From Rhizophagus irregularis (Eukaryota; Glomeromycota; Glomeromycetes; Glomerales; Glomeraceae), in NCBI RefSeq assembly GCF_026210795.1, contig NC_089444.1, positions 2,904,501 through 2,968,500 on the forward strand: a stretch of DNA of 64,000 nucleotides. Reading direction: 5' to 3'. The first letter of the stretch is position 1, and the number at the start of each line of letters is the position of its first letter. The position numbers were made by a program, and so were the translations under genes. Positions 1 to 64,000 of the stretch are shown here, piece by piece. Below the pieces are notes generated by a model that was not told the origin of the DNA, made no database searches, and was given only the letters and a program-made list of their open reading frames with translations.

Positions 1-1850
1 CAACTAGAACATTTTTTAATTTTCTTACAAACGTTATCGATTTTATTTTGGTATTTATGTGACTTATGACAAACCTGGATGGATAAAGAAAAATGGAGCT
101 CACTCTAAAACAGACACCTTAGATGAAATAGTCTTTGAAGAATTTAACCCCAAAAAGACAGGATGCCTAGTCCTTTTATCATGTCACACAACAGACGCGC
201 TTGCATCATACACCAAAATTTAATCTTCGCGCACCAAGTTTTCACTAACTTGGAAAATAAATCGAACAATCAAAACGTTCCTCCTAACGAAAACGATAAG
301 AAATTTCACACAAAATATATAGGGCTTGGCGTTATAATCAAGATAAAGAGGTCTTCTCTTGCAGATTAGACATCTTACACCATTAAATATCAGGCCAATG
401 GTCAATGTTTCATTACCGGTAACGGTAGTCGATATATGTACAAAAAATCAATTAACTTTATACACACCCCTAATGCTTTGCAGCGCACGCGGCGAAAGCA
501 GACTAAACGATTTGAACAACACTGTAGAAGAATTTTTAAACCTAACAAACCAAACGCCCCGATCACTGACGAATATAAACTCCTTGCTGCAAGGAGACGT
601 AATTTTTTATTTGTTGAATCACAAACCGTCACCAAAATGATTAAACGCCTCAAATCCTCAATATCGGAAAAGGCTATTATACCAGCTGTTGAAGATTATG
701 ACTTTCCGGCATTTTTCTTTAATTTTACCCTACGCGCACAAAATTATATTAAAAACAATTACCTATATCCACCTCTTTATCTATCTATCACCCTAGTCCA
801 GAATTACTGGACAATTCAGCTTCTTCATCAACGGGTGCTACAGTTACACCATTCAACCATCTTCCTCCTCCAAGTATTCATGTTCCTGAGGTACGTCATC
901 AATTTATACCTAACAGGCCAATATACTCTAACAAAGAAGGGAACTTTTACTCTAGGATCACCACAATGGTTTCAACATTTACGAGATAAAACCAAGGATC
1001 ATGTGAAAAAAATTTTAACAAAAAAAGAACGCAAAGAACGAAAAGCATGTATAAATACGTGAGCGTGAGATCACTCATGAAAATCAATGACACTAAACGC
1101 TATAAACCACGGGACGAGTGTGAAGATACTCGATCATCGCACCTGTACTACAGATGCGCTTACGCTTCATAATAACAATTTTCATGGACGTATATCCAAT
1201 AGTTGTCAAACCTGATAAACGAGAAAAATTAGAAGAAATTGTTACAAACCGCAAATCCTTACGACGATTATGGACGATCATAGATGGAATGATCGGTATC
1301 CTGAATCGGATACATCGGACGAAACACGCGAATTAGAGAAATGACCTAACAAACGTACAACAAAAACTAACACTAATCTTGATTTATTTGGTCCACACAA
1401 AGACAAAAAGTTACGTCCCACGCCGGTCGAAGGTCGTGTTTATTAGGATAATTTTTTTTTTCTTTATTTTATTTTATTTTAGGAGTCATTTATATTTTTT
1501 CTAGTTGTAGATAACTTTTACTACACCATTCATAATCTATACAATTCAGAATAGAGTAAATCATTCCACCTCTAACAGTATTTACAGGTGGCGACTTTTT
1601 AGTCGAAAGAAAATACGGATCACTTATAGCTTACTGAAGCTTGATAATATTATACGCGCCTTCAAAACATATGTATAATTAGTTTTTTTTTTTTCTTTTA
1701 TATCAGTTTGTTCCTTTTAGTTTAGCTTTTTATATTATACTGTTTCTTACTAGTCTTAGTACTTAACAGGCGGTGCTCTCCGATTCAAGTTACGTGGGTG
1801 TAAGTGTTTGCAATGTTGCTCTAATTTTTCATTAGGAAATAGTTTAGACT
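1..1850 (+). pseudogene. Decayed repeat-derived gene, copy 1 of a diverged tandem pair
   Basis: The longest open stretch is 436-1062 (208 codons), rich in Lys and Arg, with internal sequence such as LAARRRNFLFVESQTVTK. It continues in other frames to a C-terminal patch near 1275-1340 that reads SDTSDETRELEK. The same features recur in order about 2.1 kb downstream (copy 2), so this is one unit of a tandem duplication. Frame changes and stops separate the pieces (for example near 900 and 1060), so I read it as broken. The stretch is less AT-rich than its surroundings, which suits transposon-derived or formerly coding DNA. I do not recognise the family; a transposon ORF is possible but unproven. 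The left edge is cut by the window. Confidence 0.4.
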
Positions 1851-1979
1851 CCTATTGTACTCCTGCTTGACAGAGATAAATAAAATAAATAAATATTTGA
1901 CTCAAGAAGTTTCTTTTTGGGTTAGCAGGTCGTCAATCTATACAATTCGTTATCCACGAGTCAACTTTCCACACTTTTT

Positions 1980-3440
1980 TTCCCTACAAAAAGTTCTACC
2001 TCGACGTATTCGACAAAAATATTTTGATCTTATCCGCTCCAAATTATTGGACCGCATCCACATTATTAAATCACCTGCTCTCAGTCAAACGAAAAAAAAT
2101 ATTTCAACAAAAGCTTTTTTTAATTTTTCTTATAAACGTTATCGGTTTTATTTTGGAATCTTTGTTCTGTGCCTCGTCACTTACGAAAACTGAGTTGGTT
2201 TCAAGAAATAACTGTACCTGCAGGAAAAAATTGCTCATCCAAAAATCATATGTTCCTTTTACGGTTCTGTCGAATCAGAAATGTTGTAAATCTCTAGTCC
2301 GTTTATCATGTTTTACGACCGATGCGCTTGCGTCTTACACCAAAAGACATTCTGGAAGAAAATCTTCAACAATATTAAAAAGAACATTACTACTGAACCG
2401 AAGGTTCCACTTAACAACAAAATCCTACACGCCAATAAATTGTTCAGCAATTGGCATTCACGCAAACAGAAACTGGTTTATTCTCGCCGTTTAGGTATTT
2501 ACATACCAATCTAATGGTATTAAACATATTCTTACGAAAGGTAGTCGATATATGTACAAGAAGAAATTCTCAGACCTTTAACATACTCCTAGTATCAAAC
2601 CAGGTAAACGCCAAAAACAACAAAAAAAATTTCAACGCCATTGGCGTTAGGTTTTCAAGTCCGAAAGATTCTTTGATGCCTACAAGCTTAGAAGATAAGT
2701 TTCTTACTGTCAGAAAGCATCGCTTTCTCTTTTTAAAATCACAATACATCCTTAAGCTGATCAAACATCTTAAGTATCTCAAAAAGGATGTCTTAGTGGA
2801 TACCGTTCCTGTTACCTATCTTTAGTTTCAAAGCAAAAACACGTAAACGCATCAAAAAATATCCTACGGATACTGATAATGGGCCTACGGGCGATAAATC
2901 TACTCCTTGACCGACCGAACCCACTTCTAGTTCGGTGAGCGACTCAATGACAATATTGCGATCTTCGTTCAGATACGTCTGACAACACAAAGGAAATTGA
3001 ACGACGCCCTAACAATCGAAATGTTAACGTTAACAACAATTTGGACTCTCATAAAACGCTACATCAAGAGAAAAAATCGTATCTGATGACAGGTTATTTA
3101 GATGACTCCTTGGCCGCCGGACCATCTAACACTAAATAATTTGTTTTTTTTTACTTTTCTTTGAGTCTTTATCCCTTTTGCACAAGTAGATCACCATTAC
3201 TACAAATTTAGAATAGTGTGAACGACTTCGCCTCTGGCAGTATCAACAGGCGGCAACTTATGTTGAAGGATCTTTTTGATTCCATCCCGCAGTCTTTTAT
3301 ATATCTTTTTATCGAAGGGTGAGCCTGATTTGTTTGTTTTGGTTAGGTATTATAGCTCAATTTTTAATAGTCAGTATAGTCGGACTTGTGCCGTTCCTAT
3401 CTGTGAAATAGATTGACTAGAATAATAAACGCTCTTCTTA
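1980..3440 (+). pseudogene. Decayed repeat-derived gene, copy 2 of the tandem pair
   Basis: This is a diverged copy of the 1-1850 unit. Matching blocks in the same order are 1-60 with about 2100-2160, the segment near 165-220 with 2293-2345, the GTAGTCGATATATGTACAA block at about 425 with 2538, the C-terminal SDTSDET patch with SDTSDNTKEIERRPNNR near 2960-3010, and the downstream motif near 1560-1600 with 3220-3260. The open frames are fragmentary (1855-2193, 2308-2514, 2451-2825). The copies have drifted far enough that most of the protein no longer aligns in one frame, so the duplication is old. Function unknown. Confidence 0.4.
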
Positions 3441-4329
3441 AAGTAAAATAAAGTAAATAAAATAAACATTGGGATCGATGTTTATGAACAGTGAGACATT
3501 TTCAAAAATGAAACACTTTCATTCTCTAAATACCCAAATTATGACATAACCATTAATACTTTTATTATCCACTTACTATGTTCCATAGCATTAGTTAATC
3601 AGTTCATGGAATAAATATTTCTAGCGTACGTATTATAAAAATATACGAAATTTATCACCCTTAAAAAAATATTAGACGATGATTTAATTGATTTTATGAA
3701 ATCACTCATATGATATATAATATTAAGCTGATTTGTATTATATATGTCCTATGTAAGCATTAGGCATTTTTACATATGTTATTGATCACTTTATTATAAA
3801 ATAATCAATGAGATACATGAAAAGACTTAAAAGTCCAGTCGCTTACGTCAGACATAACCAACAACAATTACTTTCCCTTGTATAATGATGGGGGCTGGTA
3901 TAAATCATAATGCAGCTATCATAAAGATAGCAAATAAAGAACGTGTAGTCAATTAATTAACTTTTAATAATTTAATAAAGCAATATATTATTGCATCACT
4001 GGAATACTTTTTGGTAATATTTTAATTATTTCGCACAGTTATAGAATTATAGGGAGTGAGATTTAAAATTTTTCTTGTATACATAATGTACAGTACGTTT
4101 TATTCCCTATTCTCTTTTATAACTGTGAATAACTGATGTTAATAAAAATATTATTTAATAAACTGTAGAAAGTTTAATTAATTAAAAAGATCAATCAAAT
4201 TATATTTAATATAATGTTTGATCTCTGAAACTTAATAATGTCAATATACAATACAAATAATTAGACTCTTTCGAAGCATTTATGTGATTTTTGATCATAG
4301 TCACTCATAGTTTTAAAATAAAATTCTAA
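3441..4329. other. AT-rich intergenic sequence
   Basis: I see no coding potential or clear repeat here. An earlier N-terminal BTB part of the downstream pseudogene would be expected in this stretch, but I cannot find it. Confidence 0.5.
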
Positions 4330-5051
4330 ATTGAATTTATTCTCAAAATTTTCCTTTTGATGTCGAAAACTATCTAAAGGATGATTTCAATACTTTAATG
4401 AATACTTTACAACAATGTATCCCTTTTATTAATTTTTATAACTTAATTCAAAAGAGTTCATGGATAAAGCGTTGCCTTATAAAAGAATTTTGCCAAAGAA
4501 GATTTATTAAAATTTTATTTAAGTCTATCGGATCCTAATAACAAGTCAATTATTGATTCAAAATTATTACATATCAACATATCGAATTAATCTCGAAATG
4601 GATCAATAGATTAGAAATTATGGACAAGTAAAATTCTCCATATAAATTCCAATTATTATTTCGCGGATCTCGTGATGGACTTTCAGGAGAAAAATTTTAT
4701 GATAATCAAAATCGTACGGTAACAGTTATTAAAGTGAAAGATGGTAGCGAAATTCTCGGGGGATATAATCAAGTTGAATGGAGGTCTGATGGTAGTTATG
4801 GCACTACTAAAGATAGCATTGTATTCTCTTTTAATAATGATGATAGAATTGAGAATTATATTTTAAGTCGTGTAATGAATGAATGTTATGCTACAGATTT
4901 TTAGTGTTTACTATATTGGGGGACGGGTCTTGATTTTGGTAGTTATTGTCGTAGTAAAAAAAATTTCTACGAAAAATCGATTAAAAAAACTGAAAATGAA
5001 TTTACTGTGGAAGAATATGAAGTATTTCAAATTGTATTTCAAATTGTATAA
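4330..5051 (+). pseudogene. BTB/BACK-TLDc domain protein pseudogene (BACK end plus TLDc)
   Basis: Reading across frames gives an ordered protein of the kind common in Rhizophagus. First comes a BACK-like piece near 4367-4510 (DDFNTLMNTLQQCIPFINFY, then NSKEFMDKALPYKRILPK). Next is a linker (DLLKFYLSLSDPNNKSIID, then HIELISKWINRLE). Then comes the TLDc core from about 4635 (LFRGSRDGLSGEKFYDNQNR, then EILGGYNQVEWRSDGSYG, then DSIVFSFNNDDRIENYILSR), and last the TLDc end (GLDFGSYC, then TVEEYEVFQIV). At least four lesions break it: frameshifts near 4450, 4500 and 4560, a TAA at about 4627, and a TAG followed by a frameshift near 4902-4930. Intact relatives have an N-terminal BTB domain, absent here. 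TLDc proteins are linked to oxidative-stress resistance and V-ATPase regulation, but this copy should be non-functional. Confidence 0.75.
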
Positions 5052-6171
5052 GATAAAAAATTTTGTATAACTAATTGAATTTTGTTTGATTGAATATATA
5101 GCAATTTTGCCATTGATAAAGTTCAATTTTTAGGAATTAACTTTTTATTTAAAATTATTTTACCGGCTGGAACAGAATTTTATTTTGAAGATTTATAATG
5201 ATTTTTCTTAAAATTCATATTTATCACGTTTCATATTCTTATCTTTTTTTATTTCTATTAAGTATTTTAAGACAAATTTTTTATTTTATAATTAGTGCAT
5301 ATATCATTTAAATACCTGTGTGAAAAATATTCATTTTAATAATTATTATAAAAAAAGTATAAATTAAAAATACTTTTGGAACTATTTTAGAAGTACAAAT
5401 AAACCAAATTTATCCGTTCTATTAGATAAAAAAAAATGATATACTAAAAATAATTTGTATGATGATTATTAGACCAATTCAAAGGTTACGCAATAAAATA
5501 CCTTGATTTTGTTACAAAAATCTAAACAAATCTTGAGAGAAGGAATAAACTATTAAATTCGTTTTACAAAATACAATTCTCGTTTATATTTGGCTGTACA
5601 TATACGATGGTTTTTTTCTTCAATATACATAATTTTATACAATAGAAATAAATATTACCAATGATTCTATCGTATTTAATTGAAAAAATTAATACTGAAA
5701 AAATGTTGAGATAATATGTAGAAGTTTTCGTTAGTTATAAATGACTCTATATTAGTAAATAATTTTTGCCTAATTTTTGGTGAATAAATATTTATTAGCT
5801 AAACATTTAATATAATGAACGATGCAAAAATTCAAAATTACGCTGGATTATACAATTTGATTTCTCAAAGTTGTTAATTGACGCTTATTAATAAGTTAGT
5901 TATTTATCGTATTTTGTATTAAACTTTTTTATACTATATTTAAAATATCAATAAATTTATTTTTATTTAATGTTAAACTAAATAATAATATAAAACTGAT
6001 AAAACTATTTTTTAAAAAAATATTATTATTAAAAAGAAAAAGTATAAATCTCTAATAAGTTTTAATAAAAACCAACATTCATATATCAAAATCAAGTTCA
6101 TGTGTAATATATCCTATATTTTTATTTAAAGAAATTAGGTTAAGATAATAAAATTTTTAAAAGTATAATAA
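5052..6171. other. AT-rich intergenic sequence
   Basis: Homopolymer-rich sequence between two convergent genes (the TLDc remnant on + and a kinase on -). Nothing else is supported. Confidence 0.5.
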
Positions 6172-8068
6172 TCACTTACTTTCATTATCAAAGCATTGTT
6201 CAGAATTTATATCTATGTCCAATTCAAATTCTTGCGTAGTATAATCTAAATAAATGAAAACGAAAAATAATTAAATTTAAGCACAAATTATTTTTATTAC
6301 AAATACGCGAAATATTTTACCATTATTTTCATTTTCGATTAATTTAACCTTTTTAATAAATTTACCTGGAAATTTTAAATTAGTAAATATTGAATTCATT
6401 CACATTTATATATAAATTTTGGCTTTTATCATACCTTCATTAAAACTGTTTTCGATTTGAGTGTCGTCAAACTTTCTTTTATCTTAAAAAATAAACTTAT
6501 TAATATTACTTAAAATTATATTAGTTATTAACCCTTAAATAAATAATTACTATTAAAAGATATATCGTTTTTTTGATGATAATTAGATACTTCTAAATAG
6601 TAACGGAGTATAATTATTAATTTTTTATCAAAATTAAATATTCAATATTGTTATATTTATCGATTTTTGCAGTTATAGACTGGCTTCTTAAACTTCTTGT
6701 AGACATTGTAAACATTGCAGATTGAATCATACCACTCAAAGGTCTACTTCTATAAATAGCACCTGAATTATTTTTTGTTACAGGCCCAATATCTGACGAC
6801 TGTATAATTTTAGTTACTGTTCCCCATTCACGCTTATGCATTTTATTAATTCTATCATAAATATCAGTAGCTACTGGTCTTTTATTAGGATCAGAATGCC
6901 AGCATTCTTTCATTAATTCAATATACCCTTTGGGCGCATTTGTAACAATTGGTGGTCTTAAACCATTACATATTTCTATTATAAGTTCCGCATCATGACT
7001 TCTATTCCAAAAAGGTCTTCTACTTGTCATAAATTCCCACATAATCATACCTAAACTATATATGTCTGATTCTTTGGTATACTTTTTTCCTTTAAAAGTC
7101 TCTGGATCCATATAAGGAATGATACCATAATTCTCTTTGTTATTATCATCATCTGTAATTTCAGTTGCAGATTTACTTAATCCAAAATCACCTAAATATA
7201 CAAAATACCCATCATGAAAAAAGATATTTCCACTATGAAAATCTCTGTGTAAAATATTTACACTATGTATATTGACAAGACCAATTACTATTTGTGCTAT
7301 ATTACTCAACTTTGTCCTCCAATCAATACTATAAAAATCATTAGTTATATAGTTTGTCAAATCACCTAATTCATAATGTGGCATAATAATCATGATATCT
7401 TTGGTAACGGGATCTTGGGTAATCCCAAAATATTTACTAACATTATTTTGATATTTATATATTGTATATTTTTCTCTTTTACGCCCCCCTTTTCCAATTT
7501 AAAGAAAATTCATAAAATATCTTGAGCTAAAATAAAAAGTTTATTAATTACTTAACTCAAATTTAAGTTAATAAATAATTATAATCACCTCATTCAACTC
7601 CTTAGATGTAATGCCTTTAGAATTATTAAGCTTTTTAAGAACGACTTTATGATCTTTATATTTATTTTTTACATTATTCCAACTATGCATTTCTGGACCA
7701 TCAATCCAAGTAGCCTTATAAATTTTACTAAAACCTCCTTCAGCAATGAATTCTACATTTTTGAATTGATCATAAGGTACAAACGCCATTTTTCCAGCTA
7801 ATTTATTGCCACTAATTAATGTATGCTTAATAAAATCATCAATAACTTTGTTCTCACTTGGTATATATACTGATTTCGCTTTATAACAAACCTGACAAAT
7901 CTGATGATTTTCATCTAAACGTTTCCTTTTTTGGTTACATTCGCTGCATAATATTGTCATTTTACGTTTACGATTTCGTTTAATTGTAGTTTGTTGTGGC
8001 AGGCCTAAAAATGTGTTGTCTGATAATAAAAAATCAATTTTTAGTTTATGATTTGTTAATTGATCCAT
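6172..8068 (-). CDS. TKL-type protein kinase with N-terminal zinc ribbon (five exons; one frame break)
   Basis: Exon 1 (8068-7589) starts at an ATG. It encodes a basic stretch, a zinc ribbon (CSEC...CQVC), a linker (FVPYDQF), a glycine loop (AEGGFSKIYKA) and the ATP-lysine strand (VVLKKL), and ends at the alpha-C Glu. Exon 2 (7526 to about 6620) carries the hinge, the catalytic loop HRDFHSGN, DFG (GDFGLS), MDPE and the DIYSLGMIMWEF helix. Short exons 6482-6435, 6365-6321 and 6245-6172 give a tail (KRKFDDTQIENSF, then GKFIKKVKLIENENN, then DYTTQEFELDIDIN) whose phases agree, ending at TGA. All catalytic residues are present, so an active Ser/Thr or dual-specificity kinase is likely. Exon 2 has a frame break at a six-C run (7484-7489), and its 3' donor is unclear. 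The gene could be real with a base-call error, or a recent pseudogene. Confidence 0.72.
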
Positions 8069-10653
8069 CGGTTAATTTTTTTTAAAAGAAAAAATTCTCT
8101 TTTGCTTGAGACAAAAAAGCCTAAATATATATATTGTTTTCTAAGCAAGGAGTTTTTAATCCGAATTCAGAAAATTCCATAATAATATAATCCGTAGAAG
8201 TTTCTAATTATAATAATCGTACTAATAACTAATTTAGAACTGTAAACATGGAAAAGATTTTTCGAATGACTTTTAACAAGAATACCAGCAAAGAATTCTA
8301 TAAATGCGGTGGCACATTGAATAGATCACACTGTAAGTCAGGTACAACGTGACATAATTTCGGAATAACTCTTACTATTTAATACGTAGCACGACTTTCG
8401 TAATAACCCATTTCTTTACAATGTAAAAGATAGTGTCAAATAGGCATAATCACCGTAATGTTAATTCTCAGTTTTTAGGAACTGTAAATTTCAATTTACT
8501 AAAAATTTACAATTTTTATTTAACTTTGTAGTATATAGCGATAGTCTTCGAGGAATTATTAATAAAATATAGTGTACAGTATAAATTAAAGAGCATATGT
8601 AAGGCAACTTTTTTTTTTTGATCATTTACCAATTCTGAACCAATATAAGAAGAGTAATTATTAAAGCATTTTTTTTTTATATTTTCAACCTAATATACTG
8701 ACAGTTTGAACTAATAAAACAAGCCTTCAAGTCAATTTATTTTACAATTTATGACAAAAATTAAATATATATTTTTTTTTTTTTACTTAAAATTTGAAGA
8801 TTATTTTAAGTCATCTTTATTCATAAAGAATTCTCGTTCTATCTTATCTGATAAAAAACATGTCAGATTTGGCCAAATTAAATTTTTTTTTCAAATCGTC
8901 ACAATACTAGGAATAAAACATTTTATTTTGGTTTGTTTTTTATTTTATTCTGAGAAAAGTGGTTGGTTTGATTAATTTTGTTGTAGACCATAAGAACGGA
9001 TGTTTAGATGTTGCACAAATTTTATTGTTGTTTACTTCATCACGTGCCGGACGGACAGCTAACATTTTGTGTAGTCCTTCGGACGTCATTATTAAAGCAA
9101 CAAACTTTGGTAACTATTGCAAGTTTAAATAAAATCAAAAAGAGTGCGAGCCAACAAAAATTTCACAATTTCATAAATTGTCTGAACGAGTTTTGCCTTA
9201 TTTTTTTAAATTCATTTATCAATTATTAAAATCAATGAAATAATCAGAAAGTTAGCGTCTAAGCATAGCTTATTGCTAAACAAGTTGCCTTAGTCCCTGA
9301 CAGGACATTCTAAACTGTTATATGTGAGGCAATAAATTGTAATTAGAAACAGGAGTTGTAATTGAACATTTATTGTTATAAATAATACTAATAAATAACT
9401 AACTATACTGTACATTGTATTAAGAAATGTCAAATTTTGTATTTATAAAACTAAAATCAAAATGATAATATAATTTATTATACTATTTTCTGATATTCTA
9501 TTAGTGACATATGCTTGTCCTGTGAATAGTAAATTCAATGATACTATAGCATATGATATTGTTAATGTTTGAGGCGCCTTGAGCTTTACATACTGTATAT
9601 TGTATAATTGTTGATTTTTAGTTTGATTTCTAACAAAAAAAATATGATCTAATTATTTGTTATTAAAATCATTCAAAAAAAATCTTTTATTTTAGTTCAA
9701 CTTTGAAATAAAAAGATATTATTGACAAAAAAAAATCTTAAAATAATTATTATTTATCATTATTAATTTTGCAAAAAAAAATCTGTTATTTAATAAAAAG
9801 AATCTGTTTTATTATACTCTTATTAATTATTAAAAATATTAAAAAAAAATCTCTTCACAAAGGTATTTTTTGATTGAAAATTTTTTAATTTACACGGGTG
9901 TGTTCATACACGTATCACGTGACTTTATTAAAAAGTTATGTAAAAAAAAATTTTAATAAATATAATTTTAAAAGGAACATGCAGTATGTGTATTTTTGTC
10001 TGTTCTGCAAGTTTACTTAAAGCATCAAAGTTGATTTTGAATGTCAATTTTGATTTATTTAACTAATTCTTTTTTTTCCTGTTTTCGTTAAATTTAATTC
10101 TGCCCAACATTAAGTGATCAGCATAGAAAATTTACTTTTTGGAAGCTCGTGTTCGAACACCCCGTGTACAAATAGAAATCGCTTTTTTTATTTTTTAGTT
10201 TTTTTAGATTAATTTTATATATAAACCAATCACCAGTTTTAAATTAACATTTACGATTTAATGTGATAAGAAATTTTATAGTTAATGCTTTTTTTTTAAA
10301 CAGCAAATATATTTTTTAATTTTAAACAAAAATAAAGGCCATTGTTTAATATTTATACCCCCCAATTTTGTTATTCATACCCCATGGCCAGAATTAAGGA
10401 AAATTTGGCCGAGCGATATCACGTGTCAGTGCATAATGTTGGCCAGAAGGGTACAAATAACAAAAATGGGGATAAAATAACTATCGCCAAAATAAAATAT
10501 TTTTATAATTCCAATTTAACTAAACCAAAAAAAGAAATGAATTATCAGAATTAGTAAATCCATATCAATCACCGCGCATGTAATATGCAAATCATTTTCA
10601 TATTAAAAAAATTCGTGTAACCATATTTGAGTCACTTCATTTTATGATAAACT
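8069..10653. other. Repeat-rich intergenic sequence
   Basis: No convincing gene. Around 9640-9860 the motif of a poly-A run followed by TCT recurs several times. The segment 9285-9325 (TTGCCTTAGTCCCTGACAGG) matches, inverted, a segment at 53525-53565, so both are remnants of one dispersed repeat. At 10375-10425 there is a GGCC(A/G)GAATTA-type motif seen elsewhere in the window. Short ORFs here are low-complexity. Confidence 0.45.
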
Positions 10654-11045
10654 ATGAGGCGCCATGCTGTTCAAAAGTCTGGGGTTTAAACCCCAGATCA
10701 AATCCCAGATTTATCCGGGGTGAAAATGGATTAATCCATATTTCATCCCAGATTTTCCTATATTTCACCCCGGATTTGATCCATATTTTATCCTGGATCT
10801 GATCCATATTTTATCCCGGATCTGATCCACATTTTACCCCAGATTAATTCCTTAAATTTCACCAAAAATTATATCACACCCAATTGTCAAACCCCGGATT
10901 AATCCATATTTCATCCCAGATTTGATCCATATTTTATCCCGGATTTGATCTATATTTTATCCCGGATTTGATTCTATATTTTATCCCGGATTTGATTTAT
11001 CCTAGATTCAATTTTATCCCAGATCTGATCTATATTTTATCCGGA
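10654..11045 (+). repeat. Left terminal inverted repeat of the foldback element
   Basis: Built of tandem degenerate units around CCCGGATCTGATCCATATTT. It pairs with 12432-12804 on the opposite strand. Confidence 0.8.
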
Positions 11046-12431
11046 TTATATTTTATCCTTAGACTATATCACAGGTTTTAAGTCATGTGATCAGATTTTT
11101 TTGTTTATGAGATCATTTTAGAAACCTCTCTTATAACTTTAAAATAAAGTAAAATTTCTATTAAAGTTTACATGAGATGTTTTGAATAGAGATAAAGATG
11201 ACCCTGAAATTAGATTTTCCAAAATTCTGAACCCATAATCCGTAATTCCAAACTTCTGAAATCTGAAATTCCAGCCAAAATTGAAATTAAATATGTAAAT
11301 TCAGCTGGAATTATGCACTTAATTCCAGCAGGAACTATTGAATTTCGATTTTGGCTGGAATTACGGGTTAATTAATTTTAATTATGAATTAATTTTGGCA
11401 GAATTTCAGATTTCAGATTTTTGTTAAATTAATTTCAAATTTCAGGGCTATCCTTAAATATAGAGATTACATGATTTTAAATTATTACCAGATGTCATAC
11501 CCTTTACGCTTAATTTCAGCCAAGTTTCCAAGTTTGTAATGCTGGTTCCATTCTCACATTATATCATATAACTGAAATTTTAGGTAAGTTTTCAAAAAAT
11601 ATTTTTCAAAAATAAAATAATTTTTTAATTATTTTTTTTTCATTTTTATAGGAACTGACATTACACTTATTGAAATTTAGTTCCAATAAAATTGGAAAAT
11701 TATACATAAGGTTATATGACTTTTTAAAAGGAAAATTTTCATATCAATCATTTGGTATTATTTATTTTATTTCTCTTATCTAACAATTTTATAATTGGAA
11801 GGCAAAAAAAAAACCAAGCCCTTTAGATAAATATAAACAATAAATATTTTTAGATTATATAGGGGAGAAAATTTGTTGGTATTATTGAAAAAATATTTAG
11901 TATTATAATAATCATATATATAATTCATATTTAAAGTTTAAACATCCTATATATAAATAGAAACTTTATTATAAAAAATTTTTTTAAATTTTATTTTCAG
12001 AATTTTTCTATTACTGGAGATGATAATCACCAGGTGACTGAAATTTATTCAGTGCAATACCTCTATAATAGGTATCTCTTGTATTTTATATGATGATCTA
12101 ATAATTAGAATTTTATAAAATTTTATCATTAAATAGTTTTTAATAAAATAAATTGATTAAGTAAATAAAAAATTTTCTCAATTTTTTTACTTATATAATA
12201 TAAAAATTATGATAAATTTGATTGGCTAAAATTATATAATATTGAAATTTATATATTTAGTAATCATAATTCTGGCTAAATTTATAATGCTAACTAGAGT
12301 TAAGATTAATTATTAAGGTTTTTTTTAAAAATTTTTAAAAAGAGCAGCGTAAGGAGAATTTAATTTTATTGGTTGATTGGCAAGAATTCTAACTGGCTAA
12401 AATTAATAATTGACTTCGTAATGTTGGATTT

Positions 12432-12804
12432 ATATCACCAGGATAAAATCAAATATAGATAAAATCAAATCCGGGATAAAATATAAATCAGATCCAGGAT
12501 AAAATATGGATTAATCCGGGGTAAAATATGGATTAAATCTGGGATGAAATATGGATTAATCCGGGGTTTGACAATTGGGTGTGATGTAATTTTTGGTGAA
12601 ATTTAAGGAATTAATCTGGGGTAAAATGTGGATCAGATCCGGGATAAAATATGGATCAGATCCGGGATAAAATATGGATCAAATCCGGAGTGAAATATAG
12701 GAAAATCTGGGATGAAATATGGATTAATCCATTTTCACCCCGGATAAATCTGGGATTTGATCTGGGGTTTAAACCCCAGACTTTTGATCAGTATGGCGCT
12801 TCAT
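12432..12804 (-). repeat. Right terminal inverted repeat of the foldback element
   Basis: Reverse-complement partner of 10654-11045. The outer 300 bp are almost identical to the left arm, so the insertion looks fairly young or the arms are homogenised. Confidence 0.8.
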
Positions 12805-12812
12805 AATAAACT

Positions 12813-14082
12813 GTCAATTTTAATATGTAACTCCCATACAAATTAAGTAATTTGATAGAACATCATGTGCTTTACTAGTCTCTGAAGTTAATTTTCCATT
12901 TTTGAAATTTTTTTTTCTCTTCGCATATACAAGAAGTTTACGTTAAAAAATGAACTTTTTTTGAGATCCTTTTAAAAGTTTGGACAAATATATAGTTTTA
13001 ATAGCAAAAATATATGTATTTTGCAAGAGAAAAAAGATTTTCTAAGGGTTTAATGGTAGTTATTCGGGTAGTTTTTGTATAAACACAAAAAAATTGATTT
13101 TTTAATAAAAAAAAGAATTTTTACTTCAATAAATTTTAATGAGAATCCTTTAACTAATAATAAATATTTTATTTTTAGGTGTAACTTTTCAAAAGAAACA
13201 GCTTTTATTAAGTTAATAAGGTCGGTCACCCAATAAGAATTTTGTTTATTATTGAATTTATCAAATTTTCTCTATTTTTTAATATGAAATAATGATAAAA
13301 TTTTATTTATTATAGGAAAAAAAGAAGGGAAGAGTATTATTAGATTTATTTTTGAATAATATATTTGTTTTAAATTAAAAAAAAACTACAAAATTTTCAT
13401 TATTTTTAGTAAATCCACTTTTGTCCAATCATGTTTTAATATTAGATTCCTATTTATTTCATCACGAAATTTTTTTATTTTAATATTCAAATTGTTTTTT
13501 AAATTAGAAAATAGTTTGTTTTGTAATTAAAACCATTGAAATAATAAAGAATTTATAATACTATTATACAAATATAATGAAAAAAAGGGAAATTTTTCTT
13601 TATAGATTCTGGGTTTATTTGAAAATTTATTTGAGTTAATATTTTTTTTAGCTTTTTTTTTTGTTATAAAATTATATAAAATACTTTCTGTCTTAATTTG
13701 GAGTTTATATTATTTACTATATTTGACAAATTTCAAGTTTTTCTCATTATTCCTTATTTTTAGCAAATAAAATGTACCAACTTCTAGTTAAGATCCACCT
13801 TAAAAAACAAAAAGTATTTGAAGAAATTTATCAACACACTCTTAGATGTTGTCAAGAAGTATTATTTTCTATATTTAGTTTGAAAGTTATTTTATATAAA
13901 TGTGATGTTACATTTGAACTGCATTTTTCAATTTTTATAAAATTTAGGCCGGCATTATAAAATTGGCCGGAATTAAGCAAAATTTGGCCAGAATTATGGA
14001 TTCGAAAATCATCAATTTTAACCAATAAAATTTATTTTAGCCGATTTTGATCTACATACATAAGTCTATATAATTAATAACT
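12813..14082. other. AT-rich spacer between two foldback elements
   Basis: No gene seen. Near 13945-13995 there is a cluster of GGCCGGCATTA, GGCCGGAATTA and GGCCAGAATTA motifs just outside the next transposon. Confidence 0.45.
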
Positions 14083-14090
14083 ATACGGCT

Positions 14091-15462
14091 ATGGCGCGCC
14101 GACGTGGACAGATTGGTATTTTTTTAATACCAACTTCCACTATTTAAATAATACCAGCTCATGTATTTTAATATTACTGCAAGTGGCAGATTTTTGTCTA
14201 AAATGGCAATTTCTTTTTGCATTATTAGACAGATTCATATTTATTTATTACGAACTTTCTCTAATTAAATATTACCAACTCTTGTAATTTTAAAATTGGC
14301 AGATCTTTTTTTCTTCAATAGACAGATTTATATTTTTTATTATCCCCTTTTTTTATTAGCAGATCTTTTTTCTTTACCAGACAGATTTATATTTTTTATT
14401 ATTAGCTCTGACGATCATTTTTATTTATTAGCAGATCTGCTAAATCTCACCGCAGGTGATTTCACCGGTCAAATTATAATTCCAGCCAAATTCAATTGTG
14501 TAACCTAATAAAAAAGTTTTTGATTTTTTTAGTTACAATGTGGTATAAATATTGCACTAATAGATCCGGAAGATACCCGTTTATAAGTAAATATGCAGTT
14601 AAATTTTGTGTATCCTCACTGAATAAATCACTTTACTTAAGAAATCTATTTCGTAATGGTCAAAAGTGGTCTATTTGACCTTAAAAGTGGCAAACGTGAC
14701 CATCAGCTACCTTAATTGATGGTCAAAAGTGGTCTATTTGACCCTAAAAAGTGGTCATATAGCACATAGGAATTTTTCGAAAATTTCTGTTTGGTTATAC
14801 TAATAATTTGTAGTTAAAGGCGAGGGCATATTTGACCACTTTTAACCATCAATAAGGTCAAGTTTGACCACTTTTAAGGTCAAATAGACCACTTTTGACC
14901 ATTACGAAATAGATTTCTTAAGTAAAGTGATTTATTCAGTGAGGCTACACAAAATTTAACTGCATATTTGATTAGAAACGGGCATCTTCCGAACTCATTG
15001 GTGCAATTTTTATACCACATTGTTACTAAAAAAGTCAAAACTTTTTATTAGGTTACACAATTAACTCTAGCTGGAATTATAATTTGGCCGGAATAAAATC
15101 ACCTGCGGTAAGGATCACCTGCAATGAGATTTAGCGAATAAAAATGATCGTCAGAGCTAATAATAAAAAAATACAAATCTGTCTATTAAAGAAAAAAGAT
15201 CTTCTAATGAAAAAAGGAGGCAATAAAAAAATATGAATCTGTCTATTAAAGAAAAAAGATCTACTAATTTTAAAATTACAAGAGTTGGTAATATTTAATT
15301 AGAGAAATTTGGTATTAAACAAATACAAATCTGTCTAATAATATAAAAAGGAATTGCCATTTTAGGCAAATTCAGTAATTTTAAAATACAAGTGCTAGTA
15401 TTATTTTAAATAGCAGGAGTTGGTATTAATAAAATACCAATCTGTCCACATCGGCGCGCCAT
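14091..15462. mobile_element. Near-complete hairpin (foldback) transposon with 8-bp target duplication
   Basis: The left end is ATGGCGCGCCGACGTGGACA; the reverse complement of the right end is ATGGCGCGCCGATGTGGACA. The inverted similarity runs almost the whole length: left arm to about 14745, right arm from about 14835, leaving a loop of only about 90 bp. Matching blocks include the GACAGATT-type subrepeats, the pair CGCAGGTGATTT/AAATCACCTGCGG, and the GGTCAAAAGTGGTCTATTTG block at both inner ends. The flanks ATACGGCT (14083-14090) and ATACGGCA (15463-15470) match 7/8. There is no transposase. A transcript would fold into a dsRNA hairpin of about 650 bp. Confidence 0.85.
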
Positions 15463-15470
15463 ATACGGCA

Positions 15471-16519
15471 CCATAATTTTTAATATGGCTATCATAATAA
15501 GAAAAATTTGCCCTTAAATTTTATTACATGCGCAGTGATTGATATAATTACTTTAATTATGTGATAATTTTTTTCGTTAATAAAAAATTTTTATTATTTA
15601 ATTTTGCAAACAAATAAAAGATAGAGATTTTTTTAAATACTATGGTGTCAAGGAAACGCAATTCAATTTTGGCAAATTACGATTTTCTATTTAAATTCTA
15701 CATGATAGGTAAGATAAATACTAAGTAAAATGTTCAACTAAATCTAGTAAGTATCATGTAATTAAAAAGTTGTGGATTTTTTTTTTTAAACTTTTACAAG
15801 AAATGATGAAATAATATTATCTATAAATTGTGGAATCATCCAGAAACGATTTGAAAAAAAAAAATTTTAATAATAAATGAAGAATTGTATGAATTAAAAA
15901 TTACCTTTGGATAATAGGTGAGGTGAATATGTGTTGCTGATACCAGAAAGAGAACAATCTGTAAAAAGTTCATACTTTTCTTTCAGATCCCTAAGGTATT
16001 ATATCTGCACCAAGATATTTATTTAACTGCTTAATTATGATTAAAACAATAATTTACATTAAATCATTCACGATTTTATTTATATGTCAGGTATTATGAT
16101 GTTTACTAATAATTAAAGTATTAATCACTTGTAATTATTGTTTTGCATCTTAAAAATATCAAGCAATTGCTCAATTACAAACTGATTTATTTATGTAAAT
16201 AAAAACTGAATTACATATACTCTATATTCAGTGTTGAGCAATAATTAACTATAATAACAAATAAATAAAAAATATAATTCCTTTATATTCCAAAAAATTA
16301 TCAATAATATTTAAAATTATAATCTGGTTTGTTATCAGCGTTGGTAATAGAAAATGGAAGCTGGTGACTTATGATATGAAATATTAAAAGCAAGAAACAA
16401 TACATGATATTAAATAAACTTTATGGAAGATGTAAAATGTTACAGTTAGTAAGATTTCTACATTTTAAGTTTTATACCATATTATTGTTAAAATAAAGAT
16501 TTAATCTGAATGGACATAA
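15471..16519. other. Intergenic; right part belongs to the A/C segmental duplication
   Basis: From about 16010 the sequence resembles 42722 onward, the 3' flank of locus C, which marks one edge of the duplicated segment. No gene seen. Confidence 0.5.
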
Positions 16520-19500
16520 TCAATCAACAATGATTGCACAACTTATACATTCAGAATTATCATACTTAGGAAGATCCTTTGTAAAAGGATCAAGTAATCG
16601 AGATGTATAAATAGCTTCTGGATGTTGTTTGTTTTTCTTGAGAGAAGGGAGTGATTTTCTGTAAATTTCTGCCTCTTTAAATTGCTTTCTAATCTCAGTT
16701 GCATTTGAATCACCTTTTTTATATGAGTTATAAAAATTATAAAATGACTTAATCCCAACATTTATTTCAGTAACACTTGGTCTATTATTTGGATTTGAAT
16801 CCCAACATCTTTTCATCAAGTCAATATAACATTTTGGTATTTCCAGCTCATTTATTTCAGGTCTTATTCCATCACATATCCCTAATGTTAGATGATGGTC
16901 ATGTGCACAATTGTCAAAAGGTTGTTTTCCAGTTGCTGTGAAATACATAATCATACCAAAGCTATATATATCTGCTGCTTGAGTATATGGCATTCCTCTT
17001 AATACTTCAGGTGCCATATAAGGAATAACTCCATAAGTTTTTTCCTCACTTGTATTATTCACATCTTCACATAATCCCATATCTGATATAAATAACGATT
17101 TCCTATTAAGATTATTTAAGTTTTTTGTTAAAAACAATATATTTCCTGTATGAAAATCATGATGAACCTTCTGATTTTTATGAATTCCTTTAAGACCTTC
17201 AATGATACTAAGAAGTGTCTGTATTTTATTTCTCCAATCAAAATCTTTATAATTTATATCTATCCAATTATTATAACTTCCACCATCCGCATATTCAATA
17301 ACTATAATATAATCATTTGTATTTGGATTTTGTGATACTCCATATACATTAAGAATATCATCCATTTTGTTAATTGAATATTCTCTAACCTAGTTTAATA
17401 AATAATAAATTTATTTTAATTGGAATGCTTTTTTTAACTAATAATTTTTAAGAAATTTCATACCTCACTTAAAAATTTATCAATCATATTTTGTGAATTA
17501 TTTAAACACTTTAAAGCAACTTTTTTATTTGAAACTCTAGTACACATTTCTTCATCAACATCATATTTTATTGGACCATCTTTCCATATTGCTGAATAAA
17601 CTGTAGCAAATCCACCTTTACCTATTTCTTTAATGTAATTAAATTGATCATATGGTATCCATTCAAATATTATATTAAAAGGAGAATTGATTTTTAATTG
17701 CATTTCTTGAATTAAATCATCAATTTTTTCATTTCCATTATTAATGGAAGTTGCAGTTATTAGACATTGTCTACACCATGAATGATCAGCATGACCATAT
17801 TTTTCGCCACAATTTTTGCAATATGTTTTACCATATTCTGTACAATATTCATTTTCAAGAACCAAAATGTAATTCTTTTTTTTTGGATTTTGAGATATCC
17901 CATACATTTTGAAACTATTAGCATGTTCTTTAACCTGTTAAATTATAAAGATACATCACTAAAAAATTCAAAGAAAATTTAATTTAAATTAAAAATATTT
18001 TATACCTTCATACCTTATTTAAAAATTTTTGTGAATCATTGAAACACACTAAAGCAACCTCAGTTTCCTCATATTTCCATATTGCTGAATGTACTGTAAC
18101 AAAATGTCCTTTGTCTATATTTCTAATTTTGTTAAACTGATTGTATGATATCCATTTAAATCTTGTATCACTTGGCTTGTTAATTTTTAATTGAATTAAA
18201 CTATCAATTTTAACATCTCCACTTTTCCAGCACATAAAATTACATAGTTTACACCATTTATACTGGATGTCTGAATATATCTCATCACACATGCTACAAT
18301 ATTTTTCATTATCAAGAGCCAAAATATAGTCCTTGGTATCTGGATTTTGGGATATTCCATACAATACAAGAAACTTGTTATTTTTTGTTGAATATTTTTT
18401 AGCCTAAAAACATAAGTTAATATAGGTTAAAAATTACTAATAATAAATGTAATAATATTTATAGAAATTTATACCTCATTTATTAGAGAATCAACAGGAT
18501 TTTGTAAGTTATGCAAACATTTTAAAGTAACATCTATATTTGAATATCTTTCATAATATGAAGTCCACTTATTTTTTTTGTATAATGGGCCATTCCTCCA
18601 TATTGCTGAATATGTGGTTATAGAACTATTTTTACTTATTTCTTTAATTCTGTTAAACTGATTGTATGGTATCCATTCAAATGTTACATCATCATAGGGA
18701 TTAATATTTAATTGCCTTTCTATAATGAAATTATCAATTTTTTCATTTCCACTTATCCAGTTTATAAGGTTCACAGTATTATCATTTTGAACTAAAATAT
18801 AATAACCCGTGTCTGGATTTTGAGTTATTTCATACAATACAAGAAATTTGTCATTTTTTGTTGAATGTTTTTTAGCCTAAAATCACAAACAGAAAATTAG
18901 CATTATATTAAGGAATGTAATAATAAACGTAATAATATTTATAAAATTTTATACCTCATTTATTAGAGAATCAACAGGATTTTGCAAGTTATGCAAACAT
19001 TTTAAAACTACTTCTTTATTTGAATCTCTTGAATAATATGATTTCCAGAAATGGTATAATGGGCCATTCCACCATATTGCTGAATATACAGTTATAGAAC
19101 TATTTTTGCATATTTCTTTAATTTCATTAAACTGATTGTATGGTATCCATTCAAATATTACATCATTGTTGTGATTAGCTTTTAATTGCCTTTCTTGAAT
19201 GAAATCATCAATTTTTTCATTTCCGCTAGTTCGGATAAGATGATTTTGAACTAAAATATAATCACTTGTATCTGGATTTTGAGATATTCCATACAATCTA
19301 AGAAACTTGTCTTTTTTTGTTGAATATTTTTTAGCTTAAAACCATAAATTGATATTAGTTAAAAAATTAATAATAAATTTAATAATATATATATAAAATT
19401 TATACCTCATTTATTAAAAAATCAACAGGATTTTGCAAGTTATGCAAACATTTTAAAGCTACCTCTTCATTTGAAATTCTTGTATATTTACCATTACATT

Positions 19501-20159
19501 TATGCAATATGCCATTCCTCCATATTGCTGAATATATAGTTATAGAACCACTTTTTCCTGTTTCTTTAATTTTATTAAACTGATTGTATGGTATCCACTC
19601 AAATATTGTGCCATCACAAAGATTAATATTTCTTTCTTGAATGAAATCATCAATTTTTTCATTTCCACTAGTTCGGATAAGGTAATTTTGAACTAAAATA
19701 TAATCACTTGTATCTGGATTTTGAGATATTCCATACAATACAAAAAACTCATTAGTTTTTGTTGAATATTTTTTAGCCTAAAACCATAAATTAATATTAA
19801 TTAAAAAATTAATAATAAATGTATATAATATTTGTTGAAATTTATACCTTATTTATTAGAGAATCAACAGGATTTTGCAAGTTATGCAAAATTTTTAAAG
19901 AAACTTCTTTATTTGGATCTCTTATATAATATGAAGTCCACTTATTTTTTTTGTATAATGGGCCATTCCTCCATATTGCTGAATATACAGTTATAGAACC
20001 ATTTTTGTCTGTTTCTTTAATTTCGCTAAACTGATCGTATGGTATCCATTCGAATATTACATCATTATAATTTTTAGCTTTTAATTGTCTTTTTTGAATA
20101 AAACTATCAATTTTTGTATTTCCGCTAGTCCAATTTTTTAAATCTTTAATTTGGAACAT
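16520..20159 (-). CDS. Locus A: multi-N-lobe TKL kinase, seven exons, six tandem N-lobes and one C-lobe
   Basis: Exons: 20159-19848, 19777-19406, 19335-18955, 18876-18475, 18403-18014, 17934-17464, 17389-16520. All are multiples of three, joined in phase 0 at GAG or AAG|GTAT donors and TTTTTAG|GCTAAA-type acceptors. Spliced, it would give about 1065 residues. Each internal exon encodes KKYSTKN...YGISQNPDTxDYIL (end of one N-lobe), then SGNEKIDDFIQE...FEWIPYNQF...YSAIW...VALKCLHNLQN (start of the next). The glycine loop is degenerate in modules 1-4 (KNGSITVYSA type), partial in 5 (KGHFVTVHSA) and canonical in 6 (GKGGFATVYSA). Exons 5 and 6 also carry CxxC zinc-ribbon motifs. The last exon is the C-lobe, with HHDFHTGN in place of HRD, DMG in place of DFG, APEVLRG and DIYSFGMIMYF. 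The exon 3 acceptor is mutated. An in-frame upstream ATG at 20219 is possible, but 20159 matches locus C. The kinase role is inferred; the target is unknown. Confidence 0.75.
18955..19335 (-). pseudogene. Locus A exon 3 with disrupted splice acceptor
   Basis: All other module exons here follow TTTAG|GCTAAAA or an equivalent AG|G. On this strand the acceptor reads TTTAAGCTAAAA, so the expected AG (19337-19336) is AA. Using the next AG shifts the frame by one and soon meets a stop. Because the exon is symmetric (381 bp, phase 0-0), skipping it would keep the protein in frame. The coding body itself is intact. Confidence 0.7.
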
Positions 20160-21180
20160 TTTTTCAAAACTTAAAAAATTTTCGAACGAAAATTTATTTA
20201 TAACTATTATGATCATCATATATGAAAATCATGCATAACAATGCATAGTAATTTAACAAATTATTTTTGTGCCAAGGGATTAGGTTTCATGCATAATAAT
20301 ACGAGCGTGGAAACCATTGTTTTAATATTTGGGTTAACAAATTTTTTTGTCAGACCCTTCTCGCGTATTTCACATAGGTAAAACTGCAATAACACTGTTG
20401 ACCATTTATTATAATATTTTCAAAGGTAGCACAAAAAGTAAAAGTGCGCAACAATTTTTTGTAGAGCGAACTATCTTTTATGAATTGTAGAGTATAGTAG
20501 CTTGATATTTTTATAAGCAAATATAGAATTTATTTATTATTTAGGAATTATTTTATTTCAGGTAATACTAGAATTAATAGAGTAAAAATCCGAGAAAATA
20601 GTATTAAGCTATCTGTTATAATTAATCAATGTGTTTGACATTATGTTATACAGTATGTTAAGTTCATTTTTTTTCGTCAAGGAAGTCGTTTATTATTTCT
20701 TTTAAAAAATAAAATTAAAACGTTAATTAAAGCAAAACAAATGTGCAATCCAAAATAACGATCAACACGACACTAAACCCTTTTTTTTTTGAAAATGTGA
20801 CACGTAATCTTTGAAAATTTGTTTGCACATCATTGATTAACAAATCAGGAAGGATACAACACCGGTGTAACTAATATTCTTGTATCTCGCAAACGTTAAT
20901 TTATGTGTTTCTTTCTAATTCATTATTTTAAAAATTAAGGTTGGAAATAGTAACAATAAGTGGGATTGATAAATTCAACGAAGAAAATCAAAAAAATTCT
21001 CGATATAAAACAATTATATACAATAGAAGCGAATTCGTAAATAAATAATTTTTATCTATTACACATACATTATAATTTACATAATATTACACATGGGGAG
21101 CACATATAGATTACAACATAATTATTTTTTTCGTGTTAATTAATTTCGGTATGTCAGCCAAATATTTGAGCAAATTGGAC
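20160..21180. other. Upstream region of locus A, shared with locus C
   Basis: It resembles 48765-49560. Shared blocks include an ATGCATAACAATGCAT-type palindrome about 70 bp before the start codon, the TTATGTTATACAGTATGTTAA block (about 20640; 49130) and the GGAGCACAxATAGATTAC block (about 21096; 49500). It probably contains the promoter, but I cannot point to a TATA box with confidence. Confidence 0.5.
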
Positions 21181-21239
21181 GTTGTTCTTATTTTTTTATT
21201 GTAATAATATCAATACTGTAAAAGTTTTAAAGCGGATTT

Positions 21240-21365
21240 TAGTTTCACTATTTTGGTTTCACAATATTGGTTTTACAATTTTAGTTCTCATAATTTGTTT
21301 TTGTTTTATAATTTTGGTTTTACATTTTGGTTTCACAATTTGGTTTCACAATTTTGGATTATTTT
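21240..21365. repeat. Minisatellite of TTTTGGTTTCACAA-type units
   Basis: Several imperfect 14-16 bp units are in tandem. The same units occur upstream of locus C (49575-49665) and, inverted, upstream of locus B (about 25720-25750). This ties the 5' flanks of all three kinase loci together. Confidence 0.65.
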
Positions 21366-21997
21366 GAGAATTATTCGCGCGGTACGTAATTTTTGGAATT
21401 TTTTGTCAACCGTACCGTACAGGTTTTCAAATCGTACGATACTAAATACACTTTACACTTATAATCATATAAAACTGAAAAATATTTATATTATTTTATT
21501 CACAATTATACAATATACATTTTTTTTAATAAAGGACTGTTACAAGTTTTTTTTTTTTTGATGATGAATTTTTTTGTAGTAAATCGTGTTGATGTTTGAT
21601 GACTTTGTAGAAATGTTATAAAATTTCTCTAATTAATTTTTTTTCCTGCTAATTTGTTAAAAAAATTAAATTAACAAAATGGGATAAAATGTATGAAACA
21701 GATATAAAAAAAATATACAATATATTGTATGATATAAAAATATTACTAAATCAAAAATTAAATTTTTATAAAATCTTAGAATATTATAATGGAATCTTAT
21801 GTGATTTATGGTTTCTTTTCTAACAATAAAAGGAAGAGAAAAACTTGAATAGGAAATAAATATTAATATATAAAGGAATAGACAAGGAAAAAAACTAAAA
21901 ATAAGAGGATTATTTAAATAATCCAACAAATATCTTAGGTGACGTGTAACAATACCCTAATTATTTTATATGTTTTAAACGATTATATATTTAATTA
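21366..21997. other. AT-rich spacer homologous to the region upstream of locus C
   Basis: The block near 21825-21900 (AACAATAAAAGGAAGAG and onward) aligns with 51292-51390. It preserves an uninterrupted version of the site where a 1.2 kb element inserted upstream of locus C. Confidence 0.5.
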
Positions 21998-22540
21998 CTA
22001 CAACTACAATGCAGTTGTGACTACGAGTACATGATATCACGTACTCTCACGTAGTCATAGATATCACGTAGTCATAGACTCATGTAAGCACAATACTGCA
22101 AAGCGACTACATTATACAGTACAAATAGTAAATTTTACAATTACATAAATTTATTTTTACCTACAAAAATGTCACGAAAAATCACGTGACCGTTTTTTGT
22201 CACATACGCCACACCCTTCCTTGTTTCCATTTTTCATAAGTATCTGAGGGACTTGAATTTTTTCGAAGTGTGAAATCCTATTCGTCACACATTATTTGTC
22301 ACATAGTTTAATTTCTTAATCTCTTAATGCCGGCCATTTCGTGACATTTTTGTAGGGTACGCTGGGTAGTCTATGATTACGTAGCTACGTAAGTACGTGA
22401 TAGGTAATGTAGTCGATTATATTTTTGTGCTCACGTAGTCATGTAGTCATGTAAAAAAATTATGATTACGTAGTTAGGTAGTACGTAATGGTAAAGTAGT
22501 TACATGTACTCGTAATCAGAAGCACGTTGTAGTTGTAGTA
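21998..22540. mobile_element. MITE with TACTACAACTACAA termini and a nested MITE
   Basis: The left end TACTACAACTACAATGC is the inverse of the right end near 22524-22540. The arms are rich in CACGTAGTCATG-type units. A second, internal inverted pair (CCTACAAAAATGTCACGAAA from 22160 and its complement ending at 22356) looks like a roughly 197-bp element nested inside. I see no clear target duplication for either. The paralogous region at locus C lacks this sequence, so it arrived after the A/C duplication or was lost from C. Confidence 0.6.
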
Positions 22541-22729
22541 AAAAGCTAATAACCGGTTTTAAACACTCCCTATTAATAGCAAAAATTCGCGTAATGCCGT
22601 AATAGGGAGTACAGGAGTGGGTACAGGGCCAAATCATCGTAATTTAACCCATATATATATGTATTTTTCTATTAGTTTATCTCGTTCATTACTAAAAAGG
22701 ATATTCTAACTAACTATTTAAATTTGGAG

Positions 22730-23640
22730 CCGGAAAAGTAATCATAGAATCTTTCATATCAGCCGCAGTTTTATCATCTAAGAAATTCTTCTACGATTAT
22801 TTCTCTCGTGATCATAACATTATAACGTGACCATTCAAAAGTGACTTTTAATTTGGATTTGCTTTCTAATTGATATATCCTTTGTTCTACCAGCAGGGTA
22901 AGCCTTTGAAGGAACCCTTATAAAATTATATATTTATTACAAATATTATATTTGCACGCACGGAAGTCATCATTACCAGTTTTGGAGTCTTGAGTTTTGA
23001 CATTCTTCAGGTAATCCATCCACGGAATATTGAAAAAACAAAGTTTTTAAGTACATACTAAATTTACGTACACGTAAATCAAGTTTTTGAGACGTTAATT
23101 TTAACTTTACCAAAGCTTTACTATTCATGCCAAGATACCCGAAATATATATAAAAAGGTAAGGCGATTTTTAACCCAAAATCGTGTTGATCTTTCCTTTT
23201 TTAAATAATTTTATATAATGCCAGTCAATATTTTATTACCATTTTAGTAACTGACTGACATTAGCATAATTCCGGCCCTGAAAAACGTGCGTACAGCTAA
23301 TAGTAAAATTTTCTGAAATCACCTGACCTTTACACAAATATTTCGGGGTCCTTATAGGGACGTACGTATCTAGCAAAATTTGTTACTAATTGAAAGGTTT
23401 TATTTCTTGATCAGCCGTAATAATCCACATAAATAATGGAACCAAAACTTCATTTGTATTTTCTTCCTTCTTGATTTATGTTTGATTGTCGCTCTTAGTA
23501 TGTATTGTATTGTATTCTTTGTATAAAATGATCCAATAACATCTTCAGAAATTTCAAATTCAAGATAAATCTAAATCTGCTATTAATTCATTATTCAATT
23601 CAGTTTTGCAAAGTTTAATTTAATCGCAAGAATTTTTTTT
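22730..23640 (-). pseudogene. Decayed unidentified gene upstream of locus A (paralogue at 51485-52143)
   Basis: On the minus strand, coding-like patches survive in different frames: ELNNELIADLDLS near 23620-23570, SRLQ near 22985, and a C-terminal patch FLDDKTAADMKDSMITFPAP near 22785-22725 ending in TAG. The same blocks occur in order upstream of locus C, where one of them is still an open frame. Stops and frameshifts break the A copy. I do not recognise the family. Confidence 0.4.
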
Positions 23641-25328
23641 AGATCGACTCATCCAGAAGTTTTTCTCCCAATGAAATTTAATGTATTATTTTTAGTAGCA
23701 TCCGCGTGCGGGAAACTTATATTGTTTCTATTCCCCTTTGAAATGAACTGTTTTCCAGATATGAAAAAAAAATTAGCCTGATTTAAGGTAGTTTGTTGGT
23801 AAAGGTGATAAAGTCACAAATGCTCTCATTATTGCTGCCATATTCTAGAAAGAGATTAATTGAAAAAAAGGGTTTTTCCTAGAGTGTAGTCATTTATTTA
23901 TATTTTTTAAAACAAAATTTTATACAACCGGAATAAATATAATTATATAATGGGTAAATAAGAAATGAAAGTACTTTAAAACGAAAGTATTTTATTTACG
24001 TACGTACATTACTCATTATATAACAGTTTTCTTAAAATTTTATAATATCAGTATAATATCGGTACATCGCCAATTCTCGATGGTTATTAATTTCCTAATC
24101 GGTGCATCCTCGCTAAATTTTTATTGGATATATATTTTTTTCGATTTTTTCATTACCATCCAAAATGGAACTCCTATTTCCAAACATTTAACTAGTTATT
24201 TTTCTACCGAAATGATCGCTTTTTATAATTTATCCAATAAAAAGAATTATTATTTGAAATGAGAGAAAAAACATTATAAATTTTTATTTAACTTATGCGT
24301 GACATAAATTTAGAACAATTTAATGTAAAAAAATATGCCTCTAAATAAATATTCTTCCTTTAAACAACTTCTCGAGAAAAAATAACTCAGAACCAAAAGG
24401 TTTTATCAAAAAAAATAACAAAAAATAAGTTTATACTTAAGAAGTGCAGTATTTAAGTCACTAGAGTCTCCAGATTTTATTATGGTTTAAAAATTTGATT
24501 AAAAGCCCAATGGAATCGACAAAAATATGATACAAATACCGCAATAAATATTATAAATTAATACATTAGGCAGAATTTTATGACAATGACTAATATTTTG
24601 GTTGAAAAACCATTGCAAACAAATAATAGTTTCTAGGCATATTAATTAAAAAGTATTTCATGATATTAATAATATGATAGAAAATTTTATTTGCTCACTA
24701 ATGCTAACAATAGGAAACTATGAAGAAACTATTGGCTAATTAAAATAAACCACTTAACATGATCAAAAATTGTGCAATTTATTAACAGGACGTGAAAAAA
24801 TAAAAACCACAAAATTTGGAAAATTTGACCCAAAAAAAGGTATAAACAATTTAATCAAACCAATAAAATTAAGTTTTGAGGAAATTATTAGGGTAAAGAG
24901 AGAAAGAACGAAATTTAATTGTATATGGTTTAAATCTCATTGTATTCATTGTATTGTGCTTTTAAATAAATCAAACTATTTTGCAAATATAATCACTGGT
25001 TATTGAGTAAATTCACTTTAAAGTTTTCCAAATTATTTTCTCACCACTATAAGTCTTATATTTATTATTCTTATTTAATTACAAATATTAGAAAGATTTA
25101 TTAACTTTGAATATTTAAAATACAAGTTTACGTACAACATTATTTTATTAGAGCGTTACAATTAATCGTATTGTATCTTTTAAAATTAGCAAAAAAAACG
25201 CGCTGCTAAAAAAGAGTAAATCGCGCATATTATAACATTAGTTTTTCTTAAAAAGTCATCAGAGTCAACCCGAATTTTATCATCAAGTAAATTCTAATAA
25301 AAAATGTATGGTATTTCTATAAAATGAA
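23641..25328. other. AT-rich spacer
   Basis: No gene, RNA or clear repeat supported. The short ORFs at 24080 and 24770 have no recognisable content. Confidence 0.45.
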
Positions 25329-25336
25329 ATGTTTTT

Positions 25337-25672
25337 ATGGCCTGCCGTAAGCACAAAAAGTATATACAAAAGTTATCATTTGAATATACAAAAATGGTTA
25401 TCATTTAAATGTACAAAAGTTATCATTTGAATATATAGTAGATTTCCAAATTAAGCAGTAATTTTTTTTTTTTAATTCTAGATTTGGCCAAATTGGTAGC
25501 ATATTGAATTTTGTATATTCAAATGACCACTTTAATACATGTGAATATACAAAAGTTGTTATTTGAATATACATTTTTGTATATTCAAATAATCACTTTT
25601 GTATATTCAAATAATAACTTTTGTATATTCAGATAATAACTTTTGTATATACTTTTTGTGCTTACGGGCCAT
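25337..25672. mobile_element. MITE with ATGGCC termini and tandem AAAAGTTATCATTTGAATAT units
   Basis: The left end ATGGCCTGCCGTAAGCACAA is inverted at the right end (…TTGTGCTTACGGGCCAT). The arms hold repeated TATACAAAAGTTAT(C/T)ATTTGAA units. The flanks ATGTTTTT (25329-25336) and ATGTTTCG (25673-25680) match 6/8, compatible with an old 8-bp duplication. No coding capacity. Confidence 0.7.
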
Positions 25673-25680
25673 ATGTTTCG

Positions 25681-26535
25681 TTGAAATTTCTGCGCCACGT
25701 AATTTTATTACATATAAAATTGTGAAACCAAAAATTGTGAAACCAAAATCCGGTCTTAACCATTTACTGATATGATTACAAATTTACAATAATAATGGGG
25801 CAAAAAAGAAAACGCCAAACATTGGTGTACCGCGTACAACGAAATTAATTATGTCATAGTTTATACGGGATTGCTATCAGCTATTTGTTTTATTTTTTTA
25901 AAGAACTAGAAATGACAAACGGTTTATTAATGATTAATAAAAAAAAAATAACTTAAAAAGCAAATAACATATTGAATGTACTCAATTAAATAAAAGATAG
26001 CTTAAATTTAACCTATTAACTTTAATATTGCATGACTCGATTTATTAACACTACTCTAGGTTTCTAAAATAACAAATGGGTTTAATAATGATAGAAATAA
26101 ATAGTGCATTTGTTTATAAACTACAATAACTGCTTAATTCATAAAGGGTATCCATTCTAGAAAATTGCGTGTGTGATATATGCAGTCTAACAAAAGGTAT
26201 ATACCATTAACCGGTATCGATATCGATCGGCAAAGATTTCTGACTGACCGTTTGACCGATCATTTTTAAGTAATTTATTACAAATTGTAATTTAAGTTAC
26301 AATTTATTGTTAAATAAGATTACTAAACAAATTTTTTGATTATTATTGTTGATATTATTGTGACCGACCAATGACTGACCAATGCCGACCGTTGTGAAAC
26401 CTACGATCTTATACATAATAATATTTTGTTGAACCCATAACGTCATATTACATTTTTATGATTGTTACGCATGAAATGTGATCACTACATAAACAAATTT
26501 TATAATTCAAAAAAATTTTTTGAGCTTTCGAAATA
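25681..26535. other. Upstream region of locus B
   Basis: It contains inverted GTGAAACCAAAA minisatellite units (25720-25750). Just before the start there is a poly-A/T motif (AAAAAATTTTTTGAGCTTTC) resembling the sequence before the starts of loci A and C. The promoter is probably here, but it is not delimited. Confidence 0.45.
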
Positions 26536-29500
26536 ATGTCTTCTCAAGATATTGAATGCTCAAAACATTCTAGATATTTAAAAAATGAATTTATAAATTG
26601 GACCAGCGGAAATGAAAGAATTGATGATTTCATTCAAGAAATGCAATTAAAAGTTGAAAATACAATATTCGAATGGATACCATACAGTCAATTTAATGAA
26701 ATTAAAGAAACTGGTAAAAATAATTTTATGACAATATATTCAGCAATATGGAAAAATGATCCATTACATTACAATAATTGGGGAGATGAATATATGAGTA
26801 ATTCAAATAAGGTAGTTGCTTTAAAAATTTTACATAACTTACAAAATCCTGTCGAATTTGTAATAAATGAGGTACAAAATACAAATTTCAGCAACTATTA
26901 TTAATACTTCTTTTTTAGTATAGTATATGTACTTATCTCTTGTTTATGTTTAGGTTAAAAAATATTCAACAAAAAATGAATCATTTCTTATATTGTATGG
27001 AATATCTCAAAATCCGTATACAAAAGATTATATTTTAGTCCAAAACAACTCTATAAACCTCACAAATTGGATAAGCGGAAATGAAAAAATTGATCATTTT
27101 ATTCAAGAAATGCAATTAGAAATTGAAGATCATCATGATATAATATTTGAATGGATACCATACAGTCAGTTTAATGAAATTAAAGAAACAGGCAAAAATA
27201 ATTTTATGACAGTATATTCAGCAATATGGAAAAATGGTCCATTACATTACAATAATTGGGAAGATGATTATACAAGAGATTCAAATAAAGAAGTTGGTTT
27301 AAAAATTTTGCATAATTTACAAAATCCTATCGAATTTGTAATAAATGAGGTACAAATTTTTACAATAATTACTAATACTTTTTTTTAGCATAGTATACTT
27401 ATCTCTTCAGTTGTTTATGTTTAGGTCAAAAGATATTCAACAAAAAATGAATCATTTCTTATGTTATATGGGATATCTCAAAGTCCAGATACAGATGATT
27501 ATATTTTAGTCCAAAATAATTCTATAAACCTCACAAATTGGACCAGTGGAAATGAACAAATAGATGACTTCATTCAAGAAAGGCAATTAAAAATCAATAA
27601 GCAAAATGATGTAGTATTTGAATGGATACCATATAGTCAGTTTAATGAAATTAATAAAATAGGCAAAAATAGTTTTATGACGGTGTATTCAGCAATATGG
27701 AAAGATGGTCCATTGCGTTATGTTGGAGATTATACAAGAGATTCAAATAAAGAAGTTGTCTTAAAATTATTGCATAACTCACAAAATTCTGTTGAATTTA
27801 TAATAAACGAGGTATAAAATTTTTACAAGTATTTGAATACTTTATGGCATAGTATATTTATATATTGTTTATATTATATTTAGGCTAAAAAATATTCAAC
27901 AAAAAATGAATCATTTCACATATTATACGGAATATCTCAATGTACAGATACGAAAGATTGTATTTTAGTTCAAAATAATTCCATAACCCTTACAAATTGG
28001 ATAAGTGGAAATGAAAAAATTGATGTTTTCATTCAAGAAATGCAATTAGAAATTAAAGACCATCATGATGTGGCATTCGAATGGATACCATACAGTCAGT
28101 TTAATGAAATTAAAGAGACAGACAAAAATAGTTCTATAACAGTAAATTCAGCAATATGGAAAAATGGTCCATTATATTGGAATATTCGGCATGAAGAATA
28201 TATAAGAGATCCAAATAAAGAAGTTGCTTTAAAATGTTTGCATAACTCGCAAAATCCCGAATCATTAGTAAGCGAGGTATAAATTTCAACAAATTCAGAT
28301 TATTATAGCATTATTCTGAAAAATATACTTATCTTTATTATTATGTTTAGGTTAAAAAATGTTTAACAAAAACATTTGACTTAGAGATACTTAAAATATA
28401 TGGAATATCTCAAAATCCTGACACAAAAGATTATATTTTGGTTCAAAAAAATTTTATCTGGACAAGTAGAAATGAAAAAGTTGATAATTTTATTCAAGAA
28501 ATGAAGTTAAAAATAAATAATTATAATGACGTAGTAGTTGAGTGGATACCATTTAATCAGTTTAAAAATATTAAAGAAATAGGCTATGGTGGTTTTTCTA
28601 CGGTATATTCAGCAGAATGGAAAGTTGGTCCATTAGAATATGATGTAAATAACAAAATATATAAAAGGGATCCAAATAGAGTAATCGCATTAAAATGTTT
28701 GCATAATTCACAAAATATCACCAATGAATTTTTAAATGAGGTATGACATTTTTTAAAGAATAATTGAAAATAGAACTTATAAACTTAATCTAAAAAAATA
28801 ATAACTATTTACATATTTACATGTTTTTAATAGGTTAAAGAATATTCAATAGCTAAAGGAAGTAATATTCTTAATATACATGGAATATCCCAAAATCCTG
28901 ATACAAAAGATTATATTATGGTTCTTAAATATGCAAATGTTGGAAGTTTTAATAATTGGATAAATGTATATTTTGAATATTTTGATTGGAAAAATAAATT
29001 ATTTACATTATTAAATATTATTAATGGCCTTAAAGAAATTCATCAAAAACAAAAAGTTCATGGTGATTTTCATACAGGAAATATATTATTCAGTAATGAT
29101 TCTTCCGTTGTTTATATTTCAGATATGGGATTATGCAAAGAGGTTAGTAATGCAGATAAAACAAATATTTATGGAGTTATGCCTTATATAGCTCCTGAAG
29201 TATTAAGAGGAAAGCCTTATACTCAAGCAGCAGATATTTATAGCTTTGGTATGATTATGTATTTTGTAGCAACTGGAAGACAACCTTTTGCCGATTATGC
29301 ACATGATAAGTTTTTAGCATTTGATATTTGTAATGGAAATATACCTGAAATAAAAGAACCAGAAGCACCAGAATGTTATATTAAATTAATGAAAAAATGT
29401 TGGGATTCAAACTTAAACAATAGACCAAATGTTACTGAAGTGGAGGAATTCATCTCACTATTACTTACATCTATTTATAATGCAGAAAATGATGCAGACA

Positions 29501-29670
29501 ATGATGAAATTAAAATACAATTTGAAGAAGCAGAAGTATTTAGAAAAGCAATTCTTTTGTCTATTGAAGAAACTACTCATCCACATCATCCACAGGCTAT
29601 TTATATATCTCGATTACTTAATCCTTTAACAAAAGATCTAAATTCCGAATGTCTGGATTGTGCAATATAA
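26536..29670 (+). CDS. Locus B: multi-N-lobe TKL kinase, six exons, five tandem N-lobes and one C-lobe
   Basis: Exons: 26536-26871, 26954-27349, 27425-27811, 27884-28276, 28351-28740, 28834-29670. All are multiples of three and phase 0, giving about 912 residues. Exon 1 starts MSSQDIECSKH. Modules 1-4 have degenerate glycine loops (KNNFMTVYSA or KNSSITVNSA) but keep the lysine (VALK, VGLK or VVLK) and the alpha-C Glu (NE or SE). Module 5 is canonical (GYGGFSTVYSA, VIALKCL). The final exon is a complete C-lobe: hinge (VLKYANVGS), catalytic loop HGDFHTGN (Arg of HRD replaced by Gly), DMG, APEVLRG, DIYSFGMIMYF and CWDSNLNNRP. Introns are about 75-110 bp. The gene is divergent from locus A. All splice sites look intact, so of the three loci this is among the best candidates for a working gene. 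Substrate unknown. Confidence 0.8.
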
Positions 29671-31403
29671 CTTAATTTTTAAGAGGCATATAATTACTTG
29701 TAGGAAATTTGCAATGAAATATGTTAACGTAGATCATGGCGCGGTAAAAATCGATTAGCAAACGAAGTAATCAAATTTATGTAGATCTAATTTACGTTAT
29801 ATTTATTATATCATATCATATCATATACTGTAATATATATAATATATATATGATATATATGATATTATATTTATTATTTATTTTATTTATTATTTTGTTA
29901 TATTATTTTTCTTATATTTTATTTTATATAAATAACACTGAAACTTCACAATATTATTTAAATACGTTATAAAATGGGCTGAATAAATTATTTTTACTTG
30001 GATTTTTCTTGAGTTAAAGTGTGCTAGGTTAGGTTTGTATAAGTTAGGGATTAACTCAAATTAACTATCAATAAATTCTTGTATTAAAAATGAACTGTAC
30101 AATTGTGATATTTGGGTGTGTTGTATTTTTGCGTGTCCTGCTGATAAAAACTACGTTAAAGCTTCCCTAATATGCAGTTATAGTGATAATAAGATCAGAA
30201 ATAACCGATTTATACCATGCATGGATAATAACATCCTGTATACAATTTTAATTAATAGGGTTTTTTAGCCTATCCTTTCTAGTTAGGTCATCCGATACTA
30301 TTTTATCACAATAAATTATACATATTATGAAAATTTTATACTATTTGATTTATGTAAAATTATATTTTGTTTGAATGAAGAGTTTTTTTTTTAATATAGT
30401 AAACAAAATTTACTTAATAATAAAAAATTTATTACAACTGGAAATTTAATTGTTAATTATGTCCTAATGTTTATTTAATAATAAGTGATGTGTGTCACAG
30501 TGTCAGGTATCCATGTATTTATATAAATGCACTAAAACAGTAATAAACTAGCAGTCGCTTGTTGATTCACACCAGAATTAATGTTTATAATCAATATATA
30601 TATTACATAAAATATTATATATATAAATAAAATAGAGTTATGAACAAAATATTTATGAATTATTTTAGTGAAAAATGTATAGCATTTTTTTTATTTTACA
30701 ATTGGTTTATATAATAAAATGACAAAAATAATATTTTTTTCTTTTTTGAATGCTTTCGTTGTAGTACAACTTGTACATTTATAAAAATGGACATATAACT
30801 GTAGTAATAAAATATTTAACTAATTTAAATTAACATCAAAAATGTCAAAACAATTGTAATATAATTTATGATTATTTCTGTGTGGCTGTTGTTGACAAAA
30901 CTTGACCATTCCCAAACCTTACCATTGGCCTAAATTATCGACCAAATCGTTTTTGAAAAATTTTTAAAAATAAACAAACATATATTATATCACGTGACTT
31001 ATAATAATATTACTGATCTGTACAATATTTAAAAGAATTTCTTCCTAATGCATCTGGATCTACCAAAGAAAATATTTCTCTCCTAGTAATACAATTAATA
31101 ATAGTAATATATGTAAACTTATTAATTGCACTATCTGTAATAAACCAAGATGTATTTTTAATAAAAATGCATTGAGTGACGAAAAAAAAAGGAAAAAACC
31201 AGTTTAGAAATTTTAATAGATAATGTAATTTATGTTTGTGGACAAAATCTTTACGAAAAAGTATATGTTAGACAAAAAATCTATTGTAGTAGTCTAATTG
31301 AAGCTGTATATTATTCATGTCATTGTTTAAAAACAGAAATTATTGTTTTTATTTTCGGGAAAAAATGAGTTATTAGAGCCAAATGATAGCTTACTACTAT
31401 ATA
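29671..31403. other. AT-rich intergenic sequence
   Basis: It contains an AT microsatellite-like stretch (about 29795-29930; ATATTTATTAT and ATATGAT units) that resembles 61125-61290, including the following TATATAAATAACA block. No gene seen. Confidence 0.5.
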
Positions 31404-31588
31404 CAGTTCACCCTTGCTATAGTGAAGCTCATGGGCTGAAGGTTAAGATTCACTATAGTAAGGATTCACTATAGCGAAGGTGAACTTTATTAAGAATTAT
31501 TATTTATATAGAAAATTCGTACCTGAGCTTTTCTTTACAATAGTAAATTATTTACTATATAAAAATTCACTATAGTGAGGGTGAACTG
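31404..31588. mobile_element. Tc1/mariner (pogo-like) MITE, 185 bp, TA target duplication
   Basis: The left end CAGTTCACCCTTGCTATAGT and the inverse of the right end (CAGTTCACCCTCACTATAGT) match except at two positions. TA dinucleotides flank both ends (31402-31403 and 31589-31590). CAGT...TATAGTGAA-type termini with a TA duplication are typical of pogo/Tc1-mariner derivatives. No transposase inside. Confidence 0.82.
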
Positions 31589-33746
31589 TATCCATTTTCC
31601 AAACTTGTGAAAGTAAAGGTTACAATTGGCCAACACAAGGAAGGATTAAAGTTACTAGAAGTTGGATAAAAAAAAATTAAATAAATTTAAATTACTCAAT
31701 TAATTTATATGTTTGTTTTTAAATGTTTACTTAATTTGACCCCCTCCCCCCCTCAATTTTTATATAAAGTTAGGACGTCAAACAAACTATTAAATTGGTG
31801 TGGTCTAATTTAGGCAGATGGTAAGGTTTTGGACATGCCAATATATTTTTGTCATACTAATCCATGCTTTAGTTCTATTTTTAATTATTTATTCTCTCAT
31901 TTTATATTTTATTACTTTTTCCAGATATATTCCAAGGTCTTAAAACTATAAAATAATTTTTTATAAATGATCATCAAAATAGCACATGTGATACGGTTGA
32001 TACATCATGAAATAATGTGATCGTACGATTCATAGTATTAAATTGGGAATAAAGTTTAAGAGGAAACTAATTAAAATCTTTTGTTTTTCATTATTTTAAA
32101 AATAAACTACTTTTCCGGAAAAAGTAATCTTTTAGATATAAAATTATGATAATGTTATAAGTAATTGATAAAAAAAAATGTTTGTTCAAATTAATTATTA
32201 ATAAATAAAATAATGAAGATAAATATTTTTTTGGTGTTTAGTGGAATGAATTTTTATTTATGGACGTTATACTTATGAAAATTGTGAAAAGGAATATTAT
32301 TACTTTTTCTAAATAATGAGTTGATTAAAAAAGAAATTGAATAGTAAAACCAATTGCCAATAAATTATTCATGACTTTAAGTATCACACTATCACCAAAT
32401 TTTTTTTAGTTATATAGATTTGATAAATAATAAAAAATAAGTATAACAAAAAAAAATAATATTGCTGCTTCAACCAATATCTGTGTCAATAATGAAAACC
32501 AGTCAAAAATTAACTAAACTTCCTCCTTTATATAAGTATACTTATTTCTCTTCCAGTGCATATATATTAGATATCCTAGGAAAAGTCATATGTTACAGTA
32601 TGCAAAATATAATAGTGAGTTATATTAAGTTAAATGAAGTATCTAGAATTTTTGCTGAAGTTCATTTCACTAATAAAACCTATCTCGCCTCAAATATAGC
32701 TCTTTTGCTAATGGACATTTTGCTAAAGGACTCTGTCAAAGCCATTTCGCCAAATTGATGTTTTACTGAAATGGTAGTGATCAATATTTTATAAGAATAT
32801 TTAATGAGCACAATAAAAATAATAAAAATTTTTAAAGAATTCTTTTTAAACTATTTTTATGTTAAAACGCATTCTTTTAGAATATTATCATTTTAAACAT
32901 TCAAGTAGCTTATATTTGTTGATGTGGTATAAAGTGCCACATCAAATCATTATTAAGTATAATATTAGATTTAGATTTTAATATCAAATTAATATAACTA
33001 ACGCTGTTTCAATTTAATTATTTGTTTAATATCCAGATTTCTGAAAAGTTTGATGAGGGGGAAGAGGGGTTTCATTAAAACAAACTAAATGAAATAAATA
33101 TAGTAATAAACCTTTGGAAATCTTTGAAAAATTCTATATACGTTGTTATATATTTTATCAAAATTTAGATTTTTTAAAAAAATAGAGAGGGGTGGTATAT
33201 TAAACAAACAATCAAGTTGAACCATGTATTTAACAAATTTATGTGTAATTTTTATATGTTATAAATTCAAATCATTATATAATTAGCATGATATGCCAAA
33301 TATTGGTATAACATGTACTGTACATACGAAGCACTGTACTGACCAAGATAATGGATAGTTGCCCTGTTCCCTGGACTGGATACATCCCTAGTATACACTA
33401 AATACATCCGGTAGTACCTAATAGATCAACCACCGATGTGAACACTACCCAGATGATAATTCAAATTAACTCAACAAGTATTTTATATTTATTTACTTAT
33501 TATTATTACCTTTATCCTACTTTATATTATAAACTAATAGGGCTATTTTTTCAACTTGAGATTATTAGAATCAAACAATTGTATCAACCAATAAACTAAT
33601 TTTAAACACATCACCAAGTTGGTTTCATAAATTATTATTACTTCATGTTATTTTAACATTCAATTTATTAAAAATTTAAATTTTACGAATAATAATTATA
33701 ATATGGAATAATATTTATACAGTAAAATAAATTACATGAAAAAATA
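31589..33746. other. Intergenic sequence
   Basis: No supported gene. The ORF at 32462-32758 has no recognisable domain. Runs such as CCCCTCCCCCCC near 31741 are unusual for this AT-rich DNA. Confidence 0.45.
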
Positions 33747-35814
33747 TTACATTGAATCTACCCAATGAAATCCACCATCAAAAGTATCTTTAACTTCTTT
33801 AGCAAATTCATCATCAATTAAAAAATCTAAAGCAGTTAATGCAATTCCTTTTGATGCAAATAATGTAGCATTATGAGCAAACTCAGTTTTAGTAGCATCA
33901 GTGAAACCAATCGTATGATTTCCACTTCCTTTAGGAGGTTTTATATCATATAAAGCATGGATACTAGGAACTACATAAGTCACATTTCCCTGATCAGTTG
34001 AACCTAGGAATACTCCATCTTGTTCTGATTTCGGTATAATTTCTTTACCAAATTTCCTAAGATATTCCTCATATCTTTCACCCAAAGTAACGTTTGCTTT
34101 CACATCTTAAAAGAAAATCATAAAATTATTAAATATATATTTTACATTAAATTAACCTATCAATAAAAATAAACCAACCAAAAACCCTTCTTTTCCGGAA
34201 AATTTTAACGTCTTTGGTCCCATTTGCCTCCGTACATCCAGTTGCTTCACCGGCTGCTTCAAAACATCCATAAACACGTGGTTTCAGAGCATTTAGAACT
34301 TCAAGTGTTTTCCCACGAATAGTGAAACTCGCAGATGTATAATCAGGAATAACTAAAACATGATACAACTGATTAATCAAAATAGTTTATATAATTTAAT
34401 ATAATAATAAATATAATATTTGAAATACCATTTGGCGCTTTTCCACCATTATTTATAATTCCATGAATTCTAAAAAAGTAATTTAGAATTAAAAAAAAGA
34501 AAAAAAGAATTATTACACTTAATAAATTTATAACACAATAATTTACCTAGTTTCTGTGGGCTTGATTTGTTGTCTTAATAATCCAATATTATTAAATGCC
34601 AAAATCATTGCATCTAATGCGTTAATTCCTTCCCATGGTATACCAGCAGCATGTGCGTTTCTTCCAAAATATTCAATGTTATAAGACTCATTAGCAAAAT
34701 GACTGAAAAAACTTCCTTCATAAGGACTTTATAAAATATAAATGCATACATTTTAATTAGGAATCTTTTTTTTTTTCTTTTAAGAAAGCAAAATTAACCT
34801 TATTTATATAACTTTACCTAGGATGAATCATTAAAGAAATTTCTACATCATTATAAGCACCTGCTTTGATCAAAATAATTTTTCCACCACCATTTTCTGA
34901 AATTGAAAAGTTGTAAATAATAATAATGACAATAACAAATTAACTAATAGATATTTTCATATTCAAGATATTAACCTTCAGCAGGAGTACCAAATAATTT
35001 TACTTTTCCGGGAATTTCATGTTTTTCAAATACGGCCTTTATTGCTATTGCGGCAGCAACTCCACCAATTGCGATCAGATCTAAAAACATATTATTCAAC
35101 AAGAACAATTTATTAGAATATAACAATATAAATGATTGGTCATATACATGATTGAGAAATACAACATACTGTGACCGCAAGCGTGGCCAATTTCTGGAAG
35201 TGCATCATATCTATTGCAATGAAAAATTATGATTTGTTAAATAATGATTTGTTTGATAAAGATAAACAAATAAATTGCTAATATTATACTTACTCGGAAT
35301 TAAACGAAATAACCCTTCCTTCACCACCTTTAGACGTAAATTCTGCTACAAATGCTGTTTCAAGGCCGTATGCACTAGGAGTTACCTTAAATCCTAATTT
35401 GAAATGATTAATAATATTAAATAAATATTTTTTAAAAATAATGTAATTTAATATTTTTACCCTAACTAAAAATTTTACCTTGATCTTTGAGATATTCTAC
35501 TAACAAATTATGAGCAAATGTTTCTTTAAAAGCTAAATAAATATATTCTATAATTATAAAAAAGTTTTTTATAGGATAAAAATGTATCAAAAATTATTTA
35601 TTGTATTTGAACCTAATTCCGGGTTTTCATGAATCTAAATTAATATTAATAAAAATATATTTTTTAAAACCGATTACTAAATAAATAAATATCATGATAT
35701 AATGAATGTGCTTTAATATACCTTTAAACTGATGGATCTCAAATCTTCTGATTTATCATCGATAGCTTTTATTGCAGTGTTTGCATATTCGTTTGTTAGG
35801 TTGATTTCTGACAT
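33747..35814 (-). CDS. Peptidase M20 family metal-dependent amidohydrolase/dipeptidase (PM20D2-like), 11 exons
   Basis: Exons: 35814-35722, 35634-35613, 35532-35479, 35393-35294, 35210-35170, 35080-34976, 34896-34818, 34726-34547, 34469-34429, 34352-34179, 34105-33747. The phases join to about 415 residues. The reading gives MSEINLTNEYANTA, IHENPELAFKETFAH, YDALPEIGHACGHN (metal-binding His), GTPAEENGGGK (metal-binding and catalytic Glu, formed exactly across the exon 6/7 junction), YFGRNAHAAGIPWEGINALD (dimerisation domain), GSTDQGNVTYVVPSIHALYD, and a C-terminal stretch with a Thr-rich loop. M20D2-like enzymes hydrolyse dipeptides or N-acyl bonds in the cytosol with a di-zinc centre. Exon 2 is only 22 bp. 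The 3' end of exon 10 (after EATGC) is the weakest part: the family expects a different sequence there, so a local lesion or another splice site is possible. Confidence 0.85.
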
Positions 35815-36829
35815 AATTAAATTAGTTGATCAATTAATTAAAAAATAAATTATTCGGTAAGAAAAAAAAAAAATTTTTTTTTGTTTATTTAAAAAAAAGA
35901 AATCTGTGGATCTAGAATTTCCTTATTGGGTAAATTAATGATATCATACACATGGATGTATTATCCTAATATAGTAAGATTTTGTCTAACGATTGGAAAA
36001 TTTGTACTACCAAGATGATAAATACACAGTGACCAAAAAAAACCAATTGTGAAAACACGTGTATCGATCACGTTTAATGTCACATGTAATTTAACATGTG
36101 ATTAATCAATAAGCTATAGTGAATTCTTAAGATTATTTAACAAAAAGAAACTCATTAATTGTTAAACGTACCAAACAGTCTTTCTTTTAAACATGAAAAA
36201 TTTTTAACTTGGTCCGAATAATGATCGAGCATGATTGGTTCGATCAAATTCATTATTTCAAAGAAATATTTATATTTTTATAACTTTTAATTAACACTTT
36301 TAAAAAGTTTCATTAAATGTAGTCAGTTTACATCAAATTTCAAATGATCATATTCTCAAAGATTTCAATCAGTTACACCGATTTATCACTATTATATTTC
36401 GCAACATGATTAGAAGTATCAGATTGTTTTATTCTCATTTATTTTTTTTCATTTAACAAATAATTTTTAAAAATTATATCAAATGAAAGAATTAAAAAAT
36501 TGCTACAGGTTTTAGGGTATTATTAAGAAAAATAATAAGTAGCACTGGTTTTAAACTTGAGCAAAAATATTTTTTACAATAAAAACTAAAAAAAATGTTG
36601 CGACTTATCCAGTGTAACAATACAGTATATTTATACAATAGATAATTTTTTCAAAAAAAATAAGCCATAAGTGGCACAAAGAGTTGTTTAATTAAATGGT
36701 TTAACGGGAAATTCACTGAGTTAATGATCGTGATGTTGCAGTAACGAACTTAGAATTCAAATATTCACCGAATGGTTATCCGAGTGTAGTCAAAGGTGGG
36801 TATATTACGATAAATGAAATGTTGAGCGC
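35815..36829. other. Intergenic sequence upstream of the M20 gene
   Basis: AT-rich, no gene seen. The promoter of the minus-strand M20 gene should lie just right of 35814. Confidence 0.45.
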
Positions 36830-37345
36830 AAAAATTCTTAACAAAAATATCAAGAGTTTGAAATCAGTAGATATCATATACTATACATAACACAAAGAAA
36901 ATAAGTTAAAAACATGGCAACAGATAACCAGAGAAGCAGGAAGAAGTAACAAAGAAGTAGTATGTTATAGAGAATTAAAGAGAAATGATGTAAGTTCAAA
37001 TAAGTAGAGAATTAATCAATATTTAAAAGTAAACAATAAGAACTAGAGTATTGATTACGAATAATGGGATAAACTGGACGTTATATTTGATAAAGAGGAT
37101 AGAAATGAAATATTAAGAATAAATGAAAGATTTGAGAAAATATAGGAAAGAATTATATGAAGGTGATAAATAACAAATGAAAGTGTTTTGATATTTTATA
37201 CAGATAGTTCGATTAGAAGAGATATAGGATGGATTAAAATATGAAATTGCAAACAATATAACGAAAAAGATAAGAGAGAGCCAAGTAAAGAAGGAAGATA
37301 AAAAGAAAATCAAGATGCCTTGATATTTAATAAATAAATAAATAA
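36830..37345 (+). pseudogene. Decayed LINE (non-LTR retrotransposon) 3' fragment with TAAA tail
   Basis: In several frames the plus strand shows an RNase H-like patch (FYTDSSIRRDIGWI near 37190-37237) preceded by Lys/Glu-rich sequence (WQQITREAGRSNKEV near 36916-36960). It ends in AAATAAATAAATAAATA (about 37330-37345), like the short-repeat tails of many LINEs. Stops and frameshifts are frequent. The identification is tentative and rests on the YTDxS motif, the tail and the order of the two. Confidence 0.4.
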
Positions 37346-38835
37346 ATATATAATATAGTGAGTCTATTGCTATATTCTAAGTCGAAATAAATTTTAGTCA
37401 CAATTTTACAGATAATGGATCCAAATTCTACGCTCTTTAAAAAATTCACATGCACGTTATTAGTATACGGAAGCGGCCGAATAAAAAAGAACTTATTTTT
37501 TCTTTTCTCTTTATTTAACGTTGTACATAGGGGATAAAAATAATTCCTTTATGATGGTTAAACTATACAATACAATAAAGTTAACCTTTTGCATCTCTAA
37601 TCCGGATATAAACTATCTAAACTATAATCATTTGGAGCGTACATATTATTAATTTACGTCGTTATGCAACAATAACATTACATTATTATGCAATATTACT
37701 CGTAAATTTATATACTCGTGAATTTATACAATTTATATAGAAGAAATACGATTCAAGATATTGGATCTTTTTAAAGATTATTTCAAATGTTTAAAAAACA
37801 ATTTTAAAATTGATCAGTTGATATTTTAATAATTTTTAAAAAAAACTGAATTTTTAATATTTTTCGGTATAATTTTTTTTTTATATATACAGTATATATA
37901 TATATGTTTTTCAATAACTTATATGTGTATAGGTCATTAATCTTTGCTTTAACGCAACAGGTTACAGCTTATAAATAATAAAAATTATAATTAATTAAAA
38001 AAAAAACTTATATTTTAAGAAATAGTGTCACTACCTTCTGCATTTACCCTTCCTAGCTTAGTCAATTTAACTAATGAATATGGGTAAATCTTTAATTTAC
38101 TAATTTGTATTATAATTTTGCCGTAACGCAAAAATCCGATGACCTTCACATTTTCTTATATAGTTTGTTTAATATAGCAGATTCGTGTATTTTTACGAAA
38201 ATATGATATGATGTCCTTATTATCTTCGTTTTAGAATATTCTGAGAGAAGTATATCTCATTATGCTAGAAAATATGCGTCACCATCACTAATCAACATCG
38301 TGCGCAGTAAAGTGATGTCAGATGAGTAAATTCAAATAACATATGACTGAATTTGACTGAATTTGATGCAACTGTTAATACAGTTAAAATTAGAGTAATA
38401 ATTGGTCAGACTGACAAATGACAAAATCAAATTATTGCTTGGCTAATAATAATGTAATTGTGGCTTGTAATATGTAGTCAATGTGATTTATTCATTATAA
38501 ATAGATAATCAAATTTACATGTATAATTTTATATATTATGATTATTAGGAAATATTTAGTATTATGGGGTGTTGGGAATAATAGAGTTTTTTTCCCGAAT
38601 TGATTTTATTATTAATTGATTAACTTTATTAAAAAAAACACGCAAGAAGAAAAAAAAAATTTTTTTAATAAATGATCAGCCTTAAAAATAATAATAATAA
38701 TAAAATGATCAGACATCATAATAAGAAACCTGTTTTTTAATAAGTAATTAATAAATAGCTATCAAAGATAAAAGAAAGAAATCTGAAAATTATATATAAA
38801 ATACATTCATTTTTTCCTTTTCTTGACTTACTAAT
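37346..38835. other. AT-rich intergenic sequence
   Basis: Includes a short TA run near 37885-37905. No gene seen. Confidence 0.45.
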
Positions 38836-38843
38836 TATAAATA
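38836..38843 (+). promoter_or_regulatory. Possible TATA box of the zinc-finger gene
   Basis: TATAAATA lies 58 bp before the start codon. In DNA this AT-rich a chance match is likely. Confidence 0.3.
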
Positions 38844-38901
38844 CTTCACTTAGTTGTCGTATCTTAAGACCCTTACGATTTGACTAACTTAGTACGAAAT
38901 A

Positions 38902-39579
38902 ATGACAGAAAATTCTCAAGTTACAACTTCTTCTCCCCCATCCTTCTCAAGTGAATTACATGATACCAAACCGGTTACTATTAGTGGAGGTCATGGAAGC
39001 CACGAAGCATATCCTTCCACTCCTACAACATATGCTTCAGCTTCATATCCCGCATCTGCAGCACTCACCACTACGGCCTACCTTACTCCCGAAAATGTAA
39101 CTATTACAGAATCTGTAGGTTATGATCGAAATGGAATGCAGCATCACAGGACCGGCTTTCCGCCGGAATTGCCACCAACGCCACAAGATTATCCTATCTC
39201 GATGGGAAGGTATTCCAATGGTAATAACTTGGGATTGCCACCTAACTCAAATGTGAACACTCCAAAGTCATCACCAGGACAACAAAGGCCTTCAACTGTC
39301 CCAACGCTTCAAGCCATGATGACCACCTTCAGTTTGAAGACCGTTTCCTCAACTCAAAGGTACAAGTGTAATATTTGTCAAAAAATGTTCACTAGACCAA
39401 GTTCTTTGCAGACACACATGTATAGTCACACTGGAGAAAAACCCTTTAAATGTCCAATTGAGGGATGTGGTCGTCATTTCTCAGTTGTTAGTAATCTTCG
39501 CCGCCATCAGAAAATTCACACAGAAAAAAAATCAAAGGAAATAAAGAAAGAATATGTGAAAGGAGAAGAGAATGCGTGA
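38902..39579 (+). CDS. C2H2 zinc-finger transcription factor (225 aa, intronless)
   Basis: A single exon encodes a Ser/Thr/Pro-rich N-terminal region (residues 1-150), which is probably disordered and regulatory, then two adjacent C2H2 fingers. Finger 1 uses C156, C159, H172 and H176; finger 2 uses C184, C189, H202 and H206. They are joined by the classic TGEKPF linker. A Lys-rich tail ([16 protein letters not shown]) may serve nuclear import. Paired fingers with this linker bind DNA specifically, so a nuclear transcription regulator is the natural reading. The GC content is clearly higher than its surroundings, as expected for a conserved gene. The start is the first ATG of the frame, after an A-rich leader (ACGAAATA). 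I cannot name an orthologue. Confidence 0.88.
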
Positions 39580-40233
39580 TGAGGGGAAGGTGTGCAATCG
39601 TTAGGAATTTTTCTAGCGAACATAACACACACCAAGCATTACATCAAAAAAAATATATGAAAAAAAAAACCTATAAAGATCGTTTTAAACCGCAAATTAT
39701 TATTGTACAAGACTGATAGTCCCATAATTATTCAAAATATAACGTAATCATCCAACCTTTGCAGTTTATTTTCCACTATTTCAATTGAAAATGATGGAAG
39801 CTATATCTTTCACATGCATATGACTAGATATGATCTTTGTGAATTAATAAAAAATATTTGATTGATTATAATCATAATGACTCTTTTATTCAAATGAAGT
39901 AGTATTTGTAGTTTATTAGTAGAATACGTAGAATATTGTATAAGAAATTGGGAATTAGAAGATATGGAATTGGAGGAATTATAGGATTTGGATAGTTTAG
40001 TGTAACTTCAAAATGTATAAATACAGGATATACTGTATAATGGGTTTTGAAGATTTTGGCTCTTCACTAACTTTTAAGTAAAATATTAATTACTATCAAT
40101 AAGAGTTATCATTGTGGTTTCACTGCAAAAAATGAGAGTTAATTAATGTTTATACTGTATATAAAATGAATGAAATAAATATATTCAGGAGAAATTATCC
40201 AAGTTTGGATGTAAAAGTAAAGAATAATATAAG
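39580..40233. other. 3' region of the zinc-finger gene and spacer
   Basis: Probably the 3' untranslated region; AATAAA-like motifs occur near 39845. Nothing else seen. Confidence 0.45.
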
Positions 40234-40241
40234 GATAAGGT

Positions 40242-42477
40242 TAGTGCTTCGATCCGGATGAAAACCGTCATCCGGGTTACACAAAATAAAAGACCCGAAT
40301 TTTATCAGGATTCTTATCCGGATTCTTATCCGGATTTGATTTACAACTGATCGGCAATAATTCCGGCCTGTATAACGCCGGTCGGAATTACAAATTTATG
40401 TAACATTAAAAATTTTCATGCTTAGCCAATAAAAAATTTTTTTACCCGGCGGCTAAATTATTTTTCGGTGTCACGTGATATTAATTTCGGCCAGAATTAC
40501 AAATTTGGCCAAAATTATCTATAAAGACCGCGAAATTTTCATAATTCCAATTTTATTCAATACTTTTTTTTAAAAACAATTTCATGTTATTTCAGCATTG
40601 TCTCAGACTATTGTTTAACATTTCTTTGTAACTATAATTATGAAATTTTGATAAACAAGATATTTTTATATACAGCTAAAGATTGCTATAGATAGATGTG
40701 TTGAGTTAGTAAGGCTATTTTTAAAATGTTAAAATGAGATCTTCTTTCAAAAATTAAAGAATCATTTAATCAAATTATATAACACTAAGATTTCAATTTC
40801 TAAAAAAGTTATTATAATTATATAAATTTTATAGTATCTCAATTTTTTGTAATTTGATCTGAATAATTTTTCATTTATAAATAATAATAATTATTTCATT
40901 GTAAAAAAAAATAATAATAAATTTTTTTTCTTTTGAACACTTGAATGTGAAAGTGATTCTTTGTTTAGTAAATTATTACATTTTAAACTTTAGTTGACCA
41001 ATATGTGATGCAAGTGTTTTTGGTGGTTTCACTTTTCAGTATTTGAAATTTTGTCTATAGTCGCACTTTAATGAAAAAAAAAAAAATACTTATTTTATTT
41101 TTATTTTTAAATCCACATGAACATGTTCATGACACAAATTACAAGGTCAAACTATTCGTAAGCCAAAAGTAAATCTAAACAAATCGTGAACAAAACTGCC
41201 ATGTAAGACAGTGCCACCCTGGTTGATATATAAACTAATTGGTGGAAGAGCATGAATTAACCTACCCCACCCACTATGCACTAAGGTAAAAAGACTAAGA
41301 GATAAAAAACAAAAAGATAAAGATAAAACTATAGGGAAATATGTATTCCAAGAAAAAATCCTCTACAAATAAACCCAGATGCTGAAAAAATTTCTATCAT
41401 CTATATGTAAAGTTGAAAAAGATTCTAAATAACCTAGACTACCACCACAAAATAAAAGAGAAAAGCCAGCAATAGAAAGAGAAAGTAAGATAAGAGCCAC
41501 TGATATTTCGTAAGTAACTCCGTGGTGGGGTTGTAGTTAGATTCGATATTGGATCTCCTCAAGAGGAGTTATCGAAGCCATTGCCGCAAAGTAAAGAGAG
41601 GTTCATAATAATATTTACGTCATTTGTCATGTGACTGGCTTTAAAATAGTTCTGGAATGTTCTTTTCGTTGTATAAAAAATTTTCCTATATGAGAAATTT
41701 GTGAAATGTTAGCGTGCAGTGCAGTATTAATCTATAATAAGTCAATGTATTCGTAGTAGATTTCTAAAAGTGGTGATTGTTCCTGCCATGAACACCTTCA
41801 GTTAGTGCTGCGTCTAATGAACGAATGGACGTTTTGCCCAAGGTGTTAGCATAGATGGTCGTGTGAAAAATCCAGCAGTCGAGGAAGTCCAGTTGTGGGC
41901 CCAAATAGAGTGTTTACTATCAACTTCATTGAAGTTGAGATAATTTTCTTGTTGGCTATATTGCCATGAGTCGTAAGATATTTGCTCAAAAGTTTCTGCA
42001 CTAACAGACAAGAGTTCATATTCATCTTCATCTGGTGGGAAAGGAATAAACTTTGTCACCAGTGTTTCCATATGTCCGGCCAGGTGGAACGGTTGTAGAG
42101 CCTATCCACAACTCTCTTGAGGTCAAAAAGGGAAGAGGAGTGCTTTCCATAGAGGCCACTCCTGTGGTCCTTCTTTTTGAAGTGTTAAAAAATATTAACT
42201 TGTGCACTTTACTGCGGAATTTTAATGAAAATGTACAGAAGTAGAGAGTTTTTTTTTTAAAAAAAATTTACTTAGTTTTATAAATAATTTGTAAATCTTA
42301 ATTATATAAATTTACAGTGCTATGCAAAAAAAAATGTATAAAGATTCATCTGAATTCCGGTTTCAACCATATATTATTCATCCAGATTATAATCTGGATG
42401 AAAACTGCAAAATCCAGATATCTGAAAAAAAATATCCAGATTGATCCAGATTGATCCGGATACAGATCAAAGCACTA
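40242..42477. mobile_element. hAT-like DNA transposon (non-autonomous) with perfect 8-bp target duplication
   Basis: GATAAGGT occurs at 40234-40241 and again at 42478-42485. Between them the termini are inverted: left TAGTGCTTCGATCCGGATGA, right (complement) TAGTGCTTTGATCTGTATCC. Subterminal regions on both sides are rich in ATCCGGAT and ATCCAGAT units. TAGTG-type ends with an 8-bp duplication are characteristic of hAT elements. Inside, 40360-40520 holds several GGCCGGAATTAC-like motifs, and 41100-42240 is less AT-rich but has no recognisable transposase, so the element needs a helper or has captured other DNA. Confidence 0.85.
41814..42071 (-). CDS. Hypothetical ORF inside the hAT-like element (85 aa)
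   Basis: An open frame of normal composition (FPPDEDEYELLSVSAETFEQ, then an aromatic-rich C-terminal half). No domain recognised, and no intron signals or neighbours support it. It may be a fragment of a captured gene or chance. Confidence 0.25.
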   Translation of the reverse strand: METLVTKFIPFPPDEDEYELLSVSAETFEQISYDSWQYSQQENYLNFNEVDSKHSIWAHNWTSSTAGFFTRPSMLTPWAKRPFVH

Positions 42478-42485
42478 GATAAGGT

Positions 42486-43247
42486 GAACTTATTGCAGAT
42501 TGAAAATATAAATAAGAAATGCTTTAAAAGTAGTGCTATTAAAAAGAGATAAGAAACCAAGCATATGAAATCATAAGTATTATCTATTTTTACCATCAGG
42601 TGGCAGATGTTGGTAAAAGTGTTCATGTCTGCAGCTATCCACTGATCAGCTGTTTATGGAATAACATTACACACCATACCTTACTTACAATAAAGTCTTT
42701 AAAAGCATTTCATTATTTGTATTAAGATATTTATTTGACTGTTTTAATAATTGTGATTAAAATAATAATAACTCATTTTTATGTGTCAAGTTAAGGTATT
42801 AATCATTTGTAATTATTATTTATGCATATCAAAAATATCAAGCAATTGCTCAATTACAAACTGATTTATTTATGTAAATAAAAAATTACATATACTCTAT
42901 AATCAGTGTTGAACAATACTAACTACAAAAAAGAATATAATTTCTCTATATTCCAAAAAGGTATCAATAATATTGAAAGTTATAATCTGATTTATTATCA
43001 GTGTCAATAATAGAGAAAGAAGGTTGGTGACTTATGATATAAAATATTAAAAGACAAGCATCAGTGCATGATATTAAATAAACTTTATGGAAGACAACAA
43101 TTAGTTAGCCTTCTGCATTTTAAATTTTATATTAGTAAGATATCAAAAAGCTTGGAGAATCTAATTGATAGATTCGATATTATAAAAATATTTGAAAGCT
43201 AAATACTATATTATTGTTAAATAAAGATTTAATCTGAATGGACATAA
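42486..43247. other. 3' flank of locus C
   Basis: From about 42722 it parallels the 3' flank of locus A (about 16010-16519), with small insertions such as 43130-43200. No gene seen. Confidence 0.5.
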
Positions 43248-46200
43248 TCAATCAGCAATGATTGCACAACTTATACATTCAGAATTATCATACTTAGGAA
43301 GATCCTTTGTAAAAGGATCAAGTAATCGAGATGTATAAATAGCTTCTGGATGTTGTTTGTTTTTCTTGAGGGAAGGGAGTGATTTTCTGTAAATTTCTGC
43401 TTCTTTAAATTGCTTTCTAATCTCAGTTGCATTTGAATCACCTTTTTTATATGAGTTATAAAAATTATAAAATGACTTAATCCCAACATTTATTTCAGTA
43501 ACACTTGGTCTATTATTTGGATTTGAATCCCAACATCTTTTCATCAAGTCAATATAACATTTTGGTATTTCCAGCTCATTTATTTCAGGTCTTATTCCAT
43601 CACATATCGCTAATGTTAGATGATGGTCATGTGCACAATTGTCAAAAGGTTGTTTTCCAGTTGCTGTGAAATACATAATCATACCAAAGCTATATATATC
43701 TGCTGCTTTAGTATATGGCATTCCTCTTAATACTTCAGGTGCCATATAAGGAATAACTCCATAAGTTTTTACCTCACTTGTATTATTCACATTTTCACAT
43801 AATCCCATATCTGATATAAATAACGATTTCCTATTAAGATTATTTAAGTTTTTTGTTAAAAACAATATATTTCCTGTATGAAAATCATGATGAACCTTCT
43901 GATTTTTATGAATTCCTTTGAGACCTTCAATGATACTAAGAAGTGTCTGTATTTTATTTCCCCAATCAAAATCTTTATAATTTATATCTATCCAATTATT
44001 ATAACTTCCACCATCTGCATATTCAATAACTATAATATAATCATTTGTATTTGGATTTTGTGATACTCCATATACATTAAGAATATCATCCATTTTGTTA
44101 ATTGAATATTCTCTAACCTATTTTAATAAATAAAAATTATTGTTAAAAAAGCATTCCAATTAAAATAAATTTATTAAGAAATTTCATACCTCACTTAAAA
44201 ATTTATCAATCATATTTTGTGAATTATTTAAACACTTTAAAGCAACTTTTTTATTTGAAACTCTAGTACACATTTCTTCATCAACATCATATTTTATTGG
44301 ACCATCTTTCCATATTGCTGAATAAACTGTAGCAAATCCACCTTTACCTATTGCTTTAATGTAATTAAATTGATCATATGGTATCCATTCAAATATTATA
44401 TTAAAAGGAGAATTGATTTTTAATTGCATTTCTTGAATTAAATCATCAATTTTTTCATTTCTACTATTAATGGAAGTTGCAGTTATTAGACATTGTCTAC
44501 ACCATGTATGATCAACATGACCATATTTTTCACCACAATTTTTGCAATATGTTTTACCATATTCTGTACAATATTCATTTTCAAGAACCAAAATGTAATC
44601 CTTTTTTTTTAGATTTTGAGATATCCCATACATTTTGAAACTATTATCATATTCTTTAACCTGTTAAATTATAAAGATACATCACTAAAAAATTCAAAGA
44701 AAATTTAATTTAAATTAAAAATATTTTATACCTTCATACCTTATTTAAAAATTTTTGTGAATCATTGAAACATACTAAAGCAACCTCTTCATGGTTCCAT
44801 ATTGCTGAATATACTGTAAAAAAATGTCCTTTTCCTATATTCCTAATTTTATTGAACTGATTATATGGTATCCATTTAAATCTTGTATCACTCGGTTTAT
44901 TAATTTTTAATTGAATTAAACTATCAATTTTATTATCTCCACTTTTCCAGTACAAAAAATTACATAGTTTACACCATTTATACTGGATATCTGTATATAT
45001 TTCATCACACATGCTACAATAATTTTCATTATTAAGAACCAAAATATAGTCCTTGGTATCTGGATTTTGAGATATCCCATACAATACAAGTAAATTGTCA
45101 TTATTTGTTGTTGAATAATTTTTAGCCTAAACCATAAACAGGAATTAACATTATATTAAAAATGCAATAGTAATGCAATATTATTTATAGAAATTTATAC
45201 CTCATTTGTTAGATAATCAACAGGGTTTTGCAATTTATGCAAGCATTTTAAAGTAATTTTTTTATTTGAATCTCTTGTATAATATGAACTCCACTTATTT
45301 ATTTTGTATAATGGACCATTACTCCATATTGCTGAATATGCAGTTATAGAACCATTTCTGCCTACTTCTTTAATTTCATTAAACTGATTGTATGGTATCC
45401 ATTCAAATACTACATCATCATAAGAATTAATATTTAATTGTCTTTCTTGAATGAAATCATCAATTTTTTCATTTCCACTTATCCAATTTTTAAGGTTTAC
45501 AAAATTATTTTGAACTAAAATATAATCACTTGTATCTGGATTTTGAGATATTCCATACAATACAAGAAATTTGTTATTTTTTGTTGAATATTTTTTAGCC
45601 TAAAATCATAAACAAGAATTGACATTATATTAAAATGTAATAATAAATGTAATAATATTTATAAAAATTTATACCTCATTTATTAGAGAATCAACAAGAT
45701 TTTGCAAGTTATGCAAGTATTTTAAAACTACTTTTTTACTTGATTCTCTTGTATAAGATGAACCCATCATATGCAATGGGCCAGTCTTCCATATTGCTGA
45801 ATATACAGTTATAGAACTATTTCTGCCTACTTCTTTAATTTTGTTAAACTGATCGTATGGTATCCATTCGAATACTACATCATTATAAGAATTAACATTC
45901 AATTGCCTTTTTTGAATGAAATCATCAATTCTTTCATTTCCACTTTTCCATATGTAATGATTATTTTCAACAAAAATATAATCACTTGTATCTGGATTTT
46001 GAGATATACCATACAATACAAGTAATTTGTTATTTTTTGTTGAATATTTTTTAGCCTAAACCATAAAAAGAAAATTAACATTATATTGTATTTAAAACCT
46101 TAATAATAAATGTAATAATGTTTATAGAAATTTATACCTCATTTATTATAGAATCAACATGATTTTGCAAGTTATGCACACATTTAAAAACTACTTTTTT

Positions 46201-48764
46201 ATTTGGATATCTTCTAAATTTTCTTGTATTTCTTGCATAATCATACTGTAATGGGCCATTCTTCCATATTGTTGAGTATGCAGTTGTAGAACCATTTTTG
46301 CCTATTTCTTTAATTTTGGTAAACTGATTGTATGGTATCCATTCAAATACTACATCGTCATAGGAATTAATATTTAATCGACTTTTTTTAATGAAATCAT
46401 CAATTTTTTTATTTCTACTGATCTGATTTGCCAAGTTTATACAACTATTTTGAACTAAAATATAATCACTTGTATCTGGATTTTGAGATATTCCATACAA
46501 TACAAGAAATTTATTTTTTACTGAATATTTTTTAGCCTAAAACATAAACAGAACTGAAAATTAAACATTATATTTAAAAATATAATAATAAATGTAATAA
46601 TATTTATAGAAATTTATACCTCATTTATTAGAGAATCAAAAGGATTTTGCAAGTTATGTAAACATTTCAAAACAACTTCTTTATTTGAATCTCTTCTATA
46701 ATCATGATCAAAATTGCACTTTTTGTATAATGGGCCATCCTTCCATATTGCGGTTATAGAACTATTTCTGCCTACCTCTTTAATTTTATTAAACTGATTG
46801 TATGGTATCCATTCAAATATTACATCATCATTGGAATTAATATTTTTCAATTGCCTTTCTTGAATGAAATCATCAATTTTTCCATTTCCACTTGCCCAAC
46901 TTATAAGGTTTGCAAAATTACTTTGAACTAAAATATAATCTCCTGTATCTGGATTTCGAGATATTCCATACAATACAAGTAAATTGTTATTTTTTGTTGA
47001 ATATTTTTTAGCCTAAAACCATAAACAAGAAATTAACATTATATATATTAAAAAATATAATAATAAATGTAACAGCATTTAGAAATTTATACCTCTTTTA
47101 TTAGAGAATCAACAGGATTTTGCAAGTTATGCAAATATTTTAAAGCTACTTCTTTATTTGAATCTCTTGTATATTTACCATTATATTTATTCAATGGGCC
47201 ATTCCTCCATATTGCTGAATATGCAGTTATAAAATCATTTTTGCCTGCTTCTTTAATTTCATTAAACTGATCGTATGGAATCCATTCAAAAATTACACCC
47301 ATATAGGAATAAGCATTTAATTGCCTTTCTTGAAAGAAATCATCAATTTTTTCATTTCCACTTGTCCAATTTATAAGGTTTGCAAAATTACTTTGAACTA
47401 AAATATAATCTCCTGTATCTGGATTTCGAGATATTCCATACAATGCAAGTATACTGTTATTTTTTGTCAAATATTTTTTAGCCTAAAACCATAAACAAGA
47501 AATTATTAATATTATATATATATTAAAAAATGTGATTATAATAAATATAATAATTTTTATAGATGCTTATACCTCATTTATTAGAGAATCAATAGGATTT
47601 TGTAAGTTATGCAAACATTTTAAAGCTACTTCTTTATTTGAATCTCTTGTATATTTACCATTATATTTATACAATGGGCCATTTTTCCATATTGCTGAAT
47701 ATGCAGTCATAGAACCATTTTTGCCTATTTCCTTAATTTCGTTAAACTGATTGTATGGTATCCATTCTAATTTCCTCTCTTGAATGAAATCATCAATTTT
47801 TTCATTTCCGCTAGTTCGGATAAGATAATTTTGAACTAAAATATAATCACTTGTATCTGGATTTTGAGATATTCCATACAATACAAGAAATTCATTTTTT
47901 GTTGAATATTTCTTAACCTAAACCATAAACAGAAATTAACATTATATTTAAAATGTAATAATGTTTATAGAAATTTATACCTCATTTATTAGAGAATCAA
48001 CAGGATCTTGCAAGTTATGTAAACATTTCAAAACAACTTCTTTATTTAAATCTCTTCTATAATAATGATACCGATACTTTTTGTATAATGGGCCATCCTT
48101 CCACATTGCTGTATATACAGTTATAGAACCATTTCTTCTTACTTCTTTAATTTTATTAAACTGATTGTATGGTATCCATTCAAATATTACATGATCATTG
48201 AAATTGATATTTATTGATTGCCTTCCTTGAATGAAATCATCAATTTTTTCATTTCCACTTGCCCAACTTATAAGTTTTGCAAAATTACTTTGAACTAAAA
48301 TATAATTTCCTGTATCTGGATTTCGAGATATTCCATGCAATACAAGTATATTATTATTTTTTGTTAAATATTTTTTAGCCTAAAATCATAAACAATAAAT
48401 TAACATCATATATATTAAAAAATGTGATAATAAATATAATAATTTTTATAGATATATATACCTCATTTATTAGAGAATCAACAGGATTTCGCCAGCTGTG
48501 CAAACATTTTAAAGCAACTTCTTTATTTGAATCTTTTGTATTAAACTTCTTAGTGTTTAATGGGCCATTCTTCCATATTGCTGAATATACAGTTATGGGA
48601 TAATTTTTGCCTGTTTCTTTAATTTCGTTAAACTGATCGTATGGTATCCATTCAAATACTGCACCCTTATATTCATTAATTTTTAACTGTCTTTCTTGAA
48701 TAAAACTATCAATTTTTACATTTCCGCTAGTCCAACGTTTCAAATCTTTATTTTGGAAGGACAT
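43248..48764 (-). CDS. Locus C: multi-N-lobe TKL kinase, 11 exons, ten tandem N-lobes and one C-lobe
   Basis: Exons: 48764-48462, 48379-47981, 47917-47573, 47482-47093, 47012-46620, 46536-46138, 46055-45675, 45599-45201, 45126-44740, 44660-44190, 44117-43248. Every exon is a multiple of three with phase-0 joins, giving about 1578 residues. It starts MSFQNKDLKRWTSGN. Modules 1-8 have degenerate glycine loops (for example KNGSMTAYSA, GRNSSITVYSA; module 5 also lacks the YSA of the strand) but keep the lysine (VALK, VVLK, VVFK or ITLK). Module 9 has a zinc ribbon (CSMC...CKLC), a GKGH loop and Val in place of the lysine. Module 10 has CxxC motifs and a canonical GKGGFATVYSA loop. The last exon is the C-lobe with HHDFHTGN, DMG and APEVLRG. 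The final C-lobe ORF differs from locus A at only six of 281 residues. No broken splice site was found. Catalytic output is plausible but unproven. Confidence 0.8.
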
Positions 48765-50064
48765 TTTTCAAAATTCAAAAAATTTTTTGAACGAAAAATT
48801 TATATATGACTATAAGGATCGTCATACGCGAAAATCATGCATAACAATGCAACAAATTAAATTTTTAATATGAGAAATTATTTTGTCACACATGGGCAAA
48901 AGGTAACACAAATAATAAAGTGCGCAAAAATTAATAAAATGTATGCAATTTTTTTGTAGAGCAGAATATTTTCTATATATTGGGTAGTATTGTATTTAAT
49001 TATATTTTACAAACAAATGCAGAATTTATTTATTATTTAGGAATGAATTATTTTAATTCAGGCAATATTAGAATTAATATCCGAGAAAATAGTTTATCTA
49101 ATATAACTTAATCAATGTATTTGACATTATGTTATACAGTATGTTAAATTCATTTTTTTTCCCGTCAAAGAAGCTGTTTATAGTTTCTTGTATTAAAAAA
49201 TAAATTAAAACAACAAGTTCCCCTTTTCTGAAAATGTGGCACGTAAACTACACGCCGGTGTAACTAATATAATACATATTATTCTCGTACCAGCAAACGC
49301 TAATTTCTTTCTATTGAGTTCATTATTTTTAAATATTAAAATTGAAAGTAGTAACAACAAGTGGAATTTAATTAAGAAAATCCAAACAAAATTCTCGATA
49401 TTACACAATTTATCTTACAAGAGAAGCCAATTCGTAAAAAATAATTTTTAACTATTACACATCTATTTAAATTATTATTTACAAAATTATTTACATATGG
49501 GAGCACAAATAGATTACGACATAATTATTTTAATTAATTTCAGTATGTAAGCCAAATATTTGGATCTTTATTTTTTTAGTTTCACTATTTTGGTTTCACA
49601 ATTTTTGGTTTCACAATTTTAGTTACACAGTTTTGGTTTCACAATTTTGGTTTCCCACGATTTTGGTTTGATATGAACGTGACCAAAAAAATTATTCTTT
49701 TAACAAAAATTATGCGATTTCAACGAATCTTTTTTGTATTAAATCGCGTTGATGTTTGATGACTTTTGAAATGACTATTTGAAAAAAATTAGAAATTTAT
49801 AATTAGAATTTGGCGATAGAAATGTTATAAAAAGAGCGCGAAAATTCCAAATTAATTTTCCTTGCCGATTTGATCAAAAAAATTAAATTAACAATATTGG
49901 ATAAAATATGTGGGGTAAAAAATATATGGGATAATATATATATATATATAATATGATACAAAAAAAAATTAAGCGCGCTCTTAGCCCGGCCGCTGGACAG
50001 TAAATGACAAAAAGGCAATAGGATTTATAAATTTTAAATCAAATCTTTATAAAAACTTAAATCT
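48765..50064. other. Upstream region of locus C, paralogous to that of locus A
   Basis: Includes the GGTTTCACAATTTT minisatellite at 49575-49665 and the GTTATACAGTATGTTAA block near 49130. No gene supported; the ORF at 49205 has no recognisable content. Confidence 0.5.
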
Positions 50065-50073
50065 AATAATAAA

Positions 50074-51293
50074 GAGAAAACTTAACCTAGACCGGGGGGT
50101 TAGGCTTCTTATCCTAGACCTGGGGGGTCCAGACCTCTTATCTTAGACCTTGTGGCACAGCTGATCATTATCAGCCTCATTTGTTTATTTACCACCATTT
50201 TTTTTTTCACACGAAATAAACGCTACGCTCACTCTCTTTCTTACTCTGCTCTTTCATTTGGTTTTTTTCTTTTATATTATTTTTTTCTATACAAATTATT
50301 TTTCTTTTTTTCATAATAAATATTTTTTATTACCATTATTTTCATAATAGTGTTTATTAGAACAATAAAAAAATCTTTTTAATAAATACAAAGTGTTCTT
50401 TCTCTAATAATTACGCTTTAATACTTGCAATAGGTAAGTTTATTCTGGTTTCTTTAAGTTTTGGATTAAATTATTATGGTATGTATTGTTTGAAACTTCT
50501 TTCAACTAAAGTTTGTGATTTTACTAACATGTACGTGCTTTTTGTAGATTTTCATGGTATAATTTTAGCATTCTGGTTAAATTAATTGGCTTTGGTTGGT
50601 ATGTTGAAAAATAAAATTGTTTGAATACTTGTATTTACAAAATTTCAATGGAAATTTGTGAAATATTTTCACTTTAATAATGGTATTTTTTTGACACAAG
50701 GTTATTTTGTAAGGAGAGAATAAATAATAATATAATAGATAATTCTTTACCCAGTTGTCAAATATTTGATAAACATTTCTAATATTTGGTTTAGTTTAAT
50801 TTTTTGTCATAAAATATTCCAAGAAAAATGCTCATACTTCGTATCTCGTTGTAAAATATTGCTTTAATAAAAAAATTAATTTAAAAATCTTGAAAAATTT
50901 CTATAAATGTTATGCGCGTATTAGCGTATAATGTATTATAAAAAATTTATGAAAATTTCTAAGATAAAAATGTTACGCGCGTATTAATGTATATATTATA
51001 AAAAAAATTTTATGAAAATTTTCTCTGATAAAAATGTTACACGCGTATTAATGTATATATTATAAAAAAATTTATGAAAATTTTTCTAAGATGGTTATTA
51101 CGTGTGTATACAGTGTATACAGTACATTGTGAAAAATTTTCTAAGATAAATGTTATGCAAAAATAAGTCTTGTCCAATGGATTTCAGTAGCTGATTAAAC
51201 CAATCATATTTAAGGAGGGTCTAGGATAAGAAGCCTGAACCCCAGAGGTCTAGAATAAGAAACCTGAACCGGGGGTCTAGGATAAGGATGCTC
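50074..51293. mobile_element. DNA transposon with 9-bp target duplication (Mutator-like?) and tandem repeats
   Basis: AATAATAAA lies at 50065-50073 and again at 51294-51302. The ends are inverted: left GAGAAAACTTAACCTAGACC, right complement GAGCATCCTTATCCTAGACC. Both are followed by further TCTTATCCTAGACC-type units and G/C tracts. Upstream of locus A (about 21825-21850) the same flanking sequence runs through without the element, which gives a natural empty site. A 9-bp duplication fits Mutator-like elements, but no transposase is present. Confidence 0.82.
50895..51145. repeat. Minisatellite, 3-4 units of about 62-65 bp
   Basis: Units share the core TTACGCGCGTATTAATGTAT, then TATTATAAAAAA, then TTTATGAAAATTTTCTAAGAT. 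It lies inside the 50074-51293 transposon. Confidence 0.75.
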
Positions 51294-51302
51294 AATAATA
51301 AA

Positions 51303-51484
51303 AGGAAGGGAACAATTTAAAAGAGAATTAAATAAATATTGGTATTATAAAGGAAAAGACAAGGAAAAAAAAACTAAAAAAAGCTGAGGAAACCAAGGAA
51401 GGCAAAAAAATGAAAAAGTATAATATATTTCATCGCCAAATATATTTTTCTATTAGTTTCTCTTGTTAGTTATTAAAAAGGATA
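51303..51484. other. Spacer paralogous to the A flank
   Basis: The AGACAAGGAAAAAAA block matches 21880-21895. No gene. Confidence 0.4.
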
Positions 51485-52143
51485 TTCTAATTATTTAAAT
51501 TTGGAGCCAGAAAGTAATCCATAGGATTTTTTTTGTCGGTCGCGGATTTACTATCCAAGAAATTTATTTGTTTCGTGTTATTATAACATTACAACGTAAC
51601 CGTTTAAAATAACTTTAATTTGGATTTGCTTTCTAATTGACATGTGAAATATTCTTTGTTTTATCGGAGGAACATTGAAGGAATCTTTATCAAAGCATAT
51701 TGTATTACCACCCATGGGAGTCATCAATACCAGTTGGGAGTCTTGTCATTCTTCGGTCATCCGTCTGCGAAATTGAAAAAATAAAGGCTTTAAATACAAA
51801 CTAATTTTATGTACACGTAGGTATCTTGAGACATTAATTTTAATTTTATCAAAGCTTCACTAGTTACATCAAAAAATGTTTGAGGTAAGATTGCTTGTCA
51901 AGATTTAGGGACCTTACACAGCTGTTACAATCTACATAGATAATGGAACCAAAAATTTCAATTGAATTAATTGAACTTTTCTTCCATCTTGGTTTATGAT
52001 TAATTGTCACTCTTAGTGTGCATTGTACTTTTCTAAATTGTGTATGAAATGATCTAACAGCATCTTCAAGAATTTCAAATCGAGGTAATCTAAATTCTAA
52101 ATTTGTTACTAATTCATGGTCTAATTCAGTTATATGGTCAGAC
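51485..52143 (-). pseudogene. Partly decayed unidentified gene upstream of locus C
   Basis: An open frame runs from about 52143 to a stop near 51863. It reads in part ELDHELVTNLEFRLPRFEIL, then SFHTQFRKVQCTLRVTIN, then KPRWKKSSINSIEIFGSIIY, and has no ATG of its own. Further left, out of frame, is a C-terminal patch LDSKSATDKKNPMDYFLAP (near 51540-51485). The same blocks exist, more damaged, at 22730-23640. Conservation of the protein reading between the copies suggests an exon of a real ancestral gene. Family not recognised. Confidence 0.4.
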
Positions 52144-52400
52144 CTCTATATACCTATTTATCGATATCCTATGTACCGTTAATTACCTCCTGGATCCGTG
52201 TTTTATATTTCCATGTTTTTTCCGTGAATCATTTTCATGGATTTATTGCCTTAAATCATGGAAATTTCTTCTTTCTAACATGGGTATCCGTGAATGTATC
52301 CTTTTCACAAAAATAATGGAAATATTCGGATAAAAATTTTTTATAGAACTTGTACCGATAAATTTTCCATGACCCGTTTCACATATTTATTTTTATTTTT
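52144..52400. other. Sequence unique to the C side, with TCCATGA/TCCGTGAA repeats
   Basis: At about 52134 the similarity to the A flank stops. The new sequence has repeated TCCGTGAAT and CATGGAAAT motifs (52200-52320), perhaps the edge of another insertion. Confidence 0.35.
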
Positions 52401-52414
52401 TTATTTTCGTATTA

Positions 52415-52582
52415 ATAACCTCATTTAATTCTTCTTCTTCACTATTAATTTCATTATCTTCAACATCACTAATTTGAATAACCTCTGTAATTTTATCATT
52501 TCGACTTCTTTTTTTTTGTTGGTTGGTTAGTTTTTTTCTCTTGAGGAGTATAATCATTTAGATATTTTATGATATCTTCCAT
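52415..52582 (-). pseudogene. N-terminal fragment of an acidic protein, frameshifted at a 9-A run
   Basis: It starts with an ATG at 52582 and reads MEDIIKYLNDYTPQEKKTNQ. After the A9 run (52517-52509) the frame must change to continue as RSRNDKITEVIQISDVEDNE and an acidic stretch. Such basic-then-acidic N-termini are seen in fungal hAT transposases, but no BED finger or catalytic part follows, so this is only a guess. Confidence 0.3.
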
Positions 52583-52780
52583 TCTTATTACGCTTAAAAA
52601 AGTTAAAGAAAAATTAGTTTACCATAACGTTATCAATTATTGCTTATTTGTATAATGTTAAATATGCATCGATGTAATACGAATATATATACGATGTATA
52701 TCAAATTTTTTGTACACAGAATTGTGCACCATTATTTTTTTGTGCACAGAATAAAATTTTTTATGTACGAAAATGTGCAC

Positions 52781-53279
52781 TATGATTGTATCCGCTAGGT
52801 ATCCGGATAAAAAAATCCGTCACCGTTAAGGATTTTCATATCCGGATATCTGGTTTAAATAAACCGGATAGCATCCGAATAGTATCCGGATAAATCCGTT
52901 AATTTCGCGGATTGCTAAAGGATTTTTTAATGAGTTTATTAGCGGATATCTGAAAATAATCCGTCAATAACATGTATCAATTGTATGAATTTTAAAGCCA
53001 AGTAATTTAATTAGTATTATTGTTTAGTAAGAGTTAAAAAAAGAAATCAGTCACGGACTTAAACACGAGTTTAATAAAGTTTGAGTATAAGTAAGAATTA
53101 AGTCACAAGCTAATGCAATCCAAAAAATTTAATTGGTAAACGGGTGAAACGGAGTGTATCCGGATCACGTGATAATCATCCGGATACCCGTCAACTAAAA
53201 AAAAAATTTATCCGGATATCCATTTTTATCGGATATCCTTTAGCTTAACCGGATATGCTGAATCCGGATACAATCACTA
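52781..53279. mobile_element. MITE with TAGTGATTGTATCCGG-type termini
   Basis: The left end TATGATTGTATCCG and the inverse of the right end TAGTGATTGTATCCGGATT match. The body is rich in TATCCGGATA units on both strands. Flanks share only GCAC, so the target duplication is unclear. It sits within a cluster of TGTGCAC motifs (52690-52780; 53280-53292). The TAGTG-type end and CCGGAT units recall the 40242-42477 element. Confidence 0.65.
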
Positions 53280-54352
53280 GCACATTGTGCGCATGGATTT
53301 TACACACTGCGGCGATAAAAAAAAAATTAAGATTTTTTTTTTGGTCAGAAGTCATATGATCAACATACAGTTACGAAAGATTTTTTTCAATAATCTAAAC
53401 AATTAAAAAAGTACAATAAAACAAACAAATTATTAATTTATTTATATATGAGAATTTTTTTCTCAAAATTAATTATCTAAGATTTTTTTATTAAATAAAG
53501 GACATAAAAAAAAATTTTCTATTGAACAATTTAGAACGCCCTGTCAGGAACTATGGCAACTTAAAAAAAAGCTAAAATAACTATTGTAGATTTTAATTTA
53601 TTTTTTATAAGTAATAAATTATTCAGAAACAAATTATTTTCAAGGAAAAGTACACAACATTCAATACATTCATTATAAGGGAATTTATTTGAATGTGTGT
53701 AATACAATATTAGATAAGTACTAATTATATCTAGGAATAACGATAAATAAAATTTTACTAGAATCGGACTATTCAGGGTATAATTTCAATTAAATCATGT
53801 GATAAGATATCAACCAATCAAAATCAAATGGCAAATGATGATCCTTTAAATGGTTAAATGACCAGAAAGAAATATCCAAAGTAATTGGTCAATGAATATA
53901 TTAATAAATATCCATTTATCATTATCATTATGTTTAATAGAGTTTTTATTAGGGTTTTATTGACATCCATTATAAAAATAACAATAGTTTTATTTATTTT
54001 TATTAAATGTAATAAAAATGATTCCTAAAACTAGATAATTTATTCGGATGACGGGATGGGTTATTACAGAGAAATGTTGTCCTCACTCCTCAGAATTCAA
54101 GCACAATGGTTTCGACATTTCCTCCCCTTCTCTACTCGTGAACAACCCACCTGATATAATATATTCTCGGATACGGATATGAATATTCCGATTATTTATA
54201 GCGTGTATATGTTGTACCTCTTTCGTCTAGAATCAGCATATTATCAATTTTTTGCATTAAACGAACACGGATTACAAATTTTGAAAATATTCTTCACATT
54301 CGGAAAATGCTATAGAAGAGAATTTTATATCAGTTTTGCACTTATCTCCACT
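53280..54352. other. Intergenic sequence
   Basis: 53525-53565 carries the CCTGTCAGGAACTATGGCAA repeat also found, inverted, near 9300. No gene seen. Confidence 0.4.
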
Positions 54353-54445
54353 ACTACGATCACCATCATCATCACCATCACCATCACCATCATCATCATC
54401 ATCATCATCATCATCAGCACTACCGTCATTATTATTATTATTAAT
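54353..54445. repeat. ATC/CAT trinucleotide microsatellite
   Basis: About 60 bp of CATCAT and CACCAT units, followed by TTATTATTA. It creates artificial poly-Asp and poly-Ile reading frames. Confidence 0.85.
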
Positions 54446-54629
54446 TATTACTACCATCATGTCGTTCTGACTTTTTTTTACCGTTTGACTCGTTACGTTC
54501 TATTTTCATTTAATTCGCAATCAACAGGTTACAAAATTTGGTCTACAACCTTAAATTCATCATTAAACATTCTGCTAAGTTGTTCTAAAATTGATGTGCT
54601 GCCACCCAACAAGTAATATATGAGAAGTT

Positions 54630-55960
54630 TTAATTTTCGTGAAGTTGAGACCTATGAAATATACAGGTTGCGATTTCGATTCCACGAGAGATAGTCGTAC
54701 TTCCATCCCAGCATTTTTGATGAAGTTGACTATACTCTAAAAGCGTACCTTCAACTGGTTCTTCTCTATATCCACCACAAATGCGACGACATAATGCAAA
54801 GATACTTTTTGAAAAAAGAAGGACGTCCACTTGTAATTCCCTAAATAGAACACCTAAACTATAATCATCAGATTTTTTGTCTCTTTATAGTTTATGTTCT
54901 TATACATTGTGGTTCAATATATTCAATCATTCTCATCCTAGTAGCTACTGAACTAGATGTAATTCCAGATAATCCAAAGTCTGTAATTAATAATCCACCA
55001 TCATTCACTAATATGTTTTTTGTGTGATAATTATTAATATTATTTAAAGAAACGATACGTTAAATATTAAATGTATTATAAAATTATTGGTTTATCGTTT
55101 CTATGAATTATGTCTTTGGATTGTAAACATTTAATCCACAAGTAACATCCAATGCCATAAGAATCTTATCCTTCCATTCTAATGAATCTTTCTTCCTTAA
55201 ATCTCTCCATTTTTTGATTTATCAAATAGTCTCTTAAATTTCTTTTATTGGCATATTCCAATACCATAATATAATTCCCAATATCATCTATTCATTTAAA
55301 TAGATTAATGAAATTTAAGTTGTTAAATGTTAAATTATTAATAAAATTTTTAATAATCCTTTGATATTCCAAGAAAGCTATTGACATTTTAATGAAAACA
55401 AATCATACGAACAAGTTTTATCTGAACAAAGAATGAAATGAGCATAATATGTTAAATTTTAACTTTATATACAGTAAATTGAACAAAAATAAATTTTTTA
55501 CCTCATTTACAAAAATTTTTAATATCATCATCTTTAAGTTTTGAAGTTTTCTTCTCGATAATGCTTTTAAGTGCAACTTTGCATTCCATCATTAGTTACC
55601 ACCCTATTTACAGCACCAAATCCTCCTTTACCAATTTCTTCAACGTCTTTAAATTCGCTATGTTCAAAATAAAGAATATCTGCATCTTTTATTTTCTTTT
55701 TGATCCATTTCTAATTTTAGATAATATACAATAAGTAAATTTTTTAAAAAAAAAATTTAAATAGTTGAAAGGGTTGATCTGTATTTATCTATTCAATATT
55801 CTCATCATTATCACCTGCAGCAAAAGAAAATAATTAAATGAAATTGCAGAAATTGAACGGCAGCTTCAAATTCATCAATCAATTTAACAATTTCCATTAA
55901 TATCTTTAGCTTGAACATATTTTTTAGCGATGTTCGGATAGTAGGTCTATTACTAAATAA
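54630..55960 (-). pseudogene. TKL kinase pseudogene
   Basis: Read right to left on the minus strand: an N-terminal patch (KKYVQAKDINGN, LIDEFEAAVQF near 55935-55850); a glycine loop FKDVEEIGKGGFGAVNR (55660-55610); KVALKSIIEKKTSK after a frameshift (near 55580); NYIMVLEYANKRNLRDYL (55280-55225); SLEWKDKILMALDVTCG (55190-55140); DIIHR (near 55108); NILVNDGGLLITDFGLSG (55015-54965); and the C-lobe end GGYREEPVEGTLLEYSQLHQ plus KCWDG (54770-54700). Between DIIHR and NILVND lies a short inserted hairpin-like stretch with GAAACGATA/TATCGTTTC ends (about 55049-55101). At least four frameshifts separate the pieces, so it is inactive. It belongs to a TKL subfamily different from loci A-C (DFG and VEGT motifs). 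Confidence 0.72.
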
Positions 55961-56347
55961 ACATGAACATAAAGCTCAGTTAATTTATTCGAAAATGTAA
56001 AATTATAATTTTGTTCATTCAGGTATTATTCAAACGTAACGAATTAAGGCTTTACTTTAAAAATTGATCACTGTCCGAGATTTTCAGAATAAAAACCTCG
56101 AAAAATTTTTATAGAGTACATTCCACGCGACTAATGATTTGATATAAATTATATATATAAACACGCGAATAATGAGGTATTCAATATTATCGAATAAAGA
56201 ATTTATTTTTTATACTATTCTTTAAAAATACATACAATATTTATAATAAGTTAACTCATATTAAAAAAAATATTTAAATTTATATATTTAAAATTTACTG
56301 TGTAATACAAAAAAATTATTACAAAAAAACCAAAGAAAACTTGATGT
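55961..56347. other. Intergenic sequence
   Basis: AT-rich, no gene. It includes the 3' flank of the SDR gene. Confidence 0.45.
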
Positions 56348-57651
56348 TTAAATCAACCCACGTTCTCTTAATAATTGTTCAGAAACTTTCCACAATTTAT
56401 TTGCAACTTCTTGATCATTTGCAACTTTATTTGGCCCCTGTTTAATTCCTTCGTTATAGTACTCTCCCGTTTCTTTATTTTCGGGAGAAAGTACAGGATA
56501 AAGAGTATTAATGGCACCTTGTTCAGCTGATATTTCAAACATCATTACTAATAAATTTACAAAAGCAGTTGTATAACTGTTATTCATATGGTTTATATTT
56601 GTACTAATTACACCAGGATGAAGCGAATACGTTCTAATATCTACATAATTAAAAAAAGAAAGTTACAGAACATGCTAGTAAAAAATGAGTTTTTCTTCAT
56701 ATTTTTATTATACATACTTTCGTTTTGAACAATACGACTTAGTTCCCTGGCAACAATAACATTCTTTTTTTTTAAAAAAAAAAAGAAAAAGAAAAAGAAG
56801 AAAATTATAAATATTTAAAGCCTTTATCATTGAATAAAATACATACCAATAAATGAAATTCTTACCATCAATTTAGTATTTGCGTAATTTCCTTTAACAG
56901 GATTCCAATAGCTAGAACGTTTTTCGAGATGTAAGTTGTCAAAGTCAATCTCACCATTGAAATGAGCAGATGAGCTAGTAAATGTAATTTTTCCGGGTAA
57001 TTCAGCGGAAACCGATTTTTTTATTGTATCCAATAACAATAAAGTGAGTAAAAATGGCGCTAAATGGTTGACCTGTAATAATATATAAAATATAAATGTT
57101 ATAAAGCGAATGCTGTACAAACGATGTAGATAAAAAAAATAATTGTAAATTTACCTGAAATTGTATTTCAAGGTTATCCTTTGTTTTAATAACTTGATTG
57201 CTAGACATTACTCCTACGGTGAAAGATACGTTGAATAGATAAATACAGAAACTAAATCATCATTTTTTTAATTTACCTGCATTATTTAGTAACATATGTA
57301 ATTCTCCAACTTCTTTGATGAATTTATTAGCAAAGTTTTTTACGCTTTGTAAATCTGCTAAATCCATTTCCCAAACTTCAACATTTTTTGCATGTCCATT
57401 AGAAGATTTAATATATTCCAATACATCGTTTGCTTTTTCTTTATTACGAACTGGTAAAACCAATCGTTTTGGATTAAATCCAGCTAAAATTCTTGCCATA
57501 TCTTTACCGATGCCTTAAATAATATAAAATGTAAGTGATTGAATTATTTGAAGTGGAATTGTATAAGTTAAATTTATTTACCATCAGTTGCACCAGTAAG
57601 TATTATAACGTTATTTGATAAATCGTAATTGTTATTTAATTTGACCGGCAT
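56348..57651 (-). CDS. Short-chain dehydrogenase/reductase (303 aa, six exons)
   Basis: Exons: 57651-57582, 57513-57277, 57213-57155, 57072-56866, 56763-56718, 56640-56348; the phases agree throughout. The Rossmann motif TGATDGIG is at residues 19-26 (across the first junction), NNAG ends near 103, the Ser cluster TSSSAH is at 154-159, and the catalytic YANTK has Tyr185 and Lys189. HPGVISTN follows in the last exon. These define a classical-type SDR of the retinol dehydrogenase/WW-domain oxidoreductase-like group, which uses NAD(P)(H) to oxidise or reduce carbonyl or alcohol groups. The substrate cannot be told. The leucine-rich helix after HLAPF is normal for the family. The exon 5 acceptor lies in a poly-A/AAG tract and is the least certain junction. 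The gene appears intact. Confidence 0.88.
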
Positions 57652-60600
57652 TGTTTTTTATTTGTTTTTTTTTTAAAAAATAAAAAAGTTTATTATTTGA
57701 TAGTCTGTTAATAGTTTGAAAATTTCACAGTTGGCTAAGTTTGAAAATTTTGATTTCTTTTATAAGTACCTCCCCCATAGATAGTAAACTCATTATGGAA
57801 ATTTCATTCAACGAATAATCCGTGTCTTAATTTTTTACAAAAATGCTTGATAATTTAAGGTTTCATTCGCAGATCGAATATTACTAATAAATCTTGGTAT
57901 TTATGTCAATAGTGTTCTCCAGTTTAGGACTAGTTTCAGTTAATCAAACATTAATGCCGTCATATTAATAAAGAAAAATTTTTTTCTGATCGTTTTATTA
58001 AAATTATTCAATTATTAATAATAGTAAAAACATTAATAGCGCATTGTTAATTTAGATCTCGATAATTTTTTTTTTTTTAGGAAATTTGCAATGCAGATAG
58101 ACGTCATATTTGTTTTGAATTATTACATCAATTGTACAACGTGGTGCTTAATAATGATGTTCCTTATATTATTAATAAAATAGACTAGTTGCACAATTTC
58201 CAATTTTTGACGATCAATGCAAAATTAGCGTTTATTTGTAACATATTTTACGTAATTATTTAAATTTGTTAAATATTTGCTTTCTGATTTATAATACAGT
58301 TATAATTTATAATGCGTCCTAATAGAAAAATTTAATTAATGAAAAATTTATTGGGTAATAGAGAATTTTATAGTAATAATTATGGTACTTTATTCTCAGT
58401 AGAAAAGCACGTGATAAACCTTAAGTTTTGGACAATATGACTCAATTCCCTACTAGTAATAATGATAAGTTTTTTTTTTTTTAGAAAATAAAATAAAAAT
58501 ATTTAAGTTTTCAAATTTATAATATATTAAACGAAATAGCAAACTTTAATATAAATTCTTGATTTTTCACAAGTTTTAAATTATCTCACTTTCTGATATA
58601 TAGAACTGATAAATGTAATTAAGTAACAACTTAAATTTTGATTAATCTTTTTTATATTTTAATTTTTTTTATATAAATCTGATATTATTATTTTTTTTTG
58701 GTTAGCTGATGGCGCAGTAGTAATAATTGTATCGAGATAAACACTGATACGCATTTTAATTTCTATTATCATTACGTAACTAGTACTACATCAGTCAAAA
58801 GTAAGTGAACGTATTTCACCAATTCCAAAATTCAATCTTCATTATTTAATAAAGGATTTCAAGAAGGTTTTATATTCTCTTCGTTTAATTATCCATTGGT
58901 TTAATTTTATTTTGAAAAAGAATATAAACTTAATTTTGTTCGTATCCGATTAGAAGAATTTGTATCGTTCAAGTAGTTTCGTAGAATTATTCATCATTTT
59001 TTTTTGTTTTAAAAAAAAAAGGATATTATTTTAAAGAATTTCGAAGGGTCATTGACATCCTTACATGGTGTATCTTAAGCTTTTTGAATTAAGCTCATCT
59101 TTACTCGAAAAGTCAGACGATTTATTTCATGAATGGAAATTATTTAATCATTAAAGTTCTAGAATTTTAAATGAAGTGATTTTTTTAGAGTCATATTATG
59201 CAAATCTTTAGCAATATCATTTTCGTAATAATATTGCATTTTACCTTATTTTGAATCCCGTGATAATCATTCAATAAAATTTATTACACGTGACTAATAC
59301 CTAAACGAATCTTTTAGACTTTTATTTTCTATACTACGATAATATTCAGGGAAATTAGCCATGAATTATCCAAGTATTTACTTTTCATTTAGGTCGCGAA
59401 TGTATAATTACAAAATTAGTATATTTTTTTTAAGTGGGAACAATGTATTATATTTTTCCTCTTTTATCACCATATTTTTATATTAGATACTACATTTACT
59501 GTACTTAATTCTGTCAGCAAGAATTTTAACGTTCGTAGTAAAAAAAAAAATTTTTTTTAAGATAATAACAGTGATTTTTATTCAAAATAATAATTTTAAT
59601 TTATTAATAAAACCATTGTTATAACTTATCCTGATATCTAGTTATTAGAATATTTATTTATTGTGGAATTTATGATTTTTGGTAAGTTACCGTCAATTTC
59701 ATAAATATGATCTTTAGATATTTATTTATCTTGGAAAGTGAATCAATTTTTGACTTTAAGTTTTGGTTTGATTCACTCAATTATTTTCTTAGTATTACAC
59801 TATCCTAGTTTTATTATTAATCACGAGTTTGAATATATACAATCAAAGTGAAAAATACAGCAGTCCAAATTTAAAAAAACTGAAAATATTTAAGATCTTA
59901 AAATACGATCATACTAACTTATAAAAATTTCCTCTAAAGATTAAAAATATTAAAAATATTAAAAATATAAAAAATTTCCTTTCTATCCTTTCAAAAATTA
60001 TTTGTAATATATGAAGTGGTAATTTTGGTGGTAATTCCTGGAATGAAATCATTTCAGATTGTTATTTTTTTTGGTTTCTTAACTTTCTTTATAAAAATTT
60101 ATAATATTAACAATGATGTAATCGTTAACAATTATATAAGAAACGCTTTTGTGAAGCGGGAAGGGAAAAAGTTAAATGTGCCAAATAATTATTCAGAAAA
60201 TTTTCTACTTTAATAATACTAGTATTTATTTAAAAAAAAATTGTACCTAATTCTTTTCAATGACAACTGTAACAGTTGGGTCCAACCAGCTGAATTTTAA
60301 ATTTTTGGAAAATTTTAGTTAATAATTTTACTTTTTTTTAAATTTGATTTAACAATTTACGGTATTTTATGGTATCAATTGTTTTTTCCAAAATATAAAA
60401 TAAATTAATATTTTATAGCAATATTGTTGCAACCGTAAATTTACTACTATATACTGAGTTACTCATAATATCAAATATTTGATTTTTTTTTTTTGAATAA
60501 ATTTTTATATAACTGGCTAAAGATTCAATGACTTCTAAAATTTTGAATTGTTAGATTTGTTAACTAAATGTTTTGAACTGATAAAATATATAAGCTGTAG

Positions 60601-60990
60601 TATGAACAAAAATATTAAATTCTTTATATTTATTAAATTCTATCATAACTTGCCCCTTTTCTTTAATCATCCGATTTAGTTACATTGATAATGAATCATT
60701 AGTTAAAAATGATCCAACGTTCATTATACTAACCTAATGAACAAAAAGGTCATATAGCCAACAAAATGATTTGTGTTCATTAAGATCAAAATTATTTTGG
60801 CTATAATTCCAGATGGAAATTTGGCAGAGACATGCTCAAAATTAATTTATAAAGGGTAATCTAGCTATAACTTAATTATATGGATAAATTTTTTTAAAAG
60901 ATATTTTGTTTATACAGTAATTAAAGACGTGATGATCGTGATGTGAACTAGTTTTTATCTTTATTCTTATTTTTATTAATGGGTTCCAGT
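57652..60990. other. Long AT-rich intergenic sequence
   Basis: No gene, RNA or clear repeat supported over about 3.3 kb. The ORF at 60016-60213 is low-complexity and has no recognisable content. The SDR promoter should lie just right of 57651. Confidence 0.45.
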
Positions 60991-61450
60991 TAGATATCTA
61001 ATATGGACGCTGTTACCCCTAGTCACGTGTAGAGTTACAATTTACTACACCAGAAGATCATGTGGAAAATTAGGATCTACTGTGCCCAACTGTGCCAAGC
61101 CGACCTAGCCGCAGCCTACTTAGCCTATTATTTCTATTATATTTATTATATTAATTATATTTAATATAATCGATATAATTATTTTATTTGATTTATTTAT
61201 TATATTTATTATATTAGTTATATTTCTTATATTTATTATATCTATTATATTTATTATATCTTTATATGTAGTAACTTTTATATAAATAACATTGGTATTT
61301 TCCTTCATTATAAGGGAAGTTCCTTCAGTTCACTTTAGTTCCTTTAGTTCTTATTCTTGTAATTATAAAGTTCTATAATAAAGTATAACCTTTTACACTA
61401 TAAATGAACTCACTACCTTAAGCATGTCTTGTTTGATTGGATTTCAGTCA
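60991..61450. repeat. Repeat-derived sequence with a TTATTATATTTA microsatellite; possible LTR fragment
   Basis: A microsatellite at about 61128-61265 (TATTATATTTATTATAT units) is followed by TATATAAATAACATTGG and a stretch with AATAAAGTATAACC (about 61375). A similar arrangement occurs at 29795-29945. An unusually C/G-rich block (CCGACCTAGCCGCAGCCTAC) lies at 61098-61118. A degraded LTR is one reading, but I found no boundaries. Confidence 0.3.
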
Positions 61451-62209
61451 TAGTTAAACGTACTTAATCTCCCTGACTGCAAATCATAGTTAATCTATTC
61501 AACATACCAAATTGGTTAACAACGCGAATTTAAGTAGAAAATACATATAAGTCAAAATTGACAAAAATACTAATATACAACAGTGTGAAAATAATCTACT
61601 CAAACTGGTGGATACTTATTAGGAAGAAGGCACTGTTGTGAAGTCTATGGAAACAAATCACCATCCCACAGGCACAAAAACCCAGATAAGACCACTACCT
61701 CTGACATGCCAGTTAATGAGACTAGGTGAAATAAAGCCTGTACCCCACAGATTATCAGAACCAAAACTGCCAGCCCTTGGTTGATAAAAATCCCCCACAC
61801 TGGTTGATAAAAATAAATTCACCAAGTGACTATATTACCAGAGTTAATAAACTATGCAAGCCTAAACTAATAGGCATCATATCACAATTCCACCATCAAA
61901 GGAAGCCTAAACTAATAGACAAACTGTGTACTTTTAGTCTAAGTAAAAAACCCATGATAGTCCAAACACATGCCACCTCCTCCCCTCTGATCAGCAATAT
62001 CTGCACTCCTCCTTAAATTATGCCCAACTCTTTCAAAAGAAAAGAGCTACAAATCACCTGATATCGATCAATTTTGCCTACCCTCCAGAAAAACTCCAAA
62101 AAGCAGAAGGCAAAAAACCAACCTGAAGGAGTAAAAACCTAGGTAAAAAGGGAAACTTTGCCAAACTATCACTAGGAATGACACCTTATTATTAAGAAAG
62201 TGAACTTTC
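61451..62209. other. C-rich, G-poor repeat-like sequence
   Basis: The composition differs sharply from the flanks. There are short direct repeats (TGGTTGATAAAAAT twice near 61780-61815; AGCCTAAACTAATAG twice near 61860-61920). It resembles in texture the interior of the 40242-42477 element. No protein recognised. Confidence 0.35.
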
Positions 62210-64000
62210 ACCACTGCTGATTACATTGCTTTAATGTGAAGTTGATTTGATTACTTATAAATTCAAGAGTTGATTGCCAATCAAATTCTTTTTTGAAATT
62301 ATACATAAATAAATCATTCAGTTTTTCACTATTTAGGATTTCATTTTTCCATATCGCATCTGTGATTTTCTTTCTCCATTGACCATTGCCAAAAACCTTC
62401 TGTTATAATCCATTTCTTCCAAATCAAATTATAATCATTAGTTAAAAGTGCTGATTCAACTAATTCAAAATGATGTTCTATCATTTGTGAAATTTTTTTA
62501 TCGTTCAATAATTTTCTCATTTTCTTTTTTAGATCTAATATTTCTCTATATTCTCGGTCATTTTCATCAATTATATCTATATTATTATTTTTTATAAATT
62601 GGTCTATATATAATAACTCAATATAAAATTCATTATCAATTTTCCTTCTCTTACTTAAATTTTTAATGAATTCATGTAAAATTCTTAAACATATTCATTA
62701 ACTTCCAGAATAATTTTGCTATAATCACTTATCATCAAAAAACCTATAATAATCGCTCTGATTAAGATTTTAAATTCATTTTCATTAGTACATTCATATT
62801 TCATTATCATTAATTCGTTATTTCTGGAATATTGGTCTATTTCTTTAATTATCCATATTATATTATAAAAATATGTTCTTTCTTTGTCATTTATGATACT
62901 TTTAATTTTTAATACGTCTATCATGCAAAAAAATTTTTCTTTTTTTCCATAATATCGTTGTTCTCAAATATACATAAAATCTTTATCAGATTAAATTAAA
63001 TTGTCCATCATCTCAATTCTTTCATTATATGCCTTATCTTTTCTTTCTTCTTTACTATATTTATTTAACCATTCATTTTTTAACATTATATTATTTAACA
63101 TTTCAAAAGGTTTAATTGCATCTTCTTCTTTTCTTCTTTCTATTATTCTACTATTTTCATTTTCTATATAAATCAAAAATTCTTTTGCATTTTTTTTCCT
63201 ACTAATATTTTTTATCACATCCTTTGCATTTCTTCAAAAATGGTGAATTATTTAAATCTAATTCTCCTGCATCTGTACTTAAGATTAAATGCAATCCTAT
63301 CCTTTTATAAGTTTTGCTTTTTGATCTTTTTTTATCTTCACTAAAAATTGGAAAACTGTCACTATTCATGTTATTATACTATTCCTAATTGGTTTTTCAT
63401 TTTCGTCAAAATATTTTATATGAATTTTATTTTTTTCTGCTTGTCTAATATATTCATTTTTAATCTTTCAAATGTTTTTATTACTATCTTCTAAAATTGC
63501 CCTTTACACATCTTTAAATTAAAGAGGTATTTTGCCTTTTGTACTTACACCTTTTTCTTTACATAGGTGTTTCCATTTTATAAGTGTCATTCTGTCTGCT
63601 TCCAGAATATTTTCTAAAAACATGATATTCTTATTTTCCTTGATATTACAGATTTAATTATATTTTTTTCATTTATTAAATCTATTAAATCTATTTTACA
63701 TCTTTTGATTTGATGGTTATCATTTTTATTTATTATTTTATGATTACAAAGATAAATGTCTTCATCATTTTATCTTTATATTCATTTCACTTGAGCATTT
63801 TGAAGTCCAAATGTTTTTCTGTTCTTAAGACATTTTTATTGCGAAAAGTTTTTTCAATTTTTTATTTCCATTCGCTTGATAAAGTAACTAATTTTTGCAT
63901 AGCATTTCAAATTGTAAATCATATATATGTTTCACTCCATAGATTTCTTTCTCATATAAAACAAAATTTGGTGTTGTTTTCATCAAGCCAGCTCTCTTTT
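62210..64000 (-). pseudogene. Decayed LINE-like retroelement coding region (3' part, cut by the window edge)
   Basis: On the minus strand, coding-like patches follow in order: PNFVLYEKEIYGVKHIYDLQ (near 63980-63915), NILEADRMTLIKWKHLCKEK (near 63615-63555), HIKYFDENEKPIRN (near 63425-63385), then open frames at 63218-62991 and 62924-62685, and finally FKKEFDWQSTLEFI near 62285-62245. Stops and frameshifts separate them. Patches of this kind (an LYEKEIYGVKHIYDLQ stretch, a WKHLCKEKGVSTKG stretch, a terminal FDWQSTLEFI stretch) remind me of the C-terminal half of Rhizophagus non-LTR elements, but no RT or endonuclease core lies in the window, so the class is tentative. Confidence 0.4.

Follow-up and report, generated by a model that had tools for sequence, protein, structure and literature searches.

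Protein kinases are usually regarded as indivisible units of two lobes. In JAK, GCN2 and the plant tandem kinase proteins, it is the whole bilobed domain that is duplicated, usually to two to four copies, and in the RAF/KSR system, where a catalytically weak partner acts via N-lobe contacts, the partners are separate complete domains; pseudokinases have reportedly been surveyed by Kwon et al. in 2019. The gene described here, from a 64,000-nt stretch of Rhizophagus irregularis DNA (the window), resembles the kinase-pseudokinase tandems (JAK, GCN2, plant TKP) in that a non-catalytic kinase-derived part precedes the catalytic part in the chain, but its family repeats the N-lobe only, 3 to 36 times; having a single C-lobe and a single Pfam kinase stretch along its 1578 residues, it is not itself such a tandem. 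TKL-type kinases have a complete domain of N-lobe and C-lobe, as do exons 10 and 11 of the window gene taken together, to which nine N-lobes are added in front. A search of the open-access literature yielded no description of a poly-N-lobe kinase architecture, in agreement with an initial annotation of the locus, which had held it to be undescribed. R. irregularis has an expanded kinase repertoire of 2,533 genes (PMC10234402); the window gene's family belongs to this organism and is apparently part of that expansion, and excerpts on R. irregularis kinases do not mention N-lobe arrays.

Architecture of the window gene

On the minus strand, from 48764 to 43248, the DNA sequence reads as eleven phase-0 exons, which splice in frame, across introns that are GT..AG throughout, to a protein of exactly 1578 residues with TGA as terminal codon; the initial annotation had estimated about 1578, and its ten N-lobes feeding one C-lobe are confirmed by the exon-by-exon reading. 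Exons 1–10 each encode linker-β1-β2-β3-αC and have as their 3' edge the codon of the αC Glu, which in exon 9 is replaced by Lys. Exons 2–11 carry in their 5' part the β4-β5 belonging to the N-lobe before; the protein order is ten kinase N-lobes (β1 to β5) followed by the single C-lobe, and N-lobe 10 alone continues into hinge and C-lobe. The layout originally proposed for every exon holds for exons 2–10 but not for exon 1, which has no preceding β4-β5; likewise, the 'αC-to-hinge' extent proposed for the modules is right as to β4-β5, but internal modules end past β5, short of the hinge.

All features of the gene lie on the minus strand. A TATATAAA box (48799–48806) is located about 40 nt 5' of the start codon. 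Exon 1 (48462–48764) encodes the leader MSFQNKDLKRW, a linker and β1-αC of N-lobe 1, with the non-canonical Gly-loop TGKNYPIT; exon 2 (47981–48379) encodes β4-β5 of N-lobe 1, a linker and β1-αC of N-lobe 2. The same composition recurs, advanced by one N-lobe each time, in exons 3 (47573–47917), 4 (47093–47482), 5 (46620–47012), 6 (46138–46536), 7 (45675–46055) and 8 (45201–45599), which carry β4-β5 of N-lobes 2 to 7 and β1-αC of N-lobes 3 to 8, respectively. In exon 9 (44740–45126), a CxxC..WCxxC knuckle stands between β4-β5 of N-lobe 8 and β1-αC of N-lobe 9; this N-lobe is of the penultimate type, its loop (GKGHFF) retaining its glycines, with Val for the β3 Lys and Lys for the αC Glu. Exon 10 (44190–44660) again has a Cys knuckle between β4-β5 of N-lobe 9 and β1-αC of N-lobe 10, which combines the canonical Gly-loop IGKGGFATVYSAIW (IGKGGFAT in the window gene) with the β3 Lys and the αC Glu. 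Exon 11 (43248–44117) provides β4-β5 of N-lobe 10, the hinge, the single C-lobe (HHDFHTGN, DMG, APE) and the stop; HHDFHTGN and DMG, at the HRD and DFG positions, contain the catalytic and the metal-binding Asp, the adjoining residues being atypical.

Over the whole protein, PF07714 matches at residues 1232–1499 (E 3e-47), with no Pfam kinase match over the nine extra N-lobes. Exons 10 and 11 together give one complete kinase domain match, with MAP3K9, TAK1 and ROCO4 as the best PDB matches; MLK1, TAK1, ZAK, RIPK1 and ROCO4 are TKL-type kinases, and the terminal N-lobe and C-lobe are best read as a single predicted TKL-type catalytic kinase unit. Internal modules alone have no significant match to Pfam kinase families or solved structures in Pfam and PDB profile searches, nor to an 88-residue piece of MAP3K9 by hhalign; they are recognised as kinase-related by their resemblance to the terminal module, exons 8 and 10 sharing 50% identity. 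The module profile gave a single match in the PDB, to a KSR chain (E 0.76, not significant), in whose alignment the W-I-P-Y motif that precedes β1 in the window modules is also found, and the spliced N-lobe profile gave none up to E 0.1; at E 0.76, the RAF/KSR analogy is thus a lead only. When one exon was modelled with AlphaFold2, on the idea that it might be an N-lobe in circularly permuted form, confidence was poor (pLDDT 61; in 3 of the 18 alignment rows the ends missed those of the exon by one codon or a few), and a fold search with the model found nothing at E ≤ 0.001. A match of the Pfam family BCS1_N over the whole protein (52 bits against a cut-off of 28.1, E 1e-13) was rejected and is attributed to the repeats, as no single stretch passes and single N-lobes lend no support (best E 0.19).

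The poly-N-lobe family and its positional code

The initial annotation had treated the window gene as a lone oddity. Sequence comparison instead confirms it as a poly-N-lobe kinase within a large family: 30 such genes, itself included, were retrieved from one R. irregularis genome, each combining a lone C-lobe with between 3 and 36 N-lobes. Two further members lie inside the window, a paralogous gene with six N-lobes (16523–20150, minus strand), whose C-lobe is 98% identical to exon 11, and a more distant one with five N-lobes and one C-lobe (26587–29667, plus strand; a repeat of the latter, locus L030, is left out of all counts). In 32/32 distinct loci that possess a C-lobe, it carries HxD..HxGN and D[MF]G; locus L004, which has none, is counted apart. 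Among the full-length modules of the retrieved loci (duplicate excluded), 226 of 232 are bounded in phase by AG and GT no more than 12 nt from where the ends are expected, which exceeds chance; of these 226, the start falls on the aligned first codon in 222 and the end on the aligned αC Glu position in 225. The six remaining modules are excluded from the positional-code, identity, dN/dS, omega and neighbour counts. Outside this genome, a contig scan gave 24 pattern matches, of which 0 were confirmed.

The arrays have a common gene start, judging from sequence, with a first exon of their own and often a TATA box. Leader peptides of the form MxSQN.. recur across other arrays, and in the 20 arrays whose start lies in the retrieved DNA (start peptides picked by hand), TATAWA occurs at −90 to −25 in 15, against a mean of 3.0 and a maximum of 8 in a first-order Markov control. 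With promoter and leader exon conserved where the arrays begin, it is scarcely credible that the arrays are artefacts of assembly or gene modelling, the real gene consisting of the last two exons only. The same is argued by the 30 genes with diverged modules and by the start of the terminal exon, which is the conserved β4-β5 of the previous N-lobe (Gly16 in 22/22). Nor is the window array an assembly echo, since its modules differ (highest pairwise nucleotide identity among internal modules, 0.92) and coverage of the Nanopore assembly that this genome matches is uniform at 77–85x (PMC10234402).

N-lobes differ by position. The second loop glycine, the β3 Lys and the αC Glu are all present in 21/22 terminal N-lobes (modules matching the model in part, for example in L003 and L005, excluded) and in 0/204 others (179 internal, 9 of L004 and 16 penultimate). 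The GxG pair occurs in 16/22 terminal, 0/179 internal and 2/16 penultimate modules, and the three penultimate modules that have the second loop glycine are missing both Lys and Glu. Internal modules retain the β3 Lys (177/179) and mostly the αC Glu (165/179), and share one consistent change in the Gly-loop, the second glycine being N in 154/179. Three more divergent arrays, read by eye, obey the same loop rule; in L032, the αC Glu is missing from 10 of 11 internal modules, and the kept Lys-Glu pair is therefore not universal. The two classes are kept apart, as seen from their nearest neighbours: for 22/22 terminal modules this is a terminal module from another array, and for 141/188 internal modules it lies within their own array. 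The positional rule was absent from the initial annotation. As the ATP-binding set is incomplete in 204/204 non-terminal modules, the role in multivalent ATP sensing suggested there becomes less likely; its alternative, in which several N-lobes would regulate a single catalytic lobe, agrees best with the positional code.

The shared exon boundaries also bear on splicing. Arrays arising from tandem exon duplication, with mutually exclusive splicing, are described in PMC9013439, and the window gene resembles these in its tandem homologous exons of the same phase, but differs in that its exons end inside one N-lobe and begin inside the previous one, and in that the full catalytic set is confined to its last module. 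Exons 1–10 could be alternative β1-αC halves, joined one at a time to exon 11, and the identical phase-0 boundaries, by which any exon skip stays in frame, would suit this; it is nonetheless improbable, given the restriction of the full set to the terminal module and the fact that internal exons carry the previous module's β4-β5, which is as constrained as β1-αC (omega 0.71 vs 0.67) and would be useless unless the preceding exon were included.

Selection and array evolution

Selection on internal N-lobes is roughly like that on terminal N-lobes and C-lobes: across divergence bins, dN/dS medians are 0.39–0.68 for internal modules, 0.32–0.59 for terminal modules and 0.39–0.47 for C-lobes. Module omega is 0.65, a loose constraint; at dS 0.05–0.2, dN/dS medians are 0.62 within and 0.86 between arrays, and module pairs of the window gene range from 0.29 to 1.68. 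These counts used open-frame modules, so that the absence of stops in them is by construction; the 406 nonsense changes that neutrality would lead one to expect are to be compared with a stop codon in 2 of 150 matches and with 8 of 282 exons (L030 excluded) pieced together from two matches, at least one of the eight, in L003, reflecting an in-frame deletion.

Unequal crossing-over could multiply the module in near-neutral birth and death, with selection removing only stops and frameshifts that truncate the kinase. The omega of 0.65, the nearest neighbours within arrays and the length differences between paralogs would all be accommodated; it is unlikely in view of the near-invariant β3 Lys and the recurrent N in the loop of internal modules, of the 32 sites under purifying selection at p<0.01, and of the lack of mixing between internal and terminal classes. 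The unit of duplication may be β1-αC together with the β4-β5 of the following exon, as suggested by 8/13 arrays in which β1-αC of exon i tracks the β4-β5 found in exon i+1 more closely than the β4-β5 found in exon i itself (0.71 vs 0.42 in L001, 0.67 vs 0.17 in L015). In the divergent subfamily represented by L032, the array was built independently, on the evidence of an AU test that rejected the grouping of every non-terminal module into a single clade (p 0.00017; tree of 53 rows, with no more than four internal modules from each array).

Pseudokinase parts probably act as integrated decoys in the tandem kinase immune proteins of plants. Internal N-lobes could similarly be diversified modules that bind partner, effector or non-self proteins, the terminal kinase reporting the binding, a possible reading but not a favoured one. 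Array length varies even between close paralogs (6 vs 10 N-lobes, although the C-lobes are 98% identical), many module matches are clustered on contig C16, the β2-β3 loop is variable (omega 0.81, positions 98–112), dN/dS is high at low divergence, and two sites, 79 and 111, have omega >1 after Bonferroni correction over the 123 tested. However, excess amino-acid change at p<0.05 is seen at 6 of these 123 sites, about the number expected by chance; only at the lowest of the binned divergences do internal modules clearly outpace C-lobes (0.68 vs 0.39), and in two of the four bins terminal modules evolve faster than they do.

A proposed comb of pseudo-N-lobes

The explanation that we propose, and to which we give an even chance, is that a comb of non-catalytic N-lobes regulates or assembles one catalytic kinase in cis. 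The N-lobe adjoining the C-lobe would form with it one catalytic TKL-type unit, and the nine preceding N-lobes would be made in the same polypeptide by translation of the full array, every internal unit presumably folding as an N-lobe, with the N-lobe core retained. Each of these is without part of the ATP-binding set, internal ones without the loop glycine, the penultimate one without β3 Lys and αC Glu, and with incomplete sets they are not alternative catalytic lobes. The comb would instead control or cluster the single kinase through contacts between N-lobes or through partner docking, array length acting as a dial. That the contacts are specifically of the RAF/KSR type is doubtful; unlike in RAF/KSR, the partners here would be N-lobes in cis, without C-lobes.

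Kinome counts based on Pfam would miss N-lobe arrays, at least for the window gene. Tentatively, and with slightly less assurance than for the comb itself, the family may represent a new kind of signalling protein, with at least two origins in one fungus, in which a catalytic kinase is joined to a variable comb of up to 35 pseudo-N-lobes for recognition or self-assembly. If this is true, the N-lobe would stand as an independent repeat module, half a kinase domain used like ankyrin or WD repeats, a view based on the multiplication of one lobe, the selection on its core and the broken ATP-binding set in nearly all copies other than the one adjoining the C-lobe, all of this in separate subfamilies; and an important plant symbiont would offer arrays of up to 36 N-lobes as a natural series in which to test how contacts between N-lobes control a kinase.

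Architecture of the ten-lobe gene and of array genes

The gene on the minus strand from window position 48764 to 43248 comprises 11 exons, all in phase 0 and separated by GT..AG introns, which splice to a product of 1578 aa; the initial annotation, which had claimed ten tandem kinase N-lobes feeding one C-lobe, was right in both coordinates and residue count. On this strand, exon 1 encodes a short leader, the linker and β1-αC of N-lobe 1; exons 2-10 each encode β4-β5 of the preceding N-lobe, then the linker, then β1-αC of the following one; and exon 11 encodes β4-β5 of N-lobe 10, the hinge, and the sole C-lobe. Judged by sequence, the last N-lobe and the C-lobe are one TKL-type kinase. A Pfam search of the 1578-aa protein detects a single kinase domain, which may be why N-lobe arrays have gone unnoticed so far: searches of the open-access literature yielded no description of them. 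That R. irregularis has an expanded kinase repertoire is already well established (PMC10234402, which counts 2,533 genes; PMC8647823; PMC6123716).

We refer to the repeat unit, one exon carrying β1-αC of an N-lobe, as a module; the terminal module adjoins the C-lobe, the penultimate one precedes it, and all earlier ones are internal. Splice ends are in phase in 226 of 232 full-length modules, falling at the exact aligned position at the start in 222 and at the end in 225 of these 226. The first exons of arrays have leaders in common (for example MSSQNK, MFSQNI, or MSFQNK), and 15 of 20 arrays have a TATAWA box 25-90 nt upstream of the start codon (500 Markov controls: mean 3.0, maximum 8); it is absent from the divergent arrays L032-L034, from L003, and from the window gene at 26587-29667. 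These features indicate that an array forms a genuine gene beginning with exon 1. In addition to this box, inspection by eye shows an element resembling TATGCATTATTATGCATGAATTG upstream of exon 1 in several arrays of the contig C16 clade, for example at window 48807-48874. A six-N-lobe paralog (window 16523-20150) has its 5' flank, first exon, and 3' end in common with the ten-lobe gene, and their C-lobes are 98% identical, so that module number is the plainest difference between the two.

The ATP-binding residues by position in the array

Modules were aligned and classed by their place in the array. The second glycine of the Gly-loop, the β3 Lys, and the αC Glu are all present in 21 of 22 terminal modules, versus none of 204 others. 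In internal modules, the second loop glycine is replaced by N in 154/179 cases and a GxG pair occurs in 0/179, with the β3 Lys in 177/179 and the αC Glu in 165/179. Penultimate modules have GxG in 2/16, Lys in 13/16, and Glu in 10/16; the second-position glycine occurs in three of the 16, including exon 9 of the ten-lobe gene, and all three are without Lys and Glu. The ATP-binding set is thus broken in one of two complementary ways in non-terminal N-lobes. Internal modules lack the Gly-loop yet keep the β3 Lys; those of L032 do so even where the αC Glu is missing, its place being taken by Lys in 10 of 11 internal modules. In the divergent arrays L032, L033, and L034, inspection by eye finds a loop of the AKGGFGKVY, GKGGFATVY, or GKGGFAIVY type in the last module only.

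The special penultimate type has a shortened β2-β3 region, a mostly GKG loop, and no β3 Lys or αC Glu (EVALVCFNDSQKFLNK). It stands at the same place at window 44740-45126 and in the penultimate exons of about ten related arrays, being scored only in two window genes and read by eye in the related C16 arrays. CxxC..WCxxC knuckles occur in the linkers ahead of the last one or two N-lobes, at window 44190-45126 and in related C16 terminal and penultimate exons; the internal modules of the ten-lobe gene are without them.

Extent and descent of the arrays

The search covered one genome of 146,748,485 bases in 32 contigs. A search with one module yielded 150 scored matches among 4540 candidates, with tandem clusters on several contigs and an internal stop in 2 of the 150; exon 11 gave 135 scored matches among 4337 candidates. 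A DNA pattern for WIPY[DN][QKR]F matched 1428 times, compared with 357 matches for a pattern built on DIYSF[GA]M, a C-lobe motif (controls: 0 each). The ratio is only a hint, since the two patterns are not equally strict and the C-lobe pattern also picks up kinases from other subfamilies. Among 100 places listed of the 1428, 12 of 30 clusters hold at least two WIPY[DN][QKR]F motifs, four hold at least five (together 58 motifs), and 18 hold one. The loci examined, taken from the motif clusters or chosen for their resemblance to the module or the C-lobe rather than at random, include 30 genes (27 from one survey and 3 from another) with at least three N-lobe exons and one C-lobe; three of the 30 are in the window. 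N-lobe counts are minima because several genes are cut at the 5' end; the longest array found, on contig C20, has 36. One locus (L030) repeats a portion of the window gene 26587-29667, and the stretch covered for another (L027) is too short to judge N-lobe number. A further, more distant kinase at window 6836-7984 (minus strand) has one N-lobe match and one partial C-lobe match.

Besides L030 and L027, the exceptions among the loci examined are L020, a kinase with a single N-lobe, and L004 (contig C9:3337001-3346000), with ten modules and a broken eleventh that stops in the linker, and no kinase C-lobe. The L004 modules (n=9) have GxG in 0/9 and Lys in 9/9. After the broken module follows a 509-aa ORF, either a fusion to the array or a neighboring gene, with SNYHV and GDSG motifs that we take to be like those of trypsin-like proteases; a Pfam search of it gave no match, and as a query it gave 21 matches at E<=1e-10, L004 itself among them.

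The nearest neighbor of every terminal module (22/22) is a terminal module from a different array, and that of 141/188 internal modules lies in their own array, which points to vertical descent of the catalytic N-lobe and within-array turnover of the others. The L032 array (contig C2:391501-401000; 12 N-lobes) groups with its own terminal module (support 100/100), and a tree uniting all non-terminal modules in one clade was rejected (p-AU 0.00017). These two results suggest more than one origin of poly-N-lobe arrays, unless a shared origin has been wiped out by conversion inside the L032 array. The first exon of L032 opens with a strongly hydrophobic stretch, so its product may be membrane-anchored.

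Constraint on the additional N-lobes and their possible role

Across divergence bins, pairwise dN/dS medians are 0.39-0.68 for internal modules, 0.39-0.47 for C-lobes, and 0.32-0.59 for terminal modules. At dS 0.05-0.2, with internal and other modules pooled, the median is 0.62 for pairs from one array and 0.86 for pairs from different arrays, with values from 0.29 to 1.68 inside the ten-lobe gene, which indicates loose constraint. Tree counting over 188 internal modules gives an omega of 0.65. Purifying selection is detected at 32 sites (p<0.01), while 6 of 123 tested sites show more amino-acid change than expected (p<0.05), two of these six remaining after Bonferroni correction. The two parts of internal exons are about equally constrained (omega 0.71 for β4-β5, 0.67 for β1-αC).

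The Trp before β1 is nearly invariant (178/179 internal modules). In RAF and KSR, the side-to-side contact of N-lobes involves this Trp, and the modules, with a trace of KSR similarity (E 0.76), may recall that contact. Judged by their residues, the N-lobes other than the last cannot grip ATP in the usual manner; they nevertheless retain open reading frames and predicted splice sites and show some constraint. Together with the C-lobe, the last N-lobe would make a single kinase, and we infer, at even odds, that the other N-lobes would form a comb in the same chain, regulating or clustering that kinase in cis.
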